Below are positions 1 through 64,000 of a stretch of 64,000 bases of DNA, piece by piece. The notes below the pieces were generated by a model. The model worked only from the letters and a program-made list of their open reading frames with translations, was not told where the DNA came from and did not search any database. The stretch comes from an uncultured Chlorobiaceae bacterium (lineage in GTDB: Bacteria; Bacteroidota; Chlorobiia; Chlorobiales; Chlorobiaceae), in assembly GCA_903824045.1 (NCBI GenBank), contig CAIJVD010000037.1:62001-126000 (forward strand), written 5' to 3'. The stretch's first letter is position 1. Every line of letters begins with the position of its first letter. Made by a program: the position numbers and the translations under genes.

Positions 1-2
1 AT

Positions 3-434
3 GTCAACGACACTCGGGAGATCCGCAAGAATCCAAAGGTGACGGCCATCAACAGCGCCCTCGAAATTGACATGACCGGCCAGGTCTGTGCCGATTCCAT
101 TGGCCAGAAGTACTACTCCGGTATCGGGGGGCAGATGGATTTTATCCGTGGCGCGGCACTCTCAAAAGGGGGCAAGCCTATTATCGCCCTTCCCTCGACC
201 ACCAAAGGCGGCTTGTCACGCATCGTTCCCCAGCTGAAGCCGGGCGCAGGCGTCGTGACCACCCGTGCTCACGTCCAGTACGTGGTGACCGAGTTCGGTA
301 TTGTCAACCTGCATGGCAAGAATCTCCGCCAGAGAGCAGAGGCGCTGGCAAGTATTGCTCATCCCGACTTCCGAGAAGAGATCAGCCGCCAGGCGCACGA
401 TCTCTTCGGCTCATACGGCCGCAGATTCAGCTGA
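3..434 (+). CDS. Acetyl-CoA hydrolase/transferase family protein (4-hydroxybutyrate CoA-transferase-like), C-terminal part, truncated by window start
   Basis: Open frame from base 3 (VNDTREIRKNPKVTAINSALEIDMTGQVCADSIG...GGQMDFIRGA...VTEFGIVNLHGKNLRQRAEALASIAHPDFRE), typical of the CoA-transferase family C-terminus. Confidence 0.85.
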   Translation, partial: VNDTREIRKNPKVTAINSALEIDMTGQVCADSIGQKYYSGIGGQMDFIRGAALSKGGKPIIALPSTTKGGLSRIVPQLKPGAGVVTTRAHVQYVVTEFGIVNLHGKNLRQRAEALASIAHPDFREEISRQAHDLFGSYGRRFS

Positions 435-457
435 ATCTGCGCTGAAACCCGTCCGGC

Positions 458-1234
458 TCAGGCTTCGTTTCTTCCGGAATGAAGCCCGATCAGGGTGACC
501 ATCCTGCCGGTATCGCCATTGTCCCTGCGATAGGAGAAGAAGAGGTCGCTGTTTCGGGACGAGCACCACTCTGAGCGCTCTATCTGCGCCGCCGGAACGC
601 CTGCCTCGGTCAGCTGCTGGAAGTTCACCATTGCAAGATCAAGCAGGAACTTCCTTTCACCCCCCGAGTTCGGGGAGAGTCTGCTGAATTCAGGCTGAAA
701 AGCCTTTGCAACAAGCTCGTCTACCTCATAGGCTGCGGCGGAAATACCGGTGCCGATATAGGCAAGGCACTCTTCGGGGAGTGTATTGAACTCTCTCTGC
801 ATGGCTTCAATACTCTTTGTGACAATGTGCGCAGCACTGCCCTTCCAGCCCGCATGAACCGCTCCGACAGCCCGGCGGCGGGGGTCGTAGATGAGGACTG
901 GATAGCAGTCGGCAGTCATGACCGAGAGGTAGAGATCGGGAGTTGCTGTAATGAATGCGTCATAACCGTTGTAGTGACCGGGAGACTCCGCCTTGAGGAT
1001 CCTCGATCCGTGGACCTGCACAGAGCTGACCAGCCGATAGGGATCTATGCCCGCATCTGCAGAGAGCCGGGAGATGTTTTCTCTGACCCGCTCGGGCAGG
1101 TCCCCGGTGTTGTTGCCAAGATTGAGGGATGCGTAGGCCCCCTGGCTGACGCCACCCTTTCGGGTGCTCTGCAGTGCTACCAGTTCGCTGTGACCGGCAA
1201 AGATGGCCGGAAGGATATATTCAGTTTGCTTCAT
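458..1234 (-). CDS. pgeF: Multicopper polyphenol oxidase/laccase-domain protein (YfiH/PgeF family)
   Basis: Family motifs MTADCYPVLIYD, GAVHAGWKGSA, YIGTGISAAAYEV. Confidence 0.85.
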   Translation of the reverse strand: MKQTEYILPAIFAGHSELVALQSTRKGGVSQGAYASLNLGNNTGDLPERVRENISRLSADAGIDPYRLVSSVQVHGSRILKAESPGHYNGYDAFITATPDLYLSVMTADCYPVLIYDPRRRAVGAVHAGWKGSAAHIVTKSIEAMQREFNTLPEECLAYIGTGISAAAYEVDELVAKAFQPEFSRLSPNSGGERKFLLDLAMVNFQQLTEAGVPAAQIERSEWCSSRNSDLFFSYRRDNGDTGRMVTLIGLHSGRNEA

Positions 1235-1471
1235 TGCTACTCAGCGCTTCGTTCAATGGTATTTTGCCTGACCGACCCCAACGGTCGGCCAAGAGTGAAC
1301 ATATTGTTTTTCGGGCAATGAACCGCCAGAGAGGCGAACAATGGCGGAAGCGGTTCATTATTTCGCGAAGAGTATTATCTTGCACGGTGCGGAATGGTTG
1401 AGTCCGTCGTGAGTTCCGGGGGAGCTGGTCGGGAGCCTTTCTGCATGAGTGATAAACAGGGGTGATGAACG

Positions 1472-1717
1472 ATGCCGCATCGTGATGAAGAGCGCTTTCC
1501 TGATCAGTTTGGCCGTTCGGTCCGGGCGCTCTCTGAATATATGGGGATAGGGTTGCAGATTGCGGCGAGTTTCGCCTTTTTTGTGATGCTTGGATATTGG
1601 GGGGACAGCAAGCTTGGAACTTCACCCCTCCTTCTTCTTTTGGGAGTGGTCGTCGGGATGGTCGGGATGGGTCTGGTTCTGGCAAAGGTTGTCAGATCGG
1701 CCAATAAAAAGAGGTAA
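1472..1717 (+). CDS. AtpZ/AtpI family F0F1-ATPase accessory membrane protein
   Basis: 81 aa, two predicted TM segments, directly upstream of the atp genes. Confidence 0.7.
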   Translation: MPHRDEERFPDQFGRSVRALSEYMGIGLQIAASFAFFVMLGYWGDSKLGTSPLLLLLGVVVGMVGMGLVLAKVVRSANKKR

Positions 1718-1740
1718 GCATTTTTTTCTCCATAGCAAAC

Positions 1741-2151
1741 GTGAAAGGCAGGGGTTATATGAGGCCGCTCTTTGATTTTCTATTAAAGTTATTTATCTTG
1801 ACTGTCATTTTATGGGCAGGTATCTTGTTTTTTTCCGGCATTCAGGTTGGCAGCGCCGAGTTCCGCTCTGTACTGTATGCATGGATGATGGTGGCAACAA
1901 ACACCCTTGCCGGATACCTGATCTTTGAATATGCATTTGACAAGGCCCCCCGAATTTTCACACTATCGGTGTTCGGCGGTTTGACAGTCAGGCTTCTGGC
2001 TCTTATGACGCTTGTCTTTATTGTCATATACCGGGACCCGAAGGGCTCCAACGCCTTTGTGATCTCGCTTTTCGCCTTTTACTGTATTTATTTGATTGTT
2101 GAGGTTCTCGGCTACCAAAAGAAAAACAAACAGAAAAAGAATACTGCATGA
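1741..2151 (+). CDS. ATP synthase protein I-like membrane protein
   Basis: 136 aa hydrophobic protein; stop overlaps the atpB start. Confidence 0.55.
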
Positions 2152-3146
2152 AACGGTTTAACTCCAAACAGGTCACGGCTTTTTTCAGGGTTATTGCGCT
2201 GGTTCTGCCTCTTCTCTTGAGTGCGAACACTCTCGTGTCGGCATCGACGGAACCGAAGGCTCCCGTCGCTGTTTCAGCTTCTGCAGCAGTTTCGGCCACA
2301 GCGGCCGCACCTGAAGAGGAGAAGGCCGGTGAGGTTATCATGCACCATATTCTCAACAACAATGTCTTTGCGTTCCCTCCTTTTGGGGAAGTTCATCTTC
2401 CCAAAGTAGTTGTCGGCGGATTCGATATCTCCATTACCAAGCACGTCGTCATGCTCTGGCTCGTTTCTGCGGCCCTTCTCATCGTCTTTTCAATAGTTGG
2501 CGGAAAGTACAGGGGTCTGAGTGCACGTCAGGCACCAACAGGACTCTCAAACGCCATGGAGGCGCTTATTGACTTCGTGCGGCTCGATGTAGCCAAAGCA
2601 AATATCGGCCACGGCTATGAGAAGCATCTTCCCTATCTGATTACAGTGTTCATGTTTATCCTGTTCTGTAATCTTTTTGGCCTTATTCCTTACGGCGCCA
2701 CCGCCACAGGAAACATCAATGTTACCCTCACCCTGGCAGTCTTTACCTTTTTCGTCACCCAGATTGCCGCACTGAAGTCTCATGGCCTCAAAGGCTTTCT
2801 TCAGCATCTTACCGCAGGTACCCATTGGGCACTCTGGATCATTATTGTTCCCATTGAAATTATCGGACTCTTCACCAAGCCGTTCGCACTCACGGTTCGT
2901 CTTTTTGCAAACATGACCGCCGGTCATATCATCATTCTCAGCCTGATCTTTATCAGCTTTATTCTTAAGAGCTACGTGGTTGCAGGTGCTGTCTCCGTCC
3001 CGTTTGCGATCTTTATCTACTTGCTTGAGCTCTTCGTCGCATTTCTTCAGGCATTTATTTTCACCATGCTTTCCGCGCTCTTCATCGGTCTTGGTTCGGC
3101 ACATGAGGGTCACGCAGAGCACGAGGCCGGGGTTGCGCATCATTAA
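2148..3146 (+). CDS. atpB: F0F1 ATP synthase subunit a
   Basis: Subunit a signatures ([16 protein letters not shown]-like segment [16 protein letters not shown]). Confidence 0.95.
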
Positions 3147-3258
3147 TTTGATGCAGGTTTATTTGGGAATTAGTCTTATCTTTACATTTTTCTCGTATTT
3201 CAAACTTGCTAATGACGCTTTAGCAAAAAACTTACAATAAATAAACGGAGGTAATTAC

Positions 3259-3513
3259 ATGGCAGACGTTTCAGTTGCTACTGGTTTGGGTAATGTTGGT
3301 TTGGGTTATTTGGGCGCAGGTATTGGAGCCGGCCTTGCAGTTATTGGTGCTGGTCTTGGTATCGGCAACATTGCAGCATCTGCTACAGAGGGTACTGCTC
3401 GCCAGCCTGAGGCAGCTTCGGATATCCGTACGACCATGATTATTGCCGCAGCGCTTATCGAAGGTGTTGGTCTCTTCGGTGAAGTTATCTGCGTTCTTCT
3501 TGCTCTTAAGTAA
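3259..3513 (+). CDS. atpE: F0F1 ATP synthase subunit c
   Basis: 84 aa, Gly-rich helix 1, RQPEAA loop, IIAAALIEGVGLFG helix 2 with ion-binding Glu. Confidence 0.95.
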   Translation: MADVSVATGLGNVGLGYLGAGIGAGLAVIGAGLGIGNIAASATEGTARQPEAASDIRTTMIIAAALIEGVGLFGEVICVLLALK

Positions 3514-3548
3514 GCTTGAAGAACTTACAGGTTTGATACAGAAGATAT

Positions 3549-3584
3549 CCCGATTGCGGCTGATGCGTTCAGACCGCAATCGGG
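3549..3584 (+). promoter_or_regulatory. Perfect 11-bp inverted repeat between atpE and atpF
   Basis: CCCGATTGCGG (3549-3559) ... CCGCAATCGGG (3574-3584), followed by CTTTATT. Confidence 0.75.
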
Positions 3585-3615
3585 CTTTATTAACCCGTTA
3601 AAGGAAAAACCCTAC

Positions 3616-4143
3616 ATGCTTACGTCGGGAATCATACTTCTTGAAGGCAGCCTCTTGAGCCCGGAACCCGGTCTTATTTTCTGGACTGCACTGACATTCG
3701 TGATCGTACTGCTTATTCTGAAAAAAGTCGCATGGGGTCCGATCATCACCGCCCTTGAAGAGAGGGAAAAAGGAATTCAGTCATCTATTGACACTGCCCA
3801 CAAGGCAAAGGACGAAGCCGAGGCGATTCTTCGCCAGAACAGGGAGCTGCTTGCAAAGGCCGATGCGGAATCTGACAAGATCATCCGCGAGGGTAAGGAG
3901 TATGCCGACAAGCTTCGCACAGATATTAATGAAAAAGCTCAGGCCGAGGCCCAGAAGATGATCTCTTCGGCAAAAGATGAGATTGAGCAGGAGAAGCGCC
4001 GCGCGTTGCAGGAGCTTCGCAATGAGGTTGCCGATCTTGCCGTTAAGGGTGCTGAGAAAATCATCAGAACCGCGCTTGATGCCGATATACAGAAAAAGAT
4101 CGTTGACAGCATGATTCAGGATCTTTCTACAAAACGCAACTGA
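3616..4143 (+). CDS. atpF: F0F1 ATP synthase subunit b
   Basis: N-terminal TM helix then long charged coiled coil; position between atpE and atpH. Confidence 0.93.
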
Positions 4144-4156
4144 AACCGGTCACGAG

Positions 4157-4702
4157 ATGTCAACTCTAATTGCAAGCCGTCGATATGCTTCAGCACTTCT
4201 CTCTGCTGCTGAAGAGGGGAACTTCCTTGACCAGATTGTCGAAGAGCTGAAGGTTGTGCGTGAGGTACTTGGAAACTCTCGCGATCTTCTTCATGCGCTC
4301 AGAAGTCCCATTATCAAAGGTGATAGGAAAATTCATATTCTCGAGGAGGTTTTCAGGGGGTCCGTGGGGGAAAAAATGCATCTTTTTTTAAGGCTTATCG
4401 CTTTGAAAAAAAGAGCCGGCCTTCTGCCTGAGATCATTAGTGAGTTCGAGATCCTGCTTGATGAAAAACGAGGCGTGGTCAATGCCGATGTCACCAGTGC
4501 GGTAGCCCTCTCGGAGAGCCAGCAGTCAGAACTGATCAGGAGACTTGAGGAGTATACCGGTAAACAGGTTCGCCCTAATGTCTCTGTCGACGAGACTCTA
4601 CTCGGTGGCATGGCGGTCAAAATCGGAGATACGATTTTTGACGGAAGCGTCAGCCATCAGCTGCAGATGTTCCGACAGGCACTTCTTGCTGAAACCGCCT
4701 GA
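4157..4702 (+). CDS. atpH: F0F1 ATP synthase subunit delta
   Basis: OSCP/delta features (RRYASALLSAAEE...; LLGGMAVKIGDTIFDGSVSHQLQMF). Confidence 0.95.
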   Translation: MSTLIASRRYASALLSAAEEGNFLDQIVEELKVVREVLGNSRDLLHALRSPIIKGDRKIHILEEVFRGSVGEKMHLFLRLIALKKRAGLLPEIISEFEILLDEKRGVVNADVTSAVALSESQQSELIRRLEEYTGKQVRPNVSVDETLLGGMAVKIGDTIFDGSVSHQLQMFRQALLAETA

Positions 4703-4725
4703 AATCGCGAGCTAAAAACAGAGAT

Positions 4726-4760
4726 GAAAAATAGCCTGCCCGTGCGGGCTATTTTTTTTT
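4726..4760 (+). terminator. Intrinsic terminator after atpH
   Basis: AAAATAGCC...GGCTATTTT hairpin with long T run. Confidence 0.85.
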
Positions 4761-4818
4761 CAATTATTGATTCTTCAGGCTTGCACTCATTGCCGGAAAT
4801 TTGTAGCATTGAGCATTC

Positions 4819-4891
4819 GGGGCTTTAGCTCAGTTGGTAGAGCGTCTCGTTCGCAATGAGAAGGTCAGGGGTTCGACTCCCCTAAGCTCCA
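4819..4891 (+). tRNA. tRNA-Ala(CGC)
   Basis: Cloverleaf read by eye: GGGGCTT/AAGCTCC acceptor with G3:U70 identity pair, loop TTCGCAA (anticodon CGC), TTCGACT T-loop; 3' CCA not encoded. Confidence 0.93.
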
Positions 4892-5103
4892 CAAATCCCA
4901 TAAGCTGCCCCCATAAAGACCTTCGCGTCTTCCCCGTATTGTTCAAAGCCTCCCATGAATTCCGCGCTGTGTTTCAGGCAACGCTCTTTGTCGTGAAGAG
5001 CTTCAGAAAATAATGCACTGAAATTGGCTGATTGCTTATTCTTTTTGTGCAGTTTCGTATTATATGGTTTCTCATTTCAATAAATGGATAATGGAGTTAC
5101 GCT

Positions 5104-6000
5104 ATGCCGGTTAACCGAGTGCTTGTACGTTCAGCGATGATGTTTCTTGTGATGGGGACCCTCCTTGTTTCGGGCTGTTCATCATCCAAACCGGCACAAA
5201 AGGCAAACACTGTTGTCAGTGACAACTATGGAAGAGCGTTGCATCTTTATGATACGAAGCACTATGACGAAGCACTTATAGCCCTTGAGCCGCTCCGCTT
5301 CAGCTCCCGCGGAACCGGTCTCGAAGGTGAGGTACTTTTTCTTCTGGCAAAAACCTACTACTCCTCTGAGCAGTATTTTCTTGCAGCCGATACCTTCACC
5401 CGTCTCCTGCAGCAGATTCCTTCCACACCGCATGCCCGTTCAGCGCTCTTCATGATTGCGAAATCCTACGAAAAGCTCTCTCCGGACACTGAGCTTGATC
5501 AGCAGATAACGGCAAAGGCTATCGAGCAGTTTGGCCTCTATATCGAACTCTATCCTGTCCCTGACTCTGCAAGGATTTCCGGAGATGTGGAAAAATACAG
5601 GGAGCTGGTAAAGATCAATCCCGGCAATCCCTCTTACAAGGAGGGCTTATCCAAGGCGAATATTGCATTTGCGCGTATCGATACCCTCCGCTATGCAGCG
5701 AGGGTCATTCCCCAGCTCAGGGAAAAGCTCGCAAAAAATCTTTTCGGGATTGCACATCAGTATATTCAGCTGAAAAAGTACAAGGCGGCCGGTCTCTATT
5801 ATGATGAGCTTATAAAGCGATATCAGGATACCAGTTACCTTCAGAGGGCGTGGACCGGCAAGATTGATGTCCTGGTAAAGCGCAAAAAGTGGTTCGATGC
5901 CGCGCAGGCAATTGACCAGTATCTTCAGGTCTATCCCGGCAAGCAGAAGGAGATTGAGTCGTTGAGGGAGACGGTCATGAAGAAGTTCAGCAACAACTGA
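5104..6000 (+). CDS. TPR-type outer membrane lipoprotein (BamD/YbgF-like)
   Basis: Lipobox LLVSGCSSS; TPR-like helical repeats. Confidence 0.65.
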   Translation: MPVNRVLVRSAMMFLVMGTLLVSGCSSSKPAQKANTVVSDNYGRALHLYDTKHYDEALIALEPLRFSSRGTGLEGEVLFLLAKTYYSSEQYFLAADTFTRLLQQIPSTPHARSALFMIAKSYEKLSPDTELDQQITAKAIEQFGLYIELYPVPDSARISGDVEKYRELVKINPGNPSYKEGLSKANIAFARIDTLRYAARVIPQLREKLAKNLFGIAHQYIQLKKYKAAGLYYDELIKRYQDTSYLQRAWTGKIDVLVKRKKWFDAAQAIDQYLQVYPGKQKEIESLRETVMKKFSNN

Positions 6001-6014
6001 GCCGGAGCAAGCCC

Positions 6015-6626
6015 TTGCATCTGGCGGTTTTCGGCGGGAGCTTCGATCCGCCGCACAATGGCCATCTGGCACTTGCTCTTTTTGCAAGAGAGCTGCTATG
6101 CATCGACAGGATTATCATCTCTGTTTCCAACAACCCCTTCAAAGAGAGGCGTGTAGCGTCCGATCTGTATCGTCTGCGGATGGCTGCGCTTCTCTCCGCG
6201 GAAATCAACCTTGCCGGTGAGAGCAGCGAGGTTAGCACCTGGGAGCTCGAGCAACAGCAACCCCGCCAACCATCATACACAGTCGATCTTCTGCGCCATA
6301 TCCATGCGCTCTATCCTCAAGAGAGGGTGACCCTGCTTGTGGGTGAGGACAGCTACAGTGAGTTCTCATCGTGGAAGGAGCCTGAAGAGATCCGTGCATT
6401 AGCGGCAATTGCGGTATTCGGCCGCAGGCTTGAAGGCGTGCCCTTGCCGCCAGCTGAGGCCAGAGGGCCCCAAAATGTTCGCTATATCGATTTCGCAGCC
6501 CCGGTTTCTTCGTCCGATATCCGTCAGTTGATTGGTGCGGGCCACTCTGTTGCGGGGCTGGTTCCTCCCTCCGTTCTTCGATACATCACCCGGCACAACC
6601 TCTACCTGGAGGAGCCGGCTACATAG
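6015..6626 (+). CDS. nadD: Nicotinate-nucleotide adenylyltransferase
   Basis: [12 protein letters not shown] nucleotidyltransferase motif, [10 protein letters not shown]-terminal motif; TTG start. Confidence 0.93.
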
Positions 6627-8274
6627 ACTCAGGTGCAGAAACGCCAAGTATCCTGAATCCGTTGCGCAGCACCTGGCGGGTTGCCAGACAGAGGAAGAGC
6701 CTTGCGCGCGAAATGTCGGGTTCCGCCTTGAGAATAGGGCACTCCTGATAGAAGCGGTGGAAGAACTCGGCCAGTGTGTGCAGGTATTCGACCATCTTTT
6801 GAGGCTCGAGCAGGCGCAGGCTGGTTTTTACCATATCCGGATAGTCGAGGATGGCAAATCCGAGCTCTATCTCTGCAGGAGAGGTGAGCTTTTCGAGCGA
6901 CCCCGCTTCCGGGAGCGAGGCCTCATCGAACCCGGCCTCCTGCACGGCAAGGCGCAGGAGGCTGCAGATTCTTGCGTGTGCGTACTGCAGATAGAAGACA
7001 GGATTCTCCTTCGACTGTTTTTTAGCCAGGTCCACATCGAAGTTCAGGTGTGAATCCTTGCCCCGCATGATGAAAAACAGTCTTGTTGCATCAGCGCCCA
7101 CATCATCGATCAGGTCGTCGAGCAGGTCGGCGTTCCCCTTTCTTGTCGACATTTTAACGGTCTGTCCGTCAACCGTCGTCGTGACGAACTGGTTGATGGC
7201 AACCTTGATGCGTGCGGTGTCGTAGCCGAGGATTTTCAGCGCCTCCAGGACGTCGGGATATTCATCAATATGATCGGCCCCGAACACGTTGACGATCATA
7301 TCGTAACCCCGCTCAAACTTTGTGATGTGATAGGCGATGTCGGGGAGGCGATAGCTCGGCTCTCCGGAAGATTTGACGAGCACCTTGTCCTTCTCCTGGC
7401 CGAGCTTTGTGGTCAGGAACCAGGTGGCACCGTCATATTCTGCGATAAACCCTTGCGCCCGGAGCTGGTCGATCACCCGCTGATTTTCCGTTACGCCGCC
7501 CTCATCAGGGGTGTACAGGGTGTGTTCGTTAAAGAAGGCGTCATGCTCAATGCCGAGCCGTTTGAGCGTTTTGCGGATCGAGGTGAAAATGATCGATTCT
7601 GCGGTGTTTTTGAAGGGGAGCAGGTCGCTGTCCATGAGCGACGAGCCGTGCTCGGCATGGATTGTTCCTGCGATATCCCGGATATAGTCGCCCTGATAAC
7701 AGGTGTCGGGGAAGTCGACCGGACAACCGCACGCTTCCAGGTAGCGGAGCTTTACCGACTCTCCGAGAATCTGCATCTGGCGCCCGGCATCATTGAAGTA
7801 GTACTCCCTGGTAACCGCGTATCCCTGGGTTTCGAGCAGGTTTGCAAGAGAGTCTCCAAGCACCCCACCCCTGCCGCGGCCTATGGTCAGCGGCCCGGTC
7901 GGATTAGCGCTTACATACTCAACAATCGCCTTTTGTCCCTTGCCGGCAACGCCTTTCCCGTAGTCGTATCCCTCCCGAAGCACCTGCTCCGCAAATCGCA
8001 TGATGAAGGCCGGCGTGAGGTAGAAGTTGATGAAGCCGGCTCCGGCAACCTCGATTCTGCCGACGGTATCAGCCGGGAACTGAAGATGGCGGACGATCTC
8101 TCCGGCGAGCTCGCGCGGGTTTTTCCTGCACTCTTTTGCCGACAGCAGGGCGATGTTGGTAGAAAAGTCGCCAAACTTTCTGTCGGAAGGCTGCTCGATC
8201 TGGATAGGCTTTTCTGTCGTTATGCCTGCCGCAGAGAGGGCGCTCTGGATGACAGGAAGAAAAAAATCATGCAT
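6619..8274 (-). CDS. argS: Arginyl-tRNA synthetase
   Basis: [35 protein letters not shown]; likely start at ATG 8274 ([10 protein letters not shown]) inside the longer ORF. Confidence 0.95.
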
Positions 8275-8281
8275 GGATTCT

Positions 8282-9010
8282 CTATTCTGTAAGGGTCGCG
8301 GTTGTATTGCTCTTGATTTTTGCGAGGAGGTCGTCCACCTGAAGCCCGCTGAAGTCGTCGATGATATGGACAATATTGTCGAAACTGCTGAACATGCTCC
8401 GCTCGTTGGTCGTGGTGACGGCAACGCATCTCATCCCGGCCCGGCGGGCGGCTTCCACACCAGGAAGAGCGTCCTCAAAGACGATGCATGAGGATGGCTC
8501 GGCACCGAGAAGTTCGGCTGCCTTCAGGAAGATGTCGGGATGGGGTTTGCCGTGCGGAACCTGGTAGGGGTTGACAATCGCCTCGAATTTGTCGGCAATC
8601 TTGAGGATGTTGAGCACGTAGTCGATATTTTTCGGGCCAGCTCCGGTGCCGATGCCGAGGCGGACACTCCTCTCTCTGGACGCATCGAGAAATGCCTCAA
8701 GCCCGGCCATGGGTTTGATCCTCTCGCGGGAGGCGGTCCGGTAGAGAAAGTCCTTGAGTTCTGTCAGACGCTCGGCTTCAGCCTCGCTGATTTTGGGGTC
8801 GAGGAAGTAGCGCAGCACGTCAAGCCCCCTCATGCCGGCCGTCTCGACGAGGTAGCGCTCGGCATCGAGACCTTCGAGGCCGAAATCCCGGAAGAGCTCC
8901 ACCCATGAGTCCGCGTGGAAGCGCATGTTATCGGTCAGCACCCCGTCCATGTCAAAAATAAATGCGCAGTTCCTGTCGCAGGCCATAGAGGTTGTTGATT
9001 GAGTTACCAC
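8282..9010 (-). CDS. HAD-superfamily hydrolase, beta-phosphoglucomutase-like
   Basis: [43 protein letters not shown]. Confidence 0.85.
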
Positions 9011-10056
9011 CGCTTTTCGCCGAGTTTCATGGCGGCCCTGACTTCCTGCATGGTATGACCGGCAATGACTTCGGCCTTTGCCTCTCCGTCGAGCAGTATG
9101 GATTTTACGAGGTCCATGTTTGCCTCATAGTACCTCCGCCGTTCAAGCAGCGGGGCAAGCTCTCCTGATATATTCGCCGAGCAGATCCTCTTGCAGTCAA
9201 CGCACCCGAGCGAGCCGGCCCTGCAGTCCTCCTCTATTTGAGCAAGCTGATCGGGATTGGCGAACTTTTCGTGGTAGCTGAAGACCGTGCAGACTTCCGG
9301 GTGTCCCGGATCGTTTTTGCGGATCTTTTCGGTATCGGTAACAGCGTTGCGCATCTTTTTGAGCACCTCCTCCGGGCCGTCGGCAAGCAGGATGGTGTTG
9401 CCGAGAGACTTTGACATCTTGGCCTTGCCGTCAAGCCCTACAAGCCTTGAGAATTTGGTGATTTTCGGCGCCGGCTCAGGGAAGACATCCCCGATATGGG
9501 GGTGAGGGTAGAGGTTGTTGAACCTTCTGGCAATCTCCCTTGTTATCTCTACATGAGGAAGCTGATCCTCTCCGACTGGCACCACGTTTCCCTTGTAGAG
9601 CAGGATATCGGCAGCCTGCAGTACCGGATAGCCGAGGTGTCCGTAGGTCAGCGACTCCATGTTCAGGTCGCGAACCTGCTCCTTGAGGGTCGGGTTTCTT
9701 TCGAGCCGCGAGGAGGTGATCAGCATGGAGAAGATCAGAAAAAGCTCCGCGTGTTCCTTGATTTGCGACTGGCGGAAGAGGGGGCTTTTTTCCGGGTCGA
9801 TACCCGCGGCAAGCCAGTCTACCAGCATGTCGAGCGTATGAGAAAAAATATCTCTGGTATCGAGTGATGTTGTCAGGTTGTGATAATCGGCAATGAGGAA
9901 ACAGGTCTCGTAGACCCTTGCACCCTCTTCGGTCACCTGATTTTGCTGCTCCACCCAGTTTTCAAGCGCGCCGGTATAGTGTCCGAGATGGAGTTTGCCT
10001 GTCGGCCGCATCCCGCTTAGAATTCGGAGTGTTCCCATAAGAGTCTCTGTTGCCAA
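9004..10056 (-). CDS. trpS: Tryptophanyl-tRNA synthetase
   Basis: SGMRPTGKLHLGHYTGAL, KMSKSLGNTI. Confidence 0.95.
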   Translation of the reverse strand: MATETLMGTLRILSGMRPTGKLHLGHYTGALENWVEQQNQVTEEGARVYETCFLIADYHNLTTSLDTRDIFSHTLDMLVDWLAAGIDPEKSPLFRQSQIKEHAELFLIFSMLITSSRLERNPTLKEQVRDLNMESLTYGHLGYPVLQAADILLYKGNVVPVGEDQLPHVEITREIARRFNNLYPHPHIGDVFPEPAPKITKFSRLVGLDGKAKMSKSLGNTILLADGPEEVLKKMRNAVTDTEKIRKNDPGHPEVCTVFSYHEKFANPDQLAQIEEDCRAGSLGCVDCKRICSANISGELAPLLERRRYYEANMDLVKSILLDGEAKAEVIAGHTMQEVRAAMKLGEKRW

Positions 10057-10242
10057 ATAACCGGCAGCAATTCAGCCGTTTACGGCGAGGTCGGGGTTGA
10101 GTAGAAAGCTTCAAACGCTTCAGAAGTTATAACAGTTGAAAGAAAGATAAAAGGCCTTTGTTTGTTTTTTACCGGCCTTGCGCTATATTATGCCACTTGT
10201 TTCGATCTCGCTGAAAAAGGGGAGATCCGGAACCGATCCTTT

Positions 10243-10344
10243 GGAGAGTAAGTCCTATACAACATTCAGTTGCCCAACCATGTCAGATCCGGAAGGAAGC
10301 AGCATCCGGTAATTTGAGTGTGTGATATAGTCAGCTTGCTCTCC
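10243..10344 (+). ncRNA. ffs: 4.5S-type signal recognition particle RNA
   Basis: Conserved apical core TGTCAGATCCGGAAGGAAGCAGCAT; terminal GGAGAG (10243) pairs with CTCTCC (10339-10344), then T-run. Confidence 0.88.
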
Positions 10345-10381
10345 TTTTTTATTTTTATACGCATAGTTCAACTCAAGAAGG

Positions 10382-11443
10382 TTGGGGGCCCTTATGGAAT
10401 CAGGAGTCAGAAAAGAGGAGTTGCTTAGCGAGCCGGTCCGCCATATCGATATCAAACAGCTTAATATTGTTCCGCTTATCGACCAGATGGCCGATACCGC
10501 ATTTCAGGCAAGGAATCTTGCCAGGGCAGCCTCGATTCTGGATCTCATGCAGCAGGACAAGGAGTGCGCAGTCATTTTGACTCTTGCCGGGTCGCTCGTC
10601 AGCGCCGGACTGAAGCAGGTCATCATTGACATGCTCGAGAGCAATATGGTTGATGTCATCGTCTCTACTGGCGCAAACATTGTCGATCAGGACTTTTTCG
10701 AAGCACTCGGATTCCGCCACTACAAGGGCACGCCCTTCATTGATGACACGATTCTGCGCGAGATGCAGGTCGACCGAATTTACGACACCTATATCGACGA
10801 GGACGATCTTCGCATCTGTGACGACACCACGGCCATCATCGCCAACTCGATGAAGCCCGGCGCATACTCCTCACGGGAGTTTATCGTAGAGATGGGCCGC
10901 TACATCGAGGCGAACAACCATGACCGCAACTCGATTGTCTACAAGGCCTACGAGAAGGGCGTTCCTATCTTCTGCCCGGCCTTCTCCGACTGTTCAGCCG
11001 GTTTTGGCCTGGTTCACCATCAGTGGAACAATCCCGACAAGCATGTCTCGATCGACTCGGTCAAGGATTTCCGTGAGCTTACCAGAATAAAGATCGAGAA
11101 CGACCGTACCGGCATCTTCATGATCGGCGGCGGTGTTCCCAAGAACTTTACGCAGGATATTGTTGTTGCAGCTGAGGTACTCGGCTATGAGGATGTCTCG
11201 ATGCACACCTATGCGGTGCAGATAACGGTGGCCGACGAGCGTGACGGCGCGCTTTCAGGCTCGACCCTCAAGGAGGCCAGCTCATGGGGCAAGGTTGATA
11301 CCGCCCTGGAGCAGATGGTCTTTGCCGAAGCGACTATCGCCCTGCCGCTTGTTGCCGGCTATGCCTACCACAAAAGGAACTGGGAGGGGCGCCAGGAGAG
11401 AAACTTCAACGCCATGCTTGATCGTCAACAGGTAAACGCCTGA
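10382..11443 (+). CDS. Deoxyhypusine synthase family protein (possible homospermidine synthase)
   Basis: DHS family sequence with SSWGKVDT motif carrying the catalytic-Lys position and NAD-binding STGANIVDQDF segment; start may be the internal ATG at 10394. Confidence 0.88.
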   Translation: MGALMESGVRKEELLSEPVRHIDIKQLNIVPLIDQMADTAFQARNLARAASILDLMQQDKECAVILTLAGSLVSAGLKQVIIDMLESNMVDVIVSTGANIVDQDFFEALGFRHYKGTPFIDDTILREMQVDRIYDTYIDEDDLRICDDTTAIIANSMKPGAYSSREFIVEMGRYIEANNHDRNSIVYKAYEKGVPIFCPAFSDCSAGFGLVHHQWNNPDKHVSIDSVKDFRELTRIKIENDRTGIFMIGGGVPKNFTQDIVVAAEVLGYEDVSMHTYAVQITVADERDGALSGSTLKEASSWGKVDTALEQMVFAEATIALPLVAGYAYHKRNWEGRQERNFNAMLDRQQVNA

Positions 11444-11452
11444 GGAGCTGCC

Positions 11453-12121
11453 ATGAAATTTTTCATCGATACTGCCAATCTGGACGAAATTCTTGCCGCC
11501 AAAGAGCTTGGCATGCTTGACGGGGTGACCACCAACCCCTCATTGATTGCCAAAATCGTCGGCGACCCGTCGAACTTCACCTACACAGATTTCAAGGAGC
11601 ACATCGCACGCATATGCGCCCTTGTGGACGGGCCGGTAAGCGCCGAGGTGACCACACTCAAGGCCGAGGAGATGATTGCCGAGGGAGAGGATCTTGCCGC
11701 AATCCATGAAAACGTGGTCGTCAAGTGTCCGCTGACAATCGACGGCCTGAAAGCCATCAAGCACCTCTCCTCTCATGGAATTCCGACCAACGCCACGCTT
11801 GTCTTCTCCCCGAACCAGGCGCTCCTTGCTGCAAAGGCTGGCGCAAGCTACGTGAGCCCGTTTGTCGGGAGGCTTGACGATATCAGCACCGAAGGTATGG
11901 CGCTGGTCGAGCAGATCGTCTCCATCTATGATAACTACGGCTACTCCACAGAGGTGATTGTCGCCAGCGTGCGTCACCCCCAGCATGTGGTTGATTCTGC
12001 CCTCATCGGCGCAGATATCGCCACGATCCCGTTCAGCGTTATCCGCCAGCTGGTCAATCATCCGCTGACTGATATCGGACTCCGGAAGTTTATGGAAGAT
12101 GCAGCCTTCATGAAAAAATGA
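11453..12121 (+). CDS. Transaldolase, short FSA/MipB-like type
   Basis: [13 protein letters not shown]...[12 protein letters not shown]...VVKCPLT...[30 protein letters not shown]. Confidence 0.95.
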
Positions 12122-12133
12122 GCATCGACCGAT

Positions 12134-12493
12134 TCAGTCCCGTTCCCTGGTGCTGAACTGGTGGAGGTGAAGCTTCAGCTCAACTGTGCCGTCATCCCGA
12201 AAGGTTACCCCCTCAGCTTCAAGCATCAAGCGCATTGTATCGGCGGTAAGGAAGTGCAACTTCCCCGTTAATGCCCCGAACCGGTTGACCACCCTGTGGG
12301 CGGGCACCCGCCCGGTATCAGCCGCACTCAGTGCCCATCCGACCATTCTTGCCGATGAGCGCAGGCCAAGCTGCTCTGCAACACTCCCGTAGGTCGTTAC
12401 CTTTCCCGCCGGAACAGAGCTAACAAGCTCGTAAACCCGAGTGAAGAAGTCCGACTCTTTATGTAGTGCATTTCCGGTGGATGGAGAAGCCAT
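12134..12493 (-). CDS. MGMT-family alkyltransferase-like protein (ATL; PAHR variant)
   Basis: VPAGKVTTYGSVAEQLG...VPAHRVVNRFGALTG; Ala (GCC) where the methyltransferase Cys would be. Confidence 0.85.
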   Translation of the reverse strand: MASPSTGNALHKESDFFTRVYELVSSVPAGKVTTYGSVAEQLGLRSSARMVGWALSAADTGRVPAHRVVNRFGALTGKLHFLTADTMRLMLEAEGVTFRDDGTVELKLHLHQFSTRERD

Positions 12494-12507
12494 GTTGCTT
12501 CGAGCCT

Positions 12508-13035
12508 TCAGCGTGTGATTACCTCAATTTTGACCCTTGCGGTCCCCTTCTCAAAGAATCCGAGTCTTTTTGCAGCCTCCGCAGAGAGGTCGATGACCCG
12601 GTCGTCGACAAAGGGGCCCCTGTCGTTCACCCGGACAATGATAGAGGCGCGGGTATCGAGGTTGGTCACCTTTACGAGGGCGGGCAGCGGCAGGTATTTG
12701 TGCGCGGCGCTCGGCCTTGCAGGATCGAAAGTCTCTCCGAATGCGGTCAGCTGCCCGTTATGCTGGTCGAGGGTCTCCTGGCCGTACCAGGATGCGATGC
12801 CGGTCTCTTCGTAGGCCGAGGACTCCTCGTAGCTCATGGGGACATAGACCCGGCCATTGATCATGTAGGGGGTGTTCTTGATCTTCCCCAGACGGTAAGC
12901 CTCCTGGGGCGAAATGCCTCTGATGTCCACTCCCGAAGAGGGGATGCGTGTCGAAGTGCAGGAGCTGAGAGCCAGGGGGAGCAGCAGGGAGCCTGCAACA
13001 ATCAGATTTCTCAAAGTTGGGGTCATGACCATCAT
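12508..13035 (-). CDS. rlpA: RlpA-like septal lytic transglycosylase lipoprotein
   Basis: Lipobox LALSSCTS; GIASWYGQETLDQHNGQLTAFGE; VRVNDRGPFVDDRVIDLSAEAAKRLG. Confidence 0.9.
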   Translation of the reverse strand: MMVMTPTLRNLIVAGSLLLPLALSSCTSTRIPSSGVDIRGISPQEAYRLGKIKNTPYMINGRVYVPMSYEESSAYEETGIASWYGQETLDQHNGQLTAFGETFDPARPSAAHKYLPLPALVKVTNLDTRASIIVRVNDRGPFVDDRVIDLSAEAAKRLGFFEKGTARVKIEVITR

Positions 13036-13148
13036 CGTTACGGAGCAGGTTTGGATCGGCTACTCTATTTTTCGCTTGAAGTTCGCTTGAATGGTAACAC
13101 TAATCAATGTACGGGAATTTTCCCTATAAGACGTATCTTGATCTTCGA

Positions 13149-13168
13149 GCCGGGCGTTGACGCCCGGC
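13149..13168. repeat. Perfect 8-bp stem inverted repeat in the rlpA/hydrolase divergent intergenic region
   Basis: GCCGGGCG-TTGA-CGCCCGGC, no T run. Confidence 0.6.
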
Positions 13169-13193
13169 ATAAACAGATTGTTGACTTGTAGTT

Positions 13194-13964
13194 ATGGCCG
13201 AACAGCACAAAGCCAGACTTCCCTTCGGGGTTCTGGTGATTCATGGTTTTACGGCAACCCTCGACAGCGTGAAGCCTTTGGCCGCCCCTCTTGCTGCGCT
13301 TGGCATTCCCGTCAGCATGCCGCTTTTGACCGGCCACGGCTGCCCCTCCCCCGAGGCGCTCCGCGGAGTCAGGTGGGGTGCCTGGATGGCCGATGCCGAA
13401 AGGGCTTTTCAGGCCCTCTCTGAAGAGGTTGAGCGAATCATTGTTATCGGTCACAGCATGGGCGCCCTGCTGGCACTCAATCTCGCGGCAAAACACCAGA
13501 AAGAGGTAGACTCCCTCGTGCTGGCGGCACCCGCGCTCAAGCTTGTTTCTCTGCTCGCTCCCGGCAGGCCGCTGCATTTTGCTGCGCCGCTCGTCAGCCG
13601 GATTATCCGGAAATGGGAGCTCAAAAACGACGCCGACTCACAACTGCCGGCCGGCCGGCTTCCGCACTACCCCTGGGCCCCGACTGATGCCATCGTCTCT
13701 TTTTTTGATCTCCTTCAGAGCACCACAGCGATACTCGGCAGGGTCAACGTGCCGGTTCTGATTCTGCACAACCGGCGGGAGAGTACCGTGCTTCCCGAAA
13801 GCGCCGAGATGCTCTTCAGCGGCATTGCGACCGCTCCCGCAGAGAAGTCTGTCGTCTGGCTGGAGCGTTCCGGACACCAGGTTTTCTGCGACTGCGAACA
13901 GGAAAAGGCGGTCGGCACGATTGTTGATTATCTCTCCCGGCGCATCGGCCGCGGGAGCCTTTAA
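13194..13964 (+). CDS. Alpha/beta hydrolase (carboxylesterase/lysophospholipase-like)
   Basis: GHSMGAL nucleophile elbow; LLTGHGCPSPE; LILHNRRESTVLP; GHQVFCD. Confidence 0.85.
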   Translation: MAEQHKARLPFGVLVIHGFTATLDSVKPLAAPLAALGIPVSMPLLTGHGCPSPEALRGVRWGAWMADAERAFQALSEEVERIIVIGHSMGALLALNLAAKHQKEVDSLVLAAPALKLVSLLAPGRPLHFAAPLVSRIIRKWELKNDADSQLPAGRLPHYPWAPTDAIVSFFDLLQSTTAILGRVNVPVLILHNRRESTVLPESAEMLFSGIATAPAEKSVVWLERSGHQVFCDCEQEKAVGTIVDYLSRRIGRGSL

Positions 13965-13979
13965 TCTTGAAGCCTCAGA

Positions 13980-14630
13980 ATGAGGGTTATTGATCTCAGC
14001 CACACACTGGCGCCGGGGATGCCTTGCTATCCCGGCACTCCCGCTCCGGAGTTTCACCCCTTGAGCACCATTGAGCGAGACGGCTTCTCGGAGCAGCTTC
14101 TTACTCTCTCCTCCCATACTGGCACGCATGTCGATCTCCCGTCACATATCCTTGAAGGGGGTGAAACGCTCGACGCTTTGAGTCCCGACAGGTTTGCCGG
14201 TGCAGGTGCTGTTCTTGATCTTCGGGGGGTGTCGGGAGGTGTTATTTCCATCGGCCAGCTGGAGCCCTTTTTGCCGCTTCTCGAGGCGTGCGACTTCCTG
14301 CTTCTGTGGACGGGATGGGATCGAAAATGGGACACTCCCGGTTACTTTGAGGGCTATCCGGTGCTCGCCCCGGAGGCCGCACTCTGGCTTGCCCGATTTT
14401 CACTCAAAGGGGTCGGTGTCGATGCGGTTTCGGTCGACAGAGAGGACGCCGCAGGCTACCCTGTTCATGCCGGGCTGCTTCGGAGCGGCATGATCATCAT
14501 CGAAAACCTTGCGGGACTTGGTGCGCTTCCAGCCACTCCTTTTACGTTCTGCTGCTTCCCCCTGAAAATTGCCGGAGCCGAAGCATCCCCGACCAGAGCG
14601 GTTGCCCTTGTCAATGAGGCCGGGGCGTGA
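13980..14630 (+). CDS. Cyclase family protein (kynurenine formamidase-like)
   Basis: HTGTHVDLPSHI metal-binding motif; IDLSHTLAPGMPCYPG. Confidence 0.88.
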   Translation: MRVIDLSHTLAPGMPCYPGTPAPEFHPLSTIERDGFSEQLLTLSSHTGTHVDLPSHILEGGETLDALSPDRFAGAGAVLDLRGVSGGVISIGQLEPFLPLLEACDFLLLWTGWDRKWDTPGYFEGYPVLAPEAALWLARFSLKGVGVDAVSVDREDAAGYPVHAGLLRSGMIIIENLAGLGALPATPFTFCCFPLKIAGAEASPTRAVALVNEAGA

Positions 14631-14721
14631 GGATTTTTTTTATTGGAAGTTAAAACTGAGCGCGTTACTTTACGCCCATCGGAGAAAATCCACTGTTCTT
14701 TTCCATCGAATCAACCACTGA

Positions 14722-15384
14722 ATGAACACCATGCTCTTGTTTTCATCCATTACCAGGAAAGTGCTTATGGCGCTTGCAGGGCTTTTTCTGGTTACTTTCC
14801 TCTGCGTGCATCTCGGCATCAACCTGATGTTGCTGAAAGATGACGGCGGCCGTACGTTCTCAGAGGCGGCAACCTTCATGGGCACCAACCCGGTTATAAG
14901 GGTTTTCGAGATTGTGCTTTTTTCCGGTTTTCTCCTGCACATCGCCTACGGCCTCCTGGTCTCTGCCCAGAACCGTGCAGCCCGACCCTCCGCTTACGTA
15001 TGTGCTAACAGTTCGGACACCTCGTTCATGTCGAAGTACATGTTTCATACCGGTGTCATCATCCTGCTCTTCCTCGTCCTTCATTTCATTGATTTTTACT
15101 TCATCAAGATCGGCCTTGCCGCGCCGCCTCCGGGCATCGATCGCCACGACTTCTACCACCGCTCCCTGCTGCTCTTTTCAAACCCCGGGTACAGCGCAAT
15201 CTACATCGCCAGCTTCATCGTGCTCGGCATACACCTGAACCATGCAATCCAGTCAGCCTTCCAGACGCTCGGTTTGAACCATAGCCGCTATATGCCGGCC
15301 GTTAAGATTATCGGGACGGCCTATTCGGTTCTGACTGCCGCAGGCTTCAGCCTGGTGCCGATCGTTATTCTCTTGTTCAAGTAG
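14722..15384 (+). CDS. sdhC: Succinate dehydrogenase/fumarate reductase cytochrome b558-type subunit
   Basis: Five-TM cytochrome b protein upstream of the flavoprotein and Fe-S subunit genes. Confidence 0.85.
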
Positions 15385-15443
15385 GCCGTCGTCATGCCTG
15401 CCAAACAGTTATTCATCGAAAACTACACTTACAACGCCCCTCA

Positions 15444-17384
15444 ATGACAAGCCTCAACGCCAAAATTCCGGACGGTCCTCTCGCTGAAAAGTGGACGGCC
15501 TACAAATCGGGATGCAAGCTGGTCAACCCCAACAACAAGCGGAAACTTGACATCATCGTGGTCGGCACCGGTCTTGCCGGGGCCTCAGCTGCCGCATCGC
15601 TCGGCCAGCTTGGATACAATGTCAAGGTCTTCTGCTATCAGGATACTCCGCGCCGGGCTCACAGCATCGCCGCACAGGGAGGTATCAATGCCGCAAAGAA
15701 CTACGCAAACGATGGCGACAGCGCATACCGGCTCTTTTACGACACGATCAAGGGCGGAGACTACCGTGCCAGGGAGGCAAACGTCTACCGGCTCGCTGAG
15801 GTCAGCAACCAGATTATCGATCTCTGCGTCGCGCAGGGGGTGCCGTTCGCAAGAGAGTACGGCGGACTGTTGACCAACCGCTCGTTTGGTGGTGCGCAGG
15901 TATCGAGAACCTTCTACGCGAGGGGACAGACCGGTCAGCAGCTTCTGCTCGGCGCATACGGTGCACTGAGCCGCCAGATCGCCGAGGGCAATGTCACCCT
16001 CTACAACCGGCGCGACGTCCTTGATATGGTGCTGGTCGACGGCAAGGCCAGGGGTATCATCGCCCGTAACCTCGTGACCGGCGAGATAGAGCGCCATGCG
16101 GCACATGCCGTCGTGCTTGCCAACGGCGGGTACGGCAATGTCTTTTTCCTCTCAACCAATGCCATGGGCTCGAATGTGACTCCAGCCTGGAGCGCATACA
16201 GGAAGGGCGCGATGTTCGCCAACCCCTCCTTTACCCAGATTCATCCGACCTGCATCCCGGTGCATGGCGACTTCCAGTCCAAGCTCACCCTGATGAGCGA
16301 GAGCCTTCGCAACGATGGCAGGATCTGGGTTCCGGCCAAAAAGAAGGATGTGGAGCGGCTTCGCCACAAGGATATCAAACCGGCAGATATACCGGAGGAG
16401 GACAGGGATTACTACCTCGAGCGCCGCTATCCCGCGTTCGGAAACCTCGTCCCGAGAGATGTTGCCTCCAGGGCTGCAAAGGAGCGCTGTGACGCAGGTT
16501 TCGGCGTCGGCAGCACAGGTATGGCGGTCTATCTCGATTTTGCTGATGCGATCAAGCGCAAGGGGCACGACACCATCGACGCGCTCTACGGCAACCTCTT
16601 CCAGATGTATGAGCAGATTGTTGCCGAGAGTCCCTATGAAACGCCAATGATGATCTATCCTGCGGTCCACTACACGATGGGCGGGCTCTGGGTCGATTAC
16701 GAGCTGATGACCTCCATTCCCGGTCTCTATGCGATCGGTGAGTGCAATTTTTCCGACCACGGTGCAAACCGTCTCGGCGCATCCGCGCTCATGCAGGGTC
16801 TGGCCGACGGCTATTTCGTTCTTCCATATACTATCGGAAACTATCTTTCGGCCGAAATCCACACTCCACGCTTCGACCCCTCATCGAGCGAGTTCACTAT
16901 TGCAGCAGACGGAGTTACCGACCGCCTGAAGAGACTCATGAACACGGAGGGCAAAGAGTCAGTCGATCATTTCCATCGTCGGCTTGGCAAGATCATGTGG
17001 GAGTACTGCGGGATGGCCCGCAATGAGCACGGTCTTGGCGAAGCGCTCTATCTCATCACCGAGCTGCGTCAGGAGTTTTCGCGCGGCGTCCGCATTCCGG
17101 GAGGGCTCAACGAATACAACCCGGAGCTCGAAAAAGCCTGTCGTGTGGCCGATTTTATCGACCTCGGAGAGCTCATGGTACGCGATGCCCTGCAGCGCAA
17201 GGAGTCGTGCGGCGGACATTTCAGGGAGGAGTCCCAGACCAGCGACGGCGAGGCGCTGCGCAATGACGATAAATTCGCCTTTGTGGGCGCATGGGAGTAC
17301 AGGGGTCGTGATGCTACGGCCCAACTGCACAGGGAGGAACTTCAATTCAATGCGATCAAGCTCTCCCAGCGGAGCTATAAATAA
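15444..17384 (+). CDS. sdhA: Succinate dehydrogenase/fumarate reductase flavoprotein subunit
   Basis: [23 protein letters not shown] motif; [34 protein letters not shown]. Confidence 0.95.
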
Positions 17385-17393
17385 CAGGACATT

Positions 17394-18167
17394 ATGAATT
17401 TTACGCTGAAGATCTGGCGCCAGAAGAGTGCTGCAGAAAAAGGGGGAATGGTCTCCTACGATGTTTCAGAGATCTCGTCTGACAGCTCTTTTTTTGAAAT
17501 GCTCGACACGCTCAACAAAACGCTCATCGATAGCGGCGGCGACCCTGTCGCCTTCGATCACGACTGCAGGGAGGGGATCTGCGGAACATGCAGCCTCTAC
17601 ATCAATGGCCGCCCTCACGGCCCGGTCAAGGGGGTTACCACCTGCCAGCTCCACATGCGTTCATTCAAGGATGGCGAAACCATCCATATAGAGCCATGGA
17701 GGGCCAAGGCCTTTCCTGTCATCAAGGATCTTATCGTTGACCGCAGTGCGCTCGATCGCGTCATTCAGGCGGGGGGATATGTTTCGATCAACACCGGAGG
17801 CATTCCGGATGCCAATACCATCCCCGTTCCCAAGGAGAGGTCCGACGCAGCTTTTGACGCGGCCACCTGTATCGGATGCGGTGCCTGCGTGGCCGCATGT
17901 TCCAATGCCGCGGCAATGCTCTTCATCGGCGCGAAGGTATCGCATCTTGCCCTGCTCCCCCAGGGAGAGGCAGAGGCCTCCCGGCGGGTGCAGAAGATGG
18001 TTGCCTGCATGGATGAGCTCGGCTTCGGCAACTGCAGCAACACCTACGCCTGTGAAGCGGAGTGCCCCAAAGGGATCTCCGTGGTCAATATCGCCCGCAT
18101 GAACCGCGGCTTTCTCGGCGCAAAGCTCCTGTCGGAGAAGGAGAAGGCCATCAGGGACTCTCTCTGA
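17394..18167 (+). CDS. sdhB: Succinate dehydrogenase/fumarate reductase iron-sulfur subunit
   Basis: [15 protein letters not shown] 2Fe-2S motif; [20 protein letters not shown]. Confidence 0.95.
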
Positions 18168-18443
18168 GCGCTCACTGGCGAAAAGGTCGTTATTGCCAGC
18201 AGCCCGGCACCACCGGGCTACTCTCATTTCACCCGCGCGAAAGGCGCCCGCATGAACTGTTGCCGTCGCAGCAAGAGCGGCGGTTGGAGAACAGAGGGCT
18301 TTTTCCGGAGAAAACTATCGTATATTGTTGTCAGGCAATGCTATCGAGCCGCACCCCTGTTTCGAAAGCAAAGCCATGAAACCGGACGCACTTGTGCTTT
18401 GAACCCGAGGGTTTCTCTTCAAGTATGAGAGGATACATCTGAC

Positions 18444-19025
18444 ATGTCGACGCCTTCATCGCAAAAACAGGATTCCGATCAGGATCTGGTTCAAAGGACG
18501 CTTCTCGACAGGCATGCCTTCTCGGCAATTGTACAGCGATATGAAGCTCCTCTCCTGAGATATATCGTCCGCATGGGATGCCGCGACTCAAGCAGCGCGC
18601 AGGATCTTCTTCAGGAGATCTTTATCAAGACTTACGTCCATCTTAACGACTACGACCACTCCCTCCAGTTCTCATCCTGGATCTACCGAATAGCGCATAA
18701 TGAAATAGTCAGCTCCTTTCGAAAGGAAAGACTGCGCCCGAGCGTATTAGAGAGGGATAATGATTTTTTCCTGTTTGAAAAGGTGATCGACGACCTTGGC
18801 ATGGAGTCGCAGGAGCGTGAGCGATACTCTGCAGCCGAAATTCAGGCGGCGGTCAGCCGGCTGGATCAGAAAAGTCGAGATATCATCGTTTTGAAGTTTT
18901 TTGAGGAGAAGCGGTATGAAGAGATATCCGATATCCTTCAGATACCTCAGGGTACCGTTGCTACGTTGATCAACAGGGCGAAGAAAAAAATAAAAAGTTC
19001 TTTAGAAGAGAGTCAGTCATCATGA
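18444..19025 (+). CDS. RNA polymerase sigma factor, sigma-70/ECF-like
   Basis: Region 2 (RDSSSAQDLLQEIFIKTYVHLNDYDHSLQFSSWIYRIAHNEI) and region 4 (EISDILQIPQGTVATLINRAKKKIK). Confidence 0.92.
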   Translation: MSTPSSQKQDSDQDLVQRTLLDRHAFSAIVQRYEAPLLRYIVRMGCRDSSSAQDLLQEIFIKTYVHLNDYDHSLQFSSWIYRIAHNEIVSSFRKERLRPSVLERDNDFFLFEKVIDDLGMESQERERYSAAEIQAAVSRLDQKSRDIIVLKFFEEKRYEEISDILQIPQGTVATLINRAKKKIKSSLEESQSS

Positions 19026-19816
19026 GTATGCCGAAGGAGAGATCAGAGTCGATACTTGAAGAGATCGAGAAGCGAAATGCGGTGCCGATTCCCCGGTGGC
19101 ATTTTCTGCTCCGCCAAGCAGGGTTCTGGCTGCTTGCAGCACTATCCGTGCTGACTGGCAGCATCGCCATGGCAACGGCCATCTACGTCTTCATCGACAA
19201 TGATTTCATAACGGACCAGGACTACATCAACCGTTTCTTTTCGCAGCAGCCGGCCATTGCCGATTTTGTCGAAAGCATTCCCTATATCTGGCTTGGAGCA
19301 CTCCTTCTCTTTACCCTCTCAGCCTACTTTGGGCTGAGGCATACCAGCAAGGGCTACCGTTATCCTGCGGCTCGCCTCCTCTTTGGCTCGGTTTTGGTCA
19401 GTCTGATGATCAGCCTCGGGCTGAACACCATCGATGTCGGGGGTTATATTCATCGCTATCTCATCGAGAATGTCCATGTTTATAACAATCTGATCTACTC
19501 CAATGAGCATCGGTGGACCCACTCCGAAATAGGGAGGCTTGGCGGCAAGATTACGGAGGACAACCGGGGGTCGGGCTTTATGGTCATAAGGGATTTCAAA
19601 AAGGGGCTCTGGCTGATCGACATCTCAAAAGCAGAGATTCGCCCGGGGACCAAGCTTGACGCAGGCAAATATCTAAAAATAACCGGGGTGAAGATTGGCA
19701 AGCGATACTTCCGCGCCGTCACCATACAGCCGTGGGAGAAAAAGTATCGCCATCCAGTCCCTGTAGCCGTAAAACCAGCGCCAGCCGTGGTACTGCCGGA
19801 CTCGCTATCGCGATGA
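19022..19816 (+). CDS. Membrane protein translationally coupled to the sigma factor (candidate anti-sigma)
   Basis: ATGA start/stop overlap with sigma gene; cytosolic N-terminus, about three or four TM segments, C-terminal soluble domain. Confidence 0.7.
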   Translation: MSMPKERSESILEEIEKRNAVPIPRWHFLLRQAGFWLLAALSVLTGSIAMATAIYVFIDNDFITDQDYINRFFSQQPAIADFVESIPYIWLGALLLFTLSAYFGLRHTSKGYRYPAARLLFGSVLVSLMISLGLNTIDVGGYIHRYLIENVHVYNNLIYSNEHRWTHSEIGRLGGKITEDNRGSGFMVIRDFKKGLWLIDISKAEIRPGTKLDAGKYLKITGVKIGKRYFRAVTIQPWEKKYRHPVPVAVKPAPAVVLPDSLSR

Positions 19817-19933
19817 CCGGCCAGGCAAAGAGAGCCGTTATTGCATCAGCGGAAAACTTTTTTTTCACCGGAAGCATTTTTTTTGAAAGAAAAACAAACG
19901 GCGCGCGTATGAATGAATAGGAAGGAACATAAA

Positions 19934-19962
19934 TTGACTTCCATTTTTTTTACTCCTAATTA
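19934..19962 (+). promoter_or_regulatory. Candidate sigma70-type promoter of the Lys/Ala-rich gene
   Basis: TTGACT - 17 nt - TAATTA, 16 nt upstream of the ATG at 19979. Confidence 0.45.
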
Positions 19963-19978
19963 CAAAATGAGATAACAA

Positions 19979-20215
19979 ATGAAAAAGACTCTTTTCGCTG
20001 GCCTTGTTGCATCACTTGCAATGACCGCAATCTTCGGTGGTGTTTCTTTCGCAGCTGACAAGGCTGCTGATGCAAAGCCAGCTGTTGCTGCTGAAGCAAA
20101 AGCAGAAGCTCCTGCAAAGAAAGTTGCAAAGAAGAAAGTTGCAAAGAAAGCAGCAAAGAAAGCAGAAGCCAAGAAAGAAGCAGCTCCTGCAGCAGCAGCT
20201 CCTGCAGCAAAATAA
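19979..20215 (+). CDS. Small secreted Lys/Ala-rich low-complexity protein (copy 1)
   Basis: Sec signal peptide MKKTLFAGLVASLAMTAIFGGVSFA then AKKVAKKKVAKKAAKKAEAKKEAAPAAAAPAAK. Confidence 0.8.
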   Translation: MKKTLFAGLVASLAMTAIFGGVSFAADKAADAKPAVAAEAKAEAPAKKVAKKKVAKKAAKKAEAKKEAAPAAAAPAAK

Positions 20216-20263
20216 GCAATGAACTCCCGCTGATTTCGGTCAGCAGTTCGTTTGTTTTTGAAA
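20201..20263 (+). repeat. 63-nt direct repeat, copy 1 (end of CDS plus 3' UTR hairpin)
   Basis: Identical to 20735-20797; contains GAACTcccGCTGA-TTTCGG-TCAGCAGTTC hairpin. Confidence 0.9.
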
Positions 20264-20485
20264 GGCCTCTTGCTTGCAAGGGGCTTTTCTCATTGGTGCC
20301 AGGAGCGGATCATAGTCTGCCAGTGTCTGAGGCATACGCCTTTTGGCAACCCCATTATTAGCAAGTTATTACGCCGATTTATTTTTTTTCTTGCCAAAAT
20401 GTAGGAAAGTTTCGTACCTTGAAAGATCTGTTAAAAATATTTACTGCAAGACCCCTAACAATCAATAACACAAAATAGAACAACA

Positions 20486-20749
20486 ATGAAAAAGAACCTT
20501 ATCGCAGGTATCGTCGTTTCCCTCGCCATGACCGGCATTTTCGGTGGCGTTTCTTTCGCAGCTGACAACGCAGCAGCTCCTGCAAAGCCAGCAGCAGCAG
20601 CAGAAGCCAAGAAAGAGGTAAAGGCAGAAGCAAAGAAAGACGACAAGAAAGCAGAGAAAAAAGCCGCAAAGAAAGTTGCAAAGAAAGCAGAGAAGAAAGC
20701 TGAAGCCAAGAAGGAAGCAGCACCTGCAGCAGCACCTGCAGCAAAATAA
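20486..20749 (+). CDS. Small secreted Lys/Ala-rich low-complexity protein (copy 2, tandem paralog)
   Basis: Signal peptide MKKNLIAGIVVSLAMTGIFGGVSFA nearly matches copy 1; Lys/Ala/Glu-rich mature region. Confidence 0.8.
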   Translation: MKKNLIAGIVVSLAMTGIFGGVSFAADNAAAPAKPAAAAEAKKEVKAEAKKDDKKAEKKAAKKVAKKAEKKAEAKKEAAPAAAPAAK

Positions 20750-20797
20750 GCAATGAACTCCCGCTGATTTCGGTCAGCAGTTCGTTTGTTTTTGAAA
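20735..20797 (+). repeat. 63-nt direct repeat, copy 2
   Basis: Identical to 20201-20263. Confidence 0.9.
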
Positions 20798-20823
20798 AGC
20801 CCCTTCATCCGGAGGGGCTTTTT
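20795..20823 (+). terminator. Intrinsic terminator after copy 2
   Basis: AAAAGCCCC-TTCATCCG-GAGGGGCTTTTT. Confidence 0.8.
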
Positions 20824-20955
20824 CTATTCTCCGGTTTGTTTGTCGGAAATGAAGTGACGAAATAAAAGGCTATATTTTCCTGTAGGTGTCCCCCCTCCGT
20901 ATTGACTATCTGGCATGCTCTTCAGTCAAACTATCATAAGGGGAGGTTAAAAGCC

Positions 20956-21378
20956 ATGAAAAAACAAACAGGTCTCTGGATCGATCACAAGGAAGCACTT
21001 TTTGTCTTCATTGAGGGCGAAAGCGCGCGGGTACATCGTTTGGAGTCGGGCGCTGAAAGCCATTTCAGGCCATCAGGTGGCTGGAAAGCCGGCGGGACAT
21101 CCGTCGCGCAGTCGGTCTCGAATGAGCAGACCGCTGATGAAAGCCGCAAGCACCAGTACCATGCATTTTACAAGAAGGTAATCGCCGAACTTGCTGATTC
21201 CGACGCTATTGCCATTTTCGGCCCCGGCGAAGCCAAGATTGAGCTCTCCAGCGAAATCGGCAAATCAGGCACACTGCACGAGCGGGTCGTTGCCCTTGAG
21301 CCCAGCGACCGCCTGACCCAAAACCAGATCGTTGCCAAGGTAAAATCGTTTTTCGCGGAGCATCCCCGCCGTAAGTAG
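20956..21378 (+). CDS. Conserved hypothetical protein, about 140 aa, possibly eRF1-like fold
   Basis: GGGGAGG RBS before ATG at 20956; MKKQTGLWIDHKEALFVFI...IAIFGPGEAKIELSSEI; fold assignment is a weak impression only. Confidence 0.6.
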   Translation: MKKQTGLWIDHKEALFVFIEGESARVHRLESGAESHFRPSGGWKAGGTSVAQSVSNEQTADESRKHQYHAFYKKVIAELADSDAIAIFGPGEAKIELSSEIGKSGTLHERVVALEPSDRLTQNQIVAKVKSFFAEHPRRK

Positions 21379-21790
21379 TCAGGGGATAACGTTCACAACT
21401 ACGGTAACGACCGTGAACGGCGCGTCGTAAATGCGAAGGGAATGGTTGTTAGTATCTCTCCTGCCAGAAGGAAGGGAAGGGGACGTTCAGCGTTCACAAC
21501 TAATTCAACTAAGTGATTATAGCGCGCTTTAAAAGCAATGGGTATGCGGCGGGCTGCCATCATTCAGCCCAGAACCTCTCGCGGCTTAAAGAAAGATGGC
21601 CTCTTCTGTCAGGCTCCGATTCATAGGGGGCCATGAATCTTTTACATTTTTTCCCCGTTAATACTTATAATAGGTTGAACTAAGCGCTTGCAGCCATTTG
21701 CGATGCGTGTTGATATTGTACGAACAGAGCGTTACGGGGGCGGTGCCGCATGTGTGTGGCGGAATGGAGCTGATAGTCGAAGGTTCCCGA

Positions 21791-23140
21791 ATGTTCAATA
21801 CTGAATGCATGGAAATACTTTTTCTTTTTTTGCTGATCATCATCAACGGCATGTTTGCCATGTCGGAGATTGCGCTGGTGACGGCAAAACGATCACGCCT
21901 TTCAAAACTTGTTGAGGACGGGGACAAGGCTGCTGAGGTGGCCATGAGGCTTGGTCAGGAGCCTATCCGCTTCCTTTCGGTTATACAGATAGGCATAACC
22001 TCCATCGGTATCCTGAACGGTATTGTTGGTGAGGGAGCGCTTGCCGCTCCACTTGGCGAAAGCTTTATTTCAGCAGGGATGGATCCCAAGATGAGCCATA
22101 TTGCCGCTACGGCGATCGTGGTTCTTTCGATTACCTATGTCACCATCGTCATCGGCGAGCTTGTTCCGAAGCGGCTCGGCCAGTTCAATCCCGAGGGGAT
22201 CGCCCGCACGGTTGCACGCCCCATGCACACCCTCTCCATCATCACCCGCCCGTTTGTCAAGCTGCTTTCGGCCTCGACCGATGCCATTCTGAAGCTCATG
22301 GGCATGAGCCCGCAGGTCATGCCGAGCGTCACGGAGGAGGAGATTCACGCCATGCTTGAGGAGGGCTCAGAGGCGGGCGTTATTGAGCAGCATGAGCACG
22401 AGATGGTGCGCAACGTTTTCCGCCTTGATGACCGGCAACTCGGGACGCTTATGGTGCCGAGGGCGGACATCGTCTACCTCGACGTCTCACGCTCGCTTGA
22501 GGAGAATATCCTGCGGGTGACGGAGTCGGAGCATTCGCGCTTTCCGGTATGCAACGGAGGCCTTCAGTCGCTGCTCGGCGTCGTCAACTCCAAACAGCTG
22601 CTTTCCAAGACGCTAAAGGGTGGCCTTACGGAGTTCACTTCGCAGCTTCAGCCCTGTGTCTATGTTCCGGAAACTCTCACCGGCATGGAGCTGCTCGACC
22701 ACTTCAGGACATCGGGCACCCAGATGGTATTCGTTGTCGATGAGTATGGCGAGATTCAGGGTCTTGTCACCCTGCAGGATCTTCTTGAAGCAGTGACCGG
22801 TGAGTTTGTGCCGCGCAACAGCGAGGACTCCTGGGCCGTGGAGCGCCATGACGGATCCTGGCTGCTCGACGGTCTCATTCCTGTGCCCGAGCTGAAGGAT
22901 ACGCTTGAGCTCAAGGCGGTCCCGGATGAGGACAAAGGCCTCTATCATACCCTCAGCGGCCTGATGATGTGGCTGCTTGGAAGAATGCCCCAGACGGGTG
23001 ATATCATGATTTGGGAGAACTGGAGCCTTGAGATCGTCGACCTTGACGGCCAGCGAATCGACAAGGTGCTTGCGTCGAAGCTTCCGGAAGCGAATGCTCC
23101 GGAATCCACGCCTGCCTCCGACTCTTCCGCCGAGTCGTGA
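21791..23140 (+). CDS. Hemolysin/CNNM-type transporter (DUF21-CBS-CorC/HlyC domains)
   Basis: LLIIINGMFAMSEIALVTAKRSRL DUF21; two CBS regions (TLMVPRADIVYLDVS; FVVDEYGEIQGLVTLQDLLEAVTGE); C-terminal transporter-associated domain. Confidence 0.92.
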   Translation: MFNTECMEILFLFLLIIINGMFAMSEIALVTAKRSRLSKLVEDGDKAAEVAMRLGQEPIRFLSVIQIGITSIGILNGIVGEGALAAPLGESFISAGMDPKMSHIAATAIVVLSITYVTIVIGELVPKRLGQFNPEGIARTVARPMHTLSIITRPFVKLLSASTDAILKLMGMSPQVMPSVTEEEIHAMLEEGSEAGVIEQHEHEMVRNVFRLDDRQLGTLMVPRADIVYLDVSRSLEENILRVTESEHSRFPVCNGGLQSLLGVVNSKQLLSKTLKGGLTEFTSQLQPCVYVPETLTGMELLDHFRTSGTQMVFVVDEYGEIQGLVTLQDLLEAVTGEFVPRNSEDSWAVERHDGSWLLDGLIPVPELKDTLELKAVPDEDKGLYHTLSGLMMWLLGRMPQTGDIMIWENWSLEIVDLDGQRIDKVLASKLPEANAPESTPASDSSAES

Positions 23141-23197
23141 CGATTTACCCGTAACCCCTCCCCAAAGAACAAGCGAACAAGCAACAGGAGCGTGCCG

Positions 23198-23578
23198 ATG
23201 GCCTACAATGAAAAAGAGTGTCTGTTCTGCCGGATAGTGCGTGGAGAGATCCCCGCCACGGTGCTCTACCGAAACGATCATGTTCTGGCATTCCGCGATA
23301 TCACTCCGGTCGCTCCGGCCCATGTGCTCATCATTCCGCTCAAGCATATCTCCTCCCTCAGCACCCTTGCGCCGGAGGATGAAGCGGTTGCAGGCCAGAT
23401 TCTTCTTGCTGCAGGAAAGGTGGCCGAAATTGTCGGCATCAGGGAGTCGGGCTACCGGCTGGTATTCAACTCCGGTACTGACGCGATGCAGAGCGTCTTT
23501 CACATCCACGCCCATCTTATCGGGGGGAAACAGATGGGCTGGCCGCCGTTTCCCGGCACTCCCGCTTCACACGGGTAG
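23198..23578 (+). CDS. HIT family protein
   Basis: CLFCRIVRGEIPATVLYRND...HIHAHLIGGKQMGWPPFPG. Confidence 0.93.
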   Translation: MAYNEKECLFCRIVRGEIPATVLYRNDHVLAFRDITPVAPAHVLIIPLKHISSLSTLAPEDEAVAGQILLAAGKVAEIVGIRESGYRLVFNSGTDAMQSVFHIHAHLIGGKQMGWPPFPGTPASHG

Positions 23579-23764
23579 CCGCATTCAGGCGATATGCCAG
23601 CTCCGTTACGCCCTGTTTTGTTCGTGAAGAGTCGGATTTCGGATAAAAAATGTCTTTTTTATTTCAAAAAGGGCAGTGCTTGAAATTGTTACCGGGAAGC
23701 GCTTGTTCCTGTTAGTGTTAGAAGATTTTGAAGGTTCTCAATCTTTTTGAGGTGAAGCGAAGGT

Positions 23765-24010
23765 ATGCGTTTAAGTGAATTGAAGGTCGGCGACCGGGCG
23801 GAAGTGACGGCAGTAAAAGCGGAGAGCGCCATCCGGCGGCGGATTATGGATATGGGACTGATCAGGGGGACAAGCTTCAAGGTACTGAGGGTTGCCCCGC
23901 TTGGCGATCCGGTTGAGATCTTTTTCAAGGGGCTCTATCTTGCCATGCGTAAAAACGAGGCGGACGGCATTCTGGTGAGAAAGGTCCCCGCAGAGGGGGA
24001 GGGGGCGTGA
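23765..24010 (+). CDS. feoA: Ferrous iron transport protein A
   Basis: SH3-like FeoA: LSELKVGDRAEV...MDMGLIRGTSFKVLRVAPLGDPVEI; adjacent to feoB. Confidence 0.9.
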   Translation: MRLSELKVGDRAEVTAVKAESAIRRRIMDMGLIRGTSFKVLRVAPLGDPVEIFFKGLYLAMRKNEADGILVRKVPAEGEGA

Positions 24011-26148
24011 AGGATATTCGGGAGATCAGGATCGCGCTTGCCGGCAATCCCAACTGCGGGAAGTCCTCGCTTTTCAATGCGTTGACGGGCTCGCACCAGA
24101 AGGTCGGGAATTTCTCCGGTGTAACCGTAGAGAAGCACGAGGGTTATATAGATTTCAAGGGGTACCGGATCACCGTTGTTGATCTTCCGGGGACCTATTC
24201 GCTTGCCCCCTACTCGCCCGAGGAGCTGGTTACACGCCAGTACATCATCGCCGAGCGTCCCGATGTAGTCGTCAACGTTATCGACGGGAGCAACCTCGAG
24301 CGTAACCTCCTGTTGACGACGCAGCTCATGGAGATCGAAGTCGATTTTCTTGTGGCGCTGAACATGATGGACGAAGTCGAGGCGAGCGGGATGGAGATCG
24401 ACATCAAGCAGCTCCAGAAGCTGCTGGGCTGCCACATCATCCCTACCTCCGCCACCAGAAAGAGCGGTCTTGACAGCCTGCTCGACCATGTTGTAAGGGT
24501 TGCGGAGAACGATATATCCATCCGCAAAAACAAGCTCTTCTTTCGCCCCGAACTTGAGGCTTCGGTTGAGGCTATCGCTGCGCTGCTCCGCCACCAGAAG
24601 GAGCTTGAAGCTTACAATCCCCGCTGGCTTGCCATCAAGCTGCTCGAAAACGACAGAGCTATCTATGCCGAGGTGCAGCGCTTTCCGGTCTGGGTGAAGG
24701 TTGAGCTTGCGCTTCAGGAGGCAATCCGTACCGCCGAAAGGCTTTACGATTCCGAGCCTGAAATGCTCATCACCGAAGACCGTCACGCCTTCTGCCGGGG
24801 CGCCGTTAAGGAGTGCGTCCGTCACCCCCAGCTCTCAAGGGCGACGGCGACCGACTACATCGACATGGTTGTGCTGAACCGGGTTTTCGGCCTTCCCTTT
24901 TTTCTCCTGGTGGTCTGGGCCATATTCCATCTGACCTTTACGCTCGGTGCGCCGGTCATGGAGGCGCTTGAGTTTCTCTTCAGCTCGTTTGCCGCCATTA
25001 TCCGGCCGCTCCTGCCCAACGAGCTGCTCCGCTCCATCGTTATCGACGGCATTATCGCCGGCGTGGGTGGCGTGCTGGTTTTTCTGCCCAACATTGTGCT
25101 GCTTTTTATCGGCCTCTCTTTTCTTGAGGCATCAGGCTACATGGCTCGCGCGGCCTTTGTGATCGACCGCATCATGCACCGTTTCGGGCTTCACGGAAAA
25201 TCCTTTATTCCGATGATTACCGGATTCGGCTGCTCGGTTCCGGCGATCATGGCCACAAGGACACTCAAAAGCCCGACGGACAGGCTTGCCACCATCATGA
25301 TCATTCCCTTCATGAGCTGCGGAGCCAAGCTGCCGCTCTATGTGCTGCTGACCGGCGCATTCTTTGCGCCCGCCCTTGCAGCCAACGTCATGTTCGCCAT
25401 CTACATCCTCGGCATTGCCGTCGGTCTCTGGACTGCCCTACTTCTGAAATCGACCATACTGAAAAGCGATTCCGAGCCCTTTGTCATGGAGCTGCCGCCA
25501 TACCGGTGGCCGACACTGCTCTCGGTTCTCTACCAGGCAAAGATGAAGGCGCTCCTCTATGTGAAAAAATCGGGCACGCTCATTCTTGCCGCGGTCGTCA
25601 TTATCTGGGGCGCAAGCAACTATCCGCGTAATCCGAAGGTCGATGCGGCGCGTGCGCTCGAATCGGCGAAGATAGCCTCAAGCTCGCTCGGCTCGGCCGA
25701 AAAAGAGCACAGCCTGAAGGCGCTTGAAATGCGCAGCAAGTCCGAGCAGCTGGAGTACTCGATTGCAGGACGGGCGGGAAAGGTGCTTGAGCCGCTGATC
25801 AGGCCGCTCGGGTTTGACTGGAGGATAGGCATTGCCCTTGTTACCGGACTGGCAACCAAGGAGGTGGTGGTCTCAACGATGGGCACCATCTACTCCATAG
25901 GCCAAAGTGCTTCGGGTGCGCCGGTGGAGCTGAAGTCGATTCTCAGGAACGATCCGGGTTTCAGCCGCGCCACGGCCCTCAGCCTCATGGTCTTCGTGCT
26001 GCTCTATATCCCGTGTGTGGCGGCTATCGGGGTGATGAAGAGAGAGATTGGCGAGTGGCGCCCGGTAGTGATCTACGCACTCTACTCCCTTTCGGTCGCC
26101 TGGCTGCTCTCGTTTGCCGTCTACCGGATTGCCCTCTTCATGCAGTGA
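24007..26148 (+). CDS. feoB: Ferrous iron transport protein B
   Basis: GNPNCGKSSLFNALTG G1; VVDLPGTYSL; GFGCSVPAIMATRTL. Confidence 0.96.
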   Translation: MKDIREIRIALAGNPNCGKSSLFNALTGSHQKVGNFSGVTVEKHEGYIDFKGYRITVVDLPGTYSLAPYSPEELVTRQYIIAERPDVVVNVIDGSNLERNLLLTTQLMEIEVDFLVALNMMDEVEASGMEIDIKQLQKLLGCHIIPTSATRKSGLDSLLDHVVRVAENDISIRKNKLFFRPELEASVEAIAALLRHQKELEAYNPRWLAIKLLENDRAIYAEVQRFPVWVKVELALQEAIRTAERLYDSEPEMLITEDRHAFCRGAVKECVRHPQLSRATATDYIDMVVLNRVFGLPFFLLVVWAIFHLTFTLGAPVMEALEFLFSSFAAIIRPLLPNELLRSIVIDGIIAGVGGVLVFLPNIVLLFIGLSFLEASGYMARAAFVIDRIMHRFGLHGKSFIPMITGFGCSVPAIMATRTLKSPTDRLATIMIIPFMSCGAKLPLYVLLTGAFFAPALAANVMFAIYILGIAVGLWTALLLKSTILKSDSEPFVMELPPYRWPTLLSVLYQAKMKALLYVKKSGTLILAAVVIIWGASNYPRNPKVDAARALESAKIASSSLGSAEKEHSLKALEMRSKSEQLEYSIAGRAGKVLEPLIRPLGFDWRIGIALVTGLATKEVVVSTMGTIYSIGQSASGAPVELKSILRNDPGFSRATALSLMVFVLLYIPCVAAIGVMKREIGEWRPVVIYALYSLSVAWLLSFAVYRIALFMQ

Positions 26149-28546
26149 CTTCAGCCTGCTCCTGGGTGACCGGAGCGGTTACCAGCCCCGACTCCTCGGC
26201 TCTCGTGATGATGTCGTCCACAGGAATATTCATAGGCACAGGCGAGCCGTCTGTCATGGTCAGCTGAACCGCAGGATGAGCTTTCTGGTGGTCGGCCATG
26301 ACAGCCTCCCAGCGCTTTTGTGCGGTCTCGTCGAGCGTGCTCCAGGCAAGACGTCCCCTGCACTTGGGGAATTTCGAGCAGCCGAGCCAGAGCCCCCGTT
26401 TTCCGCTTCTGAGATAGAGCGGAGAGCCGCACTTCGGGCAGGCGATGTCGGTCTGGACCGGTGGGGTTTTGAGCGGTTCGATGTGGCGCTGCTTGTTGAG
26501 GTTGAGCAGCGTGTTGCATTTCGGATAGCTCGAACAGGCAAGGAAAGCTCCGAGTCTTCCTTTGCGAAGCAGCATGTGTCCTTCCTTGCAGGAGGGGCAG
26601 AGCACACCGCTGTCTTTCGGCTTCTCCTTGTTGGTGCTGATCGCCTTGATGTTCTTGCACTTTGGGTAGCATGAGCAACCGAGGAATTTCCCGCTTGCGG
26701 TCCACTTGACGACCATATGGCCCTTGCCGCACTTTTCGCAGGTCACGGTGTCGCTGTTCTGAGGAATTAGCGGGTCGCTCTTGCGGAGGCTGAGCGCCGT
26801 TTCGAGCGGCCGGTAGAAGTTGTCGAGCACCTTCTCATACTCGTCGTCCCCGCTTGCAACCTTGTCGAGCTCATCCTCCATGAAGGCGGTAAAGCCGACG
26901 TCGAAAAGGTCGGGGAAGTTGGCGACCAGAATCAGCGATACATCCTTGCCGAGCTCGGTAGGGATGATCTTTTTCTTTTCGAGCTCCACATAGCGCCGGT
27001 CCTGCAAGGTGGAGAAAATTGAGGCGTAGGTTGACGGCCGTCCTATTCCGTAGTTGTCGAGATCCTTCACCAGCGTCGCCTCGCTGTAGCGTGCCGGCGG
27101 GCGGGTAAAGCTCTGCTTTCTGTCGATATCGCCGAGCAGAAGAGGGTCCTTTACGGCAATCCTCTCCGGCAGCTTGACGGTCTGCTCTTTTTCGACATCG
27201 TCTTTTGTGGAGGTCTGGGCCTCGTAGTCAAGCTCCCTCTGGTCGTCGAAGACCCGCATGAATCCTGGGAAGAGCACCCGGCTTCCGTTTGCCCTGAAGA
27301 GAAAGCGGCCACCCTTCTCCTCGACATCGACCTTGGTCTGCTCAAGCTTTGCTGGCGCCATCATGGATGCAAGAAAACGCTTCCAGATCAGCTCATAGAG
27401 CTTGTTCTGCTCGGCGGAGAGATACTGCTTGACCTTCTCCGGCTTGTTGAAAATCGAGGTCGGGCGGATGGCTTCGTGCGCATCCTGGGAGTTTTTGCCG
27501 GCCTTCGTGGCGCCGCCAAAGCCGATATACTCCTTGCCAAACGTTCCGTCAATATAGCTTCTGGCCTGGGCAATAGCCTCCGAGCCAATGCGGATCGAGT
27601 CGGTTCTCATGTAGGTGATGAGACCTGTCGCTCCCTCAGCGCCCAGCTCGATTCCCTCATAGAGCTGCTGGGCAATGCGCATGGTTTTCTGCGATCCAAA
27701 CCCGAGCTGGTTCGATGCTGCCTGCTGCAGAAGGGAGGTCGTGAAGGGGAGAGGAGGCTTGCGCTGCTGTGTCCTCGGAGCAATCTCCCGGACAGAGTAG
27801 TTGCCGTTTTTGACAAGGGTGGCAATCTCTTCAGCCCGATCCTTGTTGGTAATATCGGGTTTCTCGCCATCAAGGCGCACAAGGCGTGCCCTGAACGACT
27901 CTTTGCCTTCGGTCATGAAATCAGCGGCAATCGTCCAGTACTCCTCAATCTGAAAGCGGTTTATCTCTGCCTCGCGTTCGCAGATGAGCCGGAGCGCGAC
28001 GGACTGAACCCGTCCTGCGGAGAGACCGCGCATGACGACGTTCCACAAAAAGGGGCTGATCTTGTAGCCGACAATCTTGTCGAGTCCCTGGCGGGTCTGC
28101 TGTGAGCGCACGAGGCGGTAGTCGATTTGCCGGGGCTCCTCTATGGCGGCCAGAATGGCGGTTTTGGTGATTTCGTTGAAAAGAACCCGGAATACAGGTT
28201 TTTTTGTAACACCGATCTCGTTCGAGATATGCCAGGCAATTGCCTCACCCTCGCGGTCAGGGTCAGTCGCAATCAGGATTTCGTCAGCTTCAGCCGCCAG
28301 CTTCTTCAGTTGCCGGACAACCTTCTCCTTTCCGGCGATGATTTCATAGCGGGGCTCGTAATGATGGTCGAAATCAAGTCCGATCTCCTTTTTGGGAAGG
28401 TCCTTGATGTGTCCGACCGAGGCAAACACGGTGTAGCTGTCGCCGAGGTATTTATTGATTGTTTTGGCCTTCGAGGGGGATTCGACAACAATAAGGGTTC
28501 TGTTTCTGGCAGATGGTGTTGCTGCTTTTGAAGCTTTTGAAGCCAT
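26138..28546 (-). CDS. topA: DNA topoisomerase I
   Basis: LIVVESPSKAKTINKYLG; ATDPDREGEAIAWHI; LITYMRTDSIRI; C-terminal zinc ribbons. Confidence 0.96.
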   Translation of the reverse strand: MASKASKAATPSARNRTLIVVESPSKAKTINKYLGDSYTVFASVGHIKDLPKKEIGLDFDHHYEPRYEIIAGKEKVVRQLKKLAAEADEILIATDPDREGEAIAWHISNEIGVTKKPVFRVLFNEITKTAILAAIEEPRQIDYRLVRSQQTRQGLDKIVGYKISPFLWNVVMRGLSAGRVQSVALRLICEREAEINRFQIEEYWTIAADFMTEGKESFRARLVRLDGEKPDITNKDRAEEIATLVKNGNYSVREIAPRTQQRKPPLPFTTSLLQQAASNQLGFGSQKTMRIAQQLYEGIELGAEGATGLITYMRTDSIRIGSEAIAQARSYIDGTFGKEYIGFGGATKAGKNSQDAHEAIRPTSIFNKPEKVKQYLSAEQNKLYELIWKRFLASMMAPAKLEQTKVDVEEKGGRFLFRANGSRVLFPGFMRVFDDQRELDYEAQTSTKDDVEKEQTVKLPERIAVKDPLLLGDIDRKQSFTRPPARYSEATLVKDLDNYGIGRPSTYASIFSTLQDRRYVELEKKKIIPTELGKDVSLILVANFPDLFDVGFTAFMEDELDKVASGDDEYEKVLDNFYRPLETALSLRKSDPLIPQNSDTVTCEKCGKGHMVVKWTASGKFLGCSCYPKCKNIKAISTNKEKPKDSGVLCPSCKEGHMLLRKGRLGAFLACSSYPKCNTLLNLNKQRHIEPLKTPPVQTDIACPKCGSPLYLRSGKRGLWLGCSKFPKCRGRLAWSTLDETAQKRWEAVMADHQKAHPAVQLTMTDGSPVPMNIPVDDIITRAEESGLVTAPVTQEQAEVTA

Positions 28547-28850
28547 TGATCAGTCCCTGTTGAAGAGCGTTAGCGGCGGGAGCTATTGCATTATTGTTTC
28601 CCCTCAATACCCCGATTTCGTCAGGAATGGGCAGCGCCGCAGAGTTAAATTTTGAAAAAGATAGGTGTTGCAAATCAAAAAACAAATTATAGCGTCGCTG
28701 TGCGAAGCTTCCCTGCGCTCCCGCACGATCGTTTACCGATTTAAAAACCGGTTCATGAGCGGTTCGGAATAATATATTTTATTATTATTGCTCTAATTGT
28801 GCAATCTACCAAGGAAACACTATGCCACTTTTCAAATGATGCTGCACTCC

Positions 28851-30560
28851 ATGAATCCATTTCGATTTCGTCCGGCTTTTCTCCTTCTGGTGATGTTGCT
28901 GCTCCTTCCTTCACTGCCGGTATTTGCCGCATCCCAGGGTGTTGCTGGACAGACGACGGTACCTCTCCATGTCAGCACGGGCAACGACCAGGGCTATACC
29001 ATCAAGGTGCTCGCCCGACGGACCGACGCAGCCCTTATGATCGATCTTGAATCCATGGCAAGGGCCCTCCGCCTCAGCCTTCACCGGGAGGAGGGGGCGC
29101 TGGTTCTGGAGGAGGCGATCAGCATGTCGGGCACGCTCTGCAAGATTACTGCCGGCAATAACTTTGCGAAGGTAGTCTCAAAGAATCCGGCACAGCAAAA
29201 AAGAGTCATTCAGCTTCAGTCTCTTCCCTCAATGGTGCAGTCAAAACTCTACCTGCCGGTCAATCAGGCCTGCCGCCTCTTTACCGTCTGGCTCGACAGG
29301 GAGGTCGTCTACAACTACTCAACCGGAAGGCTCAGCGCCTGGCTCAAGGGGAAGCATTTCGCTGAATCGGTCGGAGCAATCGGCACTGTTGCCGATCCGG
29401 AAAAGAGCTCGCTGCCGCCGGTTCAGCCCGAAGAGGGGAGCACACTGATCAATGCCGTCCAGGTTGAAAAGCGTGCGAACGGTGCGATCATCAGTTTTTT
29501 GGCTTCGGGTGCACCGGTTCAGGCAACCCTGCAGAAGACCGATCCGGAAGGGAATCTCTATTTCTCTCTTGAAAAAGCCACCTGCGACATCAACGCAATG
29601 TCGAGAATCTACGGCGGCGGTGTTGTCAGGGCAATCACCCCGAAACAGCTTGAAGGGGGGGCCTTGCAGTTTGTCGTATCGCTCGACAACAAGGCGTTCA
29701 TCATCAATTCGGTTGAGTTTCAGCGTGATGCAAAAAATAACCGCTACCAGCTCTACGTCCGCAGCAATGCCGATGTGCAGGAGATCCGCAAAAGGGAGAA
29801 GGCGCAGCAGATCGCCCAGGTCATCAGCCGTGACGTCGAGAAGTGGAAGCTCAACACCATCGTGCTCGATGCCGGTCACGGCGGAAAGGACCCAGGAGCT
29901 ATCGGCGGCAGAGGCACCAGAGAGAAGGATGTTGTTTTGAACATTGTTCACGATCTCGGCACCTTTATCGAGCAGAAATGGCCGGATGTCAATGTTATCT
30001 ATACCCGAAAGGACGATACCTTCATTCCTCTTCATGAGCGCGGCAAAATCGCAAACCGCGGTGGCGGAAAGCTCTTTGTGAGCGTTCACTGCAATGCCAG
30101 CGTGAACAAGGGCGCCCGAGGCTCCGAAGTCTACATTCTCGGAGTGCACAAAACCAAGGATGCTCTGGATGTCGCCATGTTCGAAAACTCGGTCATCAGC
30201 AAGGAGGAGGACTACCAGCAGCAGTACAAGGGCTTTTCGGAAGAGCATCTCATTATGAGCTCCATGGCCCAGAACGCCTTTGCCAAACAGTCTACCTCGC
30301 TTGCCCAGGATATTCTCAGGCCCTCCGAAAAGCCGCAGTCAGTCAATGGCAGGAGTGTTCGCCAGGCCGGATTCATGGTGCTCTGGACCCCCTCAATGCC
30401 GAGTGCGCTGGTCGAAGTCGGATACCTCTCCAATCCTGACGAGGAGAAGATTCTCCGTGACCGCCAGGAGCAGGCCAAGATAGCCTACGGTATTTTCAAG
30501 GGGCTTCAGCTCTATCGCAAGAATTACGAGGCCTCGACCCTTGCGGCAATGGGTCAGTGA
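28851..30560 (+). CDS. N-acetylmuramoyl-L-alanine amidase with AMIN-like N-terminal region
   Basis: IVLDAGHGGKDPGAIG; SVHCNAS; ALVEVGYLSNPDEE; signal peptide at MNPFRFRPAFLLL. Confidence 0.9.
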   Translation: MNPFRFRPAFLLLVMLLLLPSLPVFAASQGVAGQTTVPLHVSTGNDQGYTIKVLARRTDAALMIDLESMARALRLSLHREEGALVLEEAISMSGTLCKITAGNNFAKVVSKNPAQQKRVIQLQSLPSMVQSKLYLPVNQACRLFTVWLDREVVYNYSTGRLSAWLKGKHFAESVGAIGTVADPEKSSLPPVQPEEGSTLINAVQVEKRANGAIISFLASGAPVQATLQKTDPEGNLYFSLEKATCDINAMSRIYGGGVVRAITPKQLEGGALQFVVSLDNKAFIINSVEFQRDAKNNRYQLYVRSNADVQEIRKREKAQQIAQVISRDVEKWKLNTIVLDAGHGGKDPGAIGGRGTREKDVVLNIVHDLGTFIEQKWPDVNVIYTRKDDTFIPLHERGKIANRGGGKLFVSVHCNASVNKGARGSEVYILGVHKTKDALDVAMFENSVISKEEDYQQQYKGFSEEHLIMSSMAQNAFAKQSTSLAQDILRPSEKPQSVNGRSVRQAGFMVLWTPSMPSALVEVGYLSNPDEEKILRDRQEQAKIAYGIFKGLQLYRKNYEASTLAAMGQ

Positions 30561-30698
30561 GAACCCGCCGGTTTTTTTATTGGCGTGCGGAAGCGCGCCT
30601 TTTTTTTATATTGTCCGCTGTCAACCTCGAAACCGGCGAAGGTTTACATGTTTCGGGTTGACGGCTATGTTTTATTTCCTTATCTCCGCATTCGGCTT

Positions 30699-31688
30699 AT
30701 GAATACTATTGCTTCGAGGATTCTTCGGAGGCTCTCATCTGCCGGTGATTTTCTTTCGGGCGAGGAGCTGAGCGTGGAGCTCGGCATTACAAGAAGCGCC
30801 GTCTGGAAGCACATCCGGCAGCTTCGCAGGGATGGCTACGAGGTTGAAGCGGTGACCGGCCGCGGCTACAGGCTTGCATCGCTTACCGGCCGACCCGTCG
30901 AGGCCGAGATCCGCCCCTTTCTCACCTGCCAGCAGATGGGCGGCCAGATAGAGTATCACAGCAGTGCCGTTTCGACCAATCTCCTTGCCAAGTCTCTTGC
31001 GGCAGATGGCGCGGTGGAAGGGAGTGTTGTCGTGGCCGATTTCCAGAGCGGAGGACGGGGCAGAATGGGTCGAACCTGGATCTCTCCGGCAGGTGTCAAC
31101 CTCTACTTTTCGCTGATTTTGAGGCCGAAGGTTCCCTCGATCCGCGTTCCGCAGCTGACGCTGCTTCTTGCAGTCGCAATCCACAGGGCACTCACGGCTC
31201 TGGCTCCCGAGCTTGAGGCGAAGATCAAGTGGCCGAACGATATTCTTTCAGGCCCGAAAAAGCTGTGCGGAGTGCTTTGCGAAATGCAGTCCGAGCCCGA
31301 TTATACCCACTTTGTCGTGGTCGGTATCGGCATCAATGTCAACCAGCAAGAGTTCCCCTCTGAACTGCAGGCCACGGCGACCTCTCTCCTTCTGGAGACA
31401 GGTCGGCAGTTTTCGCGGCCGGAGCTTCTTGCCTCCGTGCTCAACCAGTTCGAACCGCTCTACCTGCAGTGGCTTCTTTGTGACGATCTCGACTTTGTGC
31501 TCCCCTTTCTCGAGGAGCATTCGCTGCTTCAGTCGCGAGAGGTGACTATCGAGCAGGGGCGCCGGGCCATTGCCGGAAGAGTCTCGGGGATCGGGCGCGG
31601 CGGCGAGCTGAAAGTTGAAACGCCGGAGGGCCAAACCGTCCTGGTCTCTTCCGGAGAGGCCACACTCAGAAAAACCACCAACGCATAA
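30699..31688 (+). CDS. birA: Bifunctional biotin operon repressor/biotin-[acetyl-CoA-carboxylase] ligase
   Basis: N-terminal HTH (SGEELSVELGITRSAVWKHIRQLRRDGYEVEAVTGRGYRL); FQSGGRGRMGRTWISP; KWPNDIL. Confidence 0.92.
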   Translation: MNTIASRILRRLSSAGDFLSGEELSVELGITRSAVWKHIRQLRRDGYEVEAVTGRGYRLASLTGRPVEAEIRPFLTCQQMGGQIEYHSSAVSTNLLAKSLAADGAVEGSVVVADFQSGGRGRMGRTWISPAGVNLYFSLILRPKVPSIRVPQLTLLLAVAIHRALTALAPELEAKIKWPNDILSGPKKLCGVLCEMQSEPDYTHFVVVGIGINVNQQEFPSELQATATSLLLETGRQFSRPELLASVLNQFEPLYLQWLLCDDLDFVLPFLEEHSLLQSREVTIEQGRRAIAGRVSGIGRGGELKVETPEGQTVLVSSGEATLRKTTNA

Positions 31689-31700
31689 AACCCCAGAGCC

Positions 31701-32705
31701 ATGCATCAACAACCGCTCCATCCCGATATTGCCGCCGCCTACCGTGTTCTTGAAACCGGAGAGCCGATTACCCGTCAGGAGGCCGATCGGCTCAGCGCCC
31801 TTCCCGGCGAGCTCGCCCTCGATCTGGCATCTCTGGCTAACAAGGTGAAAAACCGCCATGCCGAAGGAGAACAGTCGCTCTACGCCTGCTCGATCATGAA
31901 CGCCAAGTCCGGGGTGTGCGGTGAGAACTGCCGCTTCTGTGCCCAGTCGCGCCACAACCATGCCGATGTTCAGGTCTATGATCTTGTCGACGAAGAGTCG
32001 GTGCTGATTGAGGCTCGGAACTGCGTTGCCGAGGGGGTTCCCCATTTCGGCATTGTGACGAGCGGATACGGCTACAAAAAGATCACTCCAGAGTTTCAGC
32101 GGGTGCTCTCCATGATCGACCGTCTGCACCGGGAGCTGCCCGGCCTGGAGGTCTGCGCATCGCTCGGCATGCTCGGCGAAGAGCCTGCCGCCGCCCTGGC
32201 CGAACACGGTATCGCCCACTACAACATCAACATACAGGTTGACCCCGACAGCTACCACCAGCTCATTGCCGATACGCATACCGTCGAGGAGCGCATAGAG
32301 ACGATAAAGCGGCTGCGTCGGCACAATATCTCGGTCTGCTGCGGCGGCATCATGGGGGTCGGCGAGAGCATGCAGGAGCGTATCGCCATGATTTTTGCCC
32401 TCCAGGAGCTCGATGTCACGGTTATCCCGCTCAATGTGCTGGTGCCGATCGATGGTACACCGCTTGAGGGAAAAGAGCCGCTCTCGGTCGCCGATATTGT
32501 CAAGACCTTTGCGATCTGCCGGCTCGTTCATCCCAAAAAGATCATCAAGTTCGCTGCGGGCAGGGAGACGATCATGAAGGATTTTCAAGGGCTCCTCATG
32601 CTCTCCGGCGCCAACGGCTATCTTACCGGCGGCTACCTGACCACCCGCGGCCGCGATATGGCCGATGACCGGAAATTGGCCAGCCAGATCGCAACATTCA
32701 ACTGA
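31701..32705 (+). CDS. bioB: Biotin synthase
   Basis: Radical [25 protein letters not shown]. Confidence 0.97.
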
Positions 32706-32716
32706 GATAGAGCGCA

Positions 32717-33874
32717 ATGCAGTTTGATGAACGCATCCGCCGTGAGCTTGAAGAGCTCCGGAGCATCGACCGCTTCCGTGTGATCCCGGATATAGGGGGC
32801 CGCGGTGGCAATCAGATCACGGTTGATGGTCAGGAACTGCTCAACCTCTCCTCGAACGACTATCTCGGGCTTGGTGACGACCGGGCGTTGCTTGCCGGGT
32901 TTGCTGAAGAGTTCAGCGCTTCGGGCTACGCCATGACCAGCTCCTCCTCCCGGCTCCTGACGGGGAACCACCCGCTCTACGACCAGCTGGAAGGGGCCCT
33001 TGCCGCGCTCTACGGGCGCGAGGCGGCGCTGGTGTTCAACAGCGGCTACCATGCCAACATCGGCATCATTCCTGCGCTCTCGAACCGGCATGATCTCGTG
33101 CTCAGCGACCGGCTGAACCATGCAAGCATCATCGACGGCCTCCTGATCGCCGAAGCACGCCACCAGCGGTACCGTCATGGCGACTATGACCATCTCGAGG
33201 AGCTTCTGGCCGGAGCCAGGGAGAGCTGCCGCCAGATCTTCATCGTTTCCGAATCGGTCTTCAGCATGGACGGGGATCTGGCCGATCTCAGGCGTCTGGT
33301 TGCGCTCAAAAAAGAGTATGGCGCCATGCTTGTCATTGATGAAGCTCACGGGGTCGGAGTTTTCGGAGAGCGTGGTCTTGGGCTCTGTGAAGCAGAGGGT
33401 GTTGTCGGGGAGATCGACATCATCACTGGAACCTTCGGCAAGGCGCTTGCCTCCACGGGCGCCTACGCTATCATGAGTTCGCTCAAGAGGGAGTACCTCG
33501 TCAACACCATGAGGCCGTTTATCTTTACGACCGCGCTGCCGCCGGCCATTCTCGCATGGACTCTCCGGACGCTCAAGCGCCAGACCTCAATGCAGCGGGA
33601 GCGAAAGGCGCTGCTCGAGCTGGCGGCAGAGCTTCGCCTTTCGCTTGCCCGGAGAGGGCTCGAGGTGCGGGGCGAGAGCCATATTGTCCCCGTTATCGCA
33701 GGCGGCAACGACCGCGCTGTTGCAATGGCCGCCAAACTCCGTGAAGCGGGGATTCTTGCGCTTCCGGTTCGGCCGCCGACCGTGCCCGAAAACAGTGCCC
33801 GAATTCGCATATCTCTCCGTTCGACCCTCTCCTGGGAGGAGATATCCCGGATTCCCGAACTTGTAGCAGGGTGA
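32717..33874 (+). CDS. bioF: 8-amino-7-oxononanoate synthase
   Basis: LSSNDYLGLG; DEAHGVGVFGERG; GTFGKALASTGAY. Confidence 0.96.
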   Translation: MQFDERIRRELEELRSIDRFRVIPDIGGRGGNQITVDGQELLNLSSNDYLGLGDDRALLAGFAEEFSASGYAMTSSSSRLLTGNHPLYDQLEGALAALYGREAALVFNSGYHANIGIIPALSNRHDLVLSDRLNHASIIDGLLIAEARHQRYRHGDYDHLEELLAGARESCRQIFIVSESVFSMDGDLADLRRLVALKKEYGAMLVIDEAHGVGVFGERGLGLCEAEGVVGEIDIITGTFGKALASTGAYAIMSSLKREYLVNTMRPFIFTTALPPAILAWTLRTLKRQTSMQRERKALLELAAELRLSLARRGLEVRGESHIVPVIAGGNDRAVAMAAKLREAGILALPVRPPTVPENSARIRISLRSTLSWEEISRIPELVAG

Positions 33875-33881
33875 GGGCGAG

Positions 33882-34574
33882 ATGAAAACAGCGTGGCTCA
33901 GAAAAGAGGGTTCCCGGAAGCTTCTGCTCTTTTTCAGCGGATGGGGCATGGACGATCGGATTGCCCGTCATCTTCTGGAGGCCTCAATTCCGGGAGGATT
34001 TGACTCCGATCTCCTCGCTTTTCACGACTACCGCACCCTGGAGCTGGAGTCAGGAGTGAGCGAAGAGCTGGCCCGATACAGCCAAGTTGCCCTGATCGCC
34101 TGGTCGTTCGGGGTCTGGGCGGCCGAGCATGCGGGCTTAGCCCGTGTCGACAGGGCGCTTGCCATCAACGGGACGCTCCATCCGGTGCATCCGCGATTCG
34201 GGATTGCGCCGGAGGTATTTCAGGCCACCCTTGCGACCTACTCCGAAGAGAACAGGTCGCGCTTCAACCGCAGAATGTGCGGTACCAGTGAGGCGCTGGC
34301 TCTCTTTGCCGCCATATCTCCCGACCGCACAGCACTCGACCAGCTTGAAGAGCTGCAGCTGCTCGAAGCAGAGCTGCGCTTGCGCAGAGGAAAGGTCGCC
34401 AATAACTGGCACTATACCCATGCCCTTATCGGTGGCAGGGACATGATCTTTCCGGCCGGGCAGCAGTGCGCCGCATGGAGAGGAGTTCCACAAACCCTCA
34501 TTTCAGATATGCCGCATTTTCCGTTTTTTCATTTCACCGACTTTCAGGAGCTGCTCGCATGCATCAGCAAATAG
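33882..34574 (+). CDS. bioG: Pimeloyl-ACP methyl ester esterase, BioG type
   Basis: LLLFFSGWGMDDR; ALIAWSFGVWAAEH; located before bioC. Confidence 0.88.
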   Translation: MKTAWLRKEGSRKLLLFFSGWGMDDRIARHLLEASIPGGFDSDLLAFHDYRTLELESGVSEELARYSQVALIAWSFGVWAAEHAGLARVDRALAINGTLHPVHPRFGIAPEVFQATLATYSEENRSRFNRRMCGTSEALALFAAISPDRTALDQLEELQLLEAELRLRRGKVANNWHYTHALIGGRDMIFPAGQQCAAWRGVPQTLISDMPHFPFFHFTDFQELLACISK

Positions 34575-35341
34575 ACAAGCAGCTTGTGCGGGAGCGGTTT
34601 GCCCGGAGCCTTGGAAGCTATCAGGCGGAGGCCGTCGTACAGCAGGCGATGGCTGCCGAGCTGGCGGAGATGATCTGCCGGGAGCACTCCCCGGCTTCAT
34701 TCGGCCGGGTGCTCGAGGTCGGCTCGGGATCGGGAGCCTTTACCGCCGAGCTCCTGAAGCGCAGCCTCGTCCTCTCCTATTATGCCAACGACCTGGCAGA
34801 GGAGAGCCGTGCCTGGGTTCAGGCGGTGTTCAACCGCTTTCAGCCTGAAGAGAGTCACTTTCTTGCGGGTGACATCGAGTCACTGGAAGCTCTCCCGTCA
34901 GGGCTGGATCTTGTGGTTTCGAGTGCCACCCTGCAGTGGCTTGACGACCTCGAGGGGTTTTTCACGAAGATGGCCCTTCATCTTAAGCCCGGCGGAATGC
35001 TTGCCTTCAGCACCTTCAGTACCGGCAACATGCAGGAGATATCCACCCTTGAGGGTGTCGGCCTCAGCTATCATACGCTCGGGGAGCTCGAAGCGCTTGC
35101 CGGGCGGCATTTCGACCTTGTGGCCTCGAAGGAGGATCGGCAGCGCATGGAGTTCTGCTCGCCCGAGGCGGTGCTGCACCATATACGCCAGACCGGGGTC
35201 AACGGCCTCGTGCGGAGCTCCTGGACCAAGAGCCGCTACGAGCAGTTCATCAGCGCATACCGCAACGCCTTTTCCTCGGGAGAGATGGTCTATCTTACCT
35301 ATCATCCGGTCTACTGCTGCATGAAAAGGAGGCTCTCATGA
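34559..35341 (+). CDS. bioC: Malonyl-ACP O-methyltransferase
   Basis: RFARSLGSYQAEAVVQQAMA; VLEVGSGSGAFTAELL; SSATLQWLDDLEGFF; overlaps the bioG stop. Confidence 0.93.
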   Translation: MHQQIDKQLVRERFARSLGSYQAEAVVQQAMAAELAEMICREHSPASFGRVLEVGSGSGAFTAELLKRSLVLSYYANDLAEESRAWVQAVFNRFQPEESHFLAGDIESLEALPSGLDLVVSSATLQWLDDLEGFFTKMALHLKPGGMLAFSTFSTGNMQEISTLEGVGLSYHTLGELEALAGRHFDLVASKEDRQRMEFCSPEAVLHHIRQTGVNGLVRSSWTKSRYEQFISAYRNAFSSGEMVYLTYHPVYCCMKRRLS

Positions 35342-36009
35342 GAGGACGAGTGCTCGCGGTTTCGGGTATCGATACCGGGATCGGCAAATCCCGGGTTACC
35401 GGTCTTCTGGCTAAAGCCATGCTGCAGAAGGGGTTGGAGGTCATTACCCAGAAAATTGCACAGACCGGTTGCTCGGGCGTTGCGGAGGATATTCTGGAGC
35501 ATCGCCGGCTGATGGGCATTGCGCTTCAGGATGTTGACCGCGAGGGGCTCACCTGCCCATTCCTCTTCAGCTATCCCGCCTCCCCCCATCTTGCCGCCCG
35601 CCTGGAGGGAACGGAGATCGATCTCATGAAGCTCCGCCGGGCGACTGCTCTGTTGCAGGAGCGCTACGATCTGGTGCTGCTCGAAGGAGCGGGGGGGCTT
35701 CTCGTTCCCCTGACGCCCGAGCATCTCTTTGCCGACTATATCCGTGATGAAGGATACCCGCTGGTGCTTGTTACCTCGCCCAGGCTTGGCAGCATCAACC
35801 ATACCCTGCTGTCAATTGAGGCCTGCCTGAAAAGGGGGATTCTCATCAGGGCGGTGGTCTACAACCGGTTCCCTGCGTTCGATCCGGTGATGGCCGACGA
35901 TACCCGCGAGGTTATCTGCTGGAGGCTGAAAAAAGAGGGGTGCGGGGCACCGGTGATCGACATCACGGATGGCGAACTCGATCCCGCCGCAGCCATCAAC
36001 CTCTACTAA
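35338..36009 (+). CDS. bioD: Dethiobiotin synthetase
   Basis: VSGIDTGIGKSRVTGLL; LLEGAGGLLVPL. Confidence 0.95.
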   Translation: MRGRVLAVSGIDTGIGKSRVTGLLAKAMLQKGLEVITQKIAQTGCSGVAEDILEHRRLMGIALQDVDREGLTCPFLFSYPASPHLAARLEGTEIDLMKLRRATALLQERYDLVLLEGAGGLLVPLTPEHLFADYIRDEGYPLVLVTSPRLGSINHTLLSIEACLKRGILIRAVVYNRFPAFDPVMADDTREVICWRLKKEGCGAPVIDITDGELDPAAAINLY

Positions 36010-36021
36010 CCCCGACTCCCC

Positions 36022-37314
36022 ATGACCGCTTCGTTCGACACGATCGACCTCGATTTTGACCGCCACCACATCTGGCACCCCTACACCTCGGTGCAGAACC
36101 CGCTCCCGGTTTACCCCGTCAGGAGTGCGAAAGGGGTCTTTCTTGAGCTCGAAGATGGCAGCAGGCTCATCGACGGCATGAGCTCATGGTGGTCGGCCAT
36201 ACACGGTTACAACCATCCTGTGCTCAACCTGGCGGTCGCTTCACAGCTGCAGCAGATGAGCCATGTCATGTTCGGAGGCCTGACACACCAGCCGGCCGTC
36301 AGGCTTGCCAAACAGCTTGTGGCGATGACCCCGGAGCCTCTCCAGAAGGTTTTTTTCAGCGATTCCGGATCGGTTTCAGTCGAAGTGGCCATCAAAATGG
36401 CCTTTCAGTACTGGATCTCGCTGGGAGTTACGACCAAAAACCGCCTGCTGACGGTTCGATCGGGATACCATGGCGACACCTTCGCCGCCATGTCGGTCTG
36501 CGACCCGGTCACCGGCATGCACCACCTCTTCAAGGGAGTGATGGCCCAAAACTTCTTTGCCGAGGCGCCCGCATGCCGGTTCGACGAGCTGTGCCTCCCG
36601 GAGCATATTGCCGGGTTGCAGCAGCAGCTTGAGCAACATCAGGGTGAGATTGCTGCCGTCATTATCGAGCCGGTGGTCCAGGGTGCCGGAGGGATGCGCT
36701 TCTACTCGCCCGACTATCTCAGGCGGCTGCGTGAGCTGTGTGACCGCTACGAGGTACTGCTCATCCTTGACGAAATTGCCACCGGTTTCGGCCGGACGGG
36801 CAAAATGTTCGCTCTCGAGCATGCCGGAGTTGTGCCGGATATCCTCTGCGTTGGAAAAGCGCTGACCGGCGGCTACATGACCCTCGGCGCTACCTTGACC
36901 ACAGAAGTGGTTGCCGAGGCGATCTCTTCCGGCACTCCGGGGCTCTTCATGCACGGCCCGACCTTCATGGCCAACCCTCTGGCATGCTCGGTCGCGGTGG
37001 CGAGCATAGGGCTTCTCGGCAGTTATGACTGGCAGGCTTCGGTGCAGCGTATTGAAGCCGGGCTCCAGAGAGGGCTCGAGCCCTGCCGTTCCATGCCGGG
37101 TGTCAAGGAGGTACGCGTGCTTGGGGCGATCGGGGTTGTCGAGCTTCACCGGCCGGTCGATATGGCCACCATCCAGCGCCAGCTTGTCCAGAGAGGGGTA
37201 TGGGTACGTCCTTTTGGCCCTCTTGTCTATCTTATGCCCCCCTTCATCATGCAGGACGAGGAGCTTGCACTCTTGAGTGCCGCTGTTTGTGGTGTTGTTG
37301 AAACGATTCTGTAA
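36022..37314 (+). CDS. bioA: Adenosylmethionine-8-amino-7-oxononanoate aminotransferase
   Basis: [48 protein letters not shown]. Confidence 0.96.
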
Positions 37315-37345
37315 CTTGACGGAAAAACATAACCTTATCACCTTT

Positions 37346-39034
37346 ATGAGCCGAAAACCCTGGATCCATCATTACGACAAGGGGGTTCCCTCTTCGCTGC
37401 ACCCCTATCCGGAAGAGAGCCTGGTCGATGTCCTGGGCCGGACGGCCGGGGAGCAGCCGGAACATACCGCAATGTTTTTCAAGGGATCCAGGCTCTCCTA
37501 CGGTGAGCTTGACCGCCTGAGCGATCTGCTTGGCGGCGCATTGAGGGCGCTTGGCATCAAGAGGGGCGACCGGGTTGCGCTGCTTATGCCGAACTCTCCG
37601 CAGATGGTCATCAGCGAGTTCGCCATCTGGAAGGCCGGGGCGATAGCCGTTCCCATGAACCCCCTCTATACCGCCAGTGAACTCGAGCACGCCCTCAACG
37701 AGTGCGGTGCCGAGAGCGCCATTGTGTTGACCCCCTTCTATGACAAGATCAAGATGGTCCAGCCCGACTCGCGTCTCAAGAGGGTGATTGCCACCAGTAT
37801 CAAGGAGTATCTCTCACCGCTCAAGAGGGCGCTTTTCACCATCCTCAAGGAGAAAAAGGATGGCCACAGGGTCACGCTTCGTGTCGGCGACCACTGGCTG
37901 GGTGAGCTTCTTGCCGCCCAGGAGGGCCAGCCGTTCACTCCGGTGCCGATCCATCATGAAGATCCCGCTCTCTTTCTCTTTTCCGGCGGCACGACCGGCA
38001 ATCCGAAGTGCGTGGTCATCTCCCATCAGGGGATGGTGATTACCGGCATGCAGATTGCCAGCTGGTTCAGCGTCATCCTCGACCGGGGCACCGACATCAT
38101 TCTGCTCAACATGCCGCTCTTCCATGTCTACGCCCAGGTCGGCATCCTGACGGCCGCCCTGATCGAGCGCTACCCGTTTGCACTGGTGCCCAACCCCCGT
38201 GACCTCGACGATCTGCTCCATACCATAAAATCGATTCGGCCAGCGGTGCTCCCAGGGGTGCCCACGCTCTTTACAGCGCTGATCAACCATCCGAAGGTCA
38301 AGCGCGACAGCTCGATTCTGAAGTCGGTCAAGCTCAGCGTCTCCGGTGCTGCGCCGCTTATGCTCGAAACCAAGAGGCGTTTCGAGGCCCTCACCGGAGG
38401 CAGGATCATCGACGCCTACAGCCTGACCGAATCAGCGCTTGCCTCGGTCTTTACCCCGATTCACGGCACCTACAAGAACGGCTCGGTCGGCATTCCTGTG
38501 CCGGACGTCGAAGTGCGTATTGTCGAGCAGGAGCATGGTCTTGATGAGCTTGCGGTGAACGAGGTTGGCGAAATCATCATGCGTGCGCCACAGCTCATGA
38601 AGGAGTACTGGCAGAATCCGACGGAGACCGCGCTTGTTCTCCGGGAGGGGTGGCTCTTTACCGGTGATCTCGGTTATCTCGACAGCGACGGCTATCTCTT
38701 TATCGTGGACCGCAAGAAAGATGTGATCAAGCCAGGAGGATTCCAGGTCTGGCCCCGTGACGTCGAGGAGTCCATAGCCGCTCATCCTGCGGTTCTCGAA
38801 GTCGGAGTTGCCGGAGTCCCCGATCCCTACCAGGGGGAGGCTGTCAAGGCATGGGTCATCCTGCGCGAGGGCCATCAGCTTTCCGCCGATGAATTGCGCG
38901 ACCACTGCCGCAAGGATCTGGCCGCCTACAAAGTCCCGAAACATGTTGAATTCGCCGCAACCCTGCCCAAATCGACCGTCGGCAAGGTGCTGCGCCGAAA
39001 GCTCGTCGAAGAGCACTGCAACCGGGAGGGGTAG
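37346..39034 (+). CDS. Long-chain acyl-CoA synthetase/AMP-dependent ligase
   Basis: LFSGGTTGNPKCVVISH AMP-binding motif; GWLFTGDLGYLDSDGYLFIVDRKKDVIKPGG. Confidence 0.92.
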   Translation: MSRKPWIHHYDKGVPSSLHPYPEESLVDVLGRTAGEQPEHTAMFFKGSRLSYGELDRLSDLLGGALRALGIKRGDRVALLMPNSPQMVISEFAIWKAGAIAVPMNPLYTASELEHALNECGAESAIVLTPFYDKIKMVQPDSRLKRVIATSIKEYLSPLKRALFTILKEKKDGHRVTLRVGDHWLGELLAAQEGQPFTPVPIHHEDPALFLFSGGTTGNPKCVVISHQGMVITGMQIASWFSVILDRGTDIILLNMPLFHVYAQVGILTAALIERYPFALVPNPRDLDDLLHTIKSIRPAVLPGVPTLFTALINHPKVKRDSSILKSVKLSVSGAAPLMLETKRRFEALTGGRIIDAYSLTESALASVFTPIHGTYKNGSVGIPVPDVEVRIVEQEHGLDELAVNEVGEIIMRAPQLMKEYWQNPTETALVLREGWLFTGDLGYLDSDGYLFIVDRKKDVIKPGGFQVWPRDVEESIAAHPAVLEVGVAGVPDPYQGEAVKAWVILREGHQLSADELRDHCRKDLAAYKVPKHVEFAATLPKSTVGKVLRRKLVEEHCNREG

Positions 39035-39056
39035 GGGTATCGAGGTAGCGGCTCTT

Positions 39057-39395
39057 TTAGCTCCCGATGATCTTATTGAGTCCTTCGACAACCCTTGCCA
39101 GCTCTTCGGGGGCGATTCGTCCGACAGCATCCCCTATGCGTTCAACAGAGAGGGTTCGGATCCGGCTTATTTTCACCCATGATTTTTTTGGAAGGGTGGT
39201 CGACTCAATCGGAAGTGTCAGCGGAAAGCCCGCTTTTGGCGGCTGGCTTGTCAATGCAGTGGCAATAACGGTTCCCGATCGGGTATTAAAAACATCATGG
39301 CTGAGAATCAGCACGGGTCGAAGGCCTGGCTGCGCATTGCCCCTCGTCGGGTTCAGCTCTGCCCAACGGATCTCTCCCCTCAATATCCCGGCCAT
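39057..39395 (-). CDS. MazF/PemK-type toxin endoribonuclease
   Basis: RGEIRWAELNPTRGNAQPGLRPVLILSHDVFN...VIATALTSQ. Confidence 0.9.
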   Translation of the reverse strand: MAGILRGEIRWAELNPTRGNAQPGLRPVLILSHDVFNTRSGTVIATALTSQPPKAGFPLTLPIESTTLPKKSWVKISRIRTLSVERIGDAVGRIAPEELARVVEGLNKIIGS

Positions 39396-39622
39396 TCGGC
39401 GAGCTCCCCGGCCATGCCCTCTTCAGCCATCGTTTTCTCTTCAACGGGATCGAGTTTTGCGCACTCCTCGGCAAGTCTTGTCTGTTCCATGCGTTCCGGT
39501 TTTTCATAGAGTGCCGCCTCAATCGCCTGGTTTCGATTTGTAAATACCCGTGTTTTGACAAGCCGGTCGATCTTTATGACCGCCCGGGCATCGATGGTTA
39601 CCGCAATCTTTGTTTTTCCCAT
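39380..39622 (-). CDS. Ribbon-helix-helix antitoxin partner
   Basis: MGKTKIAVTIDARAVIKIDRLVKTRVFTNRNQAIEAAL; overlaps toxin start by 16 nt; start chosen at ATG 39622 inside a longer ORF. Confidence 0.8.
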   Translation of the reverse strand: MGKTKIAVTIDARAVIKIDRLVKTRVFTNRNQAIEAALYEKPERMEQTRLAEECAKLDPVEEKTMAEEGMAGELAEWPGY

Positions 39623-39748
39623 GGGCGTCTCTGTTGTTTCCGGATTTATCATACCTGTTTTTTTGGTAAACCGTAAGAACAGCGCGGGGATAGTTCTGTC
39701 GGGTGGATTATCTTCTCTATTATCCCTAAACTCCTTTCCCCGTCCGGC

Positions 39749-41005
39749 ATGACCCCTGAAGAACTCCAGCAGCTGCTCGATCCTGAGGTTGAGGCTCTTG
39801 TTGAGCAGCATCTTGCTGATGACCCTGCCCGGTTTGCCATGCAGTTTCACCTGCGAAAGGATCTTCCCGTCAGGGCGATCGCGGAGCAGATTGCAGCCCG
39901 CAGGAAAGCATTGAAAAAACTCCCGACGCTCTCCCGCCTCAGTCTGCTCTATACGCCGCTTGCGCTTGAGCAGGCATCGGGAGAGCGAACCGCCCGATAC
40001 AAGGCTACGCTGATGGGGGGACGCCGGCTGCTCGACATGACCGGAGGGCTCGGAATCGACACGATTTTTTTTGCCGGAGTTTTTCAGGAGGTTGTTTACT
40101 GCGAGCGCGACTCCCTTCTTTCGGCAATCGCCCTCCATAACTTCAGGCGAGCCGGTGGCGCACATATTGAGGTGAAAAACGCCGAGAGTGTTGAACTGCT
40201 CGCTTCATATCCTGACGACTATTTTGACTGGCTCTATCTTGATCCTGCGCGCAGGGAGCATGGCCGGCGCTCGGTGGGGCTCGAAGCGGCAAGCCCGGAC
40301 GCGGTGGCCGCTCATGACCTGCTGCTCCGGAAGGCGCAGAGGGTCTGCATCAAGGCATCTCCGGCCATCGAGACGAGCACACTGAAAACCCTCTTGCCGG
40401 CGCTCGCTTCGATCAAGGTAGTGTCGGTTGAGGGTGAGTGCCGCGAGATTCTTTTGCTGCTCGATCGGAATGCGGCAGAGCGGCCGGTGAGCCTTAGTGC
40501 CGTATCTCTTTGCTCAGTTTCAGAGGAGGTGGTGGAGATTATCCGGGAGGGAGCGGCGCAGCGGGTTGTGGCGACCTCTCTGAAGGGGTATTTTTATGAG
40601 CCGGATCCGGCAGTCATCAAGGCGCGGCTGGCCCCTGAGCTTGCCCGAAGGTACGGCATGGAGTTCGTGAACCAAACAATCGACTACCTCCTCTCCGACA
40701 CACGGATCGAACCCTTTCCGGGCCGGAGCTTCCGACTGGTTGAGAGCGTGCTCTACAAGCCAAAAACCTTCAGGACATTTCTTCAGCGTCACAACATCTC
40801 CGGGGCGAGCATCCAGCGGCGGGATTTTCCGCTCTCGACCGATGCACTGCGCAAGCAGTATCGTCTGGCGGAGAGCGATCGGAATTTTCTCTTTTTTAGC
40901 AGGGACAGCCAGGGTCGGCCGGCCTGTTTTTACTGCGTCAAGCCTGCCCCTGGAGGCGCTGAAGCTCCTTTTCTGCCAGTCCGAAGCGAAGCCCCTGAAT
41001 GCTGA
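39749..41005 (+). CDS. Class I SAM-dependent methyltransferase with THUMP-like C-terminal domain
   Basis: LLDMTGGLGIDTIFFAGVF; WLYLDPARREHGRRSVGLEAASPD. Confidence 0.8.
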   Translation: MTPEELQQLLDPEVEALVEQHLADDPARFAMQFHLRKDLPVRAIAEQIAARRKALKKLPTLSRLSLLYTPLALEQASGERTARYKATLMGGRRLLDMTGGLGIDTIFFAGVFQEVVYCERDSLLSAIALHNFRRAGGAHIEVKNAESVELLASYPDDYFDWLYLDPARREHGRRSVGLEAASPDAVAAHDLLLRKAQRVCIKASPAIETSTLKTLLPALASIKVVSVEGECREILLLLDRNAAERPVSLSAVSLCSVSEEVVEIIREGAAQRVVATSLKGYFYEPDPAVIKARLAPELARRYGMEFVNQTIDYLLSDTRIEPFPGRSFRLVESVLYKPKTFRTFLQRHNISGASIQRRDFPLSTDALRKQYRLAESDRNFLFFSRDSQGRPACFYCVKPAPGGAEAPFLPVRSEAPEC

Positions 41006-41876
41006 CGCGGATATCGGGAAGGCCGAGGAGCCGCATGAACTGATGCAGGATCAGCGTTCCCATGGTGATGACATCGGCTCGCCCTTCAGGGATGCCCATT
41101 GCGACAATCTCATCGATGCTGGCAGTTTTGAGCCTCTCCAGCAGCGCGTGCACATCGCTGTACAGAAGCGCATGGTTATGGACTTTCAGGCCGTCAAACT
41201 CTTTGAGGCCAAGGGCGACCTGCGCTATGGTGGTGAGGGTTCCGGCTACGCCGTACACGTTCTGGCGTCCTGCAAAAAAGGGCAGAAGGGCTGAGGTGAA
41301 GTTTCGGTTGATCTCCTCCCTGGCTTTTTCGAACTCTTCAGGCGGTGGGGGGAGCGTAGTGAAGAAGCGCTCGGTCAGCCGAACCGAGCCGATGTTGAGG
41401 CTCACGCACGCTGTCACTCCCCGGAGCGTTCCCATCGAGATTTCCGTGCTCCCTCCCCCGATATCGAGGACGGTGAAGGGTTCAGCTACTCCCTCCATGC
41501 CGGCTACGGCACCGCAAAAGGTCAGCTCTGCCTCCTCCTGGCCTGAGATGCAGCGGATCACGATACCGGTCTCGCTCGCTACCCGGTCGATAATCTCGCT
41601 CCGGTTCCCGGCATCCCTCAGTGCGCTCGTTCCTGCGGCGATAATCTGCCTCACTCCGTGCTCGCGGCTTATGGCGAGGTAATCCTTCATGCAGTCAACA
41701 AGGCGCTGCTGGGCCGCGCTGTCAATGATTTTTTCGGCATCAACATTTTTTCCAAGCCGCAGGATGGCCTGTTTGTGGAAGAGCGGCAGGATCCAGCCCC
41801 GCTCCGGCTCGAGGTCAGCAATGAGGAGGAGGGCTGTGTTGGTGCCTATGTCGATGCATGAGACCCGTTGCTTCAT
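40938..41876 (-). CDS. Ppx/GppA family phosphatase
   Basis: CIDIGTNTALLLIAD; FTVLDIGGGSTEISMG. Confidence 0.92.
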   Translation of the reverse strand: MKQRVSCIDIGTNTALLLIADLEPERGWILPLFHKQAILRLGKNVDAEKIIDSAAQQRLVDCMKDYLAISREHGVRQIIAAGTSALRDAGNRSEIIDRVASETGIVIRCISGQEEAELTFCGAVAGMEGVAEPFTVLDIGGGSTEISMGTLRGVTACVSLNIGSVRLTERFFTTLPPPPEEFEKAREEINRNFTSALLPFFAGRQNVYGVAGTLTTIAQVALGLKEFDGLKVHNHALLYSDVHALLERLKTASIDEIVAMGIPEGRADVITMGTLILHQFMRLLGLPDIRVSIQGLRFGLAEKELQRLQGQA

Positions 41877-41900
41877 CGGTTCGGGGGGATGAGGGGTTGG

Positions 41901-42770
41901 TCAGGAGGTTGGACGGATAAAGGCCGAGAGCCACTCATCCTCGTAGATGATGCGTTCGTTTGTGTAGGATAGCCGCTTGAGAAGCTTTTTCAGCCAGGGC
42001 TCGTCATAGACAAGAATGCCGGAGAGCAGCACCGGGGCATCGGGGGCATACTTGCGAATGGCAGGGAGGATACGGTCGATGACATTCTTGTTGATGTTTG
42101 CCAGAATCAGATCATACCCCTCCTTGAGGTTCGCCACCAAGTCCTCCTCCGCATCGAGAATCTTTATTGAAATATCTCCGGCACTGTTCATCTCTATGTT
42201 TTCCTGCGCATTCTCCGCCGCCCAGGTGTTGTTGTCGAAGGCCAGAATAGGGCGGATGTTGCCGAGCTTGCGAGCGGCTATGGCAAGCACGCCGGTGCCG
42301 GTGCCGATATCCATGATCTTTTTCTCTTTCAGCTCAAGCAGCTCCATCTGGCGGAGCATCAGGCGCGTTGTGGCGTGGTAGCCGGTACCGAACGACATCT
42401 TGGGATTTATTTCGATGACGATCTGGCCCGGTTTCGGCGTGACCTCCTTGTTTTTCTGGACGATCAGGAATCGGTCGGAAATTTCGATGGGCTGCAGGTG
42501 GGCCTCCCACTCGGCGTTCCAGTTCCGGTCAGCCATGAATGAAGCCTTGCAAGGGGGCGCACTTTCAAGCCGCTCTTCGAGAAGGGTTCGAATCGAGAGC
42601 GCCTTCTCTTCGTTCCACTCCCCTTCCGGCAGGTAGGCAAGAAGGCGGTTGTCCTCCTCCTGAAAATACTCTATGCCTTCGCTCGCCAGGAGGGCGATCA
42701 GGAGTTCATGCTGCGTTGAACTTACCTCAAAAGAGAGTTCGATAAAGTTGTGTGTCCCGGTTGTTGGCAT
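41901..42770 (-). CDS. prmA: Ribosomal protein L11 methyltransferase
   Basis: PKMSFGTGYHATTRLML; IMDIGTGTGVLAIAARKLG; LILANINKNV. Confidence 0.93.
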   Translation of the reverse strand: MPTTGTHNFIELSFEVSSTQHELLIALLASEGIEYFQEEDNRLLAYLPEGEWNEEKALSIRTLLEERLESAPPCKASFMADRNWNAEWEAHLQPIEISDRFLIVQKNKEVTPKPGQIVIEINPKMSFGTGYHATTRLMLRQMELLELKEKKIMDIGTGTGVLAIAARKLGNIRPILAFDNNTWAAENAQENIEMNSAGDISIKILDAEEDLVANLKEGYDLILANINKNVIDRILPAIRKYAPDAPVLLSGILVYDEPWLKKLLKRLSYTNERIIYEDEWLSAFIRPTS

Positions 42771-42836
42771 GGTGGTGATGTTCTTCTGAATGTTGAGGCT
42801 CAATATACGCTTTCGCCTTGCAAAGACGAGGCCTTC

Positions 42837-43463
42837 TCACTCTGGCGAGATGATTCTTGAGGCCAGGATGTAGCGTTGGCTGAAGTAGCTCTCCTCGAGA
42901 CTGCTGATTCTGACGCCGGAGTTTGCCGCGTGGGCAAAGCGGTTCTTGCCGAGAAAGATCCCCACATGGTCGATCACTCTGCCTCCTATGCTGAAAAACA
43001 GAAGGTCTCCCGGCTGAAGCTCTCCCTTTTGAACCAGAGTGCCAAAGAGGGCTTGCTCTCCTGCGGTTCTTGGCAGGAGCATGCGGAAGTGTTTTTTGTA
43101 GAGGTAGCTGGTGTATCCCGAACAGTCATACCCCTCGGGGGCCGCTCCGCCCGGGCGGTACCGGGTCCCGAGGGATTCGTCGATCGAGTTGAGGAGCTGG
43201 TTTACGGTTCGATCGCTTACCTTCAGCGGCAGGCGGCAGGCACGGGGATCGGAGCCTTTTGCAGGGAGACAGGAGATATGCGAATTTCTCTTTTTTAAAC
43301 TATATTTGCTCTCCCGATCCGTTGCTGAACCTCGCATGGAGCTCTGGCAACCGCTGATGGTGAAGAGCATTCCGGCCAGGGCGCAAGCGCATAGCAGCCG
43401 GCCGCAGGCTTCTGCTGACAGCGCCAAGGAGGTCAACCGGGCCTGGTGCGTTAGAGATCTCAT
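42837..43463 (-). CDS. NlpC/P60 family cell wall peptidase lipoprotein
   Basis: YDCSGYTSYLYKK catalytic Cys; VIDHVGIFLGKNRFAHAA; lipobox ISGCQSS. Confidence 0.9.
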   Translation of the reverse strand: MRSLTHQARLTSLALSAEACGRLLCACALAGMLFTISGCQSSMRGSATDRESKYSLKKRNSHISCLPAKGSDPRACRLPLKVSDRTVNQLLNSIDESLGTRYRPGGAAPEGYDCSGYTSYLYKKHFRMLLPRTAGEQALFGTLVQKGELQPGDLLFFSIGGRVIDHVGIFLGKNRFAHAANSGVRISSLEESYFSQRYILASRIISPE

Positions 43464-43569
43464 TTTTATGGGGCAGAGGGATCGACGAATTGGCAGTCAG
43501 GCTGCCAGAATGGAATAATACAGGAAATTGAAGAGTACGGCAACAGTTAACCCATTTGTTTGAATTGCT

Positions 43570-44985
43570 ATGGCTGTGATGAAATTCGGTGGCACCTCTG
43601 TAGGAAATGCCAGCGCCATGAGGCAGGCCATTGCGCTTGTCGTGCGCCAGCAAGAGAAGGCCGCGCCGCTTGTAGTGCTCAGCGCCTGCAGCGGTATCAC
43701 CAACAAGCTTGTCAGCATTGCCGATGCCGCCGGGCGCAGTGCGCTCGATGAGGCGATGGCCCTTGCCGGCCAGGTGCGCAAGCATCATCTTGATCTGGTC
43801 GATGAGCTGATAAAGGGCGAGGCGCTTAAAAAGGAGCTTCTGGCAACAATCGAGCAGTTTTCACTTCGCCTTGAGATGCTCATTAAAGGTGTCGATATTG
43901 TCGGCGAACTCACCGAGCGCTCCAGGGATATGTTCTGCTCTTTCGGCGAACTCTTCTCTACAACCGTATTTGCGGCCGCAATGAAGGAGCAGGGGCATGA
44001 TGCCGAGTGGCTCGACGTGCGCACGGTGATGATCACTGATGACAACTTCGGCTTCGCCCGTCCGATTGACGAGCTTTGCGAAGAAAATACCCTCAGCATC
44101 ATCTGGCCGATCCTCAAGCGGGGAACCGTGGTGGTCACCCAGGGCTACATTGGCTCAACAAAAGACGGCCGGACGACAACGCTCGGCAGGGGCGGTTCCG
44201 ATTTTTCCGCAGCGCTTTTCGGCGCATGGCTCAATGACGATGCCATCCAGATCTGGACCGACGTTGACGGCGTGATGACCTGCGATCCGAGGCTTGTGCC
44301 GGAGGCCAGAAGCATCAGGGTCATGACCTTCTCGGAAGCCGCGGAGCTGGCTTATCTTGGCGCAAAGGTGCTCCATCCCGACACCATCGCCCCGGCGGTG
44401 CAGAAAAATATTCCGGTCTATGTGCTCAACTCCTGGCATCCCGACGCCAAGGGCACCATCATCACCAACGATCCTGCCCGCCTTTCGGGCAAGAGCTACG
44501 GCGGCCTTGTTAAATCCATTGCCGTCAAAAAGGAGCAGTGCATCATCAATGTGCGCTCCAATCGCATGCTTGGCCGTCACGGCTTCATGACCGAGCTTTT
44601 CGGCGTCTTCTCCCGCTACGGCATTTCGGTCGAGATGATCTCCACCAGTGAGGTCTCCGTATCACTGACCGTCGACGAGAAGAGTTTCAGCAACGAGCTT
44701 ATCCTGGAGCTCAAGGGGTTCGGAGAGGTTGACATCGAGCATCATGTCGCGACAGTCAGCGTCGTTGGAGACAATCTGCGCATGTCTCGCGGCGTTGCCG
44801 GAAGGATTTTCGGCGCGCTCAAGGATGTCAATCTCAGGATGATCTCCCAGGGGGCATCGGAGATCAACGTGGGGTTCGTCGTCGAGGAGTCGGAGGTTGC
44901 CACGGCAGTCAGCACTCTGCACCGTGAGTTTTTCTCCGATCTTGAGGGGAGCGGCATTTTTGAAGTACCGGCGGGCAGCAGGTAG
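43570..44985 (+). CDS. lysC: Aspartate kinase
   Basis: [28 protein letters not shown]-terminal ACT domains. Confidence 0.95.
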
Positions 44986-45029
44986 CGCAGTCGAGGGCAT
45001 CTAACGAATAAAACAGCAAGAGGTAGCAG

Positions 45030-46019
45030 ATGGATTATAAAAAAGCCGGGGTCGATATCAGCGCTGGAGAGGAGTTTGTCCGCCTGATCAAGCCGCAGGT
45101 TCGCCAGACCTTCACACCGGGCGTCATAACCGATATCGGTGCTTTCGGGGGGTTCTTCCAGCCCGACTTCACCAGCTACACCAAACCGGTTCTGGTCAGC
45201 AGCATCGATGGGGTCGGCACGAAGCTCAAGATCGCCATCGAGCTCGGCATCTATGACACTGTCGGCGCCTGCCTTGTCAATCATTGCGTCAACGACATCC
45301 TTGTCTGCGGAGCAAAGCCGCTTTTCTTCCTTGACTACTATGCCTGCGGCAAGCTCTCTCCCGAGATCGCTGCAGCGGTCGTCACCGGGATGGTCAGCGC
45401 ATGCCGGCTCAACGGCTGCGCGCTTATCGGCGGAGAGACTGCCGAGATGCCCGGCGTCTATGATGTTGAGGATTTCGATCTTGCGGGCTCCATTGTCGGA
45501 GTGGTTGACCATTCGAAGATCATCAACGGCTCACGGATCACCGAGGGCGACATCCTTATCGGTCTTGCGTCGAACGGACTCCATACCAACGGTTATTCAC
45601 TGGCGAGGAAGGTTCTTGAAGGCCGGATGCAGGAGCGATTCCCGGGGCTTGAAGGATCGGCTGGCGAGGAACTTCTGAAGATGCACCGCTCCTACCTTTC
45701 GGTGATTGAGCCGTTTTTCGGCGCTCCGGAAGTCAAGGGGCTCTCCCATATTACCGGAGGGGGTCTCTTGGGCAATACCATGCGGATCGTTCCGGACGGG
45801 CTCAAGCTGGATGTCGAGTGGAGCTCATGGCCGGAGTTGCCGATCTTTGATATCATCCGCAGGGAGGGAGATGTTCCCGAAGAGGATATGCGGAGAACAT
45901 TCAACCTCGGTATAGGCCTTGTCATGGTTGTCGAGAGGAGTGCGGCCCCCGATCTGCTTGCCTCCTTGAAATCTCAAGGGGAAAATGCATATATTATTGG
46001 GCAGGTGTCCAAAAAGTGA
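45030..46019 (+). CDS. purM: Phosphoribosylformylglycinamidine cyclo-ligase
   Basis: [52 protein letters not shown]. Confidence 0.97.
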
Positions 46020-46068
46020 TACACTCTGCTCTCATAGTTCTGACATTAAGCAATAACCAGAAAGGCTT

Positions 46069-46776
46069 ATGCTGACGTTACTGGTCATTTTGATGGTGAG
46101 CTACCTCATCGGGTCCATTCCTACCAGCATTATTGCGGGCAGGATGCTCAAGGGTATTGATATCCGGCAGTTCGGCAGCGGCAATGCCGGCGGGACCAAC
46201 GCGTTCCGTGTGCTCGGCTGGAAAACCGGACTGACCGTTACGCTCATCGACATCGCCAAAGGGGTGATCGCCGCGGTTTCGGTGGTTGCGTTCTTCCGCT
46301 CTCATCCGATCGGGGCATTTCCCGACATGAACGAGGTCGCTCTGCGACTTCTTGCCGGAATGAGCGCGGTCATCGGTCACGTCTTCACCCTTTTTGCCGG
46401 CTTCAAGGGCGGAAAAGGCGTAAGCACGGCGGCCGGGATGCTGATCGGCATTGCACCGGTAAGCATGCTGATCGTTGTCGGCATCTTTCTTCTGACCGTC
46501 TATGTTTCACGATATGTCTCTGTCGCCTCGATTCTCGCGGCGCTCGCCTTCCCTCTCATCATAGCTATCCGCAAGTATATCTTTGAGCTTGGCGGCGGCC
46601 TCGACTACTATGTCCGGCTTTTTGGCGGGAAGCTCTACTTTCATGACAGTCTTGACTACCATCTCATGATATTCGGCCTTATTGTCGCGCTTGCTATCCT
46701 CTACACCCACCGGGCCAATATCAGGAGGCTGCTTTCCGGAACGGAAAACCGCGTGAAGTTCGGCAGGCATTCATAA
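46069..46776 (+). CDS. plsY: Acyl-phosphate glycerol-3-phosphate acyltransferase
   Basis: [43 protein letters not shown]. Confidence 0.96.
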
Positions 46777-46790
46777 CCTCCAGAGCTACG

Positions 46791-47792
46791 ATGAATATTG
46801 CAGTACTGGGTGCCGGCAGCTGGGGCACCACGCTTGCCGTACTTCTTGCAAAGAAAGGCTACCCTGTGCGCCTCTGGGCTCACCGTCCGGAATTTGCCGC
46901 CAGGCTCAAGGCCGAGCGTGAAAACCAGCGCTATCTCAAGGGCGTCCTCTTTCCTGAAAACCTTCAGGTGTCGGATGACTTGCAGGGGAGTGTCTCCTCG
47001 GCTCAGATGATCGTCACCGCTGTTCCCTCCCAGGCGCTCAGGGAGACCGCCGAAGGTTTTCGCACTATCCCCCTCGCCGGGAAAATTTTTGTCAATGTGG
47101 CCAAGGGCATCGAGCTCGGCAGCGGAAAACGCATGTCGGAAGTGCTGCTCGAAGTGCTGCCCGCCCTTCATCCCTCACAGGTCGCCGCGCTCTACGGCCC
47201 GAGCCACGCCGAGGAGGTCTCGAGGGAGCAGCCGACCACCGTGGTGGCATCCTCTCCCTCGCTTGAGACCGCAGAGCGGGTTCAGGAGGTTTTTCATACA
47301 AGCATGTTCCGCGTCTACGTCAATACCGATATCATCGGCGTTGAGACGGCAGGTTCGGTAAAAAATATCATTGCCATTGCCGCGGGGATTTCGGATGGTA
47401 TTGGATATGGCGATAACGCCAAGGCGGCAATCATAACCCGCGGTCTTGCCGAGATTTCAAGGCTCTGTAAACGGCTCGGCGGCGATCCCGTAACGGTATC
47501 CGGCCTCTCGGGTATTGGCGATCTTGTCGTTACCTGCCTCAGCCGTCACAGCAGAAATCGCTACGTTGGCGAAGAGATCGGCAAGGGCCGGGCGCTCGAT
47601 GAAGTTATCGGAGAGATGAACATGGTGGCTGAAGGGGTGCTGAGTTCCAGGGCGGTTTACGAACTGAGCCGATCTCTTCAGGTCGAAATGCCGATAACCC
47701 AGGCGGTCTATGAGATGCTCTTTGAGCAGAAGGCGGTCCAGAAGGCGATTCTCGAGCTTATGACCAGGGAGCCGAAGCCCGAGCGGGACTGA
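46791..47792 (+). CDS. gpsA: Glycerol-3-phosphate dehydrogenase [NAD(P)+]
   Basis: [42 protein letters not shown]. Confidence 0.96.
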
Positions 47793-47799
47793 ACCGCCG

Positions 47800-48291
47800 T
47801 CAGTGCTCTTTCGGATAGTGATACCAGGCCAGCTTTCCCTTCCCCCGTCCGGCACCTTCCCATGAATCGATCTCCAGGTCGATGCGCGCAATCCCGCAGG
47901 TTTCCATCGAGACGATACTCTTTCCTGCAAGCAGGTTGGCAAAGTCCGTTATGGTAGGGTTGTGCCCGAAAAGCATCGCAGTGGCGCAGCCGTCGGGTAT
48001 CTGCTGAAGGATGGTGAGCAACTCGGCGGTTCCTCCGTGATAGATATCAAGAAGAGGGAGCATCCTCTCTCTGGGGTATCCAAGGGTGTCGCAAAAGATC
48101 TCCGCTGTGGTGATCGCCCGGTTTGCGGGGCTTGAAATGACGAGCTCCGGCAGCACGCCCTCGTCGTTAATCAACTCAGCCATCCGCGGTGCACTTCTCC
48201 TGCCCTGCTCGTTCAGGGGGCGCTCAAAATCGCTGGTGTTTGCATTGTCCCAGCCTGACTTGGCGTGGCGGACAAGATAGATTGTCTTCAT
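47800..48291 (-). CDS. Histidine phosphatase family protein (SixA-like)
   Basis: IYLVRHAKSGWDN RHG motif; SSPANRAITTAEIF; LFGHNPTITDF. Confidence 0.9.
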   Translation of the reverse strand: MKTIYLVRHAKSGWDNANTSDFERPLNEQGRRSAPRMAELINDEGVLPELVISSPANRAITTAEIFCDTLGYPRERMLPLLDIYHGGTAELLTILQQIPDGCATAMLFGHNPTITDFANLLAGKSIVSMETCGIARIDLEIDSWEGAGRGKGKLAWYHYPKEH

Positions 48292-49412
48292 CGGCGTGGT
48301 ATGAGGTAGCGTTGCTTGAGTTCCATGATTCTCCGGTATGAACAGTCAATGCGCTCCCGGGATATAATGTTGCACTGAACCAGCGAGCGGATGATCTCCG
48401 CGGCTTTAGAGGCAGCAAGGGGATCCCAGGCGGTGTTGTTGCCGAACACCAGAATGTCGACTCCGGCGTCAATGGCAAGGCGGATTGCGCTTTCAAGGCC
48501 GTAATGGGCGGCAATGGCATTCATCTGCATGTCATCACTCACAATGACTCCCCTGAATCCGATTTTTTTGCGGAGCAGCCCGTCGAGGGTAGCTTTTGAG
48601 AGCGTCGCCGGATAGAGTGGGTCGAGCTTGGCATTGAAGACATGGCCGGTCATAATGGCATCACAGTATCCCGAGGCGACAAGCGAGCTGTAGGGTTCCA
48701 GCTCCTTGTCCGACCAGCTCAGGGTGACATCGGTGAAGTCGAGATGCGTGTCGGTTGAAGAGCTCCCGTGACCGGGGAAGTGCTTCAGGGTTGCGATAAT
48801 GCCCTCCTGATGGAAGGCATCGACCGAAAGGCGGATGTTGCGGGTTGCGACCTCAGGATCACTTGAAAAACTTCTCTGTAGCCTCCCTATGACGGGGTTG
48901 TCGGGATTGGTGTCGAGATCGGCAACCGGCGCGAGGTTCATGCCGATATGCATCGCTTTAAGCGTCCTGGCAGACTCTCTTGCGGCCCAGGATGTGCTAT
49001 CCCGATTGTCGATCATCCCGAGTTCGGCAGCTGTTTTGCTTGGCGGAAACCCCATTGCCGGCTTGAGGCGGCTGACCCGTCCTCCCTCCTGGTCGACGGC
49101 GATAAGGAGCGGAATCTTCGACAGGCGCTGAAGCTCAAGCGTCAGGCTGGCAAGCTGCCCAGGCGAGCTGATGTTACGCTGCGCCGAGCGGGAGGGCACG
49201 TCATAGTCGAAGAGGACAACTCCCCCGATCTGCCGCTCCTCGATGTCTGCCGTAATTTGAGGAGAGTCCTCAACCCTCAGGCCTCTGAAACCGATCATCA
49301 GCATCTGTCCGATTTTGATGGAGAGGCTGTCGGGGCGCTCTCCGGCCGGAAGCGGCCTCGGGATCATCAAAATCAGAAGCAGGGTCGCTGCCGCGAACGA
49401 TAGTTTTTTCAT
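48288..49412 (-). CDS. Beta-N-acetylhexosaminidase, glycoside hydrolase family 3
   Basis: KHFPGHGSSSTDTH; VDQEGGRVSRL; GVIVSDDMQMNAI. Confidence 0.92.
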   Translation of the reverse strand: MKKLSFAAATLLLILMIPRPLPAGERPDSLSIKIGQMLMIGFRGLRVEDSPQITADIEERQIGGVVLFDYDVPSRSAQRNISSPGQLASLTLELQRLSKIPLLIAVDQEGGRVSRLKPAMGFPPSKTAAELGMIDNRDSTSWAARESARTLKAMHIGMNLAPVADLDTNPDNPVIGRLQRSFSSDPEVATRNIRLSVDAFHQEGIIATLKHFPGHGSSSTDTHLDFTDVTLSWSDKELEPYSSLVASGYCDAIMTGHVFNAKLDPLYPATLSKATLDGLLRKKIGFRGVIVSDDMQMNAIAAHYGLESAIRLAIDAGVDILVFGNNTAWDPLAASKAAEIIRSLVQCNIISRERIDCSYRRIMELKQRYLIPRR

Positions 49413-49440
49413 GGGAGAGCGGTTGATGCAAGGGAGGCCG

Positions 49441-50763
49441 TCAGGCCGTTTTCTTTTCTATTGTCAATTCGCCGCCGGAAACATCGATGGCGACCTCGTC
49501 CCCCTCCTGCACCTCGCCCGAAAGGATCTTTTCGGAAACCCGGTTGGTTATTTTTCGCTGCATGACCCGTTTAAGCGGCCGTGCGCCGAATGCGGGATCG
49601 AACCCGGCATTGGCAATCCACTCAAGTGCGCCGTCGGAAATACTCAGGTTGATATGCTGGCGCATTGCCATTTCGCCGATACGGTTGAACTGGATCAGCA
49701 CAATTTTCTTCAGCTCTTCACGAGAGAGCGGCGTAAAGAGGATGATTTCGTCGATACGGTTCAGAAACTCGGGGCGTACCTGCTGCTTCAACAGCCCGAA
49801 GAGCTTCTCCTGGAGAGAGGAAAGCACCGCATCCCTCTTTGAACCGTCCAGCTTTGCCATCTCGGCCTGTATCAGCTGCGCGCCGATGTTGCTGGTCATG
49901 ATGATGATGGTGTTCTTGAAGTTGACCGTGTGCCCCTTGCTGTCGGTCAGACGGCCATCGTCAAGGATCTGCAGAAGAATGTTGAACACATCGGGGTGCG
50001 CCTTTTCAATTTCGTCGAGCAGCACCACGGCAAAAGGCTTCCTTCTGACCGCTTCGGTCAGCTGGCCCCCCTCCTCATAGCCTATATAACCCGGAGGCGC
50101 TCCGACGAGCCGGCTGACGTTGTGTGATTCCATGTACTCGCTCATGTCTATGCGGATCATCGCATCCTCGTCATCGAAGAGGTAATCGGCAAGCGCCCGG
50201 GCAAGTTCGGTCTTGCCGACGCCGGTCGGCCCAAGAAAGATGAATGAGCCGATAGGCCGCTTTTCGTCGCCCATGCCTGCGCGCGAGCGCTTGACCGCAT
50301 CGCTCACCGCCGTGACGGCTTCATCCTGGCCGATCACCCTGCTGTGCAGCTCCTTTTCGATGAAGAGCAGTTTCTGGCGCTCCGACTGGAGCATCTTGCT
50401 GACCGGAATGCCGGTCCATCTCGAAACGATGTCGGCAATGTCCTCGGCATCGATCTCCTCCTTCATGATCAAATCGCCCGAGGCTTTCTTCTCTTCAATT
50501 TTCAGCCTGTTCTCCTCAACTTCCCGTTCTATCTGTGCGATTTTGCCGTATCGGATCTCGGCTACCTTGCCGTAGTCACCCTGGCGTTCTGCCTCTTCGG
50601 CCTCGACACGAAGCCGTTCAATTTCGGCTTTCAGGCTTCGTGCCGACTGAATGAGCGCCTTCTCGCCATCCCAGCGGGCCTTTATGATGGTCTGCTCCTC
50701 TACAAGATCAGCGAGCTGTTTCTCTATATCTGCCAACCTTTGTTTTGTATCGGCCGTGCTCAT
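49441..50763 (-). CDS. clpB: C-terminal half-type ClpB ATPase (M-domain plus second AAA+ domain only)
   Basis: Starts inside the M-domain coiled coil; [33 protein letters not shown] Walker A; no N-domain or NBD1 upstream. Confidence 0.9.
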
Positions 50764-50816
50764 CTCTTTTTCCTGTTTGATTCCGGAGTGTGAATAGGAA
50801 ATATTGATTAAATTTA

Positions 50817-51713
50817 ATGCTTAATGATTCAATGTCACAACGGGCCGTTACTTTAAGCCCTAAAAATATAACGGGTAACAACGTGCAAAAGTTCTCGATC
50901 GGCTCTATCCAGGTTCCAGACGACAGCTTCCCGCTTATTATTGCCGGTCCCTGCGTTATCGAAAGCAGGGCAATGGCCATCGAGACGGCCGAAGAGCTCC
51001 AGAAGATAAGCCGCTCTGAAGGGGTTCGTTTCATTTTCAAGGGCTCCTACCGGAAGGCAAACCGGACCTCCGGCGCTTCATTCACCGGTATCGGCGATAT
51101 CGAGGCGCTTGAGGTGCTTGCCGAGATCCGCCAGACCTACGGCATGCCGGTCGTTACCGATGTGCATGAAACCAAAGAGATTCTCCTTGCCTCCCGGTAC
51201 GTCGACGTTCTGCAGATTCCGGCTTTTCTCTGCCGTCAGACCGAGCTTCTGGTTGCCGCCGGCGAAAGCGGCCTCTGTGTCAACATCAAGAAGGGGCAGT
51301 TTATGGCTCCCGAGGATATGGCGCTTGCTGCAGTCAAGGTGCAGCAGACCGGCAACAGCAGAATCATGCTGACCGAACGGGGCTCCAGCTTCGGTTACCA
51401 CAACCTTGTGGTCGATTTCAGGGGGCTTGCCAAAATGGCTGAGGCAGGATATCCCGTTCTCTACGACGCCACCCACAGCCTTCAGCTTCCCGGAGCCGGC
51501 CAGGGCGTTTCGGGGGGTGAGCGGGAGTATATGATTCCCCTTGCCAGGGCGGCCGTTGCTGCCGGGGTGAACGGTCTGTTTTTTGAGGTTCATCCGGACC
51601 CTTCCAAAGCACTTTCGGATTCGGCTACACAGGTAGCACTCTCTGATTTTGGCGCTATCGTCATGCAGCTTCTGCACCTCTACCGGTGCGTGCACTCTCT
51701 TCAATCACTCTAA
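50817..51713 (+). CDS. kdsA: 2-dehydro-3-deoxyphosphooctonate aldolase (KDO-8-P synthase)
   Basis: [42 protein letters not shown]; exact start among nearby ATGs uncertain. Confidence 0.96.
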
Positions 51714-52303
51714 AACCCCACACTATTTTGGCAGGTTTTCAGTATTTCGGGATGGAGCCTTCTCAGGCGGACCCATCCTCAAGGGTGGAGCAGGCCCTCA
51801 AAGCTGTCCGGGCGCTCCTCTTTCCTGTTGACGGCGTTCTGAACGGTGGCCGCATAACCTTCGACAGCCGGGGCGGCGAGCTCTCTTCTCTCTCGGTCAG
51901 GGATGCGGTTGCCATAAGGGAGGCCGCTCGTCAGGGGCTTCGCATCGCCATTGTTTCCGGAAGGGATGCCGAGGTCTACCGCCCGCTGCTCGAAGAGCTG
52001 GGCGTGGAGGATCTCTATCTCTCGTCGGGCGATCCGCTTCAGGCCTATGAGGCATTTCGCGAGGCCCATGAATTGACCGACGACGAGTGCGCCTATATCG
52101 GGGATGATATCGGAGATATTGCGGTGCTCGAAAAGGTCGGGTTTCCTGCTACCCCTATCGACGGCGCCGATTATCTCAGAAACCGTGTGGGTTATATCTC
52201 CGGATATGAGGGGGGGAAGGGTTGCGTCAGGGAGATTGTCGAGCTCATTCTCATGCAACAGGGCAAGTGGCCCTATATTGATCGCCCCGAAACGGAGGAG
52301 TGA
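51686..52303 (+). CDS. KdsC-like HAD family protein with substituted catalytic residues; start probably ATG 51752 downstream of kdsA stop
   Basis: Overall KdsC layout ([78 protein letters not shown]) but motif I is LLFPVDGVL. Confidence 0.8.
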
Positions 52304-52321
52304 TTGCTCCTCCAGGCGTTC

Positions 52322-53758
52322 TCAGCGTGTTGCGGCAACGGCGGCCGGATTCATAACTCCGGCGGTCTCTTCCAGAGAGAGCACTCCTACGATATTGGTG
52401 CCGTGGTTAGGCTCGATATGGACGTCTCCGCGATACTCCTCCCCCTTTTCCAGCGCCGCTTCAAGCGCGGCGATTTTGCCGAGCAGACTGTATGCCGCCG
52501 ATTGCGGCGTCGAGCATGATACCGGCGGGTTTTCCCGCCCATGCATCTGGTAACCGGCAGGAAGCTCCACCTCATCCGGATAGTCGTGCCAGTGGGTCAT
52601 TGATGCACCCTGCAGGGCAAGATGGACGGGGAAGATGGCATCGGGCTGCTCCGCCAGAAGGATGCTTGCCACGAAGGCGTTGCCGAGCGCATGCGCCAGG
52701 ATGGTGAGGGTATCGAAGGAGGGTCTGACGGCACTTCCGGCCTCCGCCGGCTGAGGGGTTTTCATATAGGCCCTGCCTTTGCGGATCCCTATCTCCACAA
52801 GATCATGCTGAGGGTCGAGCTGGTGTTTGCGGCATCCCGAGCGGGTAGTTATTACCGAGACCTCCGGCACCTTCACCAGAAAGCACTCTCCACGAATGGT
52901 TATCGTCACATGACCTTCAAGCGTGAGGGGCTCACTGCATCTCGTTGCGGGCTCGACGGCAACCGGAAGCTGGCGGGCAAAAAATCCGTAGCTCATCCCG
53001 CTGCGCTGGTCGAGGTAGCGGGCGACGATGCGCTGGTAAAAACCGCTTCGGTATTCAAGATCACGGGTGGATGTATGGGTAACAAGGGCGGCGTTCTGCT
53101 GCCACAGTTCGCTGCACTGCAGAAAATCCCGGGCGACCGAATCGAAGAGAGGGGTGTGTGTTTGAAGTTCACCCTCGAGGATGTCGATATCTTCAGCTCT
53201 TGGCGGCACAACCTGGGCGGTGAGTTTCGGTACCAGCGTGCAGCGCACATCCTCGATGGATGGCTCGGGCGAGTTGAAGGTTACCACGCCTCCGTTCATG
53301 GTGCAGATGGTCCATGAGTCGTCGGTGACGAAGAAGAGGATGTGGACCATGTCGCGCGCAAGGCGCCGGACAATGGCGTCAAGGCGCTCCTGGGGCAGTG
53401 AGTCGGATGAGAGGGGGGGCGGCTCATCATAGATACCGACAATGATGTTGTTGTAAAGCGTCGAGACCCGGTTGATGGCAAGCCGGTCATCGGGGAAGAT
53501 GCCGGGCGCGAAAATGACCGTGCCGCCCATAAACCTCCCGTCGCTGCCCGAAGCCTCCTCTGGAGTGAGCACAGTGATGCCGAGGGCTTCAAATGCCTTT
53601 TCCAGGGCCGTAGAGAAGGCTCTGAGCCTTGGCGTGAGCTGGGGTGCGGGATAGATGACAGGCCTGATTTTCCTGCACATGGCGTCGACGCCGAGCGGCG
53701 TCTGGGGCGAAATGCCGAGGAGCTGATGGAGCGAGCCCGTACTGATGCTTGTCCTCAT
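52322..53758 (-). CDS. Uncharacterized protein, about 478 aa
   Basis: Long ORF in a coding gap with no better alternative; start proposed at ATG 53758 (MRTSISTG). Confidence 0.75.
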   Translation of the reverse strand: MRTSISTGSLHQLLGISPQTPLGVDAMCRKIRPVIYPAPQLTPRLRAFSTALEKAFEALGITVLTPEEASGSDGRFMGGTVIFAPGIFPDDRLAINRVSTLYNNIIVGIYDEPPPLSSDSLPQERLDAIVRRLARDMVHILFFVTDDSWTICTMNGGVVTFNSPEPSIEDVRCTLVPKLTAQVVPPRAEDIDILEGELQTHTPLFDSVARDFLQCSELWQQNAALVTHTSTRDLEYRSGFYQRIVARYLDQRSGMSYGFFARQLPVAVEPATRCSEPLTLEGHVTITIRGECFLVKVPEVSVITTRSGCRKHQLDPQHDLVEIGIRKGRAYMKTPQPAEAGSAVRPSFDTLTILAHALGNAFVASILLAEQPDAIFPVHLALQGASMTHWHDYPDEVELPAGYQMHGRENPPVSCSTPQSAAYSLLGKIAALEAALEKGEEYRGDVHIEPNHGTNIVGVLSLEETAGVMNPAAVAATR

Positions 53759-53804
53759 AACGATGGTGTCCGGGATCTGTTCTGAATGTGGGGAGGCGAG
53801 CCGG

Positions 53805-54662
53805 TTACTGGTCGGAGTTGTGCTCTCTGCCCCAGAGGAGCTTTGAACGCAGGATTTCACAGTAATCGCGTTTTTCGTTTGCTACCAGATGGATCGCTTC
53901 GGGCGATTTTCTTACCGTCACGATCTCCTGCGGGTTGAGCATTCTGACAAGCTGGCCGTCGCAGTTGAGCGGAAACTCCCCGTCAGGTGCGTCGACCGAT
54001 ACCTCGATCTTCTTCTCGTCGCTGATGACGATAGGCCGCACGGTCAGCATGTGCGGGCAGATCGGCGTTATGACAAAGACACTTGATTTCGGGGCAATGA
54101 TGGGGCCTCCTGCCGACATGGAGTAGGCTGTCGAACCGGTTGAAGTGGCAATAATGATGCCGTCGGCCCGGTATGAGCTGAGCAGTTCGCCATCCAGCTT
54201 GATGACGAAAGTGGGAATGCGGGGGTAGGCGCCCTTCTCGATGACCACATCGTTCAGTGCCCTGAAGGGCGGCATCCCGTTTCCCTGCTGGATTGAGGCT
54301 TCAAGCTGCGAACGGTTATGGATCGAGTAGGTTCCGTTAAGCACCCGCTCAATCGCGGGGAACATTTCGTCTCTGGTAAACTCTGTCAAAAAGCCAAGAT
54401 AACCGACATTGATGCCGATGACAGGCTTGGTCATTGCAGAGTGCGAGGTGATCAGGAGCGTTCCGTCTCCTCCCAGGGAGATGAATGCGTCGCACTGCCG
54501 GTTGAGCTCCTCGATTGGCGCTGAAGTCAGAATTCCCAGTTTTTCGGCAGAGCGGGTTTCGAAGATATAGCTGATGCCCCGCTCGTCAAGCCATGCGGCC
54601 AGTGCTCGCGAAAGCTCGAGCGCGATCTCCCTTGAAACATTGACGACAATCGCAAATTTCAT
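53805..54662 (-). CDS. nadK: NAD kinase
   Basis: [39 protein letters not shown]. Confidence 0.96.
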
Positions 54663-55528
54663 GGCCGGTTTATCTCTTTAAGCGTTTGGAAAAGCCGGTT
54701 TGCCTCACCGAATCGCGATTCGAGGCGCTCAAGGTCGAGACGGCGTACCTCGCCGGACATTCCGGCAAGCTCTGCCGAAAAACGGTCAAGCTGGTCGGCA
54801 ATGTTATCGCTGTTGGTGGCGATGATATCCCGCCATATCTGCCATGAGCTTCCCGCCAGTCTTGCCAGCGTCGCAAATCCCGGCCCCGAAGTGCCGAGAG
54901 AGTCTTTGCAGTGGGTCACCAGAAGCGTTGAGAGGAGCTGGGGCAGGTGGCTTGTTTTTGCGACGATGCGGTCATGTTCGTCGGGGGTCATAGAGAGCGT
55001 TACGCAGCCTGCGGATTCCAGAAGGCTGCAGAGAAAGAGTCCGCGCGGGGTCGCAAGCAGGCCGTTTTCGTCACAGAGGATGACACGTCGGCCGCGGAGC
55101 AGCTCTTCGTGGCTCTCACTGTACCCATGCTGCTCCTTTCCCGCCATAGGGTGCATGCCGATAAAGGGAAGGGCAAGCGCTCTTGCCTTTTGGGCGATAA
55201 AGGATTTTGTGCTCGACACGTCGCTGACCAGCGTTGAGGGAGGAGCATAGTGCTTGATCTCCTCGAGCAGGAGGATGTTGACTTCGACCGGAGCCGAAAG
55301 AATGATAAGGTCGGCAGAGTAGAGGAGGGTTTTATCCTCCTCAAACCGGTCGAGACCGAGGGAGGCGACGCATGCGCGGTCGGAAGGGGTGAGGTTTGGG
55401 TCAAAGCCCTGAAAAAGAATGTTGCTTTCCACCGCCAGCGGAGCGCGTTTCAATGCGCGCAACAGCGACATTCCAATCAGGCCGAGGCCGATGAACGAGA
55501 TGCTCCGGATGGGGGGCTGTGTGCTCAT
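54659..55528 (-). CDS. tyrA: Prephenate dehydrogenase family protein
   Basis: [39 protein letters not shown]. Confidence 0.9.
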
Positions 55529-55533
55529 CGCCT

Positions 55534-56115
55534 TCAGCTCTGCTTGTTTGCCCTGCTTCCCGGGGCATCGATCGGCACACCCTCGGTGCAGAGCGGACAG
55601 GCTTCGGGCTCGTGGCTCACCACCTCCATCGCAAGGACGGAGTACTGGTCGTCAGCAAGCCTGACCCGGCCGTTGCTGCGATCAACCACCGAGCCAACCC
55701 CGACAAGGGTCGCACCCGCACTCTTGATGAGCGCAATCACCTCGGCAACTGAGCCGCCGGTGGTGATGACATCCTCAATAACCAGCACGCGCTCACCGGG
55801 AGCGAGACAGAAGCCTCGCCGTATGGTCATGATGCCATCCTTGCGCTCTGCGAAAATGGTCTTGACACCGAGCTGGCGGCCAACCTCAGTTCCGACAACA
55901 ATGCCTCCGATAGCCGGAGAGATAACCGTTTCAACCCCTTTGTTGCTGAAATGGAGAGCGATCCTGTTGCAGACCGAGGCGAGATGCTCCGGGTGCTGCA
56001 GCAGCTTTGCGCACTGAAAATAGGTGTTGCTGTGGCGGCCTGAAGTGAGCTTGAAATGGCCTTCGAGCAGGGCCTCTGTTTTTTTGAAAACGTCGAGCAG
56101 ATCTGAAGTACTCAT
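55534..56115 (-). CDS. pyrE: Orotate phosphoribosyltransferase
   Basis: [51 protein letters not shown]. Confidence 0.95.
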
Positions 56116-56237
56116 GAACGGTAATGGGTGAAAACGGTGAACGAGGGCGCTCCTGTCTTGTCAAGCTAAAGATAAAGAAGCAGTTCCGAAAAGCTAAAAA
56201 GAAAAAGTCATGCTTTAGGGAGACCATCTGCTTCGCG

Positions 56238-56684
56238 TCACCCTCGGGAGGAGAGGTAGTCGGTGAGCATGACGCAGGCCGCGGCACTGTCGATGCGGCC
56301 TTTCTGGCGGAGTTTCTTTCGTGAGGTTCCCGCAGAGATCAGGATGCTGTGAGCGTCCCTTGAAGAGTGAAACTCGTTGACGGTCTCGATTGCAATCTGC
56401 GGCAGAGAGAGGCGGAGGGTTTCGATGAACCGGTCGATCACCCCGGTCATGGTGTTCGGTTCGCCGTTTTCGCTCAGCGGGTAGCCCACGATAATCTTTT
56501 CGATGTCGTTCTGGCCGGCCATATCCCTGAGGGTTTTGAAGAGGCCGTCGAGGTCAAAGGTGCCGACCGGTCGGGCAAAAAGCCCCAGCGGATCGGTGGT
56601 TGCAAGGCCTATGCGTTTGGTGCCATAATCGATGGCAACCACTCTTTTTTTTATCGCCAGACTCATGGCCCATCCTTTGTTCAA
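56238..56684 (-). CDS. ruvX: Holliday junction resolvase-like protein (YqgF/RuvX)
   Basis: VAIDYGTKRIGLATTDPLG; IVGYPLSENG; ISAGTSRKKLRQKGRIDSAAACVML. Confidence 0.88.
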   Translation of the reverse strand: MNKGWAMSLAIKKRVVAIDYGTKRIGLATTDPLGLFARPVGTFDLDGLFKTLRDMAGQNDIEKIIVGYPLSENGEPNTMTGVIDRFIETLRLSLPQIAIETVNEFHSSRDAHSILISAGTSRKKLRQKGRIDSAAACVMLTDYLSSRG

Positions 56685-56872
56685 TTCGTTGCGCCTAATG
56701 TTGTCGGTCAGGCGCCAGAGCCGAACCGCTTCCTTTGCAAGGTAAAGCTGAATGACGAGAAAATCAATGCGCTGTTATGCTGCTGCCGGAAGGCATCAAG
56801 CGAAGGGATTTTTTCCTCATCGTATTATTGTTACATTTTAATAAATACGGGTCACGAAATATAGCGTTCAGT

Positions 56873-57103
56873 ATGAAGCCTCATTATTATTTCATCGCCG
56901 CATCGGTTTCGATTCTCCTCTCCATCTATGTCTTTATTTTTGGCAAGGGGGTCAATCACGAACTGATAGCCATTTTTATAGGGCTGTGGGCACCGACCAT
57001 CATTGCTCTCGGCATTTTCAACACGCTGCTTGGCATTCTCGACGAGATGTGCTGCGCCCATAAACGCATCGAGGGGCGGCAGACAGGTGATTCTGAAAGG
57101 TAG
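56873..57103 (+). CDS. Small two-TM membrane protein upstream of crcB
   Basis: MKPHYYFIAASVSILLSIYVFIFG...; start chosen inside a longer ORF. Confidence 0.6.
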   Translation: MKPHYYFIAASVSILLSIYVFIFGKGVNHELIAIFIGLWAPTIIALGIFNTLLGILDEMCCAHKRIEGRQTGDSER

Positions 57104-57496
57104 ATGCCAGCTGTGAAGCATGCCGCTCCGCTGGCCCTCGTCGGCGTCGGAGGGCTTCTTGGCTCCATGGCGCGGTACGCGGTGGCACTTCAGTTTATGC
57201 CGGCAGCGACGGGTTTTCCCTGGTCGACCTTTTCGGTCAACATGCTTGGCAGTTTTCTGATTGGTCTGCTCAGCGAGCTTGCTGTTTCGACCACGATTGT
57301 CTCACCCGAGGCACGGCTTTTTCTGGTGACGGGATTTTGCGGCGGCTTCACGACCTTTTCCGCCTATATGTATGAATATTCGACGCTGATGAAAGACGGG
57401 CAGCTCTTCTACTCCCTGCTCTATCTCGCAGGAAGCATTCTCGGAGGGTTGATCGCCCTGTACACAGGAACACTCATAGCAAAACTCTGGTCATGA
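57104..57496 (+). CDS. crcB: Fluoride exporter CrcB/Fluc
   Basis: GGLLGSMARYAV; FSVNMLGSFLIGLL; GFCGGFTTFSAYMYE. Confidence 0.93.
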   Translation: MPAVKHAAPLALVGVGGLLGSMARYAVALQFMPAATGFPWSTFSVNMLGSFLIGLLSELAVSTTIVSPEARLFLVTGFCGGFTTFSAYMYEYSTLMKDGQLFYSLLYLAGSILGGLIALYTGTLIAKLWS

Positions 57497-57831
57497 TGGA
57501 ACTTCAGCATTCAGAACTGCTGCGGATCTTTGTCGGTGAGCATATCCGTTTCGGACATCGGCCGCTTTACGAAGAGATAGTCCGCGAAGCCCGCCTTCAG
57601 GGCATGGCGGGAGCGACCGCTCTCAAAGGGGTACTCTCCTACGGCCACGACATGATGATCCACACTGCCAAGATCATGGAGTTCGGCATCAACCTCCCCA
57701 TGGTTGTGGAGCTTGTCGATACCGCCGAAAAGATCGACAGCTTTATGCCACTGCTCGAGCAGCTTGTCCGAGGCTCCGCCGGCCGGGTGATGATCACCAG
57801 AAATCAGGTTCGCGCAGGCATTATTGAGTGA
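57493..57831 (+). CDS. DUF190 family protein
   Basis: Overlaps crcB stop; LRIFVGEHIRFGHRPLYEEIVREARLQGMAGATALKGVLSYG. Confidence 0.85.
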   Translation: MMELQHSELLRIFVGEHIRFGHRPLYEEIVREARLQGMAGATALKGVLSYGHDMMIHTAKIMEFGINLPMVVELVDTAEKIDSFMPLLEQLVRGSAGRVMITRNQVRAGIIE

Positions 57832-57885
57832 CTGATCACAGGTTTGTTTGGAGCTATGGAAGAGATGGGGTCATTTCAGGCAAAT

Positions 57886-57917
57886 AAAAAAGGGAAGCCG
57901 TTCAGCTTCCCTTTTTT
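57886..57917. terminator. Bidirectional intrinsic terminator between DUF190 gene and hemL
   Basis: AAAAAAGGGAAGC-CGTTCA-GCTTCCCTTTTTT, convergent genes. Confidence 0.88.
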
Positions 57918-57936
57918 GCGTTCTCTGCGGCTGGAC

Positions 57937-59232
57937 TCAGTTGCCTGAGGCGACGAGGGCGTTGTAGTTGGCCTTGATCGTTTTTTCCAGATCGGCATCG
58001 GTATGCACGAAGCTGGTGAACATGGCTTCGAACTGGGAGGGGGCAAGGTAGATCCCCTGATCGAGCATCGAGTGGAAGTACTTGCCGTATTTTGCGGCAT
58101 CTGCCGTGATGGCGCTCTTGTAGTCGACAACCGGAGTTTCGGTGAAGAAGAGGCAGGACATTGATCCGACGCGGTTCTGCACATAGTTCAGACCGAGTTT
58201 CTGCATGTTCTCCCTGAAGCCGGCTTCGAGGACCGAGGCTTTTCTTTCGAGTTCCGGGTAGGGATTTTCTTCGATGAGGATTTTCAGGGTTTCAAGACCA
58301 GCTGTCAGGGCAAGCGGGTTGCCGGAGAGTGTTCCTGCCTGATAGACTGAACCCAGAGGAGCAATGTTCTCCATGATCTTGCGTTTGCCGCCGAAGGCTC
58401 CTACAGGGAGGCCTCCGCCGATAATCTTGCCCATGGTGGTCAGGTCGGGAGTGACGCCGTAGAGCTCTTGAGCACCGCCGAGGGCTACGCGGAATCCGCA
58501 CATGACCTCGTCGAAAATGAGCACAATGTTCTCCTTGTCGCAGAGTTCGCGCAAAGCGACGAGGAACTCCTTTTTGGCCGGGATGACACCCGTGTTGCCA
58601 GCGACAGGCTCGATAATGATGGCTGCAATCTGGCCTCTGTTCTCGCCCACGAGCACCTTGACTGATTCGATATCGTTGTAGGTCGCGTTCAGCGTGTCAT
58701 TGGCGGTACCCTTGGTCACGCCGGGGCTGTCGGGAGAGCCGAGGGTGAGCACACCGGAGCCAGCCTTGATCAGGAAGCTGTCGCCGTGTCCGTGGTAGCA
58801 CCCTTCGAATTTGATGATTTTATCGCGGCCGGTGTATCCTCTTGCAAGACGCACAGCCGACATGGTGGCCTCAGTGCCGCTGTTGACCATGCGGACCATC
58901 TCAAGCGAGGGCACAACTTTGCAGAGCAGTTCGGCGATTTCGATCTCCATTTCGATCGGGGTCCCGAAGCTGGTTCCGATGTTGCGCAGGGTGTATTCGA
59001 TTGCCGCGGTCAGGCGCGGGTGCATGCTGCCGAGAATGAACGGCCCCCATGATCCGACATAGTCCAGATAGGTGTTGCCGTCAACGTCGGTCATGTATGC
59101 GCCCTGGCCTTTAGCCATGTAGATGGGCGTGCCGCCTACTGATTTGAATGCGCGGACCGGGGAGTTTACGCCACCGGGAATGAACTTTTTGGCTTTTTCG
59201 AAAAGCTCGGCAGATCTGGTGAGTTGAGGCAT
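57937..59232 (-). CDS. hemL: Glutamate-1-semialdehyde 2,1-aminomutase
   Basis: FIPGGVNSPVRAFKSVGGTP; FDEVMCGFRVALGGAQE; TTMGKIIGGGLPVGAFGG. Confidence 0.97.
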   Translation of the reverse strand: MPQLTRSAELFEKAKKFIPGGVNSPVRAFKSVGGTPIYMAKGQGAYMTDVDGNTYLDYVGSWGPFILGSMHPRLTAAIEYTLRNIGTSFGTPIEMEIEIAELLCKVVPSLEMVRMVNSGTEATMSAVRLARGYTGRDKIIKFEGCYHGHGDSFLIKAGSGVLTLGSPDSPGVTKGTANDTLNATYNDIESVKVLVGENRGQIAAIIIEPVAGNTGVIPAKKEFLVALRELCDKENIVLIFDEVMCGFRVALGGAQELYGVTPDLTTMGKIIGGGLPVGAFGGKRKIMENIAPLGSVYQAGTLSGNPLALTAGLETLKILIEENPYPELERKASVLEAGFRENMQKLGLNYVQNRVGSMSCLFFTETPVVDYKSAITADAAKYGKYFHSMLDQGIYLAPSQFEAMFTSFVHTDADLEKTIKANYNALVASGN

Positions 59233-59358
59233 ATCGGACAGTGCTGTTTAGGATTGAAGCAAGACGATCGAGAGCGTATTAAAGTGTCTCGTAAAGATAG
59301 TAAATCCTGCGGCAGATATAAAATTACAAACGTCACTGACGGCCGGTTTTAGAGGCTA

Positions 59359-60141
59359 TTACGAAAGGATTTGCGAGACGATGGCCAGATTTTTTCCGTT
59401 TCGTGCATGTTCCAGATGCAAGAGGCAGTACTCCTCAAGCAGTCGGCAGAGCCGCTCGATATCGACAGCGCTGGCGGTGATGGAGTCGCCGGGGGGAAGT
59501 TTCGAGGATGCAAGGGCGTTCATTACTACGCAGAGCCGGAGCGGAAGCAGCTGCTTTGCTCCCTTTGAGGCGGCGGCTGCAGGGGGCAGTGCGAAGCCTC
59601 CGGGGTTCATGACGAAATAGAGCTCGCTGAGCCGCATCTGCTCCATGGCGGGCATGATCTCCTCTCCGCTGAAGACGCAGGTTCGAAGAGAGGGCTGAAA
59701 GCCCATCAGCGATACGAAGCGCAGAAGGAACCATGTGTAGAGCTGGCGGAACCCGTTTTTGCTCCGGTAAAGATCTTCGAGAGTGTGTTCGAGCAGCCTG
59801 AAAAGCGGCAGGTTTTTTTCGTCGCTCTCTGTGGCGCTCCGGACCAGATCGATGATCCGGTAGAGCACAGCAAAGCGCTCCATGTCGGGCTCGGGAACCA
59901 TCGGGCTGGAAACAAGGTTCCCGTCACTGACAAGCTGAATCTCCCGATTGTTTTTTTTGTAGAGCACCAGATCGACCAGATTGCCAGCGCTGAACAGCCC
60001 GGAAAGCTTGTTTTTCGGGTTACGAGCCCCTTTTATGATGACCGAAATCTTTCCGAACTCACGGGTGTAGATGGCGCAGATCTTGGACTGGTCGCGGTAC
60101 TTGATTTCGCGAAGTATCACAGCCCGGGTTTTGACGATCAC
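59359..60141 (-). CDS. recO: DNA repair protein RecO
   Basis: VKTRAVILREIKYRDQSKICAIYTREFGKISVIIKGAR. Confidence 0.9.
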   Translation of the reverse strand: MIVKTRAVILREIKYRDQSKICAIYTREFGKISVIIKGARNPKNKLSGLFSAGNLVDLVLYKKNNREIQLVSDGNLVSSPMVPEPDMERFAVLYRIIDLVRSATESDEKNLPLFRLLEHTLEDLYRSKNGFRQLYTWFLLRFVSLMGFQPSLRTCVFSGEEIMPAMEQMRLSELYFVMNPGGFALPPAAAASKGAKQLLPLRLCVVMNALASSKLPPGDSITASAVDIERLCRLLEEYCLLHLEHARNGKNLAIVSQILS

Positions 60142-60303
60142 GGAGTGAGCTTTTTTAATTTCTTAATTATAACTATATAAGTTACCGCCAAGAGCACCAC
60201 GAGGCGACAGAAATGCGACTATCCGGGGAGTAAGAATCCCGGTAACAGATTTCAAATTTAACAATAACAGTAAGAACGCGATTAACCAAGGAGGATAATA
60301 GAT

Positions 60304-60555
60304 ATGCCGACCTACCAGTATCGTTGCACAAGCTGCGGCAATGAGCTTGAAGTGGTTCAGAAAATGACGGAGGCATCATTGACGACATGCCCGAGCTGCC
60401 AGAAGGAGACCTTTGAACGGGTTATCAGTGCTGAAGGAGGATTTGTGCTCAAGGGATCCGGATTCTATAAAACCGACTATGCCGCCAAATCAGCGCCCCC
60501 GCCGCCCTGCTCCACAGGCTCGTGCTCAACAGGTTCATGCCCTATGGCCAAATAA
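60304..60555 (+). CDS. FmdB family zinc-ribbon regulatory protein
   Basis: [45 protein letters not shown]. Confidence 0.93.
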
Positions 60556-60570
60556 GCTCGGCCCAGCAAG

Positions 60571-61521
60571 CTATTTAAAGCCTTCCCTTTGCGGGAGGCT
60601 TTTTTTATCTCTGAACGGGTTTTCACGCTCCCTCCAGGCAAATCCCGAAAGATCCAGGCTTTTATCTCCACGGAACCCCTCGGGGTACTGCTTCCCCTCG
60701 ACATTTCCTGTTACCGTTACCTTCCTGAGTACTCCGTCGGCAAAGAACATCCTGATCCTGTTGCCGCTCGAATAGTTTATTCCCGATGCTTTCCGGTTTT
60801 CGTCATAGAGATGATAGAGCGTTTCGGCTTCTGTTGTGGCGGTTATTCCGGTGATTCTGGAGTTGGCGTCCATTCGCAGCTCCATCGTTTTCCCCCTGAG
60901 CTGGTCATAGGCCGCCGGCGAAACGGAGAGGGTGTCCTTCGCGGCGAAAAAAGCGTTGCCCGTTATTGTAAGCTCATCAATGCGACGTTTTTTCGAGAGG
61001 GCCGATGCCTCCCTGAAATGAGCGGAGATTTCGTCGCCGCTAATCTGCCGACTCTCCTGCCATGCAATTGCCTCCCCGTTAAGCCATATCCGGCTCTCGG
61101 CATTGTTGATAACGGCGCGCTGAGCCCTCGTGACGAGGGAGTTGTCCGCCATCCGCCCCCTGACGTTGCCGCTCAGCTCCCCGATCTCCCGGTCGGGGTA
61201 GTAGACCCCTTTGTCTGCCCGGACCTCGATCGTCTCATCGGCAATGAGGACGTTTCCCTGAAGCATGATCTTGTTTTGACTCGGGTAATCGGTAGCCCGA
61301 TCGCACTTCAAGGTCACGCTGTCATGCAGGAAGAGCACATTGCCGACTGCCGAGCGGTAGGCTGAGCCGCCCACTTCACCGCCCTCAATGGTATCAGCAT
61401 GCTGGAGAATAATTTTCTTTTTCTCCGCCCTGAGTGTATACTGCGTCAATGCCGGGAGCATAGCGACCTGAAGCGTCACAATGCAGGTCGTCAATGCAAC
61501 TAATGACCATCTTTTTCTCAT
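60571..61521 (-). CDS. OstA/LptA-like LPS transport-related periplasmic protein
   Basis: N-terminal TM/signal; OstA-type beta repeats (GNVLIADETIEVRADKGVYYPD...ELSGNVRGRM; TGNVEGKQYPEG). Confidence 0.75.
   Translation of the reverse strand: MRKRWSLVALTTCIVTLQVAMLPALTQYTLRAEKKKIILQHADTIEGGEVGGSAYRSAVGNVLFLHDSVTLKCDRATDYPSQNKIMLQGNVLIADETIEVRADKGVYYPDREIGELSGNVRGRMADNSLVTRAQRAVINNAESRIWLNGEAIAWQESRQISGDEISAHFREASALSKKRRIDELTITGNAFFAAKDTLSVSPAAYDQLRGKTMELRMDANSRITGITATTEAETLYHLYDENRKASGINYSSGNRIRMFFADGVLRKVTVTGNVEGKQYPEGFRGDKSLDLSGFAWRERENPFRDKKSLPQREGFK
60577..60607 (+). terminator. Intrinsic terminator of the fmdB-like gene, lying within the 3' end of the convergent OstA-like CDS
   Basis: AAAGCCTTCCC-TTTGC-GGGAGGCTTTTTTT. 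Confidence 0.75.
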
Positions 61522-61576
61522 TGTCTGTAATCCCGGATAGTGCTTTACTCCAATGTAACAAAGCTTTGTTTTTACT

Positions 61577-62647
61577 GTGAAAAAAATACTCCTTGCCGCC
61601 GGCGGAAAGTCCGGAGCTCTTCTTCTGGCCCCCTTGTATGAAGCCCTGCGCAAAAGCGATGGCTATAGTGCTGTAGCGGTGATTGCCGCAGAACAAGGGG
61701 CTGATCCCCTGAGCCGGGAGCTTGCGGCCTGCTTCGATATCGCTGCCGACATTCGTACCCTCGCAATTCCGGAAGGCTCACCGGCAGAGCAGCTCGCCTC
61801 GATCATGACCGGCATGGAGGGGATTGTTCTTGCCGAAGAGCCGGATCTTGTGCTTGCATGCGGCAGCCACAATGCTGCTATGGGCGCGGCATTTACTGCT
61901 TCGAAGCTCAGTGTGCCGGTTGCGGCAGCCGATTCTGGACTCAGGAGTTATGACCGTGCGGACTCCCATGAGATCAACCGGATCGTCATCGATGCCATTG
62001 CCGACCTGCACTTCATCAGCGAACGCAGCGGGGAGTTCAACCTCATCAACGAAGGGGTTTCGGATGAAAAGGTTTTTTTTGCCGGCAACCTCGCCATCGA
62101 CAGCCTTGTGCGGCTCATGGAGCAGGCCAACCGCCAGCCGGCAGCCGGAATAGAGGGCATCAAGCCGAAAAAGTATGCACTCCTTCTGCTCAACCCGATC
62201 GGCAACTCGCTACCGGATCTTACCCTCCGGCTTGTGAAGGCACTCTCCGCCAGCATCCGGGTGGTTATGCCGCGCACTGGCGCAGCTGAACCTGCTCTCA
62301 GCGACATCGAAGGGCTCACCATCATCGACCATCCCGGCCACGCAGCTCTGCTCACCCTGCTCAGGGACTCGGTCATGCTTCTGACCGATACCGAGGAGCT
62401 TCAGTCTGAATCCACAGTCATGAGCGTGCCCTGCCTCACCATGATGAGCGCAACCTCGCGTCCCTCCACCATCGAAATCGGCACCAACGTGCTTGTCGGT
62501 GACGATGAGGAGGAGATCATGACCGAGATCGAAGGCATTCTTAAGCCCGGCGACCACCAGCATGCCTCCCTCCGCTCCAAGATCCCCGAGAAATGGGACG
62601 GTGCTGCAGCCTCCCGCATAGTAGCCGTCCTCGACCGCCTCCTCTGA
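61577..62647 (+). CDS. Divergent UDP-N-acetylglucosamine 2-epimerase (WecB)-fold protein
   Basis: WecB-like layout (GLRSYDRADSHEINRIVIDAIADLHF; FFAGNLAIDSL; VPCLTMMSATSRPSTIEIGTNVLVG) with altered active-site motifs. Confidence 0.8.
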   Translation: MKKILLAAGGKSGALLLAPLYEALRKSDGYSAVAVIAAEQGADPLSRELAACFDIAADIRTLAIPEGSPAEQLASIMTGMEGIVLAEEPDLVLACGSHNAAMGAAFTASKLSVPVAAADSGLRSYDRADSHEINRIVIDAIADLHFISERSGEFNLINEGVSDEKVFFAGNLAIDSLVRLMEQANRQPAAGIEGIKPKKYALLLLNPIGNSLPDLTLRLVKALSASIRVVMPRTGAAEPALSDIEGLTIIDHPGHAALLTLLRDSVMLLTDTEELQSESTVMSVPCLTMMSATSRPSTIEIGTNVLVGDDEEEIMTEIEGILKPGDHQHASLRSKIPEKWDGAAASRIVAVLDRLL

Positions 62648-62713
62648 CCGTCCCCAAACATATTAGGGGTGAAATTCCCCCGGTCTACTCACCCCTATTG
62701 TTGCTCGCTGCTG

Positions 62714-63559
62714 TTAGTTGAGGGGCAGATCGAGAAAGAGTTCGCCATGCTGGTTGCAAATCCGGATGCGCCCGCACTCGAGCTCCGCCGTTCCTCCAGA
62801 GAAGTCGGGATGTTCATGGCGGTTGACAAAAGCCGGCAATACCACGAAGTGGGTTCCGCCCTGCATCTGGTGGCCGCCGTAGTGGTAGTGGCCTGAGATG
62901 CAGGCCTTGAGGGCGGGGGAGGAGGCGAGCAGTTCGGCAATCTCCGAGTGATTCCAGAGAAGCCCGTGTTTCTCGTCCGTGGTTTCCGGCAGGAGGGGGA
63001 AATGGCAGAGGGCAATCACCGGTTCTTCGGCCTGTTCAGCACGCAGAAGCACCTCTTTCAGCCAGGCTTTCTGACGCTCGCCCACCGCGCCGCAATAGTG
63101 GTGAATCTCCGGATGTGCGTGATAATATTCGATCATCTTGCGCTCTTCGGCCGTTTCCGGTTCCCGGAGAACCGAGACGTCCATGCCGTCAAGGACGATA
63201 AAGCGGAACCCCTTGATTGAAAAGCTGTAGTAGCTCTCCTTGATGCCAAGCTCAGCCATCAGCTTCTCTCTGGGCAGGGCGAGGCAGTGGTTGCCAATGA
63301 CATGGCGGATGGGGCCTGGATAGCTCTTGAGGATCGTGAGCGCCAGACGGAGCTCCTCAAGGTAATGGTTGCCAATGCCGCTGATCAGGTCGCCGAGCTG
63401 AAGGACAAAATCAACCTTTTTTGTGCGAAACCCTTCGATGAGTGCGCCGAGGTCAGCGGCAGAAGGGTTGGTTCCTGCCGCACCCTCTGGCTTGGTGGAG
63501 AGGTGGACATCGGTAACGATGCCGAAGCGAAGAGGGCGATTGCTGTCAATTTTGGGCAT
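62714..63559 (-). CDS. Metallophosphoesterase (calcineurin-like)
   Basis: FGIVTDVHLS; LQLGDLISG; HVIGNHCL; CISGHYHYGG. Confidence 0.9.
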   Translation of the reverse strand: MPKIDSNRPLRFGIVTDVHLSTKPEGAAGTNPSAADLGALIEGFRTKKVDFVLQLGDLISGIGNHYLEELRLALTILKSYPGPIRHVIGNHCLALPREKLMAELGIKESYYSFSIKGFRFIVLDGMDVSVLREPETAEERKMIEYYHAHPEIHHYCGAVGERQKAWLKEVLLRAEQAEEPVIALCHFPLLPETTDEKHGLLWNHSEIAELLASSPALKACISGHYHYGGHQMQGGTHFVVLPAFVNRHEHPDFSGGTAELECGRIRICNQHGELFLDLPLN

Positions 63560-64000
63560 CAGTCGCCAAACTCCGAGAGGTACTTTTCCATGAAATCGTC
63601 AAGGTCGCCGTCAAGGACGGTTTCAACATCGAACCGTTCGTAGTTTGTTCGATGATCCTTGATGCGCCGGTCGTCGAGCACATAGCTGCGGATCTGGCTT
63701 CCCCATTCGATCTTCTTTTTCTTTCCCTCGATTTCACGCTTCCGGGCCTCCTCTTCTTCGCGCTGGCGCTGGTAGAGCTGGGCCATCAGCATCTTCATGG
63801 CGCGCTCCCTGTTCTGGAACTGCGAACGCTCCTCCTGGCAGCCTACCACGATTCCTGAAGGGAGGTGCTTGATGCGCACAGCGGTTTCAACCTTGTTGAC
63901 GTTCTGGCCGCCCTTGCCACCGCTGCGGAAGGTCGAGAGTTCCAGATCCTCCTTGCGGACCTCGATCTCAACGTCGGGCGGAGCTTCGGGGTAGGTGAAA
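63559..64000 (-). CDS. prfB: Peptide chain release factor 2, C-terminal part; 5' end beyond window
   Basis: Reverse strand reads [68 protein letters not shown] with GGQ motif. Confidence 0.95.

Follow-up and report, generated by a model that had tools for sequence, protein, structure and literature searches.

A KdsC-family protein lacking the HAD nucleophile is retained beside kdsA in Chlorobiaceae

Can a green sulfur bacterium that makes KDO manage without a catalytic nucleophile in the KdsC-like protein encoded just behind its KDO-8-phosphate synthase? This question is raised by the window analysed here, a stretch of 64,000 nucleotides from an uncultured Chlorobiaceae bacterium. In it, a convincing kdsA (374 bits against NF003543, cut-off 242; 354 bits against TIGR01362, cut-off 314) is followed by a gene, here called A, that the initial annotation had read as a KdsC-like protein without the residues needed for hydrolysis (Table 1). 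KDO is present in the LPS of Chlorobaculum tepidum (PMC12285230), and the genome studied here carries kdsB (TIGR00466, above cut-off), a kdsD-family gene and a waaA-family gene, so some enzyme has to remove the phosphate from KDO-8-P.

Table 1 Coordinates of the features discussed, within the window except for copy B, which is placed by genome and contig
Feature	Location	Strand	Basis
kdsA, KDO-8-phosphate synthase	50889..51713	+	NF003543 and TIGR01362; ORF open from 50817
A, KdsC-family protein without HAD nucleophile (start probable)	51728..52303	+	TIGR01670, Foldseek, conserved upstream TTG/GTG
Codon 25 of A, CCT (Pro), where motif I has its nucleophile Asp	51824..51826	+	Alignment with solved KdsC proteins and relatives
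Codon 95 of A, CCG (Pro), where motif III has its Lys	52034..52036	+	Alignment with solved KdsC proteins and relatives
Copy B, KDN-9-P-phosphatase-like KdsC-family member	G000:C1:30266-30793	-	One other KdsC-family match in the genome

The product of A passes the KdsC model TIGR01670 with 130.5 bits (cut-off 106.95), with a Chlorobaculum orthologue falling just under the same cut-off at 106.6. Its AlphaFold model (pLDDT 88.4, pTM 0.85) was compared with known structures, as the initial annotation had proposed, and the best PDB match found by Foldseek was E. coli KdsC (2r8z, TM 0.84/0.86). On this model we are confident that A is a KdsC-family protein with a predicted KdsC fold. The reading frame is open over 51686..52303 on the plus strand. 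The initial annotation read it from the ATG at 51752; the coding sequence probably starts instead at the TTG at 51728, because an upstream in-frame TTG (sometimes GTG) and the pattern x-(G/S)-F-Q-(Y/F)-F-G-M that follows it are conserved across the A family. Several orthologues from elsewhere in the order have an ATG at the matching position (MEFFG, MDLMG).

In the Chlorobiaceae loci read, kdsA lies a few tens of bases 5′ of A. Upstream of kdsA in the window, a 440-amino-acid ORF on the minus strand (49441-50763), transcribed away from kdsA, matches the C-terminal half of ClpB only (AAA_2, ClpB_D2-small). Two loci from other genomes have unusual frames. At L018:619-2055 (genome G082), kdsA and A form one 479-amino-acid open frame with no stop between them; the final kdsA residues are unmatched, leaving a frame slip or an assembly error possible, and the two halves aligned poorly. 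At L043:1041-1879, in the single-contig genome G016, kdsA matches as two pieces in different frames, broken near residue 180.

HAD phosphatases catalyse through the Asp of motif I. In A, the stretch CTCCTCTTTCCTGTTGACGGC, from 51816, translates as LLFPVDG, and its proline aligns on that Asp; a second proline occupies the place of the motif III Lys, where alignment with solved KdsC proteins and their relatives agrees with the earlier alignment by eye. The remaining catalytic features are retained, namely Asp27, the second Asp of the DxD motif, Ser69 of motif II and GDDIGD of motif IV (residues 117-122). The motif readings of the initial annotation, both the two replacements and the retention of motifs II and IV, were thus accurate.

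Orthologues retaining the Asp, which would have pointed to a sequencing error at codon 25, were looked for among the Chlorobiaceae. None was found: all 56 orthologues read lack the nucleophile, and this common loss rules out such an error. Likewise, the motif III Lys is missing from 56 of 56. Conservation of the proline substitutions themselves, which the initial annotation had wished to see checked, held in part, with Asp and Lys gone throughout but Pro at the nucleophile position in only 47 of the 56 (8 Ser, 1 Ala). The position is Pro in 42 of 42 Chlorobium sequences and mixed among the 14 from Chlorobaculum (5 Pro, 8 Ser, 1 Ala). Most of the Chlorobaculum proteins read have also lost the motif II Ser/Thr, and their motif IV Gly drifts as well.

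The loss extends beyond the family. Of the 12 orthologues read from the order outside Chlorobiaceae, 11 carry another residue at the nucleophile position, Thr in family f2 (2/2) and Asn (4), Ser (3), Thr (1) or Val (1) in family f4, whereas the motif III Lys is kept in all 12. The exception is the genome G088, the single one in the order with the nucleophile Asp and with every other motif of A intact. Our survey of KdsC homologues covered Bacteroidota, and both Asp and Lys were kept in 64 of 64 homologues outside the order (Bacteroidia or Ignavibacteria-type). Because the nucleophile is replaced nearly throughout the order and Lys loss is confined to Chlorobiaceae, the order of losses, as read from these alignments, is nucleophile first, then Lys, then drift of motifs II and IV in Chlorobaculum. 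Taken together, the sequence comparisons strongly support a loss of catalysis in A.

Might this stepwise erosion, running from the nucleophile through Lys to the changes in motifs II and IV in Chlorobaculum, mark A as a pseudogene in the course of decay and eventual loss? We regard this as most improbable. The frame is open in every locus read, and A is present in 83 of 86 Chlorobiaceae genomes; as the other three also lack kdsA, their assemblies probably do not cover the region. Over 216 non-independent pairs, dN/dS has a median of 0.10 for A and of 0.07 for kdsA of the same loci, so A is under strong purifying selection and the protein is being maintained. Many residues close to the motifs do not vary, and those invariant in 56 of 56 orthologues are Asp27, Gly28, Val29, Arg50, Asp51, Arg71, Asp118, Asp119, Tyr148, Gly154, Gly155, Gly157, Cys158, Arg160 and Trp173. 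The same constraint could be taken to mean that A still works on KDO-8-P as a phosphatase, weakly or by another mechanism, and the retention of Asp27, Ser69, Arg71 and motif IV, the place behind kdsA and a search of the source genome that gave no plain second KdsC would all suit an active enzyme. Yet an active A is improbable, if less so than a decaying one, given how HAD phosphatases work and given a nucleophile position that has drifted to Pro, Ser, Ala, Thr, Asn or Val, the pattern to be expected of a residue no longer in use, in proteins that in Chlorobiaceae have shed the motif III Lys and in most Chlorobaculum read the motif II Ser/Thr too.

If A does not hydrolyse KDO-8-P, another enzyme would have to, and the initial annotation had predicted a true phosphatase elsewhere. 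An intact family member, copy B, was indeed found, although it is not a plain KdsC. Asp25 and Lys95 are intact in all 29 copies of B read, and of the 98 genomes of the class 93 have the gene, the exceptions being G088 and four incomplete assemblies. Its best model is that of KDN-9-P phosphatase (NF058599, 150.3 bits, below the cut-off of 180) rather than KdsC (TIGR01670, 113 bits), and its best solved relative is BT1713 (3e81), to which it aligns with the Glu of TGE and the Lys of RAEKL, the very places altered in the BT1713 variant structures 4hgq and 4hgr. About 100 bases downstream on the same strand lies a NeuB-type gene (PF03102, 257.8 bits; both genes within L092:1795-3426, that is, G000:C1:29297-30793). 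It encodes 289 amino acids with the NeuB domain only and no SAF domain (Pfam), is 73-90% identical across nearly the whole class and, between families, is better conserved than kdsA. Model scores, BT1713-type residues and this neighbour together weaken the case for B as a plain KdsC. Elsewhere in the genome, the stretch marked by locus L122 (around G000:C3:47026-47604) and G000:C3:43801-44607 holds a further PF02348-family cytidylyltransferase and a frame resembling UDP-GlcNAc 2-epimerase. A second match to the NeuB family lies close by, and the whole has the look of another, distinct cluster for nonulosonic acid.

These properties of B leave room for a reading in which A is non-catalytic, B serves the NeuB-like pathway only and an unrelated or promiscuous phosphatase hydrolyses KDO-8-P. 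The stronger match of B to the KDN-9-P phosphatase model, its kinship with BT1713 and its NeuB-like neighbour would favour this, as would the tolerance of E. coli for loss of kdsC, and we give it an appreciable, though clearly minor, chance. What speaks for B is that KDO-8-P and KDN-9-P phosphatases reportedly overlap in specificity, and that the single genome with an intact A, G088, lacks both B and the NeuB-like gene. This absence fits a takeover by B, albeit in one MAG (420 contigs, 97% complete, 3% contaminated) whose place in the order is unsettled. Since B resembles a KDN-9-P phosphatase, its use of KDO-8-P is something we infer, and other phosphatases could act; on present evidence a takeover of KDO-8-P hydrolysis by B is probable.

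On balance we favour, with somewhat better than even confidence, an account in which A is an ancestral KDO-8-P phosphatase that lost catalysis across the order and was retained for a non-catalytic role, with hydrolysis carried out by another enzyme, most likely B. In the A gene tree, the proteins form one clade (100/99) beside Bacteroidia KdsC, and because intact homologues in other Bacteroidota also adjoin kdsA, on its 3′ side, the simplest reading of A is an ancestral kdsC that has stayed at its original operon place. The kdsC of the kdsA–kdsC operon would thus have lost its hydrolytic chemistry within the green sulfur bacterial order while KDO-8-P came to be hydrolysed by the enzyme encoded beside the NeuB-like synthase. 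A may still assemble like KdsC, as a tetramer whose shared pockets are sealed by the GGxG loop together with the C-terminal tail; the lowest entropy in A falls in residues 141-160, the GGxG loop region. In such a state it could bind KDO or KDO-8-P, or else a partner protein, with no hydrolysis, and serve the KDO branch as a scaffold or regulator. A structural or regulatory role of this kind is plausible, and the linkage of the two genes would make KdsA the likeliest partner. The gene is detached from kdsA in genera g7 and g8 of the order and in G088, however, and in g7 and g8 the nucleophile is still missing, which weakens the idea of KdsA as an obligatory partner. The pseudo-phosphatase kept in the KDO operon, as initially proposed, therefore holds as a conserved, nucleophile-less protein beside kdsA under purifying selection; its non-catalytic role is what we infer.

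A bolder version, which we advance only tentatively, would see a switch of the whole order from a KDO-8-P phosphatase to a non-hydrolysing sensor or scaffold for KDO or KDO-8-P that controls KdsA, following takeover by the KDN-9-P-phosphatase-like enzyme and possibly with the nucleophile lost several times independently or with A reactivated in G088. In a tree built from topA, argS and kdsA, G088 falls within family f4 and a basal position is rejected (p 0.02). The A gene tree does not reject a grouping of G088 with f4 (p 0.35) or a basal position for it (p 0.43), and its rejection of G088 with g7 and g8 is weak (p 0.04). Taken together, the trees are compatible both with a single loss followed by a regain and with several losses that were independent of one another.

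A-type proteins pass the curated KdsC cut-off, so automatic annotation would likely name them KDO-8-P phosphatase, a name that their sequence contradicts. A literature search, incomplete in coverage, found no account of an inactive KdsC. If the favoured account is true, green sulfur bacteria would run a core pathway of the outer membrane with a pseudo-phosphatase that they have kept and another enzyme standing in for it. The order offers a graded series, from intact through nucleophile lost and Lys lost to further motifs lost, in which the change from enzyme to non-enzyme is testable, and the series includes culturable species such as Chlorobaculum tepidum.

Among known systems, A most resembles the KdsC/YrbI KDO-8-P phosphatases (TIGR01670; E. 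coli 2r8e and 3i6b, Bacteroides 4hgn), with which it shares fold, length, motifs II and IV, the C-terminal GGxG-C-R with its tail and the place beside kdsA, and from which it differs in the missing nucleophile Asp and, in Chlorobiaceae, the missing motif III Lys. A KdsC-family protein can serve as a subunit of another enzyme, as in the delta subunit of phenylphosphate carboxylase, but A matches that model (TIGR02726) weakly, at 74.7 bits, far under the cut-off of 282, and belongs to a different pathway. The KDN-9-P phosphatase BT1713 is the nearest solved relative of B, although B scores below the cut-off of the model. A itself has Arg at the position of the BT1713-type Glu. Finally, the C-domain of vertebrate CMP-sialic acid synthetase is a HAD sugar-phosphatase homologue in which no phosphatase activity has been detected; it forms a tetramer and has been described as a platform for oligomerisation (PMC8636478). 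This domain (3ewi) matches A by sequence with 65 bits and offers, by analogy only, a precedent for A as a scaffold; it is a fused domain in animals, whereas A, known from its sequence and predicted fold, is a free-standing bacterial protein encoded behind kdsA.
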